The position numbers and the translations under genes are program-made. The notes below the pieces were generated by a model that saw only the letters and a list, made by a program, of their open reading frames with translations, had not been told where the DNA came from and searched no databases. A DNA stretch of 46,825 nt from Acidobacteriota bacterium (GTDB lineage Bacteria; Acidobacteriota; Blastocatellia; Chloracidobacteriales; JADJPF01): the NCBI GenBank assembly GCA_016213785.1, contig JACQZQ010000014.1, positions 1-46,825 of the forward strand, written 5' to 3'. Within the stretch, counting starts at the first letter, position 1. Each line of letters starts with the position of its first letter. Shown one piece after another: positions 1-46,825 of this stretch.

Positions 1-123
1 GAATCTTCTTTTTCTTTGATTGAACGCATGTTGCCCAAAAGCATTCATGCTGTCACTTCTAAAGGCTTTGAGCTTAAGTGCGCTCTTTTTGTCTTAGCTC
101 TTTCTTTTAACTTTTTTGCTTAG
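1..123 (+). CDS. C-terminal end of a transposase (partial)
   Basis: The first 40 codons from base 1 are open and end at a TAG. The peptide carries a run reading FSLIERMLPKSIHAVT followed by a hydrophobic end. That pattern (ERMLP..IHAVT..GFELK..LFVLA) resembles the extreme C-terminus of DDE-type transposases as I remember them. The start lies outside the window. I cannot assign an IS family. It would make the left edge of the window the right end of an insertion sequence. No clear terminal inverted repeat was found in the next 80 bases. Confidence 0.5.
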   Translation, partial: ESSFSLIERMLPKSIHAVTSKGFELKCALFVLALSFNFFA

Positions 124-206
124 GTCGCAACTTGGACTATAATATTCTTCCATAATTTTTCCTTTTTTGATTAATTATAAGCCTAAATAAACTTTAATAT
201 GTTGGT

Positions 207-276
207 TAGCTATATATTGTTCGATTAATTTTAATCTTATCTAGCTATATATTGTTCGATTAATTTTAATCTTATC
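207..276. repeat. Perfect 35-bp tandem duplication
   Basis: A 35-base unit beginning TAGCTATATATTG occurs twice head to tail without a mismatch (207-241 and 242-276), followed by degenerate TATCTTATC steps to about 300. It lies in the 363-bp gene-free stretch between the transposase end and the FadL-like gene. Nothing else is obvious in that stretch except AT-rich sequence that could hold a promoter. Confidence 0.9.
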
Positions 277-486
277 TATCTTATCTATCTATCTTATCTA
301 TTAAACTACCATAGAAACTACTATAGAAACTACACTATAATTCTTAGAAAAATCAAGGATATTTTTGTTTACAGAAGTTTTGTAAAAATTCTATTTGTTT
401 ATTTGAACCATTCTAGATTCTATATTGTTAAACCCATAAATAAATCCGCCAAAAATTTTAATTAATATCTTTATAAAGAGGTAGTT

Positions 487-1791
487 ATGTATCTCTTCTT
501 GCTTGAAGTGTGTCTTAAAATAAAAATGCTAAGAACTCTGCTTTATACGCTAGGGCTAGTTCTTATGCTAATTTTACTTAATACTATTACTTCTGCTCAA
601 GGTCTTAATTTTCCTTTAGGCAACCCTACTGGAACGGGTGGAGCGGGTAATGCTAGAACAGATTCAGATAATTTTTTTATGAGGAATAATTTAGCCGGTT
701 TAACAGAAATTCCTCTTAATGATGAAGAAGAAAATACTGGAATTAAAACAAAGGCAGATAAAGGTGTTTGGCGCTTTAATGGGGAATTAAGGGCATTAGT
801 TTTTAAGCATACTAGACAGTATACTTATGATGGCAATTACCCTATATTTGCAAATACTTCACTTACCCCAAACTTTGCTGGTGAAATGACTTATACATCA
901 GCTAATCACCGCTTTGGTTTTGGGATAGGCACTTATCAAATAATTAATCATAGTAGTCGGCTTAAGCTTAATGAGCCTTATCCAAATGATGTTATAAACA
1001 CTTATGATACAAAAATTAACTCATCAGATATATCAGTAGGTGGTGCTATAAGGCTACATAAAAAATTATCTGTTGGTGCTGCATTTATTTTTGGCCGAGC
1101 TTTTATTAATTTTGAAGAACCAAACTATGGGTTTTTACAAAAGCTTAATGCTGATGGTTTTGGAGCACCAGGTTTAAGCGTAAGCTTGCATTATCGACCT
1201 ACAAGCTTTCTTAGTTTTGGGGCTAATTATAAAAGTAAGAGAAAATATGCTTTATCTGGTGATGTAAAGGAAAGCACAGGCAAATTTTCTTTTCGACCTC
1301 CAATAGAAAAAATGAAAGTGGAAACAGAGCTTGAAACTCCTACAATTGCCGAAGCAGGGCTTGAAATTAAACCCTTTCGTAAATTGCTTATAGCCGCAGA
1401 TTTTAGATTTTATGACTATACTGACACACTCCAATACCCCTTTTATCTAAAAAAACCTGATGGGAGTAGTGCCTTTGTTTATTTTGGCCCACAATACCTT
1501 TTTGCTTTAGATGTTCATTCATTTCATATTGGTGGAAAGTATTCTTTAAGTAATAAGACTAGTATTCAATTTGGTGTTAGTACTAATTCCAACACAACTA
1601 ATTTTCTTAGACGAGATATAAGAGATTTGGGAGTGGTTTTTTCTGGTGCACTAAGTCGGCGTGTTGGTAATCAATGGGTAACTGCTGGTTTTGGCTTGCT
1701 TCCTGGGCGCACTCGTACAGAGTACTCTTTTTTAGATAACTCTAAGGATAGAGGCTTTCTTTTTAGTCTTGGCATAAGAATGAAACAATAA
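487..1791 (+). CDS. FadL/OmpP1-like outer-membrane beta-barrel protein
   Basis: Probable outer-membrane channel of the OmpP1/FadL/TodX type, which pass hydrophobic compounds. The start at 487 has an AGAGG ribosome-binding site about 5 bases upstream. A signal-peptide-like hydrophobic stretch sits at residues 14-38 and ends SAQG, so M14 is a possible alternative start, although it has no Shine-Dalgarno sequence. The mature N-terminus has the family pattern of a GAGNART segment followed by a DSDNFF/NNLAGL segment. The rest alternates short amphipathic strands rich in Gly, Tyr and Phe, and the chain ends in a barrel-type strand (FSLGIRMKQ). Its 434 residues fit the family. It lies 19 bp before the FG-GAP gene and is probably co-transcribed. 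The substrate cannot be told from sequence. Confidence 0.65.
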   Translation: MYLFLLEVCLKIKMLRTLLYTLGLVLMLILLNTITSAQGLNFPLGNPTGTGGAGNARTDSDNFFMRNNLAGLTEIPLNDEEENTGIKTKADKGVWRFNGELRALVFKHTRQYTYDGNYPIFANTSLTPNFAGEMTYTSANHRFGFGIGTYQIINHSSRLKLNEPYPNDVINTYDTKINSSDISVGGAIRLHKKLSVGAAFIFGRAFINFEEPNYGFLQKLNADGFGAPGLSVSLHYRPTSFLSFGANYKSKRKYALSGDVKESTGKFSFRPPIEKMKVETELETPTIAEAGLEIKPFRKLLIAADFRFYDYTDTLQYPFYLKKPDGSSAFVYFGPQYLFALDVHSFHIGGKYSLSNKTSIQFGVSTNSNTTNFLRRDIRDLGVVFSGALSRRVGNQWVTAGFGLLPGRTRTEYSFLDNSKDRGFLFSLGIRMKQ

Positions 1792-1810
1792 CTTAACTTA
1801 AGGAGAAAAA

Positions 1811-3784
1811 ATGAGAGAAAATATTATGAAAAAGCTTCTATTTATAGTATTAGCTATTATTACTAATTACTTGTTTATTAGTCTAACTCAAGAGACAAGT
1901 GCTACTTCTAGTATTTCTAAAGACTTAACTACTGTTTCAAGGAAAGTTAATCAATCACAGTCACTTGAGTTTTCTTCTTTAGGGTGTAATGTTTCTGTAA
2001 GGGTGGGGAGTCTTTTTGCTGGAGAAACAAACTATGTTGTAGCTTCAAATTTCCCTGATAGTAATGGGGAATGTAATCCTAAAAAGTCAAACCCTGGAAT
2101 TATCCAAGTTTTTAGACCTAATTTAGAGAGTGTGACTATAGAGTTACCTAAAAATGCAAGTAGTAGAATAAAATTAGTTGATGTTACTGATCTTAATAAT
2201 GATGGGATTGATGAAATAATTGCAGTTAATGATATTTTTGACGTAAATGAAAATAATTTAGCTGCATTTTTTATTTATAGTATTTCTAAACCTAAAGAGC
2301 CATTAGTATTTTTAACTGCTAGATATAAAAGGCTTTCAGGCCAAGAATACATGTCAGAACACTTAAGTGTAAATCATATAAAGATTTATGAGCTAACTAA
2401 TCAGAATAAAGTAGTAACAGTAGCTACTGATATTGCTGGAACAAACTATGATGGGATCGTGCATTTTTATCAGCTAGATAAAAACAATGTAGTTAAAGAC
2501 AACCCTCAAATACTTCTAAGTCCTTGTAAAGAAGAAACTTTGGAATGTAGAATTAAAAATGATGCAATGGCTTTTCCTATGATTGCTGTTGATGATATTG
2601 ATGGAGACGGATTTAAGGAAGTAGTGGTATCTCCTAAGTCAAAAGTATTGGTTTTTAAGGGAGAAGGTAAAGATCAAAAAGAAATAGGTCAAGCTCTTTA
2701 TTTTACACAATTTGTTGATCCTCAAGGAAATGTTAGTAGTTATAATGTTTTTAAAGATTATGATGGAGAAAAAGGCTCAATTGGTTATAGATATGGGCAA
2801 ATAGAAATAGTTCCTGATCTAGATAATGATGGAATTAAAGATTTAATTTCTTTAGCTGATGCAATACCTCAAGAAAGTTACCAAAAAAATGAACCAGCTT
2901 ACACAATTTTACAAGCATTTAAGTTACAATCGCCTAGAAATGCTATAGGAGGGTTTCTTAAGTCTTTAGGGCCTCTTACATCTCCTAGTACAAGCCCTAG
3001 TTTTACAGGTATTACAGTAGAAGGTGCTAATCGTTTTACAAATAGCATAGAAGGCGATCCTCCCGTAGGATGTACCCTAAATAGCGTTAAAGATATTGAT
3101 GGAGATGGAAATATTGATGTAGTAATTTCTGGCTATCAACCTACTAGCAACTCTACTTATCAATTAGCTAAGCCTTTTGTTGATATATATAGGTTTAATG
3201 CTTCTACTGGATGGAAAAAAATTAAACGTTTTAAGGGTATTTGTTTAGATGTAGCTAGCTTAGATAATAGTGCTGATAAGAAAGCTTTACCAGACATTAT
3301 TATCTGGAACAAAGTCGCTAGCTCCATTGATATTTGGCGCTGGAATAGAGAAACAAAGAAATTTGCTTTACTTGGAGAGATTTTAGCTAGAAGTTGGCCT
3401 TTTTTACAAGATTCTAGTAATTTTGCTCTTTCAAATAGCTATGGTGATTATGAAAAACATGGCTCGAGTAGTAATTTTCATAGCCTAATAATTATTGATT
3501 TACCAAAAGTAGGAAAAACTTTAATACAAAATGAGAAGTTAACTTTTGGTAATTGTGGTTCAATAAAAGGGTGGAATACAAATAATGGTAAACTTAACCA
3601 AGTGCTTAGTATGGAAGCATTACCGGGTAAAATAATGACTTTAAGCGATAAGTCAGACTCTAGAAATTCTACAGATAATTCTGAGATTATTTTCAATATT
3701 TTTAAAAACTGTAGTAATCCCTCAGGAGTCATTAAGCCTTATATTTATAAAGAAGACTCATTTTTACTTACGCCTAAGTTTTAA
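1811..3784 (+). CDS. Exported FG-GAP/VCBS-repeat protein
   Basis: A 657-residue protein with an N-terminal signal peptide (MKKLLFIVLAI... ending near residue 32). At least four calcium-binding FG-GAP-type loops are visible: DLNNDGIDE near residue 125, DIDGDGFKE near 262, DLDNDGIKD near 335 and DIDGDGNID near 428. Such repeats usually build an integrin-alpha-like beta-propeller exposed outside the cell. An AGGAG lies 5 bases before the start at 1811; a second ATG at 1826 precedes the lysines of the signal peptide. It follows the FadL-like gene closely and is followed by a terminator, so the two form a likely two-gene unit. A role in adhesion or surface binding is only inferred from fold. Confidence 0.7.
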   Translation: MRENIMKKLLFIVLAIITNYLFISLTQETSATSSISKDLTTVSRKVNQSQSLEFSSLGCNVSVRVGSLFAGETNYVVASNFPDSNGECNPKKSNPGIIQVFRPNLESVTIELPKNASSRIKLVDVTDLNNDGIDEIIAVNDIFDVNENNLAAFFIYSISKPKEPLVFLTARYKRLSGQEYMSEHLSVNHIKIYELTNQNKVVTVATDIAGTNYDGIVHFYQLDKNNVVKDNPQILLSPCKEETLECRIKNDAMAFPMIAVDDIDGDGFKEVVVSPKSKVLVFKGEGKDQKEIGQALYFTQFVDPQGNVSSYNVFKDYDGEKGSIGYRYGQIEIVPDLDNDGIKDLISLADAIPQESYQKNEPAYTILQAFKLQSPRNAIGGFLKSLGPLTSPSTSPSFTGITVEGANRFTNSIEGDPPVGCTLNSVKDIDGDGNIDVVISGYQPTSNSTYQLAKPFVDIYRFNASTGWKKIKRFKGICLDVASLDNSADKKALPDIIIWNKVASSIDIWRWNRETKKFALLGEILARSWPFLQDSSNFALSNSYGDYEKHGSSSNFHSLIIIDLPKVGKTLIQNEKLTFGNCGSIKGWNTNNGKLNQVLSMEALPGKIMTLSDKSDSRNSTDNSEIIFNIFKNCSNPSGVIKPYIYKEDSFLLTPKF

Positions 3785-3830
3785 TTAATTAGTTGATGAA
3801 GTAGATTTGTTATAAAAATTTTAATTAAGT

Positions 3831-3865
3831 AACCTAGCTTTAATGGCTAGGTTTTAATTTTTTAA
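3831..3865 (+). terminator. Intrinsic terminator after the FG-GAP gene
   Basis: Perfect 8-bp stem AACCTAGC / GCTAGGTT with a 7-base loop, followed by a T-rich tract. It ends the two-gene unit. The remaining gap to nuoH (3866-4041) contains a second 7-bp inverted repeat GTTCCTA / TAGGAAC at 3884-3905 with no T-run, and no recognisable promoter. Confidence 0.8.
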
Positions 3866-4041
3866 AGGTTTTAATATGTGATTGTTCCTACAAGAAGCTA
3901 GGAACAAAAGCTTGAGTAAAGGGTGAGTTTCTCTTATCCTATTGCATTGTCAAACAAGTTCCACTAAATCTTTTAAGGATTCAATCAAAATTTTCCTTTT
4001 GGATAAGGGAAAGAAGACCTACTTTCTCTGGATAATGGCTT

Positions 4042-5064
4042 ATGGATATATACAAATTAATCGAGTGGGTAGTTAAAATAGGAATAGTTTTTCTTATTTT
4101 TATGCATGCACTAGCCTATATAGTGCTTTTGGAAAGACGACTTTTGGGCTTTATTCAAATGCGTTTAGGCCCAAATCGTGTAGGGCCTTTTGGGCTACTT
4201 CAACCTTTAGCCGATGGAATAAAGTTTTTCTTTAAGGAAGAAATTATTCCTCGTGATGCTGATCGCACTCTTTATATAATTGCTCCAGTGGTTGCGCTTG
4301 TTCCTGCCTTGACCACAATTGCCGTAATCCCTTTTGGAGATACTGTAAACCTATTTGGCCGTCAGATAGAGCTTTCTATTACTAGAGTAGACATTAGTAT
4401 GCTAGTAATTCTAGCTCTTACTAGTATGGGTGTTTATGGAATAGTCCTAGCGGGTTGGTCTTCAAATAACAAGTATTCTCTTATGGGGGGCTTAAGATCT
4501 TCTGCTCAAATGATTAGCTATGAGCTTAGTTTAAGTTTAGCCATTGTTGGTGTTGTAATCTTTAGCGGATCTTTAGATTTAGTACAAATTGCAAAAGAAC
4601 AAATGGGCACATGGGGAGGGATTATTCCTAAATGGAATATCTTTACTCAACCAATAGGTTTTACCCTTTTTCTTATTTCAGTAATTGCAGAAACTAACCG
4701 CGTACCCTTTGACTTACCAGAAGCAGAAACAGAATTAGTTGCAGGTTTTCATACAGAGTATAGCTCTATGAAGTTTGCTATCTTCTTTATTGCAGAATAT
4801 GCAAATATGGTGACAGCCTCAGCTATGGCTACACTGCTTTTCTTAGGCGGGTGGCATGGCCCCTATGTTGAAAAGTTTCCTTTACTTGGGCCAGTCTACT
4901 TTACTATGAAAATTCTATTTTTCCTTGTCCTCTACATTTGGTTACGTGGAACTTTACCTCGTTTTAGATATGATCAGCTAATGAAATTTGGCTGGAAGTT
5001 TATGATTCCAGTTGCTTTAGCTAATGTAGTATTAGTAGCAGCATTAGCCTTATTCTTATATTAG
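4042..5064 (+). CDS. nuoH: NADH-quinone oxidoreductase subunit H
   Basis: Membrane subunit of complex I that joins the quinone-binding peripheral arm to the proton-pumping arm. Diagnostic blocks are present: ERRLLGFIQMRLGPNRVGP near residues 30-50, EIIPRDADR near 66, GLRSSAQMISYE near 150, and ETNRVPFDLPEAETELVAGF near 220, the acidic loop next to the quinone chamber. Its 340 residues and about eight hydrophobic segments fit NuoH. It is the first gene of a run nuoH-J-K-L-M-N. The Shine-Dalgarno region is weak, so the exact start rests on alignment to the family. The peripheral-arm genes and nuoI are not in this window. Confidence 0.97.
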   Translation: MDIYKLIEWVVKIGIVFLIFMHALAYIVLLERRLLGFIQMRLGPNRVGPFGLLQPLADGIKFFFKEEIIPRDADRTLYIIAPVVALVPALTTIAVIPFGDTVNLFGRQIELSITRVDISMLVILALTSMGVYGIVLAGWSSNNKYSLMGGLRSSAQMISYELSLSLAIVGVVIFSGSLDLVQIAKEQMGTWGGIIPKWNIFTQPIGFTLFLISVIAETNRVPFDLPEAETELVAGFHTEYSSMKFAIFFIAEYANMVTASAMATLLFLGGWHGPYVEKFPLLGPVYFTMKILFFLVLYIWLRGTLPRFRYDQLMKFGWKFMIPVALANVVLVAALALFLY

Positions 5065-5081
5065 TCTGGGGATCTTGATTT

Positions 5082-5594
5082 ATGATGGAACAAGCTTTTT
5101 TCCTCATTTTAGCTACTCTAGCAGTCGGTGCAGCGCTAAGCGTTATTATTCAGCGTAGCCCACTCTATAGCGCTTTTTCTCTTATTGGGGTCTTTGCCTG
5201 TTTAGCAGGAACCTACATTATGTTAAAAGCACAATTCTTAGGCGCTATCCAAATGATTGTTTATGCTGGCGCAATTATGGTGCTTTTTGTTTTTGTAATT
5301 ATGTTGCTAAATATTCGTAAAGAGGAAACTGCTTTAGATAAATATCGCTACCTATGGCTTTTATCTATACCATTTGCAGCTACTTTAATTGTAGAAGTGC
5401 TTTACACTATACTTAAAGTTACTAGTGATTTTACTAGCTTACCTGAAATGGCAAAAAGACCAGAGGTTGGAGACAGTCAGTCTATTGGATATGGTCTATA
5501 TACTGGCTATTTAATGCCATTTGAATTGACTTCTATATTAATTTTACTAGCTATTGTTGGTTCAGTAATTCTTGCTCGTCGAGAAAAAGACTAA
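5082..5594 (+). CDS. nuoJ: NADH-quinone oxidoreductase subunit J
   Basis: Small membrane subunit of complex I (ND6 homologue). It has five hydrophobic segments and the family core [27 protein letters not shown], given here in outline only, near residues 48-75. The end [11 protein letters not shown] is typical. A GGGGA sits 9 bases before the ATG at 5082; the next codon is also ATG. It follows nuoH by 17 bp. In most bacteria nuoI (the two 4Fe-4S ferredoxin-like subunit) sits between H and J; here it is absent. Confidence 0.95.
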
Positions 5595-5605
5595 GGGAGA
5601 TTTTT

Positions 5606-5908
5606 ATGGTACCACTTTCTTGGTATTTAGCATTAAGTGCTGTGCTTTTTACTATTGGGGCAGTTGGGGTATTTGTTAAAAGGAATGTTATATCTATTTT
5701 TATGTGTATTGAATTAATGCTCAATGCTGTAAATTTAACCCTAATAGCTTTTTCTTCTTTTTATAGAGAAGTTTCTGGACAGCTTTTTGTTTTTATTGTA
5801 ATGACTGTTGCTGCTGCTGAAGCAGGTGTAGGTCTAGCTTTAGTTATTGCTGTCTTTCGTAACCGTGAGTCACTTAATACTGATGATATAAACTTATTAA
5901 AGCTTTAG
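5606..5908 (+). CDS. nuoK: NADH-quinone oxidoreductase subunit K
   Basis: Complex I subunit K (ND4L homologue), 100 residues, three transmembrane helices. The two membrane glutamates needed for proton transfer in this family are at the expected places: E36 in [12 protein letters not shown] and E72 in [10 protein letters not shown]. An AGGGAGA just upstream, overlapping the nuoJ stop, supports the start. It lies between nuoJ (11 bp) and nuoL (30 bp) in the operon. Confidence 0.97.
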
Positions 5909-5938
5909 AAATTAGGCTGGAGATAGAGGCACTATAAA

Positions 5939-8017
5939 ATGTTAAGAGTAATCATTTTTGCACCACTAATTGGCGCTATCATATTAGGATTATTTGGTAA
6001 AAAAATGTCAGAGCGTCTAATTGCTGCAATTGCTTGTTCCTCAATAGCGGTTTCTGCCATAGCAGCGTTTGCAGCCTTTCTAGAGCTAGTTGGCAAATCA
6101 CCAGATCCCGATGGAATACGTAGAGTAACCGATACGCTTTTTACTTGGATTAGTGTAGGAACATTTAGAGCCGACTTTGCTTTTATGATGGATCCTCTTT
6201 CAGGCGTCATGATTTTATTTGTTACCGGTGTAGGGCTACTTATTCATATATTTGCTACTGCTTATATGAGCGGTGAAGATAGTTATTATAGATTCTTTAC
6301 TTACTTGAATCTATTTATGTTTATGATGATAGTCCTAGTCTTAGGCGATAACTTCCTTATGATGTTTGTTGGTTGGGAAGGTGTAGGTCTTTGTTCTTAC
6401 TTACTAATTGGTTATTACTTCTTAAGAGATTATGCTGGAGATGCTGCTAAGAAAGCTTTTATTGTTAATCGTATTGGTGATTTTGGATTTGCTTTAGGCG
6501 TAATGCTAATTTTCTATCACTTTAGTAGCATTAGTTTTATTGATAAACCAGGAATAGCTAGTGTTTTTACTCAAGCAGCTAATAAACCTGTAGAAGCTCT
6601 TTCAACAAGTGCTTTATTTGCTGGAGGTTTAACAACAATAGGTATTCTTTTGTTTATTGGGGCTTGTGGTAAAAGTGCTCAAATCCCTTTATTTGTTTGG
6701 CTTCCAGATGCAATGGCTGGCCCAACTCCAGTATCTGCATTAATTCACGCTGCTACAATGGTTACAGCAGGCGTTTATATGATTGTTCGCTCAAATGTGC
6801 TCTTTAGTAAAGCTCCAATGGCGCTTACTATTGTTGCAATTGTTGGTGCTTTAACAGCCTTTTTTGCCGCTACAATTGGCATTTCGCAGTGGAATATCAA
6901 AAAAGTTTTGGCCTATTCAACAGTTTCTCAGCTTGGCTATATGTTTTTAGCTTGTGGAGCAGGTGCTTTTGCTCCTGCATTCTTCCACGTAGTTACTCAC
7001 GCTTTCTTTAAGGCTTTATTATTTCTTGGCTCAGGTAGCGTTATACACGCAATGCACCATGATGAAGATATGCGCAATATGGGTGGGCTAAGCAAATATC
7101 TAAAAATCACCTTTTTTACAATGGGAGCAGGCACTCTAGCTATAGCAGGATTCCCCCTTTTATCAGGTTTCTTTAGTAAAGATGAAATTCTTTGGAAAGT
7201 AAGAAGTTCTACAGTCTTACCAGGTAGCTTAGGCACAGTTCTTTGGCTTTTAGGAATGGTAACTGCTGCAATTACAGCAATTTATATGACTCGTATGATG
7301 GTTATAACTTTTTTTGGTGAAGAACGCTTTAGAAATAAAAAACACGACGATCATGCACACGGGCATGGTGCTGATAATCAGGGGCATGATGACCATCATG
7401 GTGCTGATAATCATGGACATGGTGCAACCCCACATGAATCACCATTAGCAATGACCTTACCTTTAATTATCCTAGCTATCCTTTCAATTGTTGGAGGTTT
7501 TGTAGGTGTTCCTGAAGGTTTAGCTGAGAAATTTGTCCCTCATTCATTACAGGGTATTACTCATAGTTTTTATGCTTTTTTAGCTCCAGTAATAACTAAT
7601 CCTGTTATACCTGGAAATGGTGGTGAAGCTATAGCCGCAGACCATAGTGCAGAACTAGTTTCTACTATTCTTTCTTCTATTGTTGCTTTAGTTGCTATTG
7701 GTATTGGTTACGCAGTATTTAAGGGTAAACCAATGCTTCAAATGCCAAGCGTATTAGAGAATAAATACTATATTGATGAGATATATGACGCAGTAATAGT
7801 TAATCCATTAAAGTTTATTTCTACCTATGGACTTTGGAAATTTTTTGATGTGGTAGTTATAGATGGAACTATTAATGGGCTTGCAAAACTTGTAACTCTT
7901 ATAGGTGTAGGTTTTCGTCAATTGCAGCCAGGAATAACTCGTTTATATGCAGCCTTTATTTTTGGAGGCGCAATATTTGCTATAGGCTGGTTCTTCTTAA
8001 CAATTATTAGGCGATAG
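5939..8017 (+). CDS. nuoL: NADH-quinone oxidoreductase subunit L
   Basis: Largest antiporter-like proton-pumping subunit of complex I (ND5 homologue), 692 residues. Family blocks include VGWEGVGLCSYLLIGYYF near residue 145, LPDAMAGPTPVSALIHAATM near 260, and YSTVSQLGYMFLACG near 330. The C-terminal part has the long lateral-helix region expected of NuoL. A His/Asp-rich loop at about residues 466-500 contains two imperfect copies of a GADN..GH unit. His-rich loops at this point occur in other NuoL proteins, but this one is long. The gene is preceded by a GGAG-like site and followed by nuoM after 28 bp. Confidence 0.97.
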   Translation: MLRVIIFAPLIGAIILGLFGKKMSERLIAAIACSSIAVSAIAAFAAFLELVGKSPDPDGIRRVTDTLFTWISVGTFRADFAFMMDPLSGVMILFVTGVGLLIHIFATAYMSGEDSYYRFFTYLNLFMFMMIVLVLGDNFLMMFVGWEGVGLCSYLLIGYYFLRDYAGDAAKKAFIVNRIGDFGFALGVMLIFYHFSSISFIDKPGIASVFTQAANKPVEALSTSALFAGGLTTIGILLFIGACGKSAQIPLFVWLPDAMAGPTPVSALIHAATMVTAGVYMIVRSNVLFSKAPMALTIVAIVGALTAFFAATIGISQWNIKKVLAYSTVSQLGYMFLACGAGAFAPAFFHVVTHAFFKALLFLGSGSVIHAMHHDEDMRNMGGLSKYLKITFFTMGAGTLAIAGFPLLSGFFSKDEILWKVRSSTVLPGSLGTVLWLLGMVTAAITAIYMTRMMVITFFGEERFRNKKHDDHAHGHGADNQGHDDHHGADNHGHGATPHESPLAMTLPLIILAILSIVGGFVGVPEGLAEKFVPHSLQGITHSFYAFLAPVITNPVIPGNGGEAIAADHSAELVSTILSSIVALVAIGIGYAVFKGKPMLQMPSVLENKYYIDEIYDAVIVNPLKFISTYGLWKFFDVVVIDGTINGLAKLVTLIGVGFRQLQPGITRLYAAFIFGGAIFAIGWFFLTIIRR

Positions 8018-8045
8018 ATGATAAATACTAACTTCGGAAAAACTT

Positions 8046-9596
8046 ATGAATGCATTTAAACCTTATATTCTTAACGCGCTAGTTTTTCTTCCCCTACTTG
8101 GCACGATCATAATGCTTATGTATGACCAAATTGTAGGTAAAAATGAAGAAAGCTTACGTCGTATAGCTTTGTTTTTTTCCACCTTAACTTTTATTGCTTC
8201 ACTTCCTTTAATTTGGTGGACAGGTGATCCAGCTTTATCAGTCAATGTGCCTTGGGTAGAAAACCTAGGAATTAACTATCATTTAGAAGTAGATGGTTTA
8301 AGTTTATGGCTAGTGCTTTTAACCACTATGTTAATGCCTATAGCTATCCTTTCAGGCTGGACATCAGTTCATGATAAGGTGCGCGAATATTTGGCTTTTA
8401 TGCTAGTGCTAGAAACAGGCATGATAGGCGTGTTTTTAGCTATGGATATGATACTTTTCTATCTATTTTGGGAAGTTATGCTTGTTCCTATGTACTTCCT
8501 AATAGGTGTTTGGGGCGGTGAGCGGCGCATTTATGCTGCTATTAAATTTGTTCTTTATACGATGGTAGGAAGTTTGCTAATGCTTGTAGCTATAATTGCT
8601 CTCTACCTTCTACATGGTGATGCTCAAGTTGGTGGAAAGGCTACTTTTGATATTGTTACAATTACTAAAAATTTAGCAGATAGTAATTTTCTTAGCTTTA
8701 ATCAACAATACTGGATGTTTTTAGCTTTTGGGTTAGCTTTTGCTATTAAAGTCCCACTTTTTCCTTTTCATACTTGGCTTCCAGATGCCCACGTAGAAGC
8801 ACCAACCGCAGGCTCAGTAATTCTAGCTGGTGTTTTACTTAAAATGGGTACATATGGTTTTATGCGTTTTAACCTGCCTATGTTTCCAGAAGCAGCACAC
8901 CATTTTGCTGTACCTATAATGGTTTTAGCTGTAATAGGAATTATTTATGGTGCTTTGGTTGCAATGGTTCAACCAGATATGAAGAAACTAATTGCTTATT
9001 CTTCTGTTAGTCACCTTGGTTTTGTAATGTTAGGGATGTTTGCTTTTACTGATATGGGGATGCAAGGCTCTTTATATCAAATGCTTAACCATGGGGTTTC
9101 ATCAGGAGCATTATTTTTAGTTGTAGGGATTATTTATGAGCGTCGTCATACTCGCCAAATTTCTGAATTTGGAGGGCTTGCCACTCCGATGCCAGTTTTT
9201 TCTACATTGTTTTTGATTATTGCCTTTAGTTCTATTGGGCTACCACTCTTAAATGGTTTTGTTGGTGAATTTTTAATTTTGATAGGCACTTTTAATTCTA
9301 CTTATTCTAGAGCTTTTGCAGCTTTTGCTACTACAGGTGTAATACTTTCAGCTGTCTATATGCTTTGGATGGTACAAAGAGTTGTATTTGGTGAGATTAC
9401 CAGCGAGAAGAACCGTAATTTACCAGATCTAAATTTACGAGAAAAATTTGTTTTAGTGCCATTAGTTATACTAATTATTTTTATGGGTGTATACCCAAGC
9501 TTTTTCCTTAACCGAACTGCCGAACAAGTTAAGCAAATTCGTACGGTTGTAGAGAAAAATAAACCAAGTAATCCAGTAGCTGATAACTTAAAGTAA
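8046..9596 (+). CDS. nuoM: NADH-quinone oxidoreductase subunit M
   Basis: Antiporter-like proton-pumping subunit of complex I (ND4 homologue), 516 residues, about 14 hydrophobic helices. Recognisable blocks are LFYLFWEVMLVPMYFLIGVW near residue 137 with the essential glutamate, KVPLFPFHTWLPDAHVEAPT near 235, and KLIAYSSVSHLGFVMLG near 315. It sits between nuoL and nuoN with gaps under 30 bp. Confidence 0.97.
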   Translation: MNAFKPYILNALVFLPLLGTIIMLMYDQIVGKNEESLRRIALFFSTLTFIASLPLIWWTGDPALSVNVPWVENLGINYHLEVDGLSLWLVLLTTMLMPIAILSGWTSVHDKVREYLAFMLVLETGMIGVFLAMDMILFYLFWEVMLVPMYFLIGVWGGERRIYAAIKFVLYTMVGSLLMLVAIIALYLLHGDAQVGGKATFDIVTITKNLADSNFLSFNQQYWMFLAFGLAFAIKVPLFPFHTWLPDAHVEAPTAGSVILAGVLLKMGTYGFMRFNLPMFPEAAHHFAVPIMVLAVIGIIYGALVAMVQPDMKKLIAYSSVSHLGFVMLGMFAFTDMGMQGSLYQMLNHGVSSGALFLVVGIIYERRHTRQISEFGGLATPMPVFSTLFLIIAFSSIGLPLLNGFVGEFLILIGTFNSTYSRAFAAFATTGVILSAVYMLWMVQRVVFGEITSEKNRNLPDLNLREKFVLVPLVILIIFMGVYPSFFLNRTAEQVKQIRTVVEKNKPSNPVADNLK

Positions 9597-9612
9597 AATA
9601 TAGAGAGAGCTT

Positions 9613-11109
9613 ATGCAATCATTGAATCTTAACTATTATTATGTGCTACCACATATAATTCTTTCTATAACAGGCATTATGTCTTTGCTCTTTGGTGCTT
9701 TTAATAAACAAGCTCACCGTGATTTAGTGTTTATTAATAGTGCTGGACTTATTACAGCAGGCGTGTCTACTTATCGCCTTTGGAATTTAGTCTCAAGTAA
9801 TGCTAAAGACGGGCCATTAACGGCATTTAGTGGAATGGTTGTTCTAGACCATATGAGTTTAGCTTTTATCTTTATCTTTCTAATTGTTGCTTTTCTTTCT
9901 ACTTTGCTTTCCTTAAACTTTTTAGAAGATGAAGATCAATCACCAGAAGAATTTAATTCGCTCTTACTATTTGCTACTGTAGGAATGATGTTAATGGCTT
10001 CTGCTGGTGATATGGTGATGGTATTTCTTGGTTTAGAAATAGCTTCAATTGCTACTTATGTACTAGCAGGATATCGCAAAACAGATTTAAGATCTAACGA
10101 ATCTGCTCTTAAATATTTTATTTTAGGATCTTTTTCAACAGCCTTTTTACTTTATGGAATGGCTTTAGTTTATGGTGCTACAGGTTCAACAAACCTAGAA
10201 ACTATTAGTAATGCTATTAAATCAGGCAATAATGCTATTACAGCCCAACCTATGGTAATGGAACTGCTTTATGTTGGAGCAGGAATGTTACTTGTAGGTT
10301 TTGGTTTTAAGATTTCAACAGCCCCTTTCCATGTTTGGACTCCTGATGTTTATCAAGGTGCACCAACCTCTGTAACTGCTTTTATGGCTACAGGCCCTAA
10401 AGCTGCTGCGTTTGTAGCATTCTTACGTATTTTTGTATTTACTTTTGCTGCTAGCTATTCTTTTCAACTACATACAACCTGGGTTAACTTACTACAGGTT
10501 TTAGCTATATTAACTATGATAATAGGTAATATAGTTGCGCTCTCACAAACGGATATTAAAAGAGTTTTAGCCTATTCTTCTATTGCACATGCTGGTTATG
10601 CATTAATTGGTTTTTTAGCTGATGATTGGATATCAGTTGCTTTTTATATGCTTACTTATTCTATAATGAATATAGGAGCTTTTGCTGTAGTATCTGTAAT
10701 GGCTGGTAAGGGAGATGAAAAAACTGAGCTAGAAAATTGGGCAGGAATGGGATTTAAGTCTCTAGGGCTTTCAATTGCTTTACTAGTCTTTATGCTTAGT
10801 ATGGCTGGGATGCCTTTAACAGGCGGATTTATGGGTAAGTTCTTCATCTTTAAGACAGCCTGGGATAAAGGTTTTCACATAATAGTTATTGTTGCTGTCC
10901 TTAATAGTGCTATTTCGGTTTATTACTATTTACGACCAATGGTAATGCTATTTTTTAGGGATGAGAATGAAACTAACCCTACACCTCTTATGTCTTGGAC
11001 AACTTATGTAACAATTTTACTTGCTTTAGCAGGTACATTTTATTTAGGAATAATGCCAGGGCGTTTATTTTCTCTATTAGAAGTAGCTAAAGATGTTTTA
11101 GTAAAATAA
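9613..11109 (+). CDS. nuoN: NADH-quinone oxidoreductase subunit N
   Basis: Third antiporter-like subunit of complex I (ND2 homologue), 498 residues. Typical blocks are VFLGLEIASIATYVLAGYRK near residue 135, KISTAPFHVWTPDVYQGAPT near 235, and KRVLAYSSIAHAGYALIG near 315. It is the last gene of the nuo run and is closed 2 bp later by a strong hairpin terminator. A GAGAGAG lies upstream of the ATG. Confidence 0.97.
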   Translation: MQSLNLNYYYVLPHIILSITGIMSLLFGAFNKQAHRDLVFINSAGLITAGVSTYRLWNLVSSNAKDGPLTAFSGMVVLDHMSLAFIFIFLIVAFLSTLLSLNFLEDEDQSPEEFNSLLLFATVGMMLMASAGDMVMVFLGLEIASIATYVLAGYRKTDLRSNESALKYFILGSFSTAFLLYGMALVYGATGSTNLETISNAIKSGNNAITAQPMVMELLYVGAGMLLVGFGFKISTAPFHVWTPDVYQGAPTSVTAFMATGPKAAAFVAFLRIFVFTFAASYSFQLHTTWVNLLQVLAILTMIIGNIVALSQTDIKRVLAYSSIAHAGYALIGFLADDWISVAFYMLTYSIMNIGAFAVVSVMAGKGDEKTELENWAGMGFKSLGLSIALLVFMLSMAGMPLTGGFMGKFFIFKTAWDKGFHIIVIVAVLNSAISVYYYLRPMVMLFFRDENETNPTPLMSWTTYVTILLALAGTFYLGIMPGRLFSLLEVAKDVLVK

Positions 11110-11154
11110 ATAACTAGGGCAGATTTATAAAGTCTGCCCTAGTTATTTATTTTT
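11108..11154. terminator. Strong bidirectional terminator between nuoN and the minus-strand cluster
   Basis: A perfect 16-bp stem (11108-11123 with 11133-11148) around a 9-base loop, followed by ATTTTT on the plus strand and flanked by A/T-rich sequence on the other side. It ends the nuo operon and can also stop the minus-strand genes that converge on it. Confidence 0.92.
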
Positions 11155-11178
11155 AAGTAAACCCAAAAGATCTACTAA

Positions 11179-11397
11179 TTATTCCTTCTTATTTTTCTTT
11201 TCTCTAAACCAAGTATGGACAAGCCCCATAACCATATGTAGTAGAATAATAAAAAGCCCCCAAATAAGTTCAGGAGAAAATATATTACTAGTTGATGACA
11301 TTTCTTCGCTAAGGCTTGGGCAGGCTAAAATAGAACTACTTAAGGTTAAAATAATAGTGAAAGTAAGAAGTGTTTTACTGATAAAACTTAGTTTCAT
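11179..11397 (-). CDS. Small exported/membrane protein
   Basis: Unrecognised 72-residue protein. The ATG at 11397 is preferred over an upstream in-frame ATG at 11430 because GGAGGGA lies 4 bases before it and because it then starts directly with a signal peptide (MKLSFISKTLLTF... to SSILAC). A cysteine follows the hydrophobic core, but the residues before it are only a poor lipobox. A second hydrophobic helix (ELIWGLFIILLHMVMGLV) is followed by a basic end (REKKNKKE), so the protein probably spans the inner membrane with its tail in the cytoplasm. Lies 3' of the TPR gene on the same strand. Confidence 0.55.
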   Translation of the reverse strand: MKLSFISKTLLTFTIILTLSSSILACPSLSEEMSSTSNIFSPELIWGLFIILLHMVMGLVHTWFREKKNKKE

Positions 11398-11440
11398 AAA
11401 TCCCTCCAAAAATCCTTCCAAACTACTCAATTTTTATTAA

Positions 11441-12121
11441 TCATAAATTCTCTAACATATCTTTAGCTACTTTTTTATCACGAGTATCTTCTTTTTCATG
11501 ATGGGGAGAAAGAGGTGCTTTAATAACCCATTGAAGGTGTTCACGAGCCTTTTCTTTATTTTTTAAGGATGTATAGACATCAGCTATGTAAATATGATTT
11601 AAGTAAAATTTTGGCCCATGTTTTAATGCTTTTAGCAGAAAATCTAGGGCTTTTTTATTATCTCCTCTTGAGATAGGCCAAGAAGGAAGTTGATTATAAA
11701 GTCTACCTAACACTCTTAATGGAGCGCCATAAAAATAGCTTTCATCAATTTCTAGAGCTTTGCGAGTATGTTTTTCAATAGGGTCAACTAAGCGCACTGC
11801 TTGCAGCATACCTTTTTCTCTACCAACTAAACCATAATTTACAGCTAACCAAAAATTAGATTCTAAAGAATCTTCATTAACCTCAACGCCTTTTTCCCCA
11901 TACTCAACGCCTTTTTCATAAATCTCAAGTCGGTCTATAGCCTTAGGGTCTTCTCCTTGCCAATAACAAATCTGTGATAATAAACCATATGCCCAATCGC
12001 AATCAGGATTTTTTGTAAGTAATTTTAATAGTATTGTTTCAGATTCTTTTAGGTTAGAAGCTTTTTCTTCTCTAAGGTTAATAAGTTTTAGTGCCTCGTC
12101 ATGAGTTTTTTGATTTTTCAT
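11441..12121 (-). CDS. TPR-repeat protein, TatT-like
   Basis: A 226-residue helical repeat protein without a signal peptide. TPR-like pairs are visible at about residues 23-55, 80-115 (FWLAVNYG pattern) and 155-205 (DNKKALDFLLKALKHGPKFYLNHIY). The block SYFYGAPLRVLGRLYNQLP resembles TPR proteins often annotated next to or as TRAP-transporter TatT components; no transporter genes are nearby, so I do not assign that function. An AGGA about 10 bases upstream supports the start. It is 7 bp downstream of the zinc-ribbon gene and probably shares its transcript. Confidence 0.6.
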   Translation of the reverse strand: MKNQKTHDEALKLINLREEKASNLKESETILLKLLTKNPDCDWAYGLLSQICYWQGEDPKAIDRLEIYEKGVEYGEKGVEVNEDSLESNFWLAVNYGLVGREKGMLQAVRLVDPIEKHTRKALEIDESYFYGAPLRVLGRLYNQLPSWPISRGDNKKALDFLLKALKHGPKFYLNHIYIADVYTSLKNKEKAREHLQWVIKAPLSPHHEKEDTRDKKVAKDMLENL

Positions 12122-12128
12122 AAGTTTT

Positions 12129-12491
12129 TTATCCTAAAAATAGCTTAATCCATTTCATAGTTATTGGTGCTAAAAATATTGCTACAGTAACAGAAAGAAA
12201 TAGCCAAATAAGATTAAATATAATACTACCTATAGACTTCATCTCTAAAATAGATAGCCCAAAAACAGTGCCAGAAAAAACAATTCCTATGATAAAGAAA
12301 AATACAGTAAGAAACAAAGTCATAGCTACTTTTATTCCTAGCGTTATTTTTTCTAGCTCAGGTGCCAAGACTCTTTCAGGAGTTTTTCCTATAGGATTGC
12401 CATCCATATCTATTAAGTTAGAATTACAATGATGACAATGATGGGCATCATCTTGTAGTAATTTTTTGCAAGAAGGACACTTTTTCATCAT
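12129..12491 (-). CDS. Zinc-ribbon membrane protein
   Basis: A 120-residue protein that begins with a zinc ribbon (CPSCKKLL...HCHHC, residues 5-22), followed by a linker and two transmembrane helices at about residues 53-75 and 88-110. Such proteins are common and of unknown role. Two consecutive ATG codons make the start 12491 or 12488; the Shine-Dalgarno is weak. It is first of three minus-strand genes. The 520-bp region upstream (12492-13011) is very AT-rich and shows no coding potential. Confidence 0.6.
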   Translation of the reverse strand: MMKKCPSCKKLLQDDAHHCHHCNSNLIDMDGNPIGKTPERVLAPELEKITLGIKVAMTLFLTVFFFIIGIVFSGTVFGLSILEMKSIGSIIFNLIWLFLSVTVAIFLAPITMKWIKLFLG

Positions 12492-13011
12492 GATTTAACG
12501 CCCTATTAATTTAGGAATAAGAGACAATTTAATCAATGGTTTTTGTTCTTAGATGGATTTATTGTTTAATTTTGTTTAGCTATTTTAGACTATAGTGCAT
12601 TAAAGGGCTAGTATTAATATCATTTTCTGTTTTAATAAAAACTTTGTGTTACCTAAGTTTATAGTGTAACAATTAGTGACATAAACTGATACTACAAATT
12701 TATAATTTATTGATTATATAGTAAGTTTAAGAAAGAATGTTACTAAAATATACATGGCTTTAGAATATTCTTATTTCTTTTATTAAATATTAAAAACTTT
12801 TCAAAAGTAACAGAAAGTAAAAGAAAGAAAAGGAAAGAAGGCTAAAATTAATAGGCTAAATTTTTAAATCAAGGGTTTTAAAAAAGGATTATTATAGACT
12901 TTTTAAGTTAACTTATTGATTATCAAAGAAATAGGATTTAGATAAAACTTAAGCCAGGTTTTTAAAAAGATTTAAGAATAGGGTTAACAACAAGGAATTT
13001 AATTAAGCTAT

Positions 13012-13149
13012 GGCATAGAGATTGCTCTAAGGAAAATTAGCCAGGACCTCCTCAAGTTTTTCCCACCGTTTTGAGGTTGGTACAGGTGATAAGCGCATCC
13101 TACTAATGCCTGAACTAAGTATGAGACTTAAGTTTCGGGCTATTTTTTT
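13012..13149 (+). ncRNA. Candidate structured RNA with its own terminator
   Basis: No protein is readable here, yet the segment is less AT-rich than its surroundings and folds well. The strand TCCTACTAATGCC (13098-13110) can pair with three upstream pieces: GGC (13012-13014), ATTAG (13036-13040) and AGGA (13043-13046). Between them are small hairpins AGAG/CTCT (13017-13028) and CCTCAA/TTGAGG (13050-13076). The 3' end is an intrinsic terminator with seven consecutive T. Nothing on the plus strand follows for 4 kb, so this is more like a stand-alone RNA than a leader. It does not match tmRNA, SRP RNA or RNase P signatures that I know. The 5' end is uncertain. Confidence 0.4.
13108..13149 (+). 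terminator. Terminator of the candidate RNA
   Basis: Stem GCCTGAACTAAGT (13108-13120) with ACTTAAGTTTCGGGC (13126-13140), two bulged bases, loop ATGAG, then TATTTTTTT. The T-run is only on the plus strand. The preceding plus-strand region has no gene, so the terminator implies an unannotated transcript. Its first three bases could also pair in the alternative fold of the candidate RNA. Confidence 0.8.
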
Positions 13150-13170
13150 GCCTAAAAGAAAAATTAAGGA

Positions 13171-14049
13171 TTATTTATCTTCTAAGAAAGTTTCTAAGAG
13201 TTTATCTAAATCTGCATCTTGGATTTCTTCAGTATCTTGGGTTTTTTCATTATTTTGTTGAGCTTTAGGTTTTTTTGATTTTTGATTTTTAGCAGGTTTT
13301 TTCTTTATCGGCTCAACATCATCCATTGTTAATGATGTACGCTTTTTCTTTTCAATAGTAATAGGGTTTATAAAAACTAAGGGAGAGTTTGATAAAGGGT
13401 CTTTAGATGCACTTTCAATAAATAAGCTACTATCAGAATTACTCTTAAGGTAGCCTTCTTTATTTTCTAAATTCGTTGGTTCTTGTTCTTTACTATCAGC
13501 TAGTTTAATTAGTTTAGAAAAAGCAATTCTTAATTCTTCCGTGTTTCTTAGATTAGCACTAGAAATAATTAAAAGTTCTTTTTGAAAGCTTTCAGGTTTA
13601 AATGTTACATCACAAGAATTTCTAAAAAATCTTTGAACACAGTTTCCCAAACTATCTTTACAACCTACAGTAATTACCATAGTACTACCTTTAGCAAATG
13701 CAGTGATTTTTGTAGGCTCAAGGTCTGTTAAAAAGACTTCTTCACGCGAAGCAGTACAAGAGGAATTTATTTGATATTGCTTATATAAAGTTAATTTACC
13801 TCTACTATTTATACTAATGCGATTAACTTCTGTATATTTGCTACTATTTTGAGCCGGATAGCTAGCAAGAGTGTTATTAATAATTTGTAACTGTTCTTCT
13901 AAAAGACTGTTTTGATTAGGATTAGGGTTTTGAGCGTTAATAGTAGATAGATTAAGCAAAAATATTGAGAATAGTAAGCTTATTAATAACGGTAAATTTT
14001 TTTTTCCTTGGCTAACTACTAAGCTACTAAAACTATTAAAATTACTCAT
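13171..14049 (-). CDS. Exported protein of unknown function
   Basis: Not recognised. A 292-residue protein with an N-terminal signal sequence (hydrophobic core near residues 19-36, ending NAQN). The middle has four cysteines (near 79, 129, 137 and 145) that could pair in the periplasm. The last 60 residues are very rich in Lys, Gln and acidic residues and look disordered. An AAGGA precedes the start. It lies 16 bp downstream of the large kinase gene on the same strand, so it is probably co-transcribed and may be its target or partner; that is inference. Confidence 0.5.
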   Translation of the reverse strand: MSNFNSFSSLVVSQGKKNLPLLISLLFSIFLLNLSTINAQNPNPNQNSLLEEQLQIINNTLASYPAQNSSKYTEVNRISINSRGKLTLYKQYQINSSCTASREEVFLTDLEPTKITAFAKGSTMVITVGCKDSLGNCVQRFFRNSCDVTFKPESFQKELLIISSANLRNTEELRIAFSKLIKLADSKEQEPTNLENKEGYLKSNSDSSLFIESASKDPLSNSPLVFINPITIEKKKRTSLTMDDVEPIKKKPAKNQKSKKPKAQQNNEKTQDTEEIQDADLDKLLETFLEDK

Positions 14050-14065
14050 AATGACATCCTTAATA

Positions 14066-16576
14066 TTACTTTAGGGGTTTAGTATGAATATCTGAGGTTG
14101 ATAGAATTTTTTCTGCATTATTTGAATTTCTAGTTGTAATAACAGTTTTATTATCAGTTATATCCGTAAATGAGTCAGGGCTATTAGAACGGTAAATGGA
14201 TAGAGCTATTGTTAGGGCAGTAAAATCACCTCGGAGTTTTTCAAAAATATCACGTAAGGGTTGCGTTCCATCAAATAATTCAACTACTTCTAATTCTTTT
14301 TCTTCAGCAATTATTATTTCAGGTAACTCTAGTTTTAATGAAGTCGAAAGGCTAGGAAAATTACTTATAATAGCTTTTTCCTCATCATAGAAATTTAATA
14401 TATGTGTTATTAGTTGATAAGAAGTAACCTCTACTACTTTTTCAGAACAAGGTATATCAGGTCTAAAATGCATCGTTCCATCACTCCAAAACATTACTCT
14501 GTAAAGTACTCCTAAGGGAGCAAGTTTATTTAGTTTAGCATTTACTATAATTCCGCCAACTAAAAAAATATTAGCTGTTTCAATACCTGATTTAATAGTT
14601 AAATTTCCTGTTTTACCAGATTTTTCTAGTTCTTGCAGCAGAGTAAGAAAAGAAACTTTATTTAGATTTTCTACTATTTGAGTATAGTGTTTATTTTGTA
14701 ATAAAAGTCTTTTTATACGTGTAGCTAAGTTATCTATATCTATAGGTTTAATCCAATAATCATCTACTCCTTCATTAAAAGCGGCATCAATTTCAACATC
14801 TTTTTTATTACTGCTAAGGCAAATATATGTAGTGTCTTTCATTAGGGGTATTTTTTGAAGCTGCCAATATAGATCACTTCCACTAGAATCAGGAAGTTCC
14901 ATATCAAAAATTATCATAGTAGGCCATAGACTCTTAGATAGGAGTAAGGCTTGTTCTGCTTTAGTAAGAATTCTAACCTGACAGCCTAATTTGCAAATAG
15001 CTTGAGCTATTTGAGCGCTAGTTTCTTGATTTGAGTCAACAATAAAAACAACTTGAGAGCAAAGATCTGTTTTTACTTGAGGGCGGCGCCGTCTCCAACT
15101 ACGGCGAGAATCATCACTAGATACAGGCCAAAGATCAGAAATCAAATGAAAGAGTTGTTGGCGATAATCAATTTCACCTTCCGTAGGCAGGATTTCTGCT
15201 ACTTTGCAGGCTTCTGTAATAAGTTCTTTAGATAGGTAATATTTTGTTAACCAGTAACATTGCTTATAAGCTAACTCAAATAGTTCTTGTTGACAAAAAA
15301 TATCTGCTAGTTTTGTTGCAATGGAAACTCGACTTTCTATGTCTACAATACTATAGATTTTCCAATAAATACTCACTGCTTTATCTAAGTTGCCAAATTG
15401 GTAAGAGAGGTCTGCTGCATTAAAAAATGCTTCTATTGCTTCTAAAACATAGCCTGTTTGTTGATAGATTTCAGCTATTTTTTCATACTGAGAAAAATCT
15501 TTAGGGTTTTTAATTATTGCTTTTTGAGCTTTATTTAAATCATAAGTATTTGATTGATCATTACTTTTAGAACTAAAATTTCTTTGGACAGCAAGAAGTT
15601 CAGCTTTAGCTGTAATAGGAGTGTATTTATTAATATTACGGCGTGCAAAATCTATAAGTATTGAAGATAGCTCATTTGCCATTTCTTGGACTGATTTAGG
15701 GCGATTACAAGGCTTTTTATCCAAAGCGCTTATAATTAAGTTTTCTAGTTTGGCAGGCATTTCATTAATAAGTTTACTTGGAGGGGTAGGAGGGTTTTTA
15801 ATATGGGCTTCAATAACTTCTAACGGATCATCACCTTGACAGGGAAGAGAACCGGTAAACATTTCATATAAAAGCACTCCTAGGCTATATATATCAGAAC
15901 GTTCATCAATATCTTCACCTAAACAAACTTCTGGAGACATATAACTAAAAGTACCTACTAACATATTAGGTGAAGTTAGTCTTCGTTGTCTGCCTTCTTC
16001 AGAACGCATTTTTACTAAACCAAAATCAACGACTTTCATTATGCTATTATTTAAAAGACCTTCAAACATAATATTTTCTGGTTTAATATCTCTATGCATT
16101 ACCCCAAAAGCATGTGCTGTAGAAAGAGCTTCACAAATTTGACGGGCTATTTCAACCCCAAATTCTAAACCACAAATAGGCCATCGCTTCATAAAATGCT
16201 TAAGATGAAAGCCTTTAATAAATTCCATTACTAAAAAAGCATAGCCGTTATTTGAAAACCCAAAATCATGTATTGAAACAATATTAGGGTGTTTTAATTT
16301 AGCAATAGCTAGGGCTTCACGTTCAAAACGCTCTCTAGCATTATTATTAGCAGTAAAATTAGGGCTAAGCACTTTAATCGCTACACTTCGTTGTAGGATT
16401 ATTTGATTAGCCTCATAAACTGTTCCCATTCCTCCTTCCCCTAAGCGTCTGTAAAATATATATTTATCATCTAATACTAGATCACCTTTAAGAGTAAACT
16501 CTAAAGTGTTACCATCAATGGGGCAAAGAGTAACATTATCACCATAGCATTTATTACAGGTCAGACATTCTTTCAT
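14066..16576 (-). CDS. Ser/Thr protein kinase with TPR, receiver and PATAN (DUF4388) domains
   Basis: Cytoplasmic multidomain signalling protein, 836 residues from ATG 16576 (a TTG codon lies immediately upstream). Order: a small Cys-rich knuckle (CLTCNKCYGDNVTLC, residues 4-18); a PknB-type kinase at about 40-310 with GEGGMGTVYEA, the AIKVL lysine, HRDIKPEN, DFGLV and SPE; TPR-like helices at about 355-470; a response-regulator receiver at about 510-630 with the phospho-acceptor Asp in IIFDMELPD and KPID; a PATAN/DUF4388 domain at about 645-720; and a helical C-terminus. No membrane segment. The kinase looks active. A receiver inside a Ser/Thr kinase links one- and two-component signalling. 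No clear Shine-Dalgarno is present; a large hairpin lies 8 bases upstream of the ATG. Confidence 0.85.
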   Translation of the reverse strand: MKECLTCNKCYGDNVTLCPIDGNTLEFTLKGDLVLDDKYIFYRRLGEGGMGTVYEANQIILQRSVAIKVLSPNFTANNNARERFEREALAIAKLKHPNIVSIHDFGFSNNGYAFLVMEFIKGFHLKHFMKRWPICGLEFGVEIARQICEALSTAHAFGVMHRDIKPENIMFEGLLNNSIMKVVDFGLVKMRSEEGRQRRLTSPNMLVGTFSYMSPEVCLGEDIDERSDIYSLGVLLYEMFTGSLPCQGDDPLEVIEAHIKNPPTPPSKLINEMPAKLENLIISALDKKPCNRPKSVQEMANELSSILIDFARRNINKYTPITAKAELLAVQRNFSSKSNDQSNTYDLNKAQKAIIKNPKDFSQYEKIAEIYQQTGYVLEAIEAFFNAADLSYQFGNLDKAVSIYWKIYSIVDIESRVSIATKLADIFCQQELFELAYKQCYWLTKYYLSKELITEACKVAEILPTEGEIDYRQQLFHLISDLWPVSSDDSRRSWRRRRPQVKTDLCSQVVFIVDSNQETSAQIAQAICKLGCQVRILTKAEQALLLSKSLWPTMIIFDMELPDSSGSDLYWQLQKIPLMKDTTYICLSSNKKDVEIDAAFNEGVDDYWIKPIDIDNLATRIKRLLLQNKHYTQIVENLNKVSFLTLLQELEKSGKTGNLTIKSGIETANIFLVGGIIVNAKLNKLAPLGVLYRVMFWSDGTMHFRPDIPCSEKVVEVTSYQLITHILNFYDEEKAIISNFPSLSTSLKLELPEIIIAEEKELEVVELFDGTQPLRDIFEKLRGDFTALTIALSIYRSNSPDSFTDITDNKTVITTRNSNNAEKILSTSDIHTKPLK

Positions 16577-16583
16577 CAATTTT

Positions 16584-16625
16584 CGGCAAATAAACCGCAG
16601 ACTAAAATCTACGGTTTATTTGCCG
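16584..16625 (-). promoter_or_regulatory. 18-bp hairpin directly upstream of the kinase start
   Basis: Arms 16584-16601 and 16608-16625 are inverted copies with one mismatch around a 6-base loop (CTAAAA). There is no T-run on either side, so it is not a usual terminator. On the minus-strand mRNA it ends 7 bases before the ATG, exactly where a Shine-Dalgarno would be expected but is missing. It could control translation of the kinase, or be a remnant of a small element. Slightly further upstream AGGAAGAA/TTCTTCCT (16651-16672) is followed on the minus strand by a T-rich tract and may be a weak terminator. Confidence 0.6.
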
Positions 16626-16864
16626 CCTCCAATGGAAAAAAGATAAAAGAGGAAGAAAAATTCTTCCTAGAAAACTAGTGAACTACTCCACAAATTTCTA
16701 CTTAGGATAACTCCTTTGTAGGTAATATTTGCCTCGACAAAGTTATTAGTCTATACATTTAGTAAGTGCTATCACTATATCCTTGTAGTTGTTTAAGCTA
16801 CTAGTTACAGAAGCTCTAAACTATCTAATTCCAAGATATATCTTGAAACTCTGCTAATAATGTA

Positions 16865-16961
16865 GATTAGTAGCATTTCTGGTACTAATCTTGGTCTGGT
16901 CACGCAAATTTGTTGGCTTTTACTCCAACAAGTTTTGGCTTAAAGGCCAAGGTAGGTGACT
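16865..16961. other. Multi-hairpin region between divergent kinase genes
   Basis: Four pairings follow one another: GATTAGTA/TACTAATC (16865-16890), GGTCAC/GTGACT (16898-16903 with 16956-16961), and enclosed by the latter TTGTTGG/CCAACAA (16910-16931) and TTGGC/GCCAA (16935-16950). The last three form a three-way junction of the size of small riboswitches. It contains ACGCAAA and GGTAGGT, words also seen in c-di-GMP-I riboswitches, but the GNRA hairpin and order of that family are not there. The strand is unknown. The gap has no coding potential. Confidence 0.35.
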
Positions 16962-16978
16962 CTAGTTCCCTAGTTTAG

Positions 16979-17007
16979 TTTTGTGATTTATTTAACGAGG
17001 ATATAAT
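16979..17007 (+). promoter_or_regulatory. Probable sigma-70-type promoter for the DUF4384 kinase
   Basis: A perfect TATAAT at 17002-17007 is preceded by TTTTGT with 17-bp spacing (or TTGTGA with 15 bp). It would start transcription about 125 bases before the ATG at 17138. Confidence 0.45.
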
Positions 17008-17137
17008 TGTGTGAGATAAATCTTTTTAACATAATCTTATTTAAGAAACAAGCTTTTAGCTGTTTATGAATAGTACTAAATAAGAAAATTTTTTAATAAA
17101 TAGATAAATGATATTTACTATGTAAGGAACGGTAAGG

Positions 17138-19090
17138 ATGCTTATTGCAGATCGTTTTGAAATAGAAAAAGAGCTTGGCCGTGGTGGAATAGGTGTTGTT
17201 TATAAAGCTATTGATAGAAAAGGAAATAACCGACCTGTAGTAGTTAAAATACTGATGGAACAAAAAGATGATGGAACAAGAGATTGGGTAGAAAGACATT
17301 TCTTAAAAGAAGCCAAGGCCTTAAAACTTATTAATCATCCTGGAGTTGTTCAGTTAATAGATGTAGGAAAAACTTCTGATGATAAAGCCTTTTTTGCTAT
17401 GGAGTATGTAAACGGTTATGATTTGCGTTCGCAAATAGACCCTAAAAAAGGCTTAATAGGTGATTATGAACGAGTAGCTAGAATTATGAATGAGCTTTGT
17501 GATGCTATTAGCGCAGCACATGAAAAGGGAATTTATCATCGTGACTTAAAACCTGAAAATGTTATGTTACAAAAACCTAAAACATTTGCTGATGATGAAC
17601 AGGTTAAAGTAATTGATTTTGGTATTGCTACAGTAAAAGAGTCTTTTGATGAGAAAACAAAAACTACTCAACTACTTGCAGGAAGTATTCACTATATGGC
17701 ACCAGAACAGTTAGAAAATCGCCCTTCTGCAAGTAGTGATATTTATTCTCTCGGAGCCATTGCTTATGAGCTAGTTACAGGGCGACCTCCATTTATGCCA
17801 GAAGCACAAAGTTATGTTGTTGCAATAGTTCAGTTAATGCAAATGCAAAAAGATGGCGTAAGAATAAAACCAAAAGATTTACGTCCAAGTTTACCAGAAC
17901 AAGCACAGGTAATAATTCTTAAGGCACTTGCCTTTAACCCTGAGGATCGCTATAAGGTGGCAAGAAATTTTGGCAATGATTTAGCAAAAGCTTTAACAAA
18001 TGATTGGGATGATGAAGATAGAGCTACTACATTTATAAAAGAAACAAATGAAATAAGAAAACAACAAACCTATATTACTGAAAAATCTTTTGAAAAAGAA
18101 AAGACATTAATAGAAATCCCAGTAACTAAAGTAATAGATGAGGCTAAAGTATCTAATATTAGCTCAAATGACACCAAAACCTTTTCCTCTTCCTCCGAAA
18201 CTCTTGAGCCTATTGTTAGAAAAAATATTACCGAAGTTCAATTTTCTGGAGAAGATACAAAAAACACTCTTATAAAGCATACAAGTACTGAAAATACTGA
18301 AAATACTGAAAATACTGAAAATACTAATTCCAACGCTAACAAAATTGAGAAACAATTAGAAATTTTATCAGATAAAGTAAAAGAAAATACTAAAGGGCAA
18401 AACTCAGCAATAAATAAGCTATTTATATTAGGAATAGTAATTATTAGTATTTTAACTTTTTTAGCTTCTTATAAAGTCTTTTTTAATCAAGAAAATAAAG
18501 CAATTATTACAAATAATAATACCCCTCTCATAAATACTAGCACTAAAGAGAAAACTCTATCATATTGGATGCTTTGGTCTCCAAGTGATAAAAAAACACA
18601 ACCGCCAATTAGGTTAACAGATGAGATCAATGAGGATGTGTTTTTTAAGGAAAATGATGTAATAGAATTTTTTATAAATAGCCCTGGAGATGGTTATTTA
18701 TACATAATCCATGAAGGAGAAGAATTAGGTGAAAAAGGTAATTATACTATTCTTTTTCCTTCTCCAAATAACTCAAATACAAAAGTAGCACTTAGTGAAC
18801 TAATTTCTAAGAAAGTAATAACTTCTGGTAGAGATAAAGTGGAAAAAGTTTGGATGATTTGGACAAGTAAGCAGATTTTGGGGCTAGAACAAGCTTTTAT
18901 TCAGTGGAAAGGAAAAGATGATTTAAGTGAAATAAAGGACGAGAAACAGGAACTAGCCTTAAAGGAATTATTAAATAAAAGTCCTATGCTAGAAGGTATT
19001 ACTATAGAAAAAGATGAAGTAAATAAAAAGATGAAAGTTATAAGTAGTAAAGATCCATTGATCTATTATTTTATTTTAAGAAGAAAATAG
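17138..19090 (+). CDS. Membrane Ser/Thr protein kinase with extracytoplasmic DUF4384 domain
   Basis: A 650-residue PknB-type kinase. The kinase domain at residues 7-275 has GRGGIGVVYKA, VVVKI, HRDLKPEN, DFGIA and APEQ, so it should be active. Residues 290-425 are a low-complexity linker with a TEN repeat. One transmembrane helix at about 427-449 (LFILGIVIISILTF) is followed by a DUF4384 domain (YWMLWSPSDKK, FFINSPGDGYLYIIHEG, ILFPSPNN), which should lie outside the cytoplasm. AAGGA nine bases upstream supports the start. It is divergent from the receiver-containing kinase and is closed by a hairpin. A second DUF4384 protein, without kinase, lies at 39495. The ligand of DUF4384 is unknown to me. 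Confidence 0.85.
   Translation: MLIADRFEIEKELGRGGIGVVYKAIDRKGNNRPVVVKILMEQKDDGTRDWVERHFLKEAKALKLINHPGVVQLIDVGKTSDDKAFFAMEYVNGYDLRSQIDPKKGLIGDYERVARIMNELCDAISAAHEKGIYHRDLKPENVMLQKPKTFADDEQVKVIDFGIATVKESFDEKTKTTQLLAGSIHYMAPEQLENRPSASSDIYSLGAIAYELVTGRPPFMPEAQSYVVAIVQLMQMQKDGVRIKPKDLRPSLPEQAQVIILKALAFNPEDRYKVARNFGNDLAKALTNDWDDEDRATTFIKETNEIRKQQTYITEKSFEKEKTLIEIPVTKVIDEAKVSNISSNDTKTFSSSSETLEPIVRKNITEVQFSGEDTKNTLIKHTSTENTENTENTENTNSNANKIEKQLEILSDKVKENTKGQNSAINKLFILGIVIISILTFLASYKVFFNQENKAIITNNNTPLINTSTKEKTLSYWMLWSPSDKKTQPPIRLTDEINEDVFFKENDVIEFFINSPGDGYLYIIHEGEELGEKGNYTILFPSPNNSNTKVALSELISKKVITSGRDKVEKVWMIWTSKQILGLEQAFIQWKGKDDLSEIKDEKQELALKELLNKSPMLEGITIEKDEVNKKMKVISSKDPLIYYFILRRK
18287..18325 (+). 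repeat. 9-bp tandem repeat coding for TEN units
   Basis: Four exact copies of ACTGAAAAT plus a further ACT, in frame inside the kinase linker, coding for Thr-Glu-Asn units. Copy number may vary between strains and change linker length without shifting the frame. Confidence 0.9.
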
Positions 19091-19105
19091 TAAGTTTTAG
19101 TATTA

Positions 19106-19139
19106 AGCTTAAAGCCCAGTATTTACTGGGCTTTAAGCT
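19106..19139. terminator. Hairpin between convergent kinase and yqeY genes
   Basis: Perfect 16-base inverted arms (19106-19121 and 19124-19139) separated by TT. The flanks are AT-rich but lack a long T-run, so termination efficiency is uncertain. Its position between convergent genes favours a shared bidirectional terminator. Confidence 0.7.
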
Positions 19140-19145
19140 GCTTAA

Positions 19146-19595
19146 TTAAACGCCTAAATGTTTTTTTACCATAGCATTAACTACTTTACCATCAACAGTT
19201 TTACCAGCAAATTTACCCATAACAACTTTCATTACATTACCAATATCTTTAGGGCTTTTTGCTCCAACTTCATCGATAGTCTTTAGTACTGCGGTTTCGA
19301 TTTCTGACTCACTAAGAGCAGCAGGTAAATAAGCCTCAATAACTTTAATTTCATTAAGTTCTTTATCTGCTAGATCTTGGCGATTGCCTTTTACATATTG
19401 ATCTGCTGCATCACGTCGCTGTTTTACAAGAGTACTTAAGGTTTTAATTGCTTCAGCGTCGCTAGGCGGATGTCCTAGATCAATTTCTTGATTTTTCAGT
19501 GCTGATTTCACCATTCTTAACGTATCTAGGCGAAATTGTTCTTTTGCTTTCATTGCTTGGGTTAAATCTTTAACGATTTGTTCCATTAACGACAT
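19146..19595 (-). CDS. yqeY: GatB/YqeY-domain protein
   Basis: A 149-residue protein with the whole YqeY pattern: MKAKEQFRLDTLRMVKSALKNQ near the N-terminus, RRDAADQY in the middle, IEAYLP, and a C-terminal GKTVDGK.VNAMVKKHL. The domain is related to the tail domain of the GatB subunit of tRNA amidotransferase; the function of the free-standing protein is not settled. AGGAG precedes the start. It is transcribed alone, divergent from rimP. Confidence 0.93.
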   Translation of the reverse strand: MSLMEQIVKDLTQAMKAKEQFRLDTLRMVKSALKNQEIDLGHPPSDAEAIKTLSTLVKQRRDAADQYVKGNRQDLADKELNEIKVIEAYLPAALSESEIETAVLKTIDEVGAKSPKDIGNVMKVVMGKFAGKTVDGKVVNAMVKKHLGV

Positions 19596-19904
19596 TACTT
19601 TACTCCTAAGAGAATTATCTTGATTTATTTACTTTATTTTCTTTATCTACCAACAAATTATTGCCAAACAAACCTTACAAAATTTACTTAAAAAATGTTA
19701 TGTTTTTTGTAATTATATAGAACTAAAATAGCTAAGTCCAATTTATCAAGACTAGCTTAAGCTTAACTTTATAAAAAGTTTTCTTAACTGTTTTTATAAT
19801 TTGAGTTTAGAAATAAATTATAAAGTTGATTCCAAGCGTGTTATTTAGAAAATACTGCTTGCTTTTAATTAAAACAATTTTTATACTAACAAGCTTGCTT
19901 ATAG

Positions 19905-19938
19905 AAAAAGTGGGCTTTTTGCAAGCCCATTTTTTTTT
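19905..19938 (+). terminator. Leader terminator upstream of rimP-nusA-infB
   Basis: TGGGCTT (19911-19917) pairs with AAGCCCA (19923-19929) around TTTGC and is followed by nine T. The A-run before the stem lengthens it. There is no plus-strand gene upstream, and rimP starts 40 bases later, so this is best read as an attenuator in the operon leader. GCTTGC at 19893-19898 can pair with GCAAGC at 19921-19926, which would break the terminator stem and act as an antiterminator. The rest of the 380-bp gap is AT-rich without other clear signals. Confidence 0.65.
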
Positions 19939-19978
19939 ACAGTTATTATTTTAGGCCTAGAATAGCTAAATTATTAAA

Positions 19979-20491
19979 ATGTCAAAAACAATTGATCCTA
20001 AATTATATTCAGTAATAGAACGAGTTGTTACTGCTGAAGGCTTAGAACTAGTCCATTGTGAGTTTTCTGGAACTGGTAAGTATACTGTACTTCGAATCTA
20101 TATAGATAAGCCCGAAGGCGTAACTCATAAGGATTGTAGCTATATTAGTACCCAATTAGGTATGGTGCTTGATGTTGAGGATTTAATATCCCATCAATAT
20201 CTTTTAGAAGTATCATCTCCTGGAGTAGATCGAGGTTTATATAAAAAAAGCGATTATACTCGTTTTGCTGGACAAAATATTAAGTTAAAACTACAGCAAG
20301 CACTTAATGGTAGAAAGGTTTTTCGGGGACGTTTAGAGGGACTTGAAGAAGAAAAAATAAAATTAACAGATGAAAAAGAAACTCACTTAATTCCTTATGA
20401 ATTAATTGCATCAGCTAATATTGTAACAAATTTAGATGAGCTTTTTCGTCGTGCTAAATCACAGGAAATAAAATTAAGTGAAATGCAATAA
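19979..20491 (+). CDS. rimP: Ribosome maturation factor RimP
   Basis: Assists assembly of the 30S subunit. The 170-residue protein has the two expected parts: an N-terminal domain with IERVVTAEGLELVHCEF and LRIYIDKPEGVTHKDC, the conserved YLLEVSSPGVDRGL block near residue 82, and a C-terminal SH3-like domain. No Shine-Dalgarno is visible before the ATG, so expression may depend on leader structure. It heads the usual rimP-nusA-infB-rbfA order. Confidence 0.95.
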   Translation: MSKTIDPKLYSVIERVVTAEGLELVHCEFSGTGKYTVLRIYIDKPEGVTHKDCSYISTQLGMVLDVEDLISHQYLLEVSSPGVDRGLYKKSDYTRFAGQNIKLKLQQALNGRKVFRGRLEGLEEEKIKLTDEKETHLIPYELIASANIVTNLDELFRRAKSQEIKLSEMQ

Positions 20492-20558
20492 AATGTTAGG
20501 TAATTTACAAGTATTTCTTAAATTTACTATAGAGTAACTTTTAGGGGGAAAGAAACTA

Positions 20559-21896
20559 ATGGCGGTTAGTCTTTTGGCAGAAACGATTGATCAACTCAGT
20601 CGCGAAAAAAATATTGATCCAGACATAATTGTTAGCGCGATGGAAGATGCAGTCGTGATGGCCTCTCGTAAACAATTTAGAACTAAAGAAGATCTACATG
20701 CTCTTTATAATCGTGACAGCGGACTAATAGAACTCTATGCTGTTAAAAGAGTTGTATCTCAAGTTGTTAATCCAGACCTAGAAATTGGTATGAATGAAGC
20801 TCTTGAAGAAGTTGGAGAAGAAGTAGAAATAGGTGATGAACTTCAATTTCCTAGACCTGTAGAAGATTTAGGTAGAATAGCTGCACAGACTGCAAAACAA
20901 ATTATTTTTCAAAAAGTTCGAGAAGCAGAACGTAATAATGTTTACGAAGAATATATTGGTAAAAAAACAGATCTAGTTAATGGATTTATGAAACGTTATG
21001 AACGTGGTAACATCATTGTTGATTTAGGAAAAATTGAGGCCATTTTGCCAAGAGCAGAACAATCACCTGTAGAAAATTTTTCTCAAGGAGAACGAATTAG
21101 AGTTGTTATTCATGACGTTACTAAAGAATCAAAAGGCCCTCAAGTAATAGTTTCAAGAGCTAGTGCAGAACTACTTAAGAGATTATTTGAAATGGAAGTG
21201 CCAGAAATATATGACGGTACTGTTACTATAAAAGCTGCTGTTAGAGAACCAGGTGATAGAGCTAAAATAGCTGTTTCTTCTACAGATCCTGATGTTGATC
21301 CTGTAGGAGCATGTGTGGGAATGAAAGGCTCAAGAGTTCAAGCCATAATTCGCGAACTAAGAGGAGAAAAAATAGATATTATTCAATGGTCTCCTGATCC
21401 AGCAATTTTTGCTGCTAATGCACTTTCTCCTGCAAAAGTAAGTAAAGTACAAGTAACAGATTTTCAGAACCAACAACTAGAAGTAATGGTTGAAGAGTCC
21501 CAACTAAGTCTTGCTATAGGTAAAAGAGGACAAAATGTCCGCTTAGCTGCTAAACTAGTTGGATGGCATATTGATATTCGTAGCGAAGCTGAAATGAAAC
21601 GAGAGGTTGCTATACAAATTGAAGCTCTTATGTCTTCTGCTACAGTACCATTAAATGCAATTGAAGGTATTGATCCAGTTCACTCTGCTAAACTAAAAGA
21701 AGTAGGTATTGAAACCTTAGAACAGTTAGCAAATTGCTCTTCTGATGATATAGCTACTTCCTTAGATGTTAGTTTGGATGAAGCTAACTCATTACTAGAC
21801 TTTGCTCATCAAATCATTAATGCAAAGTCAGAAAAAAATATTGATAACTTAAATCAATCTGTAGCATCAAATTTAGAAAGTAGTAAAACAGAATAA
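20559..21896 (+). CDS. nusA: Transcription termination/antitermination factor NusA
   Basis: Binds RNA polymerase and nascent RNA and affects pausing, termination and antitermination. The 445 residues show the N-terminal polymerase-binding domain (1-130), an S1 domain (near 140-205, [18 protein letters not shown]), two KH domains ([21 protein letters not shown], then [18 protein letters not shown]), and one C-terminal helix-hairpin-helix region ([18 protein letters not shown]). TAGGGGGA about 10 bases upstream supports the start. YlxR and YlxQ genes, often found between nusA and infB, are absent from the 87-bp gap. Confidence 0.96.
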
Positions 21897-21983
21897 TTTT
21901 GATGTCTAATTATTTAAATTAACTTTAGAATTAATCTTAAGGTTTAGATCTGAAGTGGGTTATACTGATTGAAGGGAGAATGA

Positions 21984-24900
21984 ATGTCAAAAGTTAGAAT
22001 TTATGATTTAGCTAAAGAGCTAAAACTCGATAACAAGAAGGTGATCGAGGAAGTAAGACGTTTTGGATATGACGTTAGCGTGCCTTCTAATTCCGTACCC
22101 CCTGATATTGCAGAGAAAGTGAAAAGTAAGTACTTTCCACAGAAAGCTCAAGTTGTAGAAAGGCGAGTAAAATTAGTTAAGCATCGTGCTGATGAAATAC
22201 TATTAGACCAAACTAGTCAAACTCCTGAAACAATTAATGTTAATACTTCACAAGTACTATCTTCTCAACCTCAATTAGTCAAAAAAATTGTGGGAATAAT
22301 AAAATCTGAGCCAGCTATTTTAAGTGACTCTGTTAATACTAGTGCTCCTGTTAAATCTGCTCCTGCAACAATTAAAGTAATACCAAAGACTGATGTTTCT
22401 ACTTCAGTTACACCATCACACACAAACCAATTTCAAAACAAAACTTCTGTAAGTTCTGCGGCTACTGCTCTAACTCGTGAAAACCGCGAACTAGAAGAAT
22501 CTGTCAAACAAAGAATCGTGAAAATAGAAGCACCAAAAGCAGAAGAATCCGTAGAGATTGTAAAAAATGTTACTTCAGTAGATTCTATCGACCAAGTAGA
22601 ACCTTCTCTACCTACAGAATTAGTAAAAGTAGAAAATTTACAAGAACCTGTCTCTAGTAATGTTGAAGCTGTCTCTACTGTTTCAGAAACAAGTAAAGTA
22701 GAGTTAGTAACACTAGAAGTAAAACAACAAGAGGCTAAAGAAGAAACGGCTCCTAAAGTGGAAGAGAAACAAGATTTAGTTCCTTCTAAAGTGGAAACTA
22801 AACCAGAACCTACTCCTAAAATAGAAGCTAAACCAGAGATCAGTAAACCAGAAGTTAAAGCTACGCCTCCGCCTCCTGTTAGAACAGAGATCAAACCCAT
22901 TATAGTAGACAAACGTAATATTGCTCCTAATACACAAGCTAATGTTGTTAAACCAAAAGCTGTTGAATCTAATAATGTAAGCAATAATACAGTAAATAGA
23001 ACACAGGTAATTCCACTATCTCCAATACCTTCTACTAATACTACTAACCAAAATTTTAATAGAAGACCTGGTGGTGATCAAAATCGCAATCGTCCTAATC
23101 AACAATTTGGAAATCGTAATAACCAAAACAACCAGCAACGCCCTAATCAACAAGGTGGACACTTTAGACAAGGTGGACAACCTTTTAATCAGCAAAATTT
23201 CCAAAATAACCAAAACAGAACACAGGAAGGTTTTTCCCAAAATCAGTTTAATCAACAAAGAAACCAATTTAACCAAGGAAATCAAGCTAATCAATCAAGC
23301 CAAGGAAATCAGGCTAATCAAGGAAATCAAGCTAATCAGGGGCAAAGAAATTTCTCTAAACCAATCGCCCAAGCTCTTAATAGAGTTACTGCTAAACCTG
23401 AAACAAATGAATTTGTTGATGCACAACGCACTACTTATATTCCTCCCCCAGATTCTAGAAAGAAAACACGGCGTACTCCTCCTGTTAATAATCGACCTGT
23501 TCATAATAAAAAAGAAGAACGAGAACTTAGAGAAAAATTACCAAATTTTCAACCCCCTCCAACTACTAGCATAGTACCTAAACCCGTAGTTATAGTACCT
23601 AAAGAGTTAAAACCTATTAAGTTAGTTGAAGGAACAACAGTTAAAGAATTTGCAGAAAAATTAGAAGTTAAACCAAAAGATGTTGTAGCTCTTTTACTTA
23701 GTAAAGGGGTTATGGCTACTATAAACCAAACTCTTAATTCTGAAGTTGTTAAAGAGATAGGTAAAGATTTTGGCTATGAAGTCTCTTTTGTTGATTTTGA
23801 AGAAATGACAACAGAAACAGAGTTTGAAGAAGGGTCTGATAGAGGGGAAGAACTAGAGACTCGTGCACCTGTTGTTACTGTAATGGGTCACGTTGATCAT
23901 GGTAAAACTAGTTTGCTAGACGCTATACGTAAAACACGAGTTGCAGAAGGTGAAGCAGGTGGAATTACTCAACATATTGGAGCTTATAGTGTTTATGTTA
24001 ATGACCCTGATGACTCTTCTAAAAAACGAAGAGTTGTTTTCCTAGATACACCAGGCCACGAAGCTTTTACTATGATGAGAGCTAGAGGTGCTAAAGTAAC
24101 AGACGTTGTAGTTCTAGTAGTTGCTGCTGATGATGGAGTTATGCCCCAAACCGTTGAAGCTATTGAACACGCAAAAGCAGCAGGTGTTCAAATAGTAGTA
24201 GCAATTAATAAAATTGATAAGCCTCAAGCCCAACCAGATAGAGTAAAACAAGCGTTATCAGATTATGGCCTAGTGTGGGATGGCTGGGGCGGCGATACAG
24301 TAATGGTAGAAGTTTCTGCTAAACATAGAATTAACCTTAATGGTTTACTAGAAATGATTCTGCTTTCTGCTGATATTTTAGACTTAAAAGGTGATGCTAA
24401 ACGCCTTGGCTCAGGTGTTGTGTTAGAAGCTAAATTAGATAAGGGTCGTGGGTCTGTTGCAACTGTACTGGTTCAAACAGGAACTCTTAGAGTTGGAGAT
24501 CCTGTTATTGCAGGAATGTTTTTTGGCCGTGTGCGTGCAATGTTTGATGAAACTGGAAAACCAGTTCAAACGGCTGGCCCTGTTACACCTGTAGAAGTTC
24601 TTGGACTCCAAGGGGTTCCATCGGCAGGCGATCAGTTCCAGGCTGTTAATGATATTGCTAAAGCACAACAAATTACTATGCTTCGGCAGTCAAAGAAACG
24701 TATGCTAGAACTTTCACGTAGTTCAGCACAAAAACTAGAAGATCTATTTAATGCTGTTCAAGCAGGCAAACTAAAAGAACTGCTTGTTATTCTTAAAGCT
24801 GACGTTCAAGGTTCAGTAGAAGTGTTAAAAGATACTCTACAAAAACTCTCTACAGAGAAAATAAAAGTACGGGTTATTCGTAGTGGTGTAGGTGCAATTA

Positions 24901-25403
24901 CTGAATCTGATGTTCTTTTAGCTAGTGCTAGCAACGACATGGCACATACAGCAGTAATTATAGGTTTTAATGTTCGCCCAGAACAACGAGCAGAAGAAAT
25001 TGCTCGTACAGAAAAGGTTGATATTCGTCAACATTCTATAATATATAAGGTTGAAGAAGAAATCCGTAATGCTATGATAGGTATGCTAGAGGCTACCCTT
25101 AAGGAAGTTCCTTTAGGCAAAGCAGAAATACGCCAAATTATTAAAATTCCTAAATATGGCAATATTGCTGGTGTAATGGTAACAGAAGGTATTGTTAAGC
25201 GTACTGGTAAAGTTAGATTAATACGGGATAGTGTGTTAATCCATGAAGGTCAAATTTCCAGTTTGCGTCGTTTTAAGGATGATGTTTCAGAGGTAAAACA
25301 AGGGTTTGAATGTGGTATTGGAGTAGATAAATATCCAGATATAAAGATAGGAGATATTCTAGAAGTCTATACTACAGAAAAAGTTACCCCAACAGAGCTT
25401 TAA
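21984..25403 (+). CDS. infB: Translation initiation factor IF-2 with an N/Q-rich linker
   Basis: GTPase that brings initiator tRNA to the 30S subunit. 1139 residues, longer than most. The N-terminus has an IF2_N module ([20 protein letters not shown]). Residues about 60-530 are low-complexity: first a Val/Glu/Lys/Pro region with [12 protein letters not shown]-type repeats, then a Gly/Asn/Gln/Arg region (about 350-457) with GNQANQ repeats. A second IF2_N module follows near 550. The GTPase has GHVDHGKTS (near 634), DTPGHEAF (near 688) and NKID (near 742); domains II to IV follow to the C-terminus ([19 protein letters not shown]). GGGAG lies just before the ATG. Confidence 0.97.
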
Positions 25404-25470
25404 CCTAAATATTTTAAATATACTTAAGTTAAATTCTTAAAGGTAAAATTACATCATTAGGAGTAATTTG

Positions 25471-25827
25471 ATGTCTTGGAACCGTACAGAACGTTTAACT
25501 GAAACTGTTAGACAAGAAATCAGTGGAATTATTGAATATGAGCTAGTTGATGAGCGTATTGGCGAACCTAAAGTTACTGAAGTAAAAGTAAGTTCAGATT
25601 TACGTAATGCTACTGTATATGTAGATATAGATGGAGGCACTGAGCAAATAAAAGAATCGCTTAATGCTCTTCGTCATGCAGCAGGTTTTATTCGTCACCA
25701 ATTATCTTTACGTATACAACTAAAACGTGTACCAGAGCTTTTTTTTCAATATGATGATAGTAGAAAAAAAGCTGCACGTATTGAACAACTGTTAGGAGAG
25801 GAGATAGAAAAGGAGCAAAACTTGTAA
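25471..25827 (+). CDS. rbfA: Ribosome-binding factor A
   Basis: Helps mature the 30S subunit and 16S rRNA 5' end. 118 residues with the single KH-like fold signature: RLTETVRQEISGIIEYEL, VTEVKVSSDLRNATVYVDI, LRHAAGFIRHQLSLRIQLKRVPEL. The ATG at 25471 has AGGAG seven bases upstream; an in-frame TTG directly before it is less likely. It follows infB in the usual order. The last codons overlap the left arm of a terminator. Confidence 0.95.
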   Translation: MSWNRTERLTETVRQEISGIIEYELVDERIGEPKVTEVKVSSDLRNATVYVDIDGGTEQIKESLNALRHAAGFIRHQLSLRIQLKRVPELFFQYDDSRKKAARIEQLLGEEIEKEQNL

Positions 25828-25845
25828 TTTTGCTCCTTTTCTTTT
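25808..25845 (+). terminator. Terminator overlapping the rbfA stop codon
   Basis: Perfect 13-bp stem AAAAGGAGCAAAA / TTTTGCTCCTTTT with a 7-base loop that contains the rbfA stop codon, followed by CTTTTA. It ends about 5 bases before the nrnA start, so transcription into nrnA would need readthrough. The right arm holds CTCC where a GGAG would be expected for nrnA. Confidence 0.8.
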
Positions 25846-25849
25846 ATAG

Positions 25850-26830
25850 ATGTTAAGTCAAGTTGTTGAGCTTATTGAATCTAAACGCCGCTTTTGTATC
25901 ACTTCTCATATTCGCCCAGATGGAGATAGTCTTGGATCTTCTTTAGCCCTTTATTGGACGTTGAAAAACTTAGATAAAGATGTTGATGTAATAATGAGGG
26001 ATAATGTTCCGCATTCTTATCGTGAACTTCCTGGTGCTGATGAGGTGATTAAGTCTCCCAAAGTGCCTGATGGCTATGATGCTGCTTTTGTAATAGAGTG
26101 TAGCGATATAGATCGACCTGGTTTAATAGATTTAGATAAACAATTTGTTGTTAATATTGACCATCATAGTACTACAGCTTTATTTGGGCATATAAATTGG
26201 ATTGATGCTACAGCTTCAGCTGTAGGAGAAATGATTTATAATCTTTGTAAAGCTTTAGGAGTGGCTGTTAATCAACAAATTGCTGAATGTGTCTATACTG
26301 CTTTACTTACTGATACAGGCTCTTTTCATTTTTCTAATACTACTGAGCGTACTTTTAAGATTGCCTCAGAACTTGTTCGACGTGGTGTAAAACCTGCACA
26401 AATTTCTCAAGCCCTCTTTTATTCTTACCCTTTTAGTAAAATTAAAGTCTTAGGAATGGTTTTATCTAGCTTAAAACGCGATGAGACAGGTAGAATCGCT
26501 TTAATGAATGTTACTCAAGATACTCTAGCACAGGCAAATGCTTCAGAAGAAGATTTAGATGGTATTGTTAACTATCCTCTAGCTGTAGAAGAAATAGAAG
26601 TGGTGGGATTTTTTAAGGAAATATCTCCAGGTGTTTATCGTACCAGCTTACGCTCAAAAGGTAATGCAAATGTAGCCCGTGTTACAGAAAAATTTGGAGG
26701 TGGCGGACATCGCAATGCTGCTGGATGTACAATTAAAGGGAATTTACCAGAAATAGAAAATCAAGTGGTTGAGTATTTACAAGAGGCTTTAGGTATTGTG
26801 CCTATTAGCACTATTTCAGATGCTTTATAG
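25850..26830 (+). CDS. nrnA: DHH/DHHA1 phosphoesterase, NrnA-like
   Basis: Predicted nanoRNase / 3'-phosphoadenosine-5'-phosphate phosphatase that degrades very short RNAs. 326 residues with the metal-binding motifs of the DHH family: SHIRPDGDSLGS (near 20-31), the Asp of VIECSD, NIDHHST (near 102), and TDTGSFHF; the C-terminal DHHA1 domain has FGGGGHRNAAGC (near 285). The start ATG follows a terminator and has no Shine-Dalgarno. nrnA after rbfA is a common arrangement. A bidirectional terminator follows. Confidence 0.93.
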   Translation: MLSQVVELIESKRRFCITSHIRPDGDSLGSSLALYWTLKNLDKDVDVIMRDNVPHSYRELPGADEVIKSPKVPDGYDAAFVIECSDIDRPGLIDLDKQFVVNIDHHSTTALFGHINWIDATASAVGEMIYNLCKALGVAVNQQIAECVYTALLTDTGSFHFSNTTERTFKIASELVRRGVKPAQISQALFYSYPFSKIKVLGMVLSSLKRDETGRIALMNVTQDTLAQANASEEDLDGIVNYPLAVEEIEVVGFFKEISPGVYRTSLRSKGNANVARVTEKFGGGGHRNAAGCTIKGNLPEIENQVVEYLQEALGIVPISTISDAL

Positions 26831-26852
26831 ATTTAGATGAAATTTGGTAAAT

Positions 26853-26881
26853 AAAAAAGGGGCTTAAAATGCCCCTTTTTT
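26853..26881. terminator. Bidirectional terminator after nrnA
   Basis: AAAAAAGGGGC pairs with GCCCCTTTTTT around TTAAAAT. T-runs on both strands mean it can serve nrnA and the convergent peptidoglycan-binding gene. Confidence 0.92.
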
Positions 26882-26899
26882 ACTTAGATATTGTTAATT

Positions 26900-27298
26900 T
26901 TATTTAGAGTCAGTAGTTTTATTTATTTCTTTAGTTTTTTTGCGGCTACCTCCATTTTCTACATTATTTGAAATTTCAATTCCTAGTTTTTGACGAGTAT
27001 CTTTATTAAGATGACCTGTTGGGTTAAGACCAACTTCTTGTTGATAAGCTTTAATAGCGGCTTTTGTTGTAGAATCTATTGTTCCCGTTATACTTCCTTT
27101 ATATAACCCTTTTGCTTTTAGTATTTCTTGGGCTTTTTCAATATTAGCGGGTAAATATTCAGCACGAACTTTAGTAGTTTGGGTTTGTGTCGTTTGAGAG
27201 TTATTAACTTGGCTTACTTTATCTTGAGCAAAAGAACTTGTACATAGAGCAATTAAAATAACGAAAGTAGACAAAATAGATTTAATACTTGTTTGCAT
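26900..27298 (-). CDS. Exported peptidoglycan-binding (PG_binding_1) protein
   Basis: A 132-residue protein. The ATG at 27298 is chosen over one at 27319 because GGAGG lies 9 bases before it and it begins a clean signal peptide (MQTSIKSILSTFVILIAL...SSFAQ). The only domain is a PG_binding_1 helical module at about residues 50-105 (IEKAQEILKAKGLYKGSITG, TKAAIKAYQQEVGLNPTG, LNKDTRQKLG). The tail is basic and Asn/Lys-rich. Likely sits in the periplasm on the cell wall; no catalytic domain. Confidence 0.75.
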   Translation of the reverse strand: MQTSIKSILSTFVILIALCTSSFAQDKVSQVNNSQTTQTQTTKVRAEYLPANIEKAQEILKAKGLYKGSITGTIDSTTKAAIKAYQQEVGLNPTGHLNKDTRQKLGIEISNNVENGGSRKKTKEINKTTDSK

Positions 27299-27460
27299 AA
27301 TAATTTTCCTCCAAAACATTAAATGTTGATTTATTTAGGTTTAGTTTAATTAAAAAAACAGGTATTTGTTATAGCTCTTGATTAAAGCTATAAATATTAA
27401 CCAAATGTTTTAATAAGATTTAGTAATTAAAATTAAAGAATTTAAGAGATTGTTGGGTGA

Positions 27461-27494
27461 TTAGTAGAGCGCATTTAGTAACACGCCCTACTAA
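27461..27494. other. Hairpin between htrA and the PG-binding gene
   Basis: TTAGTAGAGCG pairs with CGCCCTACTAA (one mismatch) around a 12-base loop. No T-run follows on either strand. It lies downstream of htrA on the minus strand and could be an inefficient terminator or an mRNA 3'-end stabiliser. Confidence 0.45.
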
Positions 27495-27535
27495 AAAGAG
27501 ATAGATTAAAAGAAGTTAGTAGAAGTAGAAAGCCT

Positions 27536-29044
27536 TTATTCTATAGTAACAGGTAGGAAAGTAATTCCTGTTCCCTTACGTTCGACTTGTAGAATAACTG
27601 TATCACCTGGACTGACAGATTTCATTGCATTTGTTAGATCTGTTACAGATTTAATAGTTTGGCGATTAATTTGATGTATAACATCACCTTTTCTTAAACC
27701 TATTTCTGCTGCTGGGCCTCCTGGTGTTACTTGATCTACTACAACACCACTCTTGATTTTTAGCTCGGCTGCTTGCTCTGCATTTAGAGTAGATGCAGAT
27801 AAACCTAATTTGCCGCTACTTTCTTTTTCTTCTGGTAGATTTTCTTCCAGGTCGTCTAAGTTTGGATTTGCTCCTATTTTACGTTCTGCTGTTTCAACTA
27901 TAGCGCTTTGAGTTTTTCCATCACGGATAAATTTAACTTCAACCTTTTTGCCTACAGCGGTTCGAGCAACAGTGTTAGTTAATTCATGTTGGTTTTTTAC
28001 AGATGTGCCATCAAAGCTAATAATTAAATCACCACTTTGTATTCCAGCTTTTGCTGCTGGAGTATTAGGCTGAACATCATTTACTAAAGCTCCTTCAGTA
28101 GTATTTAATCCTAGACCTTTAGCTTTTTCAGGAGTGACTTCTGTTATTGTTACACCAAGATAACCACGAGTAACTTTACCATTTTTAACTATCTGTTCGT
28201 AAACATTTCTTACTAAGTTAGATGGAATAGCAAAACCAATACCTTGATTACCACCAGATTCGGAAAAGATCATTGTATTAATACCAATAACTTGACCTTT
28301 CATATTTACTAGTGGCCCACCAGAATTTCCAGGGTTAATAGAAGCATCTGTTTGGATAAATTCATTGTAGGTACTACCTACATAACGACCTTTAGCGCTT
28401 ACAATACCCGCTGTAATAGTTTGCTCTAGGCCAAATGGAGATCCTATAGCTACTACCCAATCACCTTGCTCCATCCCATCTGAATCACCTAAACTTGCAT
28501 AAGGTAAATTATTAGTATCAATTTTAACTACAGCTAAGTCGGTAAGCTCATCCTTACCTATAACTTTACCTTTAAGTTTTGTTCCATCAACAAGTTTTAC
28601 TTCTATGCTATCAGCTTTGCCAACTACGTGATTATTAGTAAGTATATAACCATCTTGAGTTACCAATACACCAGAGCCATTTCCACGTTGTTTAAATGGT
28701 TGAGGAGATTGACCTGGAAAGTCAAACTCAAACCCAGGAATTTTAGGCATTCCTTCTGCCATCCCTTTTACCTTTTGAACTGTACTAATATTAACTACAG
28801 TAGGCTTCATTACTTTAGCAATTTCACGAAAAGTATTAGAAAGAGCCGATGGAGAAACTACTTGTTCTGGCAAAGTAATTTCTTTTGGAGGGGGTAGTGT
28901 TCCAAGAGTTGATCCCCCACTTAGAGTTGTGGGGGCTTTGTTTCCATAAACTTTTACTACTATGTGTGAAAATGAAAAAATTAATGCTAGTGTAATAATT
29001 AATGCTCCACTAGCAGCCCAAACAACTTTCCCTTTAGGTTTCAT
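27536..29044 (-). CDS. htrA: Do/DegP-type periplasmic serine protease
   Basis: Envelope quality-control protease of the HtrA family, 502 residues. An N-terminal membrane anchor (residues 8-30) is followed by a trypsin-like domain with the triad H139 (LTNNHVV), D169 (ELTDLAVVK) and S241 (NPGNSGGP), then two PDZ domains (about 295-385 with RGYLGVTI, and 405-500 with VVDQVTPGGPAAEIGL). AGGAG lies 9 bases before the ATG. The annotation degP/htrA/degQ cannot be separated from sequence alone. Confidence 0.93.
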   Translation of the reverse strand: MKPKGKVVWAASGALIITLALIFSFSHIVVKVYGNKAPTTLSGGSTLGTLPPPKEITLPEQVVSPSALSNTFREIAKVMKPTVVNISTVQKVKGMAEGMPKIPGFEFDFPGQSPQPFKQRGNGSGVLVTQDGYILTNNHVVGKADSIEVKLVDGTKLKGKVIGKDELTDLAVVKIDTNNLPYASLGDSDGMEQGDWVVAIGSPFGLEQTITAGIVSAKGRYVGSTYNEFIQTDASINPGNSGGPLVNMKGQVIGINTMIFSESGGNQGIGFAIPSNLVRNVYEQIVKNGKVTRGYLGVTITEVTPEKAKGLGLNTTEGALVNDVQPNTPAAKAGIQSGDLIISFDGTSVKNQHELTNTVARTAVGKKVEVKFIRDGKTQSAIVETAERKIGANPNLDDLEENLPEEKESSGKLGLSASTLNAEQAAELKIKSGVVVDQVTPGGPAAEIGLRKGDVIHQINRQTIKSVTDLTNAMKSVSPGDTVILQVERKGTGITFLPVTIE

Positions 29045-29195
29045 AAAACTAAACTCCTATAAATTGATTTTTGTTAAAAACAAAAACTGTAAATTATTAC
29101 TTCATTTAAACTATTAAACTACTTAAGTTAATTGATAGAAAGAAGCTCACTAATGGTTGCCTATAACTAGCAACCAAGCTCTTAAATATTCCTAG

Positions 29196-30056
29196 TTACT
29201 TAATTAGTGTTCCAATACGATTCCAACGGGTTCTAGTAAATAGATCAACTAATAAATACCCAGAAGTGGTTTTCCCAAGCCCATCTTTAGAAGCATCTAA
29301 TGAGTAATAAACTACCCATGCACGGCCAACTATGTTTTGCCTAGGGACTGTTCCCCAGTAACGGCTATCTTGGCTATTATCACGGTTATCTCCCATAGCA
29401 AAATAATGATCAGGGGGAATTTGAAAAGGAGCTTCTATAGCAAACTTTTGTCCTGCTAAGCTTTTTTCCATAACAGCTTCCGCAGGGTCATATTCATAAG
29501 AATAATAGGCTTTATAACTAGCTCCTAGAGGAGCTTCTTTAACATTTACAACCTCTAGCGGTGCATATGGATCTCCTAAAGGTTGATCAGCCAAAACGTA
29601 TTGCTCGGCTAGCTCTTTTCCATTAATAAAAATACTATTACCTTTCATTTCAATAGTCTCACCAGGTAGTCCAATAACTCGTTTAACATAATTTGTTGTA
29701 GGATCATTAGGGTACTTAAAGACTATCACATCACCTCTTTTAATAGGACGGTGTGGGGTAAATTTATCTAGCATTAAACCATCTTGACCAAAAATAAACT
29801 TATTAACTAATAAATGATCGCCTACTAAAATAGTATTAAGCATTGAACCTGTAGGGACTTTTACAGCTTGTACAACAAATGTCATACCAAAAAGCGCCAT
29901 AATTACTGTTACTAGAGCAGATTCAAAGGTATCTCTAAAAAAACCTTTTTTAGATTCTTGAGCTTGTATGGGAGGTGTAGTAGAAAGATTATTAGGATTA
30001 GGTAAAGAGTCATTAGGATAGCTAGTTTCTAATGATTTTTCCTCAGAAAATGACAT
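29196..30056 (-). CDS. lepB: Signal peptidase I
   Basis: Cleaves signal peptides of exported proteins at the outer face of the inner membrane. 286 residues. One transmembrane segment near 47-65 is followed by the catalytic serine S71 (VPTGSML) and lysine K125 (NYVKRVIGLPGE), then the box GDNRDNSQDSRYWG near 230. The N-terminal 40 residues are a Pro/Ser/Asn-rich cytoplasmic extension. An insertion of about 40 residues between the lysine box and the GDNRD box holds several tyrosines. It lies 18 bp downstream of rnc, a common pairing. Confidence 0.95.
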   Translation of the reverse strand: MSFSEEKSLETSYPNDSLPNPNNLSTTPPIQAQESKKGFFRDTFESALVTVIMALFGMTFVVQAVKVPTGSMLNTILVGDHLLVNKFIFGQDGLMLDKFTPHRPIKRGDVIVFKYPNDPTTNYVKRVIGLPGETIEMKGNSIFINGKELAEQYVLADQPLGDPYAPLEVVNVKEAPLGASYKAYYSYEYDPAEAVMEKSLAGQKFAIEAPFQIPPDHYFAMGDNRDNSQDSRYWGTVPRQNIVGRAWVVYYSLDASKDGLGKTTSGYLLVDLFTRTRWNRIGTLIK

Positions 30057-30074
30057 AAGGTTAAATCCTTGTAT

Positions 30075-30803
30075 TTACAAAGTTATATTACTATTAATAA
30101 GTCTTAGTTTAGTCAATGCCTCACGGGCGGCTTCTTGATGAGCAATCTTTATTGCTGTTCCTTTGCCTGTTGCCACACATTCTTGTCCAATACGTAGTTC
30201 TATTTGAAAGATTCTTTCATGCTCTGGGCCAAATGTATCTACCACAACGTATTCAGGCGTTGGTAAGTTCAATGCTTGTAGATACTCTTGGAGAGCCGAT
30301 TTATAATCTGTTGCAGAAAGATCGGAAACATTGAGTTTTTTAAGATCATGGTAGAGTTCCCTACGAATAAAGCTATTAGCAACTACAAGCCCACCATCTA
30401 GAAAAATTGCTGCAATAATAGCCTCATAAGCATCTGCTAATAAGGTTTTTTTTGAGCGTCCACCTGTTTTTTCCTCTCCTCTATTTAGACGTAAGAATTG
30501 ACCAAGACCTAAAGCCTCTGCTCGACGTGCTAGAGTACGTGCACTAACTAAATAAGCTTTGATCTTTGAAAGTTTTCCCTCATCTAGAGTAGGGAAAAGC
30601 TCAAAAATCCAGAGACTAACTATAAAACCTAAGACAGAATCGCCTAGAAATTCTAGTGCCTCATTATGCTTAATGTTTTGGTTATGATGTTCATTAGCAA
30701 ATGACCGATGAGTAACGGCCCGCTCCAATAAAACAGGAGTTTGAAATTGATAAGATATTCGTTTTTCTAAATCTGTTAAAGCTGCTTTAAGATGCTTTTC
30801 CAT
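30075..30803 (-). CDS. rnc: Ribonuclease III
   Basis: Double-strand-specific endoribonuclease for rRNA and mRNA processing. 242 residues: the RNase III domain carries the signature HNEALEFLGDSVLGF (residues 46-60, with the metal-binding Glu and Asp) and a second acidic site near DAYEAIIAAIFLDGG; the C-terminal double-stranded-RNA-binding domain runs from about 165 (DYKSALQEYLQ) to 235. It starts the rnc-lepB unit. No clear Shine-Dalgarno. Confidence 0.96.
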   Translation of the reverse strand: MEKHLKAALTDLEKRISYQFQTPVLLERAVTHRSFANEHHNQNIKHNEALEFLGDSVLGFIVSLWIFELFPTLDEGKLSKIKAYLVSARTLARRAEALGLGQFLRLNRGEEKTGGRSKKTLLADAYEAIIAAIFLDGGLVVANSFIRRELYHDLKKLNVSDLSATDYKSALQEYLQALNLPTPEYVVVDTFGPEHERIFQIELRIGQECVATGKGTAIKIAHQEAAREALTKLRLINSNITL

Positions 30804-30902
30804 TATAAAAGCAAAATTGTAAAATTTAATTAAAGTTCTATTAATTTATAAACACAACTTAAGTTTAATATGCTCTAGTATTTAAATCAATAAGACTAAA
30901 AT

Positions 30903-30933
30903 AAAAAACCAGCACTTATAGCGCTGGTTTTTT
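30903..30933. terminator. Terminator between the exported helical protein and rnc
   Basis: AAAAAACCAGC pairs with GCTGGTTTTTT around a 9-base loop. On the minus strand it ends the gene at 30954-31973; the A/T tracts make it symmetrical. Confidence 0.88.
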
Positions 30934-30953
30934 ACCTTCTTAAGAAGAGAAAA

Positions 30954-31973
30954 CTAATTTGTTCCCCCTGGGCTAGCGTTAGCCGTAGGACATTCAGTCT
31001 TAAATTTACCTAGAAACTCTGTTAATCCATCTAGTTTCTCTTCATGACGGAATTTCCAGAAGAGTTCTACAGCTCCTTGAACACCAGCACGCAATTTTTC
31101 ATAGGTTTTAGCTTTACTCTCAGATACACCTAGTGTTTTTGCATAGTATTCTATCATTGAATCAACAACACCATTTATTTTATCCAAAAGCTCTTTGCCT
31201 CTATCTCCTGTTTTATCAGCTTCTGCTAAAGCTTCATACTCTTTACTTAAAGCATCATACTTGCCTTTATAAAGTTCTGCAACAAAATAATATGTAACAG
31301 GATCAGAGCAATCTTGAGAAATAGACTCTTTAAAAACATTTAAAGCATCGTCATCTTTTTTGCTAGCTTTCCAAGTATAGAGGCCAACTGTTTGATATAA
31401 ACTTGCCAAAACAGCAGGTTTTTTCTTGTCCCATTCAGGTACATTTACTGGTGCTTTACCAGATTTAATTACATCAATAGCTTTCTTCAAAACTGTTTGA
31501 CCTATATCTGCATTAGGGGTATCAGGTTTTTTAGCAGAGCGAGAAAGCGGATCAAGGAAGGCTAAAAGATAATTGACTTCTAGATCAGGAACAGTTGTAA
31601 CAACTTCTTCAGAGTAAATCTTAAAGGCTGTATCTATTTTTTCAGCCTTTATTTCTGTTTGAAATCTATTTCCAATATTTGCTCCTAGAAGTTCTTTAAA
31701 GAATTTAACATATTGGCTTTTTGGATAAACTCCTAAAGCTTCTTTGATCATAGTTTGCTGCTTAGCAAAGTCTTTTTCTGCTCTAGCTGCATTATAGGCA
31801 TCATAAGCTTTTTTCTCACTAGCTGCATCAGGCTTATCATCTTGTACTCTTAGATTTAAGTCTGTGGGCGAGATTAAAAGACTGGGTTTGGCAAAGGCCA
31901 CATTGTTAAAATTTTGGGATAAGGCTATTGACCCCATAAGGCATGTTGCTAGTAGGGTGCTTAACTTCTTCAT
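30954..31973 (-). CDS. Exported helical-repeat (TPR-like) protein
   Basis: Not recognised by name. A 339-residue protein with a signal peptide ending near residue 28 (NVAFA). The rest is almost wholly helical with TPR-like spacing: AYNAARAEKDFAKQQTMIKEAL near 57, a region around residue 205 (DDDALNVFKESI) and one near 225 (PVTYYFVAELYKGKY). Two cysteines and a low-complexity end. AGGAGGAG before the ATG is a very strong ribosome-binding site, suggesting high expression. It is monocistronic, with a promoter upstream and a terminator downstream. Confidence 0.6.
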   Translation of the reverse strand: MKKLSTLLATCLMGSIALSQNFNNVAFAKPSLLISPTDLNLRVQDDKPDAASEKKAYDAYNAARAEKDFAKQQTMIKEALGVYPKSQYVKFFKELLGANIGNRFQTEIKAEKIDTAFKIYSEEVVTTVPDLEVNYLLAFLDPLSRSAKKPDTPNADIGQTVLKKAIDVIKSGKAPVNVPEWDKKKPAVLASLYQTVGLYTWKASKKDDDALNVFKESISQDCSDPVTYYFVAELYKGKYDALSKEYEALAEADKTGDRGKELLDKINGVVDSMIEYYAKTLGVSESKAKTYEKLRAGVQGAVELFWKFRHEEKLDGLTEFLGKFKTECPTANASPGGTN

Positions 31974-32217
31974 TGAAATTTTCTCCTCCTAAGACTAAAC
32001 TGGGCTTTTATAGTTTATATAAATATTTGGGATTAAAGTAAAATCTAAATTCTAGATAGACTAGTACAACTTACTTACGCTTTTTGTAAAGAGGTAGACT
32101 TGGCAAACTCAATACTATCAAATATTTTGTAAAACATTTATTTTGATAACGAAATTTAAAAATCAGTTGCTCAGAAATATGCGGACAAATTAGCTTTTTA
32201 AGCTTGAAATTTTCCAT

Positions 32218-32245
32218 AGTTTACAACATCAATATATTTTGTCAA
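32218..32245 (-). promoter_or_regulatory. Probable promoter for the exported helical protein
   Basis: On the minus strand TTGACA (32240-32245) and TAAACT (32218-32223) are 16 bp apart. This would leave a leader of about 235 bases. The 380-bp gap 31974-32354 otherwise shows only AT-rich sequence. Confidence 0.4.
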
Positions 32246-32354
32246 GTTTGTGTATTTGCTAGATAAATATTTATTAAAACATATTAGTTTAATTCTTAGG
32301 AATAATTGTTCTTAAGAGAAATTAATTAGTTGCTATATCTAGGAGCTTATAGTT

Positions 32355-33167
32355 ATGACTAATGAAATTGTCTTTGTTGGAATTGCACCTCATCCCCCTT
32401 TACTAGTTCCTGAAATAGGGAGAGAAAGAATCCATCAGGTACAATCTTCCGTTGATGCACTTAAGGATTTTTCTAGACGTATGATAGAAACTAACCCCGA
32501 TACAGTAGTTATTATTTCTCCTCATTCACCAGGAAATCCATATCAATTTGGTGCATTTGCTAGTAAAAAACTAGTAGGGGATTTTCGTCAGTTTGGTGCT
32601 AAGGGAATATCACTAGCTTTTCCAAATGATAAAGATCTTTTAGAAAGACTAAAACTAATAACTAACAAAGAGCAAATTCCATTTGATTTATTTGATAATG
32701 ATTACCCTCTAGATCATGGGGTGCTTGTTCCTATGTATTATCTTTATAAAGCAGGTTGGCAAGGGCAAATTTTAGCTTTAAGCTTTACTTCCTTGTCAGT
32801 TTCAGAGCATATTGAGTTTGGTAAAGCTTGTAGAGAAGCTGCAAAGAACTTGGGTAGAAAAATTGCTTTTATTGCAAGTGCTGACCTAAGTCATTATCTT
32901 TCTCATCAAGGCCCTTATCCTTTTGAACCTGATGCCCATTTATTTGATGAAGCAGTATGTAAAGCCATAGAAAAAAAAGATTTAATGGCAATTGTAAATA
33001 TTGACCAAAACTTGCGTAAAAAAGCTGGAGAATGTGGCTATCGCTCAATTTTAGTTGCTATAGCTGTAGCATCTGATAAAGATATATTACCTGAGCTACT
33101 TTCCTATGAGTGCCCTTTTGGGGTAGGTTATATGACCGCCATTATAAAAGAGCAAAAAAGATTATAA
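32355..33167 (+). CDS. Extradiol-dioxygenase-like (LigB/MEMO-type) protein
   Basis: A 270-residue member of the class III extradiol dioxygenase superfamily. It has the N-terminal APHPPLLVPEIG, VIISPHSP (near residue 53), DYPLDHGVLVPMYYL (near 115), and SADLSHYLSHQGPY (near 174), which supply the histidines and acidic residue of a metal site. Because the next gene, 11 bp away, is an AMMECR1 protein, this is most likely the B component of an AmmeMemoRadiSam-like system and not a ring-cleaving catabolic enzyme. Substrate unknown. Confidence 0.8.
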   Translation: MTNEIVFVGIAPHPPLLVPEIGRERIHQVQSSVDALKDFSRRMIETNPDTVVIISPHSPGNPYQFGAFASKKLVGDFRQFGAKGISLAFPNDKDLLERLKLITNKEQIPFDLFDNDYPLDHGVLVPMYYLYKAGWQGQILALSFTSLSVSEHIEFGKACREAAKNLGRKIAFIASADLSHYLSHQGPYPFEPDAHLFDEAVCKAIEKKDLMAIVNIDQNLRKKAGECGYRSILVAIAVASDKDILPELLSYECPFGVGYMTAIIKEQKRL

Positions 33168-33178
33168 AGGAGCTATAA

Positions 33179-33718
33179 ATGATCCCTAGCTTTAGCAAAG
33201 AATTAAGCCCAGATGCTTTAGCAAAGCTTGCTCTAGAGGCTTTTCTAAAACAAAGAGTAATAATAGATGTGCCTACAGATTTACCAGATTTTTTAAGAGT
33301 TAGGGCGGGGTGTTTTGTTTCTATAAAAACAAGTCAAGGCTCTTTGCGGGGCTGTATTGGGACTATACAACCAAGTAGTGAAAATGTCGCAGCAGAAATA
33401 ATACGTAATGTAATTAAAGCAGCAACCGAAGACTACCGTTTTAATCCTGTAGAAGAAGATGAGCTTGAGAACTTAGTTTATTCTGTTGATATTCTTTCAC
33501 CTCTAGAGCCAATAGAAAATCTAGAAAATCATAATGTAGAAGTTTATGGTTTAATGATAGAAACAGACCAAGGTAGGAGAGGGGTTCTTTTGCCTGCCTT
33601 GCCCGGTATTGATACGCCTGAAATCCAATTAAAGGCATTAAAAAATAAAATTGGTATTTTTCCAGATACTGCTGTAAAGATGAGCCGCTTTTCTGTTGAT
33701 AGATATGGGCAAAAGTAG
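33179..33718 (+). CDS. AMMECR1-domain protein
   Basis: A 179-residue AMMECR1 family protein (AmmeMemoRadiSam system protein A). The invariant LRGCIG motif is at residues 56-61, preceded by AGCFVSIKTSQGS and followed by AAEIIRNVIKAATEDYRFNPV. The end PGIDTPEIQLKALKNKIGI is also typical. AAGGAGC just upstream supports the start. The radical-SAM partner usually completing this trio is not in the window. Confidence 0.93.
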   Translation: MIPSFSKELSPDALAKLALEAFLKQRVIIDVPTDLPDFLRVRAGCFVSIKTSQGSLRGCIGTIQPSSENVAAEIIRNVIKAATEDYRFNPVEEDELENLVYSVDILSPLEPIENLENHNVEVYGLMIETDQGRRGVLLPALPGIDTPEIQLKALKNKIGIFPDTAVKMSRFSVDRYGQK

Positions 33719-33739
33719 CTTTTTCCCATAAAAATAATA

Positions 33740-33766
33740 GAGTCAAAAGGGCTTGACTCCATTTTT
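33740..33766 (+). terminator. Terminator after the AMMECR1 gene
   Basis: GAGTCAA pairs with TTGACTC around AAGGGC, followed by CATTTTT. It separates the AMMECR1 pair from the microcompartment cluster. Confidence 0.75.
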
Positions 33767-33897
33767 GCCTTTTGATAGCTTGTTATGTCATTTTCACTTA
33801 AATTCACTTAAAAATTTAGGGAATGATAAAGAATCAAAAAATATAAATTAGGCAAACCTACCTATTAACCTTTTATAATACTTAGAGGAGATAACAC

Positions 33898-34239
33898 ATG
33901 TCATTCGAAGCGCTAGGAATGATTGAAACTAAAGGTTTTGTTGGTGCAGTTGAAGCAGCAGATGCAATGGTAAAAGCTGCTAATGTTGTATTAATTGGAA
34001 AAGAATATATTGGAGCTGGATATGTTACAGTATTTGTTCGTGGCGATGTTGGTGCAGTAAAAGCTGCAACCGATGCTGGTGCAGCAGCAGCACGCCGCGT
34101 AGGTGAGTTAATAAGCGTTCATGTCATTCCTCGTCCACATTCAGAATTAGAAAAAGTCTTGGCGGATAATGGAATGAGCTTGGAAAAAGCATTAGCAAGT
34201 GGTGAGAAAAAAGCACTTCCTCCTTCTAAAGAAAAATAA
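33898..34239 (+). CDS. Bacterial microcompartment shell protein (BMC-H)
   Basis: Forms hexagonal tiles of protein-shelled organelles. 113 residues. The BMC fold signature is complete: [20 protein letters not shown], an [13 protein letters not shown] strand, [18 protein letters not shown], and [13 protein letters not shown]. The C-terminal extension of about 25 residues (to PPSKEK) is longer than in the simplest PduA/EutM types. GAGGAG about 8 bases upstream is strong. It is followed after 39 bp by an aldehyde dehydrogenase. No pentameric vertex protein (BMC-P) or second shell gene is in the window. Confidence 0.96.
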
Positions 34240-34278
34240 GCAATTAATAAACTTTGGTTTCTTGTTTAGGGAGCAATA

Positions 34279-36234
34279 ATGCCAATCGACAAAGATTTAA
34301 CCTCTGTACAGCAAGCACGAGATTTAGTTGCTGCTGCTCATTCTGCACAAAAGATTTATGCTACTTTTAGTCAGGAGCGTATTGATTCTATTGTTGAAGC
34401 AGCGGCTTTAGCTGCTTTAACAGAGAAAGATCGTTTGGGGCAAATAGCTGTAACAGAAACAGGCTATGGTGTTGCAAAAGATAAAGCAGAAAAAAATCGT
34501 TTTGCCGCAGAAGATGTACATAGCTTTTTTCGTAACTTAAAGACTGTTGGGGTTATTAATGAAACAGATAATTTAATAGAAATTGCTGATCCTCGCGGTG
34601 TAGTCGCAGCAATTATTCCTTCTACTAACCCTACTTCTACAGCTATTTTTAAGATTTTAATTTCTCTTAAATCCCGTAATGGGGTTGTTCTTAGCCCTCA
34701 TCCATCAGCAGCACAATGTATTAATGAAACTACCCAAATTATGCGTGCTGCTGCTGAAAAAACTGGCGCTCCTGCTGGTTTAATAGGCTGTTTAGCTATT
34801 TCTACTCTTCAAGGAACAGAAGAGCTAATGAAGCATAAGCTTACCTCAGTCATACTAGCTACAGGCGGTATCGGGCTAGTAAAAGCTGCCTATAGTTCTG
34901 GTAAGCCCGCTTTTGGTGTAGGGCCTGGAAATGTCCCTGTTTTAGTCGAACGCTCTAGTGAAGTAAGTAAAGCTGTAGCAGATATTTTGGCTGGCAAAAC
35001 CTTTGATTATGGAACAATCTGTGCCTCTGAACAGGCAATAGTTGTAGAAAATATTATAGCCAGTAAAGTAAAAGCAGAGTTTATTTCTCAAGGTGCACAT
35101 TTTTGCAACCAAGATGAAATTGCTAAGCTAGAAAAGCTTGTAGTGCTGCCTACTAGAGGACTTAACCCTAAAATAGTAGGAAAATCTCCTCAAGTCTTAG
35201 CAGAAATGGCAGGATTTACTGTTTCTTCAGATATAAGAGTTCTAATCGTCGAGTTAAAAGGCGTAGGGCGTGATTACCCTCTTTCTATGGAAAAACTCTC
35301 TCCTATACTAGCTTATTATACTGTTGAGACTTGGCAAGAAGGCAGTAATCTTTGTCAAGAAATCCTTCGCTATGGTGGCATGGGTCATACTATTGGTATT
35401 CATTCACAAAATAGAGATGTTATCCGCCAGTTTGGTATAGCACAACCAGCCTCACGCATTATTGTTAATTCTCCTACTACACATGGTGCAATAGGTTTAA
35501 CTACAAATCTTCCTCCTAGTATGACATTAGGCTGTGGTAGTTGGGGAGGCAATGTTACCTCAGATAATATTTCACCTATTCATTTAATGGATATTAAGAG
35601 GGTAGCTTTTGAAACTCGTTCTATTACTAGAAAAAATTCTTCTCCAGAAGTTGCAAAGTCTGTGATTGTAAATACAGATTTGGCTAAACGTATTGCTCTT
35701 GAAGTCATTGAACAAACCCACTTACGTAACTTAATGGTTCAATCTGCTGTAAACTCTGCTAAAATAACTCCTAATCCAAGCTTAGCAAATCCAACAAGTT
35801 CAACAAACCCAACCGAACCTGTACCTCTTAGTGATGCTTTGATAGCTCAATTAGTAGATAAATTTTTAGTAGAACGTAAAAAAACTAAGCCAAATAGTAT
35901 TGCTGTAGCAAAAGTTTTGGAAAATATTAAAACTAATAAGCCTGAGCAGGTCAAAGAGCCGCAAGCTAAAGAAGAGAAAACTAAAGATGTCCCAGCAAGT
36001 GCTAAGGAAAATCTTAAGCAAGACGTATCTTCAAGCCCATCAGCAAAAGTAAAAGATTTTACAGATAAAAAGACTCCAGATAGTCCAGCCCCTCGCCCAC
36101 AAGACTTTGTTTGTGAAGATGATGTAAAACAAGCTTTGCGAGAAAACAAAAAAATTTATATTAGTAAAAAAACGATCCTTACCCCTTCTGCTAGGGATTT
36201 AGGAGAGGCTAACGAAATTTTTGCCCAAGTTTAG
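34279..36234 (+). CDS. CoA-acylating-type aldehyde dehydrogenase with long C-terminal tail
   Basis: Residues 1-455 form an aldehyde dehydrogenase of the EutE/PduP/AdhE-N type, which turns aldehydes into acyl-CoA with NAD. It has IIPSTNPTS near 113, a GVGPGN loop near 214, and the catalytic C248 in [11 protein letters not shown]. Residues 456-651 are additional: a Pro/Ser/Thr stretch, a predicted amphipathic helix ([18 protein letters not shown], about 518-535), a Lys/Glu-rich linker, and a compact end ([20 protein letters not shown] then [10 protein letters not shown]). The helix resembles encapsulation peptides that target enzymes into microcompartments; the final motif recalls short segments in other microcompartment enzymes, from memory only. 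It directly follows the BMC-H gene. Cargo role is inferred. Confidence 0.88.
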
Positions 36235-36282
36235 TGAGGCAATCTAAAACTATTTATTTTATCGCTACTTGTCTATTGTATT

Positions 36283-36325
36283 ACCTACAAAGGTTTGCTT
36301 AAAGCAATAATAAACTTTTGTAGGT
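36283..36325 (+). terminator. Large hairpin after the aldehyde dehydrogenase
   Basis: A 14-bp stem with one G-T pair (36283-36296 with 36312-36325) around a 15-base loop, followed by TAATTTGCTTGTTTA. The T-tract is broken, so it may be a partial terminator or a processing site between the dehydrogenase and the next gene. Confidence 0.5.
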
Positions 36326-36377
36326 TAATTTGCTTGTTTACCTCAAGATTTGTAAATGAAATAGAGCAAGGAACAAT

Positions 36378-37802
36378 ATGGAAAATAAAGAAAAAGAATT
36401 AAAAAAGCCTGTATTAAATGATACAGCAATACCAACAGACCTAGAAGATTTAGCAGAAGAAGAGGTAGCACAAGCATTTGAAGACTTAAAGGTTGGTGCT
36501 GGCGGAGGTGGCGCTCCTCATAGCATTATGCCTGATCCTAAAATGGAAGCCGAAATTAAAGAAATGTTTCAAGAAATTGTTTCTCAATACATTACTCCTA
36601 TCGGCAAATCAATTAAATCCATTGCTAATGGGGATATCTCAGAAAGAAACTTAGATATTTGTATTGGCGCATTAAAACCACTAATCCTAGCCTGCGAAGA
36701 AATACACTACAACGATATTTATGATGTTCTAAAATCTATGGAACAGCCTTTGATCTCTTATAGAGAAGGCAAAAAAAGATTACTTTCAAAAAAAGATTTA
36801 CGCAATATTGCTACAGACTACAAAGAATTAACTCGTCTAATTTCTCGTAGTGTTGGTAGTGATATGGTAGAAACTTCCCCCACGGGCACAGTAAGAATTG
36901 CTACAGTAAATACTGGCGTAGTAATTAATAAGTCTCCTGAAGATTTGCAAATTGCAGATGCACTTGCTTATTTTGATGATGTAGAGCATAAAGATATTCA
37001 AAAACTTTATGCAGGAGGATTAATTAAATTAGGGCTTCTCTCTCAAGCTACTGCTCAGGAAATCTCTGAATCTACAGGGATTGATATTCCTAGTGCAGAA
37101 AAATTAAAAGAATGTGCTCTTAAAGCATTAGAAAGTATTTCAGCTAAAAAATCTATTTCTATAAAAAATATTTCTCTTAATGAAAAACCTGTGTCCTCTC
37201 CCCACAATAATCCTTCTGAAGAGCCTTTTAGCTTTGATGAAAATAACGAAGATAACGAAGAAGATAACGAAGAAGATAACGAAGAAGATGATGATGAGAA
37301 AGAGGTTTTATATAGCAAACCCTCTAAACAAGGTAAAGAAAGATGGCTTTTAGCTTTAGAGGCTATAATCACAGAAAGCAATAATTATCTTCAATCTACT
37401 AATACCCTAATAAATGAGCTTGAAAGAACCCATAGAGCATTAGTTAGAGTTAGGGTTGCAAAAGAAAGATTTAAAGGAGAAGTAGAATTTTATCAAGACG
37501 ATCTTCTAGAAATGATGCAGACTGACGAATACTTAAGTCAGAAAGTAGGAAATCCCGTTAATGCTCAACGTCAATTACTTAAACATTTGCAAAGAGTTAT
37601 TGATACTCTAAATTCTGCTATGAATAAAACTGATAACCTTTACTCTCAAATGGATGAAGTAATGGGAGATTTGCAAGATCTAGAAGCACAATTTATTGCT
37701 TTAAGGCGGCGTAGAAATACTATAAAAAACTCTTTAGCACGTCGTTATCGTAATGAACAAAATAACGAATCACAAAATGAGTTAGATGAGCCTAAAAAAT
37801 AA
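36378..37802 (+). CDS. Unrecognised acidic helical/coiled-coil protein
   Basis: Not recognised. 474 residues, no signal peptide or membrane segment. Residues 50-165 are helical (KEMFQEIVSQYITPIGKSI, ALKPLILACEEIHYNDIYDVL) and look like a four-helix bundle of the HPt sort, but I see no conserved His. Residues 210-260 contain a helix-hairpin-helix-like pattern (YAGGLIKLGLLSQATAQEI, TGIDIPSAEKLKE). Residues 290-312 are an acidic repeat (EEDNEEDNEED). Residues 320-460 form a long coiled coil ending in a basic RRRRNTIKN patch. AAGGAAC precedes the start. It lies between the aldehyde dehydrogenase and the ACT gene and may belong to the same unit. Confidence 0.6.
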   Translation: MENKEKELKKPVLNDTAIPTDLEDLAEEEVAQAFEDLKVGAGGGGAPHSIMPDPKMEAEIKEMFQEIVSQYITPIGKSIKSIANGDISERNLDICIGALKPLILACEEIHYNDIYDVLKSMEQPLISYREGKKRLLSKKDLRNIATDYKELTRLISRSVGSDMVETSPTGTVRIATVNTGVVINKSPEDLQIADALAYFDDVEHKDIQKLYAGGLIKLGLLSQATAQEISESTGIDIPSAEKLKECALKALESISAKKSISIKNISLNEKPVSSPHNNPSEEPFSFDENNEDNEEDNEEDNEEDDDEKEVLYSKPSKQGKERWLLALEAIITESNNYLQSTNTLINELERTHRALVRVRVAKERFKGEVEFYQDDLLEMMQTDEYLSQKVGNPVNAQRQLLKHLQRVIDTLNSAMNKTDNLYSQMDEVMGDLQDLEAQFIALRRRRNTIKNSLARRYRNEQNNESQNELDEPKK

Positions 37803-37865
37803 TCTAGGAAATATCTTAAAAAACTTGAAAATGAAATAAAATTAACTAAATAATAAGGCAAAAAT

Positions 37866-38339
37866 ATGGCATTAAATAGCGAAGAAGCAATTTATAAAAT
37901 TACTCGTGCTGTTTATGATCGAGTAGGCGATAAACTGGAACGTCCTTTAGTAGAAGCTTTAGTAACAGACATTTTTACTGCCTTAAAACCAGCTTTTGAT
38001 ATAGCAGAAAAACCTCTTCCTAAATTAGACCTACCTAATCAAAAACAAGTAAATCCTGCTATTACAACACAACGATATATAATTTCTGTTTTTGGCCTAG
38101 ACCAACCAGGGATAGTTGGAACTGTGGCAACTCTGTTAGGTGATTCTAATTGTAGTATTATTGATATGAATCAAACCGTTGTCCAAGGTAAATTTGCTAT
38201 GATTATGATTGTTGACGCTACTCGTTCTACTCAAGATATGGGATACTTAAGGGAAACTTTTAGAACTATAGGAGAACGCTTAGGCGTAAGAATTTACATA
38301 CAACGAGAAGATATTTTTCAAGCAATGCATCGTGTCTAA
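37866..38339 (+). CDS. ACT-domain protein, UPF0237-like
   Basis: A 157-residue protein. The C-terminal 90 residues are an ACT domain of the GcvR/UPF0237 sort: IISVFGLDQPGIVGTVATLL, SIIDMNQTVVQGKFAMIMIVD, and the end RIYIQREDIFQAMHRV. ACT domains usually bind small ligands such as amino acids. The first 65 residues are an extra helical segment (NSEEAIYKITRAVYDRVGDK, ERPLVEALVTDIFTAL) that free-standing UPF0237 proteins lack; it resembles the amphipathic helices of microcompartment-targeting peptides, which is only an inference from its neighbours. Located 63 bp after the coiled-coil gene. Confidence 0.85.
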   Translation: MALNSEEAIYKITRAVYDRVGDKLERPLVEALVTDIFTALKPAFDIAEKPLPKLDLPNQKQVNPAITTQRYIISVFGLDQPGIVGTVATLLGDSNCSIIDMNQTVVQGKFAMIMIVDATRSTQDMGYLRETFRTIGERLGVRIYIQREDIFQAMHRV

Positions 38340-38366
38340 CTTACTTAAAAAAATGGAGGTAATATT

Positions 38367-38678
38367 ATGGACATTTTTGCTTGGATTGCTGCTGAAAGAA
38401 TCGAAGAAGGCATAAGAGAAGGAAAATTTAGAAATCTGCTAGGTGAGGGTAAACCTCTAGATCTTAACGATGATGACCATATAGCTCCAGAAATGCGCTT
38501 AGCTTTTCGTATTATGAAAAATGCTGGTGTTACACCAGTAGAAGTTTCACTAAGAAAAGAAATAGATAATTTAAGAAAAGAAATAAAAAATACTCATTCC
38601 AAAGAACAACGCGCAAAACTTGAACGTGAACTTCGTTGTATGACTCTTAGAATGTCTTTAATGATGGAAAGAAAATAA
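38367..38678 (+). CDS. DUF1992 (DnaJ homologue C28-like) protein
   Basis: A 103-residue protein with the DUF1992 pattern: WIAAERIEEGIREGKFRNL, GEGKPLDLNDDDHIAPEMRLAF and IMKNAGVTPVEVSLRKEI. The domain is widespread and of unknown function. TGGAGG lies 9 bases upstream. It ends the run of close plus-strand genes that starts with the BMC-H gene. Confidence 0.85.
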   Translation: MDIFAWIAAERIEEGIREGKFRNLLGEGKPLDLNDDDHIAPEMRLAFRIMKNAGVTPVEVSLRKEIDNLRKEIKNTHSKEQRAKLERELRCMTLRMSLMMERK

Positions 38679-38680
38679 AA

Positions 38681-38710
38681 TTAGGCAAAATTAGGCAAAA
38701 TTAGGCAAAA
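38681..38710. repeat. Three 10-bp tandem repeats
   Basis: TTAGGCAAAA occurs three times without a mismatch just after the DUF1992 stop. The remainder of the gap to 38938 is AT-rich; CTACTGTAATT occurs twice (near 38750 and 38784). Confidence 0.9.
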
Positions 38711-38938
38711 TCAATTAACATCTAGTCTCAATTAACCTTTATTTTAATCTACTGTAATTTAACTTATAAGTTATAACTCTATCCTACTGTAATTAAAATC
38801 CTAACTTTATGAAATTTTGGGAACCTTTAAGCTTTTATCGCGTCTGCTAGAAGGAACTTACATTGCTAGAAAATAAATATCTATTTATCATTAAAAACGA
38901 TTGAAACTTATAATTTAAATTTTAAGGAGATTGTTTTT

Positions 38939-39472
38939 ATGTCAAATTTAATTGTTGGTCGCCCTCAAGCAACAGAACACGCCCCATATTATAGTTTATA
39001 TATTGATCGTATTACAGATGATGATATTTTAGATGTTTTAGAAAAACAAATTGCCTCAACTCTTTTTACAATAAGTGTTGCCGAAGAAAAAAATATTACT
39101 CAACCCTATGCTGAAGGTAAATGGAGTGTAAAAGAATTAATAGGCCATCTTAATGATACAGAAAGAGTTATGTCTTACCGTGCCTTACGTTTTGCTCGTA
39201 ATGATAAAACCCCATTAAGTGGTTTTGAACAAGATGATTTTATCCCCACAGGAAGATTTAATGAACGCTCGCTTTCAGACCTAAAAGAAGAATTTGAAAA
39301 TATCCGCCGCTCTACCCTAGCACTTTTTAAGCACCTTGATAAAGAAGCTTGGCTTAGAAGTGGTCTAGCTAATAATAATGAAATTTCTGTAAGAGCCTTA
39401 GCCTATGTTATGGCTGGACATGTAAGCCATCATATAAGTATTTTAGAGTCTCGCTACTTAAACCTAAAATAA
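38939..39472 (+). CDS. DinB-like four-helix metalloprotein
   Basis: A 177-residue DinB superfamily protein, a fold that often holds a metal with three histidines and is linked with bacillithiol-type transferases in other bacteria. The blocks YAEGKWSVKELIGHLNDTERV (His near 70) and the end AGHVSHHISILESRYL (two His) match. AAGGAGA about 10 bases upstream. Located 22 bp before the DUF4384 gene. Function here unknown. Confidence 0.85.
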   Translation: MSNLIVGRPQATEHAPYYSLYIDRITDDDILDVLEKQIASTLFTISVAEEKNITQPYAEGKWSVKELIGHLNDTERVMSYRALRFARNDKTPLSGFEQDDFIPTGRFNERSLSDLKEEFENIRRSTLALFKHLDKEAWLRSGLANNNEISVRALAYVMAGHVSHHISILESRYLNLK

Positions 39473-39494
39473 GTAATTTGAAGGAGTTACTTTG

Positions 39495-40337
39495 ATGAGA
39501 AAACAAGTATTTTTATTTATATTTTTTATTTTATCTGTAGTCTTAGTTAATGCACAAATTGAAAATGATGATGTTGGCGCACGAGGCAGTTTTTTAAGTA
39601 CACGCCCTTTAGCTGAAAAATCTAATAATTCAACTGAAAAGCCTACAAAAAATACAAATAATAGCTCAAAAAATAATATTAAAAATACTGCTGTAAGCAA
39701 AAATAAACCAACACTAGGCTTAGGTTATAGTATTTACTTAAAAGGAAAAAACGATGAAGCTGTTAGAGTTAATTCTTTGCGCGAGTTTCAAGCAGGAGAC
39801 GCAATTAGAATAGTGGTTGAGCCAAATATTGAAGGCTACTTTTATGTTTTTCATACAGAAAATGATAGTAATCCTACTATGATTTTTCCAGACGCTCGGC
39901 TAAAACGAGGTGATAATAGAGTTCAAGCACATGTGCCGTATGAAATCCCATCTAGTGATAACCCTGATGTCAACCTACAATGGTTTGTGTTTGATGAAAA
40001 AAGTGCAACAGAAAAGCTTTATTTAGTTTTATCTAAAGCCCCCATAAGTAAAATACCTAGCAACGAAGAACTGGTACGCTATTGTCAAGAAAATCAGAAT
40101 AATTGCCCTTGGAAACCTAGTGATAATTTATGGCAAGAGTTAAAATCATTAAGCACTTCTCTTAAAGTAAGTAAAAACAGTAGCGATCAAGGTCAAGCTC
40201 AAAGCCAAGTAGAAAAAAGGTCAATAAAAGAAGTAACTCCTTTAGGAAAAAATTCTTCCACCCCAACAGTTATTTATATGCAACGTTCATTTGAGTCAGA
40301 TAAACTTGTTACCCAAATAAACTTAATACATAAATAA
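39495..40337 (+). CDS. Exported DUF4384-domain protein
   Basis: 280 residues. ATG 39495 is preferred to the TTG directly before it; AGGAG lies eight bases upstream. It has a signal peptide (MRKQVFLFIFFILSVVLVNAQ), an Asn/Lys/Ser-rich linker to about residue 70, then a DUF4384 domain at about 73-180 (LGYSIYLKGKNDEAVRVNSL, IVVEPNIEGYFYVFHTEND, MIFPDARLKRGDNRV). Two cysteines (YCQENQNNCPW) follow the domain. The same domain is the extracytoplasmic part of the kinase at 17138, so the two may sense or bind related material. A terminator follows. Confidence 0.8.
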   Translation: MRKQVFLFIFFILSVVLVNAQIENDDVGARGSFLSTRPLAEKSNNSTEKPTKNTNNSSKNNIKNTAVSKNKPTLGLGYSIYLKGKNDEAVRVNSLREFQAGDAIRIVVEPNIEGYFYVFHTENDSNPTMIFPDARLKRGDNRVQAHVPYEIPSSDNPDVNLQWFVFDEKSATEKLYLVLSKAPISKIPSNEELVRYCQENQNNCPWKPSDNLWQELKSLSTSLKVSKNSSDQGQAQSQVEKRSIKEVTPLGKNSSTPTVIYMQRSFESDKLVTQINLIHK

Positions 40338-40399
40338 AATAGTTGGTAGACAAGTAATTTTGTGACAGGAGTGGAATTTGATTTTACCAAAAACTAAGT

Positions 40400-40440
40400 A
40401 AAACATCTTCTGCGGCTGCTTAAGATGTTTTCTCTAATTT
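40400..40440 (+). terminator. Terminator after the DUF4384 gene
   Basis: AAAACATCTT pairs with AAGATGTTTT around a 12-base GC-rich loop, then CTCTAATTTTT. Confidence 0.82.
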
Positions 40441-40556
40441 TTGCTATAGTTTTTTTGGCTTATCCAATGCTGACTCTTAAACGAAGTAAAGCAAGAATAA
40501 GAAACACGACTTTGAAAGCTAAAAAGAAAAGCTTAATAAAAAAGCTTAAGCAGGAA

Positions 40557-40757
40557 CTAAAGGTTGTAAAACGTGATAAATATCGTGGCCTTTTTTGAAG
40601 GCGAAGTATCAGAAGATTGAACCAAAAACTGTGCTATGCAACTCAAACGAAAGTGGTGAGTAACCATTTCCTTCTTACACAACTTAGCCGACTCAAACCC
40701 TGTTACTTGCTTACTAAACTCGTGAAAAATTTCAGAAGCCCATCCATTTGTAGCCAT
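40557..40757 (-). pseudogene. Transposase C-terminal relic
   Basis: A 66-codon open frame on the minus strand. The peptide contains GWASEIFHEFSKQVTGFESA and HHFRLSCIAQFLVQS, which match the C-terminal region of DDE transposases (pattern W..E.FHE..KQ..G....., then a helix HFRLSC.AQ.L.QS). No N-terminal part with the first catalytic Asp exists nearby, so it is a remnant. The 560-bp region 40338-40920 has no other gene. It lies just upstream of shc and is transcribed away from it. Confidence 0.6.
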
Positions 40758-40920
40758 TATTTTAAGATACTCTAGCTTTTGTACTAAATTAATTGCTTAT
40801 GGGAACTTCTGCCTAGCTAACTACGAGAGGCAAGATTTTTATGCTATTATATTGGGTTTAATTTTCTTTCCTAAAATAATAAATATCTTAAAATCTTAAA
40901 TTCAATGGTGGTAGTAAAAA

Positions 40921-42825
40921 ATGAGTTTTGCAAAAGCCGTAACAGAAGCAGGCTTGCCAGCCGTAGCAACTACAATAGAAAAAGCACAAAATTATTTGTT
41001 ATCTAAACAATATCCTGAGGGCTATTGGTGGGCTGAGTTAGAAGCTAATGTTACACTAACGGCTGAATATGTAATGTTACACACTATTTTAGGAACAGCT
41101 GCCAATCGCCCCTTACATAAGATTGAACGCTATTTACTTAAGCAACAGTGTAAACATGGAGGTTGGGAACTTTTTTGGGGTGATGGAGGGGAACTTAGCA
41201 CAACGGTTGAGGCTTATTTTGCTCTTAAATTATTAGGTATTTCACCAGATCGCCCTGAAATGAAAGCAGCACGAGAATTTATTTTAGCTCGTGGTGGAGT
41301 TACTAAAACTAGAATTTTTACTAAACTCCATTTAGCACTTTTTGGTGCTTATGATTGGAAAGGAATTCCAACCTTACCTCCTTGGATAATGCTACTACCT
41401 AATTGGTCGCCATTTACTATCTATGAAATGGCTAGTTGGGCGCGTAGCAGCACAGTACCATTACTTTTAGTTTGTGATAAAAAGCCTATTTGGTCTGCAC
41501 CTAATGGTGATGTTGATGAACTTTACGTAGGTGGACGCAAAAATGCAGACCTTTCTCTTCCTTCAGGCGATACCACAATAGGAAAACTCTTTATTCAAAT
41601 AGATAAACTCTTAAAATTTTGTGAACAGGTTGGTTTTGTTCCTGGCCGTGCTAAAGCCTTAGAAGTAGCTGAGAGATGGATAATTGAACACCAAGAAACT
41701 AGTGGTGATTGGGCTGGAATTATCCCTGCAATGCTAAACTCTCTCTTAGGCTTATTTACTATAGGTTATAGCCCAGATAACCCAATAATGGTAAAAGGGC
41801 TAAAGTGTATTGATGATTTTGGTATTGAGACAGATGAGGAGTTTCATCTGCAACCCTGTATTTCTCCTGTTTGGGATACAGCATTAACAGCTATAGCACT
41901 TTGTGATAGCGGACTACCTGCTAATCATCCAGCACTTGTTAAAGCTGGTGAGTGGTTAATTTCTAAGTTAATTTTACGTTCTGGAGATTGGGCAATAAAA
42001 AATAAAACTGGTAAACCAGGAGGTTGGGCATTTGAGTTTTATAATGATTATTACCCTGATGTAGATGATACAGCAGTAGTAATTATGGCATTAGAAAAAG
42101 TGCAACTTCCTGATGAAGCCAAAAAGCGTGAAGTTATGAATTTAACAACTCGTTGGGTTTTAAGTATGCAATGTAAACGTGGAGGTTGGGCAGCTTTTGA
42201 TATTGATAATGATCTAGATTTGCTTAATCAGATTCCTTATGGTGACTTAAAAGCAATGATTGATCCTAATACCTCAGACCTTACAGGGCGAGTACTTGAA
42301 ATGTTAGGCCGTACTCGTTATAAAACAGACCCAGCCGTTATTAATAGAGCAATTAATTTTTTAAAAACGGAGCAAGAACCTGAAGGTTGTTGGTTTGGCC
42401 GTTGGGGAGTAAATTATATTTATGGTACAAGTATTGTATTAAATGGGCTTGTAGCAATAGGAATTGATAATCGTGAAGCCTACCTTATGCGAGCAACTCA
42501 ATGGCTTAATTCCATACAAAATGAAGATGGTGGATGGGGTGAAACTTGTAACTCTTATGTTGACCGTAAATTAATGGGTCAAGGAACTAGCACACCATCA
42601 CAAACAGCTTGGTCACTCTTAGGCTTAATTGCAGGCGGCGAAGGGCGTTCTGAGTGTGCTCGACGTGGCATAGAATTTTTAGTAAGTAAACAAAACCCTG
42701 ATGGAAGTTGGCCTGAAGAAGAATTTACTGGAACAGGTTTTCCTGGACATTTTTATATTAACTATCATTTTTACCGTAATCACTTTCCTTTAACAGCATT
42801 AGGGAGATACCTCCACCATGCTTGA
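40921..42825 (+). CDS. shc: Squalene-hopene cyclase
   Basis: Cyclises squalene to hopene, the first committed step of hopanoid synthesis, at the inner membrane. 634 residues, normal for the family. The catalytic DVDDTA motif is at residues 380-385 (YYPDVDDTAVV). Several QW repeats are visible (for example YPEGYWWAELEANVT near 36, CKRGGWAAFD near 419, EPEGCWFGRWG near 485, NEDGGWGE near 533). GGTGG lies upstream of the ATG. It overlaps the CruF-like gene by 8 bases, so the two are translationally linked. Confidence 0.96.
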   Translation: MSFAKAVTEAGLPAVATTIEKAQNYLLSKQYPEGYWWAELEANVTLTAEYVMLHTILGTAANRPLHKIERYLLKQQCKHGGWELFWGDGGELSTTVEAYFALKLLGISPDRPEMKAAREFILARGGVTKTRIFTKLHLALFGAYDWKGIPTLPPWIMLLPNWSPFTIYEMASWARSSTVPLLLVCDKKPIWSAPNGDVDELYVGGRKNADLSLPSGDTTIGKLFIQIDKLLKFCEQVGFVPGRAKALEVAERWIIEHQETSGDWAGIIPAMLNSLLGLFTIGYSPDNPIMVKGLKCIDDFGIETDEEFHLQPCISPVWDTALTAIALCDSGLPANHPALVKAGEWLISKLILRSGDWAIKNKTGKPGGWAFEFYNDYYPDVDDTAVVIMALEKVQLPDEAKKREVMNLTTRWVLSMQCKRGGWAAFDIDNDLDLLNQIPYGDLKAMIDPNTSDLTGRVLEMLGRTRYKTDPAVINRAINFLKTEQEPEGCWFGRWGVNYIYGTSIVLNGLVAIGIDNREAYLMRATQWLNSIQNEDGGWGETCNSYVDRKLMGQGTSTPSQTAWSLLGLIAGGEGRSECARRGIEFLVSKQNPDGSWPEEEFTGTGFPGHFYINYHFYRNHFPLTALGRYLHHA

Positions 42826-43678
42826 GATTTTAAGATTACTTTTTGGAACAGTATTATTACGCCCCTATGTATTTACTTTTTTTGCTGCTTATCTTTTTTT
42901 AGCCATTACTGCTATTGGTTGGCGGCGAACTACTCTATTTACAGTAGTTGCTTTTGTTATTGCTTTTTTATGTGAATATAGCTCTATTCATAATGGCTTT
43001 CCATTTGGACTTTACTACTATATTGAAACTACTTATAGCCAAGAATTATGGATTGCTGGAGTTCCTTTTATGGACTCACTTTCTTTTACATTCCTTTCTT
43101 TTGTAAGCTATCAAATGGCAATTCTATTACGCTCATCCTTGATTGTACGGCGTAATGACATACAGGTAGTTTTAACTAAGCAACTTGCAAATTCTTGGGT
43201 AACAAGTATCTTAGCTGGTATTTTAATGATGTATTTAGATATTGTTATTGACCCAGTAGCTTTACAAGGAGATAAATGGTTTTTAGGTAAAATCTATTAT
43301 TATCCTAATGGTGGGTCTTATTTTGGAATTACAATAGCAAATTTCTTAGGTTGGTGGTTTGTTTGCACAGCAATACTAAGAATTTATATTTTTTTAGAAA
43401 AATACATAAGTAAACAAGAAGCCACACTTTATTATCCTTTTAAGGGGCTTTTTCCAGCGGGCTTATATTTTGGAATTTTAGGTTTTAATTTAACAATGAC
43501 GTTTTTAATTAAAGAAATTACAATGGGTTGGGCAAGCACTTTTATTTGTTTTCTTTTAGCCTTACTCTTAACTCAGCACATTTCTGCCTGTAGGCGTTTT
43601 AATCCTACTCCATCCTTAAAAGAGCATAAAAAAGACTATCCTAATAGTTCACTAGCAAAAGCCTACCCTAAATTATAA
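42818..43678 (+). CDS. CruF-like carotenoid biosynthesis membrane protein (DUF422)
   Basis: A 286-residue integral membrane protein with seven to eight hydrophobic helices. Family blocks: EYSSIHNGFPFGLYYYIETT near residue 49, GVPFMDSLSFTFLSF near 84, LDIVIDPVALQGDKWFLGKI near 143, and YFGITIANFLGWW near 171. CruF enzymes hydrate the psi-end of carotenoids. Its overlap with shc suggests a role in modifying hopanoids or carotenoid-type polyisoprenoids in the same pathway; this is inference. GGGAG before the ATG lies inside shc. Confidence 0.8.
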   Translation: MLEILRLLFGTVLLRPYVFTFFAAYLFLAITAIGWRRTTLFTVVAFVIAFLCEYSSIHNGFPFGLYYYIETTYSQELWIAGVPFMDSLSFTFLSFVSYQMAILLRSSLIVRRNDIQVVLTKQLANSWVTSILAGILMMYLDIVIDPVALQGDKWFLGKIYYYPNGGSYFGITIANFLGWWFVCTAILRIYIFLEKYISKQEATLYYPFKGLFPAGLYFGILGFNLTMTFLIKEITMGWASTFICFLLALLLTQHISACRRFNPTPSLKEHKKDYPNSSLAKAYPKL

Positions 43679-44286
43679 AACCCCAAACTATCCATTTTAG
43701 GTAAACCTCCAGTTTGAATCATTAGTATCTACACTAAAAGGGATCAGCGGATTGGGTATTGGAAGATTGTTACAAGAATCTCTTTTTCTCGACTCTTCCA
43801 ATTCTAAGGAGTTTAGAATTTGCCAACAAAGCCACTTTGTCACAAGCTCACGAAATAAAAAATCCACTAGAAACAAAAAAGTATGTCGTAATTTTTTTTG
43901 CTTTTACGCATTTAGAAAATGTAAAGCGAAATTAGAAATAACCTTTTACAAAAAAGTTTATTTGAAAATATATACAAAAATTAGTTTAGACAAATTTAGA
44001 TATCTATCTGAAAGAAAAAGGGCAAAACCCTGAGAGAATTTCACGATATTAACTGAGTTGGTGTTGGTGTAAAAGAGTTTATAAGCCTCTATAACATCCT
44101 GATTTAATGGGTTTTATTTTTCTTGATCAGCTTTTTTGACTCACTGCCACTGAGTTTATATTTCTAGAAGTAAAAAAAGAGCCTTTTGATTATTAAATCT
44201 TGCTCTTATTAATGAAGCGATATTTATGACCGAAAGGTTCACCAGCTATGTATTTATAAAATAATTGCACATAATAAGGAGTTTTT
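43679..44286. other. Gene-free stretch after the CruF-like gene
   Basis: About 600 bases without a convincing gene. A 93-codon open frame at 43752 has Lys/Arg-rich, low-complexity content typical of A-rich non-coding DNA. A 9-bp inverted repeat ATTGGAAGA/TCTTCCAAT lies at 43758-43802. A diffuse hairpin is possible near 43900-43930. It marks the change from the lipid genes to an accessory zone. Confidence 0.6.
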
Positions 44287-45075
44287 ATGGATAGTACTGA
44301 GTTTACACAAATTAAATGCTGGCAACATCTTGGTGATAATTCTGCCGATGTTGTGACAGATGCAATTTTCGTTGGTGATCAATCAACGCTTATGACCTTT
44401 AATATTAATCAAACACCCCTTGCTAGTGAACGCCCTCTATTTTTTATAGAATTATTGCGCTATGGTAATTCTACACCTATAGTCAAACTCAATGGTAGTT
44501 CAATAAACGCACCTATGAACAATGTTGGGGTTTCAGGAGCTTGGGAAGTATGGATGATTAGAGACGATACAGTTAATCTCAACAAAGGCGCTAATACAAT
44601 TCAGATTTTTAGGCAACCAGGCACTGATGACTTCGTAGTTGGTAATATAGTAGTTTTCTCTAAAATATCGAATGAAGCTAAATCCTCAGGTTGGAAGAAT
44701 ATTGCCGCTAATAAATGGGCAAATATTGCTGGTGCAGGAAGTAGTGATTATACTGCTCCACAAGATTTAGATCGTCTTGCTGTAAATGGCTGGTGGGGTC
44801 CTCAAGGCTCTATTTATTCAGAGCATTCTATCATTGCTATGTATGTTGATGATGGAAAAGGCGCACGCCAACTTCCTTTCCGTCGTAAGGTCACTGGTGG
44901 TGGTAAATCAGGTGTACTTGAGTTTCGCTATGTTTTTGCAACTAATCCAAACTTTGCCCAATGGTATGATCCTATTGTTGCATTGGTTGAAGGAACTTGG
45001 GATAGAGATGGTTATATTAAAAACACCTACTTACCTTCTCTTAAGTGGCGTGCAGCTGCTATACCAGCACTTTAA
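44287..45075 (+). CDS. Unrecognised protein with jelly-roll-like N-terminal half
   Basis: Not recognised. 262 residues, no signal peptide. The first 125 residues alternate beta-strands rich in Thr, Asn and Ile (FFIELLRYGNSTPIVKLNG, ANTIQIFRQPGTDDFVVGNI) like carbohydrate- or lectin-type sandwiches. The second half has many aromatics (SGWKNIAANKWANIAG, GWWGPQGSIYSEHSIIAMYV, FAQWYDPIVALVEGTWDRDG). AAGGAG 7 bases upstream marks a genuine start. It is isolated in the accessory zone near decayed mobile elements. It might be a lectin-like or secreted-by-other-means effector, but nothing proves this. Confidence 0.6.
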   Translation: MDSTEFTQIKCWQHLGDNSADVVTDAIFVGDQSTLMTFNINQTPLASERPLFFIELLRYGNSTPIVKLNGSSINAPMNNVGVSGAWEVWMIRDDTVNLNKGANTIQIFRQPGTDDFVVGNIVVFSKISNEAKSSGWKNIAANKWANIAGAGSSDYTAPQDLDRLAVNGWWGPQGSIYSEHSIIAMYVDDGKGARQLPFRRKVTGGGKSGVLEFRYVFATNPNFAQWYDPIVALVEGTWDRDGYIKNTYLPSLKWRAAAIPAL

Positions 45076-45140
45076 TTAAATCTATCCTTTACTGTCAACT
45101 GAATACTAAAATAAACAAGTAAGTATTTGAACTTTCCCCA

Positions 45141-45168
45141 CCTCAAAACCCTCTGAAGGGTTTTGAGG
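45141..45168. other. Perfect 11-bp hairpin downstream of the unrecognised gene
   Basis: CCTCAAAACCC pairs with GGGTTTTGAGG around TCTGAA. No T-run follows on either strand. It lies between the end of the 262-residue protein gene and the recombinase relic and may be a terminator lacking its U-tract or an element boundary. Confidence 0.55.
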
Positions 45169-45171
45169 GGC

Positions 45172-45342
45172 TTAAATCAAAAAGGAGAGAACTAACTCTG
45201 AAAATGACCTGGACATTATTTTGATCAATCTTACAAGAGAACGAATAAGATCACGTTTAACAAGCCAATCAGAATTTTCCAGGCCACCTTTAACTCTAAC
45301 AACAGAATCTTCCAAATGGGCTATCCTCCTACAATCCCAATA
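45172..45342 (-). pseudogene. C-terminal relic of a large serine recombinase
   Basis: The minus strand is open for 56 codons up to a TAA at 45172-45174, with no ATG at its head and a stop directly before it. The peptide VVRVKGGLENSDWLVKRDLI followed by RSLVRLIKI is like the C-terminal part of site-specific serine recombinases (pattern V..GLE..DW..RR.LIR.LV..I.I). The catalytic domain and zinc ribbon are absent. The 350-bp gap around it holds nothing else. Confidence 0.5.
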
Positions 45343-45430
45343 TTATCAAATAATATAATTAGGGTATCTTACTATAGTCAAATTGTTTGACAATAACTAA
45401 ATTTGCGCCCAGAGTTGGAATAATGCAAAA

Positions 45431-45733
45431 TCAAAAATCTACTTCTATATTACTTTGTTGAGCTTGGTCAACAATCCCAATAATTTGTGTCCAGATAGTA
45501 GGTTTATAGTCACTTTTATCTTCTTGGGTGATCTGCATGATGGCATAGTTTTGGTAGAATCTGCTTAGGTATTGATCAAAGTCAGGTTCTTTTAGCCTAA
45601 TAGCTATAATAAATTTGTTATTACCTAGAGTGATTGGAGGAGTAACAATTTGTAGATTAGCTTGTATACTAGTAGAAGAGAGGGTTCTAGGGCTATCAAA
45701 ATCAACTTGGTATATTCTTAATGCTACAGCCAT
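45431..45733 (-). CDS. Small hypothetical protein
   Basis: Not recognised. 100 residues with alternating hydrophobic and charged positions that suggest strands and one helix (PDFDQYLSRFYQNYAIMQI). No signal peptide. AAGGA about 9 bases upstream supports the start at 45733. It lies downstream of, and on the same strand as, the LuxR-type regulator, with 134 bp between them. Confidence 0.5.
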   Translation of the reverse strand: MAVALRIYQVDFDSPRTLSSTSIQANLQIVTPPITLGNNKFIIAIRLKEPDFDQYLSRFYQNYAIMQITQEDKSDYKPTIWTQIIGIVDQAQQSNIEVDF

Positions 45734-45867
45734 ATAATTATTCCTTATATAATGTTTAGATTAAACTTGCTACTAATATGTAAGGCGATAATTATCGTCA
45801 TAATACGACAGATATTTTTGTAAAAAAAATAATATTAATCGGCATATCTACCTAATTAGATGTTAAA

Positions 45868-46134
45868 TTAATTTGCATCCTTAGATTGAGATTGAGATTG
45901 ATAAGTGCGATGAGAATCAACAGAAGTTAAAGCATTCTCCAGAGCGTATTTAACAAGGGAAGAAATCTTATGACGGTTAAGTTTTAGCATTATTTTTGCT
46001 CTATGTCCTTCTACAGTTCTCTTTGATACATTAAGAAAATCTGCTATTTCTTCATTAGAATAACCATCTGCAAGAAAAGAAAGTATTTGCCTTTCCCTAT
46101 CAGTTAAATCTATTTTTGTTTTGTTTTTTTTCAT
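45868..46134 (-). CDS. Free-standing LuxR/GerE-type HTH regulator
   Basis: An 88-residue protein that is almost only a LuxR-type DNA-binding domain: LTDRERQILSFLADGYSNEE, IADFLNVSKRTVEGHRAKIM, LKLNRHKISSLVKYALEN. No receiver, PAS or ligand domain precedes it. The tail is Ser/Gln-rich. AGGAG 8 bases upstream fixes the start. It may activate the hypothetical gene downstream. GerE itself has this architecture. Confidence 0.88.
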   Translation of the reverse strand: MKKNKTKIDLTDRERQILSFLADGYSNEEIADFLNVSKRTVEGHRAKIMLKLNRHKISSLVKYALENALTSVDSHRTYQSQSQSKDAN

Positions 46135-46284
46135 TAAAGTAGCTCCTAGATATATAATGTATTATTTAATTAACTTGATTAATATAGTATAAGGAAAATA
46201 ATAATCAATGTAACCTTATAGAGGCAACAAAACCTTATGCTCATGCGCAAAACCATTTTAATCTGAAATCATAGCAGTAGTTTT

Positions 46285-46365
46285 CAGGGCTGTTTAAAAG
46301 TCTGTAAGTGAAAGAAAAAAAAGAGTAGTCTCACCAAAACAGAAAAATAAAAAGAGGTGAGACTA
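46285..46365 (+). mobile_element. Probable left end of an ISAs1-type element with start-codon hairpin
   Basis: CAGGGC at 46285-46290 is like the terminal bases of ISAs1-family elements as I remember them. Closer to the gene, TAGTCTCACC (46326-46335) pairs perfectly with GGTGAGACTA (46356-46365). The right arm contains the Shine-Dalgarno and the A of the ATG, so the start would be hidden in transcripts that read in from outside. Such hairpins are known from other IS elements. Confidence 0.5.
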
Positions 46366-46715
46366 TGAAAGAACTAGTAGAGATACTAACAGAAGTAGAA
46401 GATATCCGCAAAGCAAGAGGGAAAAAATATGAGCTAGTAGCAGTACTAGCAATGGCAATAGTAGCAATAATGTGTGGGTGCAAAAGCTATAGTGCAATAG
46501 CGGAGTGGGGAAGAAATTACAGAGGAGAAATCACAAAAGCGTTAGGGTTTAGAAGAAAAAAGACACCATGTAAAGCAACCCTTTATAGAATATTTAAGAA
46601 TATTAAAGTGGAAGAAGTAGAAGAAAAAATAGATATAGAAAACACAGTAATAACAATGGATGCACTAAATACACAAAAACAAACGGTAGCACTCCACTTA
46701 ATCGGGGCCGGTTGA
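46365..46715 (+). pseudogene. Internally deleted ISAs1-family transposase
   Basis: The first 88 residues match the N-terminal (H-repeat-associated) part of ISAs1 transposases: VEDIRKARGKKYELVAVLAM, CGCKSYSAIAEWGRNYRGEI, ALGFRRKKTPCKATLYRIF. They continue directly into ENTVITMDALNTQKQT, which belongs to the second catalytic block. The roughly 100 residues that should lie between, with the first catalytic Asp (DGKTLRGS type), are missing, and the frame ends soon after at 46713. The element is therefore dead. Confidence 0.8.
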
Positions 46716-46751
46716 AAAAGTATAGATTTGGGGCTAATTGCCAATACGGGT

Positions 46752-46825
46752 TCAACGAAGAATCAATAACTTACAACCAGCTTTATCCTTAAAATATAGT
46801 CGATTTTTCCAGCTTTTATCACGGC
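46752..46825 (-). CDS. Possible C-terminal fragment at the window edge
   Basis: The minus strand is open from the window end to a TGA at 46752-46754. The peptide has WKNRLYFKDKAGCKLLILR at its end. It resembles neither a named family nor random low-complexity sequence, and follows the ISAs1 relic, so it may belong to another mobile element. Too short to decide. Confidence 0.2.
   Translation of the reverse strand, partial: RDKSWKNRLYFKDKAGCKLLILR

Follow-up and report, generated by a model that had tools for sequence, protein, structure and literature searches.

The intergenic element studied here lies in a window of 46,825 nucleotides (contig C109) of the AT-rich genome of a member of the Blastocatellia (Acidobacteriota; 6.4 Mb, 132 contigs) and is best read as a stand-alone small RNA (sRNA) which would be sigma-54-dependent and would act by base-pairing, a reading to which we give a probability of roughly two in three, its weakest step being the base-pairing. 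That the element represents a real, transcribed small RNA is very probable in its own right. Judged from its sequence, it would be an sRNA of a known kind, namely sigma-54-dependent and stand-alone, with no known sequence family. Its transcription, the dependence on sigma-54, the involvement of an activator and base-pairing in trans are what we infer; conservation, the terminator, the promoter match with its geometry, and the presence of RpoN and Hfq can be read from the sequences themselves. The features to which the text refers are as follows.

Up to 11109, plus strand: nuoN, which ends here and is the nearest upstream plus-strand gene
12129-12491, minus strand: gene for a zinc-ribbon membrane protein (120 aa)
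12646-12812, no strand: cluster of TGTTAC/GTAACA half-sites (12647, 12666, 12738 and 12807), candidate activator sites
13010-13026, plus strand: sigma-54-type -24/-12 promoter ATGGCATAGAGATTGCT (GG at 13012-13013, GC at 13024-13025)
13037-13149, plus strand: predicted sRNA of ~113 nt (predicted +1 to the last base of the T run), with homologues in the genomes nzgw73 and MAG-250
13040-13087, plus strand: predicted 5' hairpin (GCC/GGT, ACC/GGT and CCTCAAG/TTTTGAGG), the same helix being found in the window and MAG-250
13082-13102, plus strand: candidate seed, the invariant block ACAGGTGATAAGCGCATCCTA, which coincides in part with the mostly single-stranded linker (13088-13107)
13108-13149, plus strand: intrinsic terminator (stem 13108-13140, T7 13143-13149), identified by fold energy and paired changes
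13171-14049, minus strand: gene of no known family
From 17138, plus strand: protein kinase gene, the nearest downstream plus-strand gene

The element is flanked by the zinc-ribbon membrane protein gene on one side and by the gene of no known family on the other, both on the minus strand. No plausible plus-strand gene was found between the end of nuoN and position 17138, the intervening genes being on the minus strand; the element thus stands 1.9 kb from the closest plus-strand gene upstream and 4.0 kb from the closest one downstream. The GC content is 42-52% across 13010-13129 as against 15-30% in the AT-rich flank. The terminator hairpin, which is followed by TTTTTTT at 13143-13149, has a predicted energy of -12.7 kcal/mol (13100-13150; z -3.18), a value equalled by one in 200 shuffles. 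The first-pass annotation had described an intrinsic terminator, isolated from plus-strand genes and preceded by sequence less AT-rich than its flanks, as the end of an unannotated plus-strand RNA; each of these observations was borne out, and the proposed RNA is now backed by conservation, by paired changes in the terminator and by a promoter at the right distance. With regard to the wider neighbourhood, the gene of no known family adjoins a gene (14066-16579) encoding a Ser/Thr kinase fused to a response-regulator receiver and DUF4388, and both genes are retained in nzgw73, while at 33898-36234 of the window a BMC shell protein gene adjoins an aldehyde dehydrogenase gene in what is possibly a bacterial microcompartment operon.

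Homologues of the element were detected by BLAST in two of the three family relatives compared, namely nzgw73, which belongs to the same genus as the window, and MAG-250, which belongs to another genus of the same family; the third family member, G003, lacks the RNA, though the zinc-ribbon gene and feoA occupy the corresponding place. The sole other BLAST match (in genome G069) spans only 24 bases past the terminator. The 21-base block ACAGGTGATAAGCGCATCCTA is identical in the window, nzgw73 and MAG-250, that is, in three genomes from two genera, and MAG-250 additionally shares the hairpin arms CCTCAAG/TTTGAGG. Between the window and nzgw73, 60 of the 62 positions across 13053-13114 are the same, as compared to an identity of ~57% in the flank (13150-13500) despite the shared genus. 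Retention of 60 of 62 bases is not what neutral drift would produce next to flanks with ~40% divergence, and on these grounds the element is under selection; conservation beyond drift in related genomes had been set as a check of the first-pass annotation and is indeed observed. A coding sequence was rejected as an explanation, as a loop indel relative to nzgw73 and MAG-250 shifts the frame and ACAGGTGATAAGCGCATCCTA is invariant even at third positions.

The distribution of the element is narrow. A pattern search permitting up to three mismatches across 162 genomes of the class returned exactly the window, nzgw73 and MAG-250, and a covariance model applied to 396 genomes of the phylum, and with laxer filters to 14 of the order, yielded no other convincing copy. 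Its remaining matches were discarded as chance, for example one inside a cysteine synthase gene (contig C70 of the window genome) and another antisense to a chemotaxis kinase gene. The exact core pattern, sought in 85,000 species, occurs only in nzgw73, MAG-250 and four chance matches without the hairpin, and is absent from the viral contigs, phages and plasmids searched. The covariance model likewise revealed no second convincing copy within a genome, the RNA being single copy. By these searches the element is without a sequence relative outside its family, and the homologue set consists of three sequences, one of which, that of nzgw73, is interrupted by an assembly gap where its promoter and 5' end would be.

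The terminator is retained in all three genomes, with energies of -12.7 (window), -14.6 (nzgw73) and -21.3 kcal/mol (MAG-250) and z scores of -3.2, -4.6 and -5.4, respectively, and a T run follows the hairpin on the same strand in each. Its arms are GCCTGAAC and GTTTCGGGC in the window, GCCTGAAACAAC and GTTGTTCAGGC in nzgw73, and GCCTAAAACT and AGTTTTAGGC in MAG-250; the fourth pair is T-G in the window and T-A in both relatives, while the fifth is G-C in the window and nzgw73 and A-T in MAG-250. The distance from terminator to block is about constant across the three genomes, again on the same strand. The paired changes in the terminator and the 5' hairpin are suggestive of RNA, three sequences being too few for statistical proof. 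The hairpin at 13108-13140 was missed by a simple terminator scanner, probably owing to its bulges.

The published sigma-54 consensus reads TGGCACG-N4-TTGC(T/A), in which GG and GC are conserved (PMC7910581; also PMC4641369). The window site ATGGCATAGAGATTGCT, which was recognised after the fact, agrees with 10 of the 13 defined bases and the orthologous MAG-250 site CAGGCACGCTATTTGCT with 12 of the 13, corresponding to per-position chances of 6e-5 and 5e-7 under a first-order model of each sequence. A scan of the entire window returned eight sites as good as 10/13 where about five are expected; the window site is thus unremarkable alone, and its weight comes from its position and from its MAG-250 counterpart. 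Sigma-54 transcripts start 12-13 bases past the C of the -12 element, and the conserved RNA start TTAGCC lies 12 (window) or 13 (MAG-250) bases after this C. The interval of 13012-13149 given for the RNA by the first-pass annotation therefore requires correction at its 5' side, as position 13012 is the GG of the -24/-12 promoter and the first 25 bases are promoter rather than RNA. In nzgw73, ten N lie beside the RNA; what precedes them aligns with window sequence upstream of the promoter, so that this copy probably has its own promoter and 5' end within the gap. All 20 of the relatives examined for RpoN encode it.

Sigma-54 needs an enhancer-binding protein, and the region upstream of the promoter holds TGTTAC/GTAACA half-sites in excess: four within 546 bp in the window (0.19 expected), two in nzgw73 (0.17 expected) and three in MAG-250 (0.26 expected), the last including a perfect palindrome, TGTTACCATAGGTAACA, 188 bp upstream of the RNA. 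These half-sites may be bound by an enhancer-binding protein or may serve the divergent zinc-ribbon gene. Elsewhere in the genomes, TGTTACC-N3-GGTAACA has few matches, near the control rate. One such match, with a single mismatch, is situated in MAG-250 (C110:2397-2413) between two minus-strand ORFs which by eye resemble pilC and a pilS-type sensor kinase gene; this could point to a PilR-type activator, at a match rate that is near chance. Also upstream, the block TTAAAGGGCTAGTATTAATATCATTTT (window 12589-12630) is near-identical to nzgw73 and overlaps a sigma-70-like promoter directed towards the minus-strand zinc-ribbon gene.

The predicted fold of the RNA differs from that initially proposed. 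The first-pass annotation had drawn a multi-branched structure in which 13098-13110 pairs with three separate upstream pieces and which could compete with the terminator; the segment 12990-13152 is no more stable than its shuffled versions (z 0.02) and the pairs concerned are not kept in the relative, for which reasons neither the three-piece pairing nor the competition is supported. In the fold that recurs in MAG-250, a single long 5' hairpin is joined to the terminator by a single-stranded linker. Within the hairpin, the pair block ACC/GGT of the window corresponds to GCC/GGC in MAG-250, which constitutes one compensatory change (A-U to G-C), and the loop holds an invariant CCCACC (13062-13067); in the window, the 5' part (13037-13107) folds no better than shuffles (z -0.06). 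The linker GATAAGCGCAUCCUACUAAU (13088-13107) is predicted to be unpaired, and its GGTG could pair with CACC of the loop as a pseudoknot, both sides of which are invariant.

The sequence of events that we propose is as follows: sigma-54 RNA polymerase, activated by an enhancer-binding protein perhaps bound to the upstream TGTTAC sites, would start transcription near 13037 and would stop at the intrinsic terminator (13149), giving an RNA of ~113 nt. Its 5' hairpin, whose loop is C-rich, would be followed by an invariant linker left unpaired and then by the terminator hairpin and its U tail. This RNA would probably act in trans, together with Hfq or a similar protein, the linker (and perhaps also the CCCACC loop) pairing with mRNAs. 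sRNAs that base-pair in trans are usually built in this way, from a 5' hairpin, an unpaired linker and a terminator, and their seed ranks with the parts that are most conserved (PMC5568312). Hfq is encoded in all four genomes tested (the window genome, nzgw73, MAG-250 and G003). Base-pairing in trans is judged the most likely mode of action because of the sRNA-like layout, the conserved linker and the presence of Hfq. Searches for complements of the core and linker returned no target common to the genomes searched; the core-complement matches lie inside coding sequences, with one near a start codon, in nzgw73 only.

This target search bears on the foremost alternative, that of a stand-alone RNA which binds a protein, as a sponge or scaffold, rather than an mRNA, the invariant linker then being the protein site. 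The lack of a conserved mRNA complement agrees with such a role, as would the invariant linker combined with the possible CACC/GGTG pseudoknot; no repeated protein-binding motif is seen in the RNA, no Rfam model matches it, and the 6S RNA (RF00013) of this genome was located on contig C36 and not at the element. We regard protein binding as unlikely, if the best placed of the alternatives.

Somewhat less likely still is a cis-acting leader or riboswitch of feoAB, whose 5' part would sense a ligand (possibly iron) and control the terminator, feo having moved away in the genus of the window. This proposal derives from MAG-250, where feoA lies past the terminator and feoA-feoB follow the RNA in sense at a distance of ~190 nt, and where pairing is possible between the 5' strand TTAGCCAAAG and CTTGGCCTAA, a segment that overlaps the terminator's 5' arm; the loop-linker pseudoknot would also suit a leader. 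The pairing of the 5' strand with the terminator arm is, however, not kept in the window. It is only in MAG-250 that the RNA precedes feoAB in sense: in the window and nzgw73 the element is intergenic, ends in an intrinsic terminator and has no sense gene downstream, yet its block is identical, and feoA resides on other contigs of these two genomes, in each of which the RNA occurs once. In G003, feoA is present at the same place without the RNA. The RNA thus does not accompany feoAB from genome to genome, and inherited gene order is the best reading of the MAG-250 neighbourhood. Since feoA of G003 directly faces the zinc-ribbon gene (7643-7790, with no RNA between them), the arrangement nuoN/zinc-ribbon/feoAB was probably present in the ancestor of the family and then disrupted in the genus of the window.

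A more speculative and improbable proposal is that the RNA represents a pseudoknotted ligand- or protein-binding class (loop CACC/linker GGTG, invariant ATAAGCGCATCCTA core) under sigma-54 control, whose members would serve as stand-alone sRNAs in one genus and attenuate feoAB in another. Least probable of all is that the element acts as DNA, as a regulator or recombination site to which the neighbouring terminator is unrelated. A DNA site could account for 21 identical bases, but the terminator arms change together as in RNA, the spacing and strand of block and terminator are maintained, the promoter is at the right distance and the element is single copy.

The preferred reading, that of a stand-alone, base-pairing sRNA under sigma-54, can be compared with RNAs described previously. 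A search of the Rfam 15 families returned none at the gathering threshold and chance matches only up to an E value of 10, in agreement with the first-pass annotation, which had recognised no known RNA class. Qrr of Vibrio, with its near-invariant seed block, and GlmY of Escherichia coli are sigma-54-dependent sRNAs; the element resembles them in its proposed mode of expression and differs in that no sequence similarity was detected with their Rfam models. CrcZ, CrcY and CrcX of Pseudomonas are stand-alone RNAs transcribed from RpoN promoters that are activated by an enhancer-binding protein (PMC8657755). The likeness is once more in the proposed expression mode, whereas the Crc RNAs sequester Hfq-Crc and the element is without such repeated A-rich motifs. 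Acido-1 and Acido-Lenti-1 (RF01686 and RF01687) are non-cis-regulatory RNA candidates of Acidobacteria (PMC2864571), whose Rfam models the element does not match, and a limited search of the literature found no characterised sigma-54-dependent small RNA in Acidobacteriota. Pxr of Myxococcus xanthus is a 108-nt intergenic RNA with a predicted sigma-54 promoter, stem-loops and a 5' part that is most conserved (PMC5568312). By description, the two are alike in size, in predicted promoter class and in adjoining a predicted NADH dehydrogenase gene; Pxr, however, stems from another phylum and also adjoins nla19, an enhancer-binding protein gene, a kind of gene that a search among the window genes did not return, and with the Rfam search empty the element is set beside Pxr by description and not filed as Pxr. 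Acidobacteriota are abundant in soil and hard to culture, and a compact RNA with a sigma-54 promoter offers a concrete, testable regulator in this phylum. If the reading is true, it would add a phylum to the circuit of sigma-54, enhancer-binding protein and sRNA that is known from Vibrio, Pseudomonas, Escherichia and Myxococcus.
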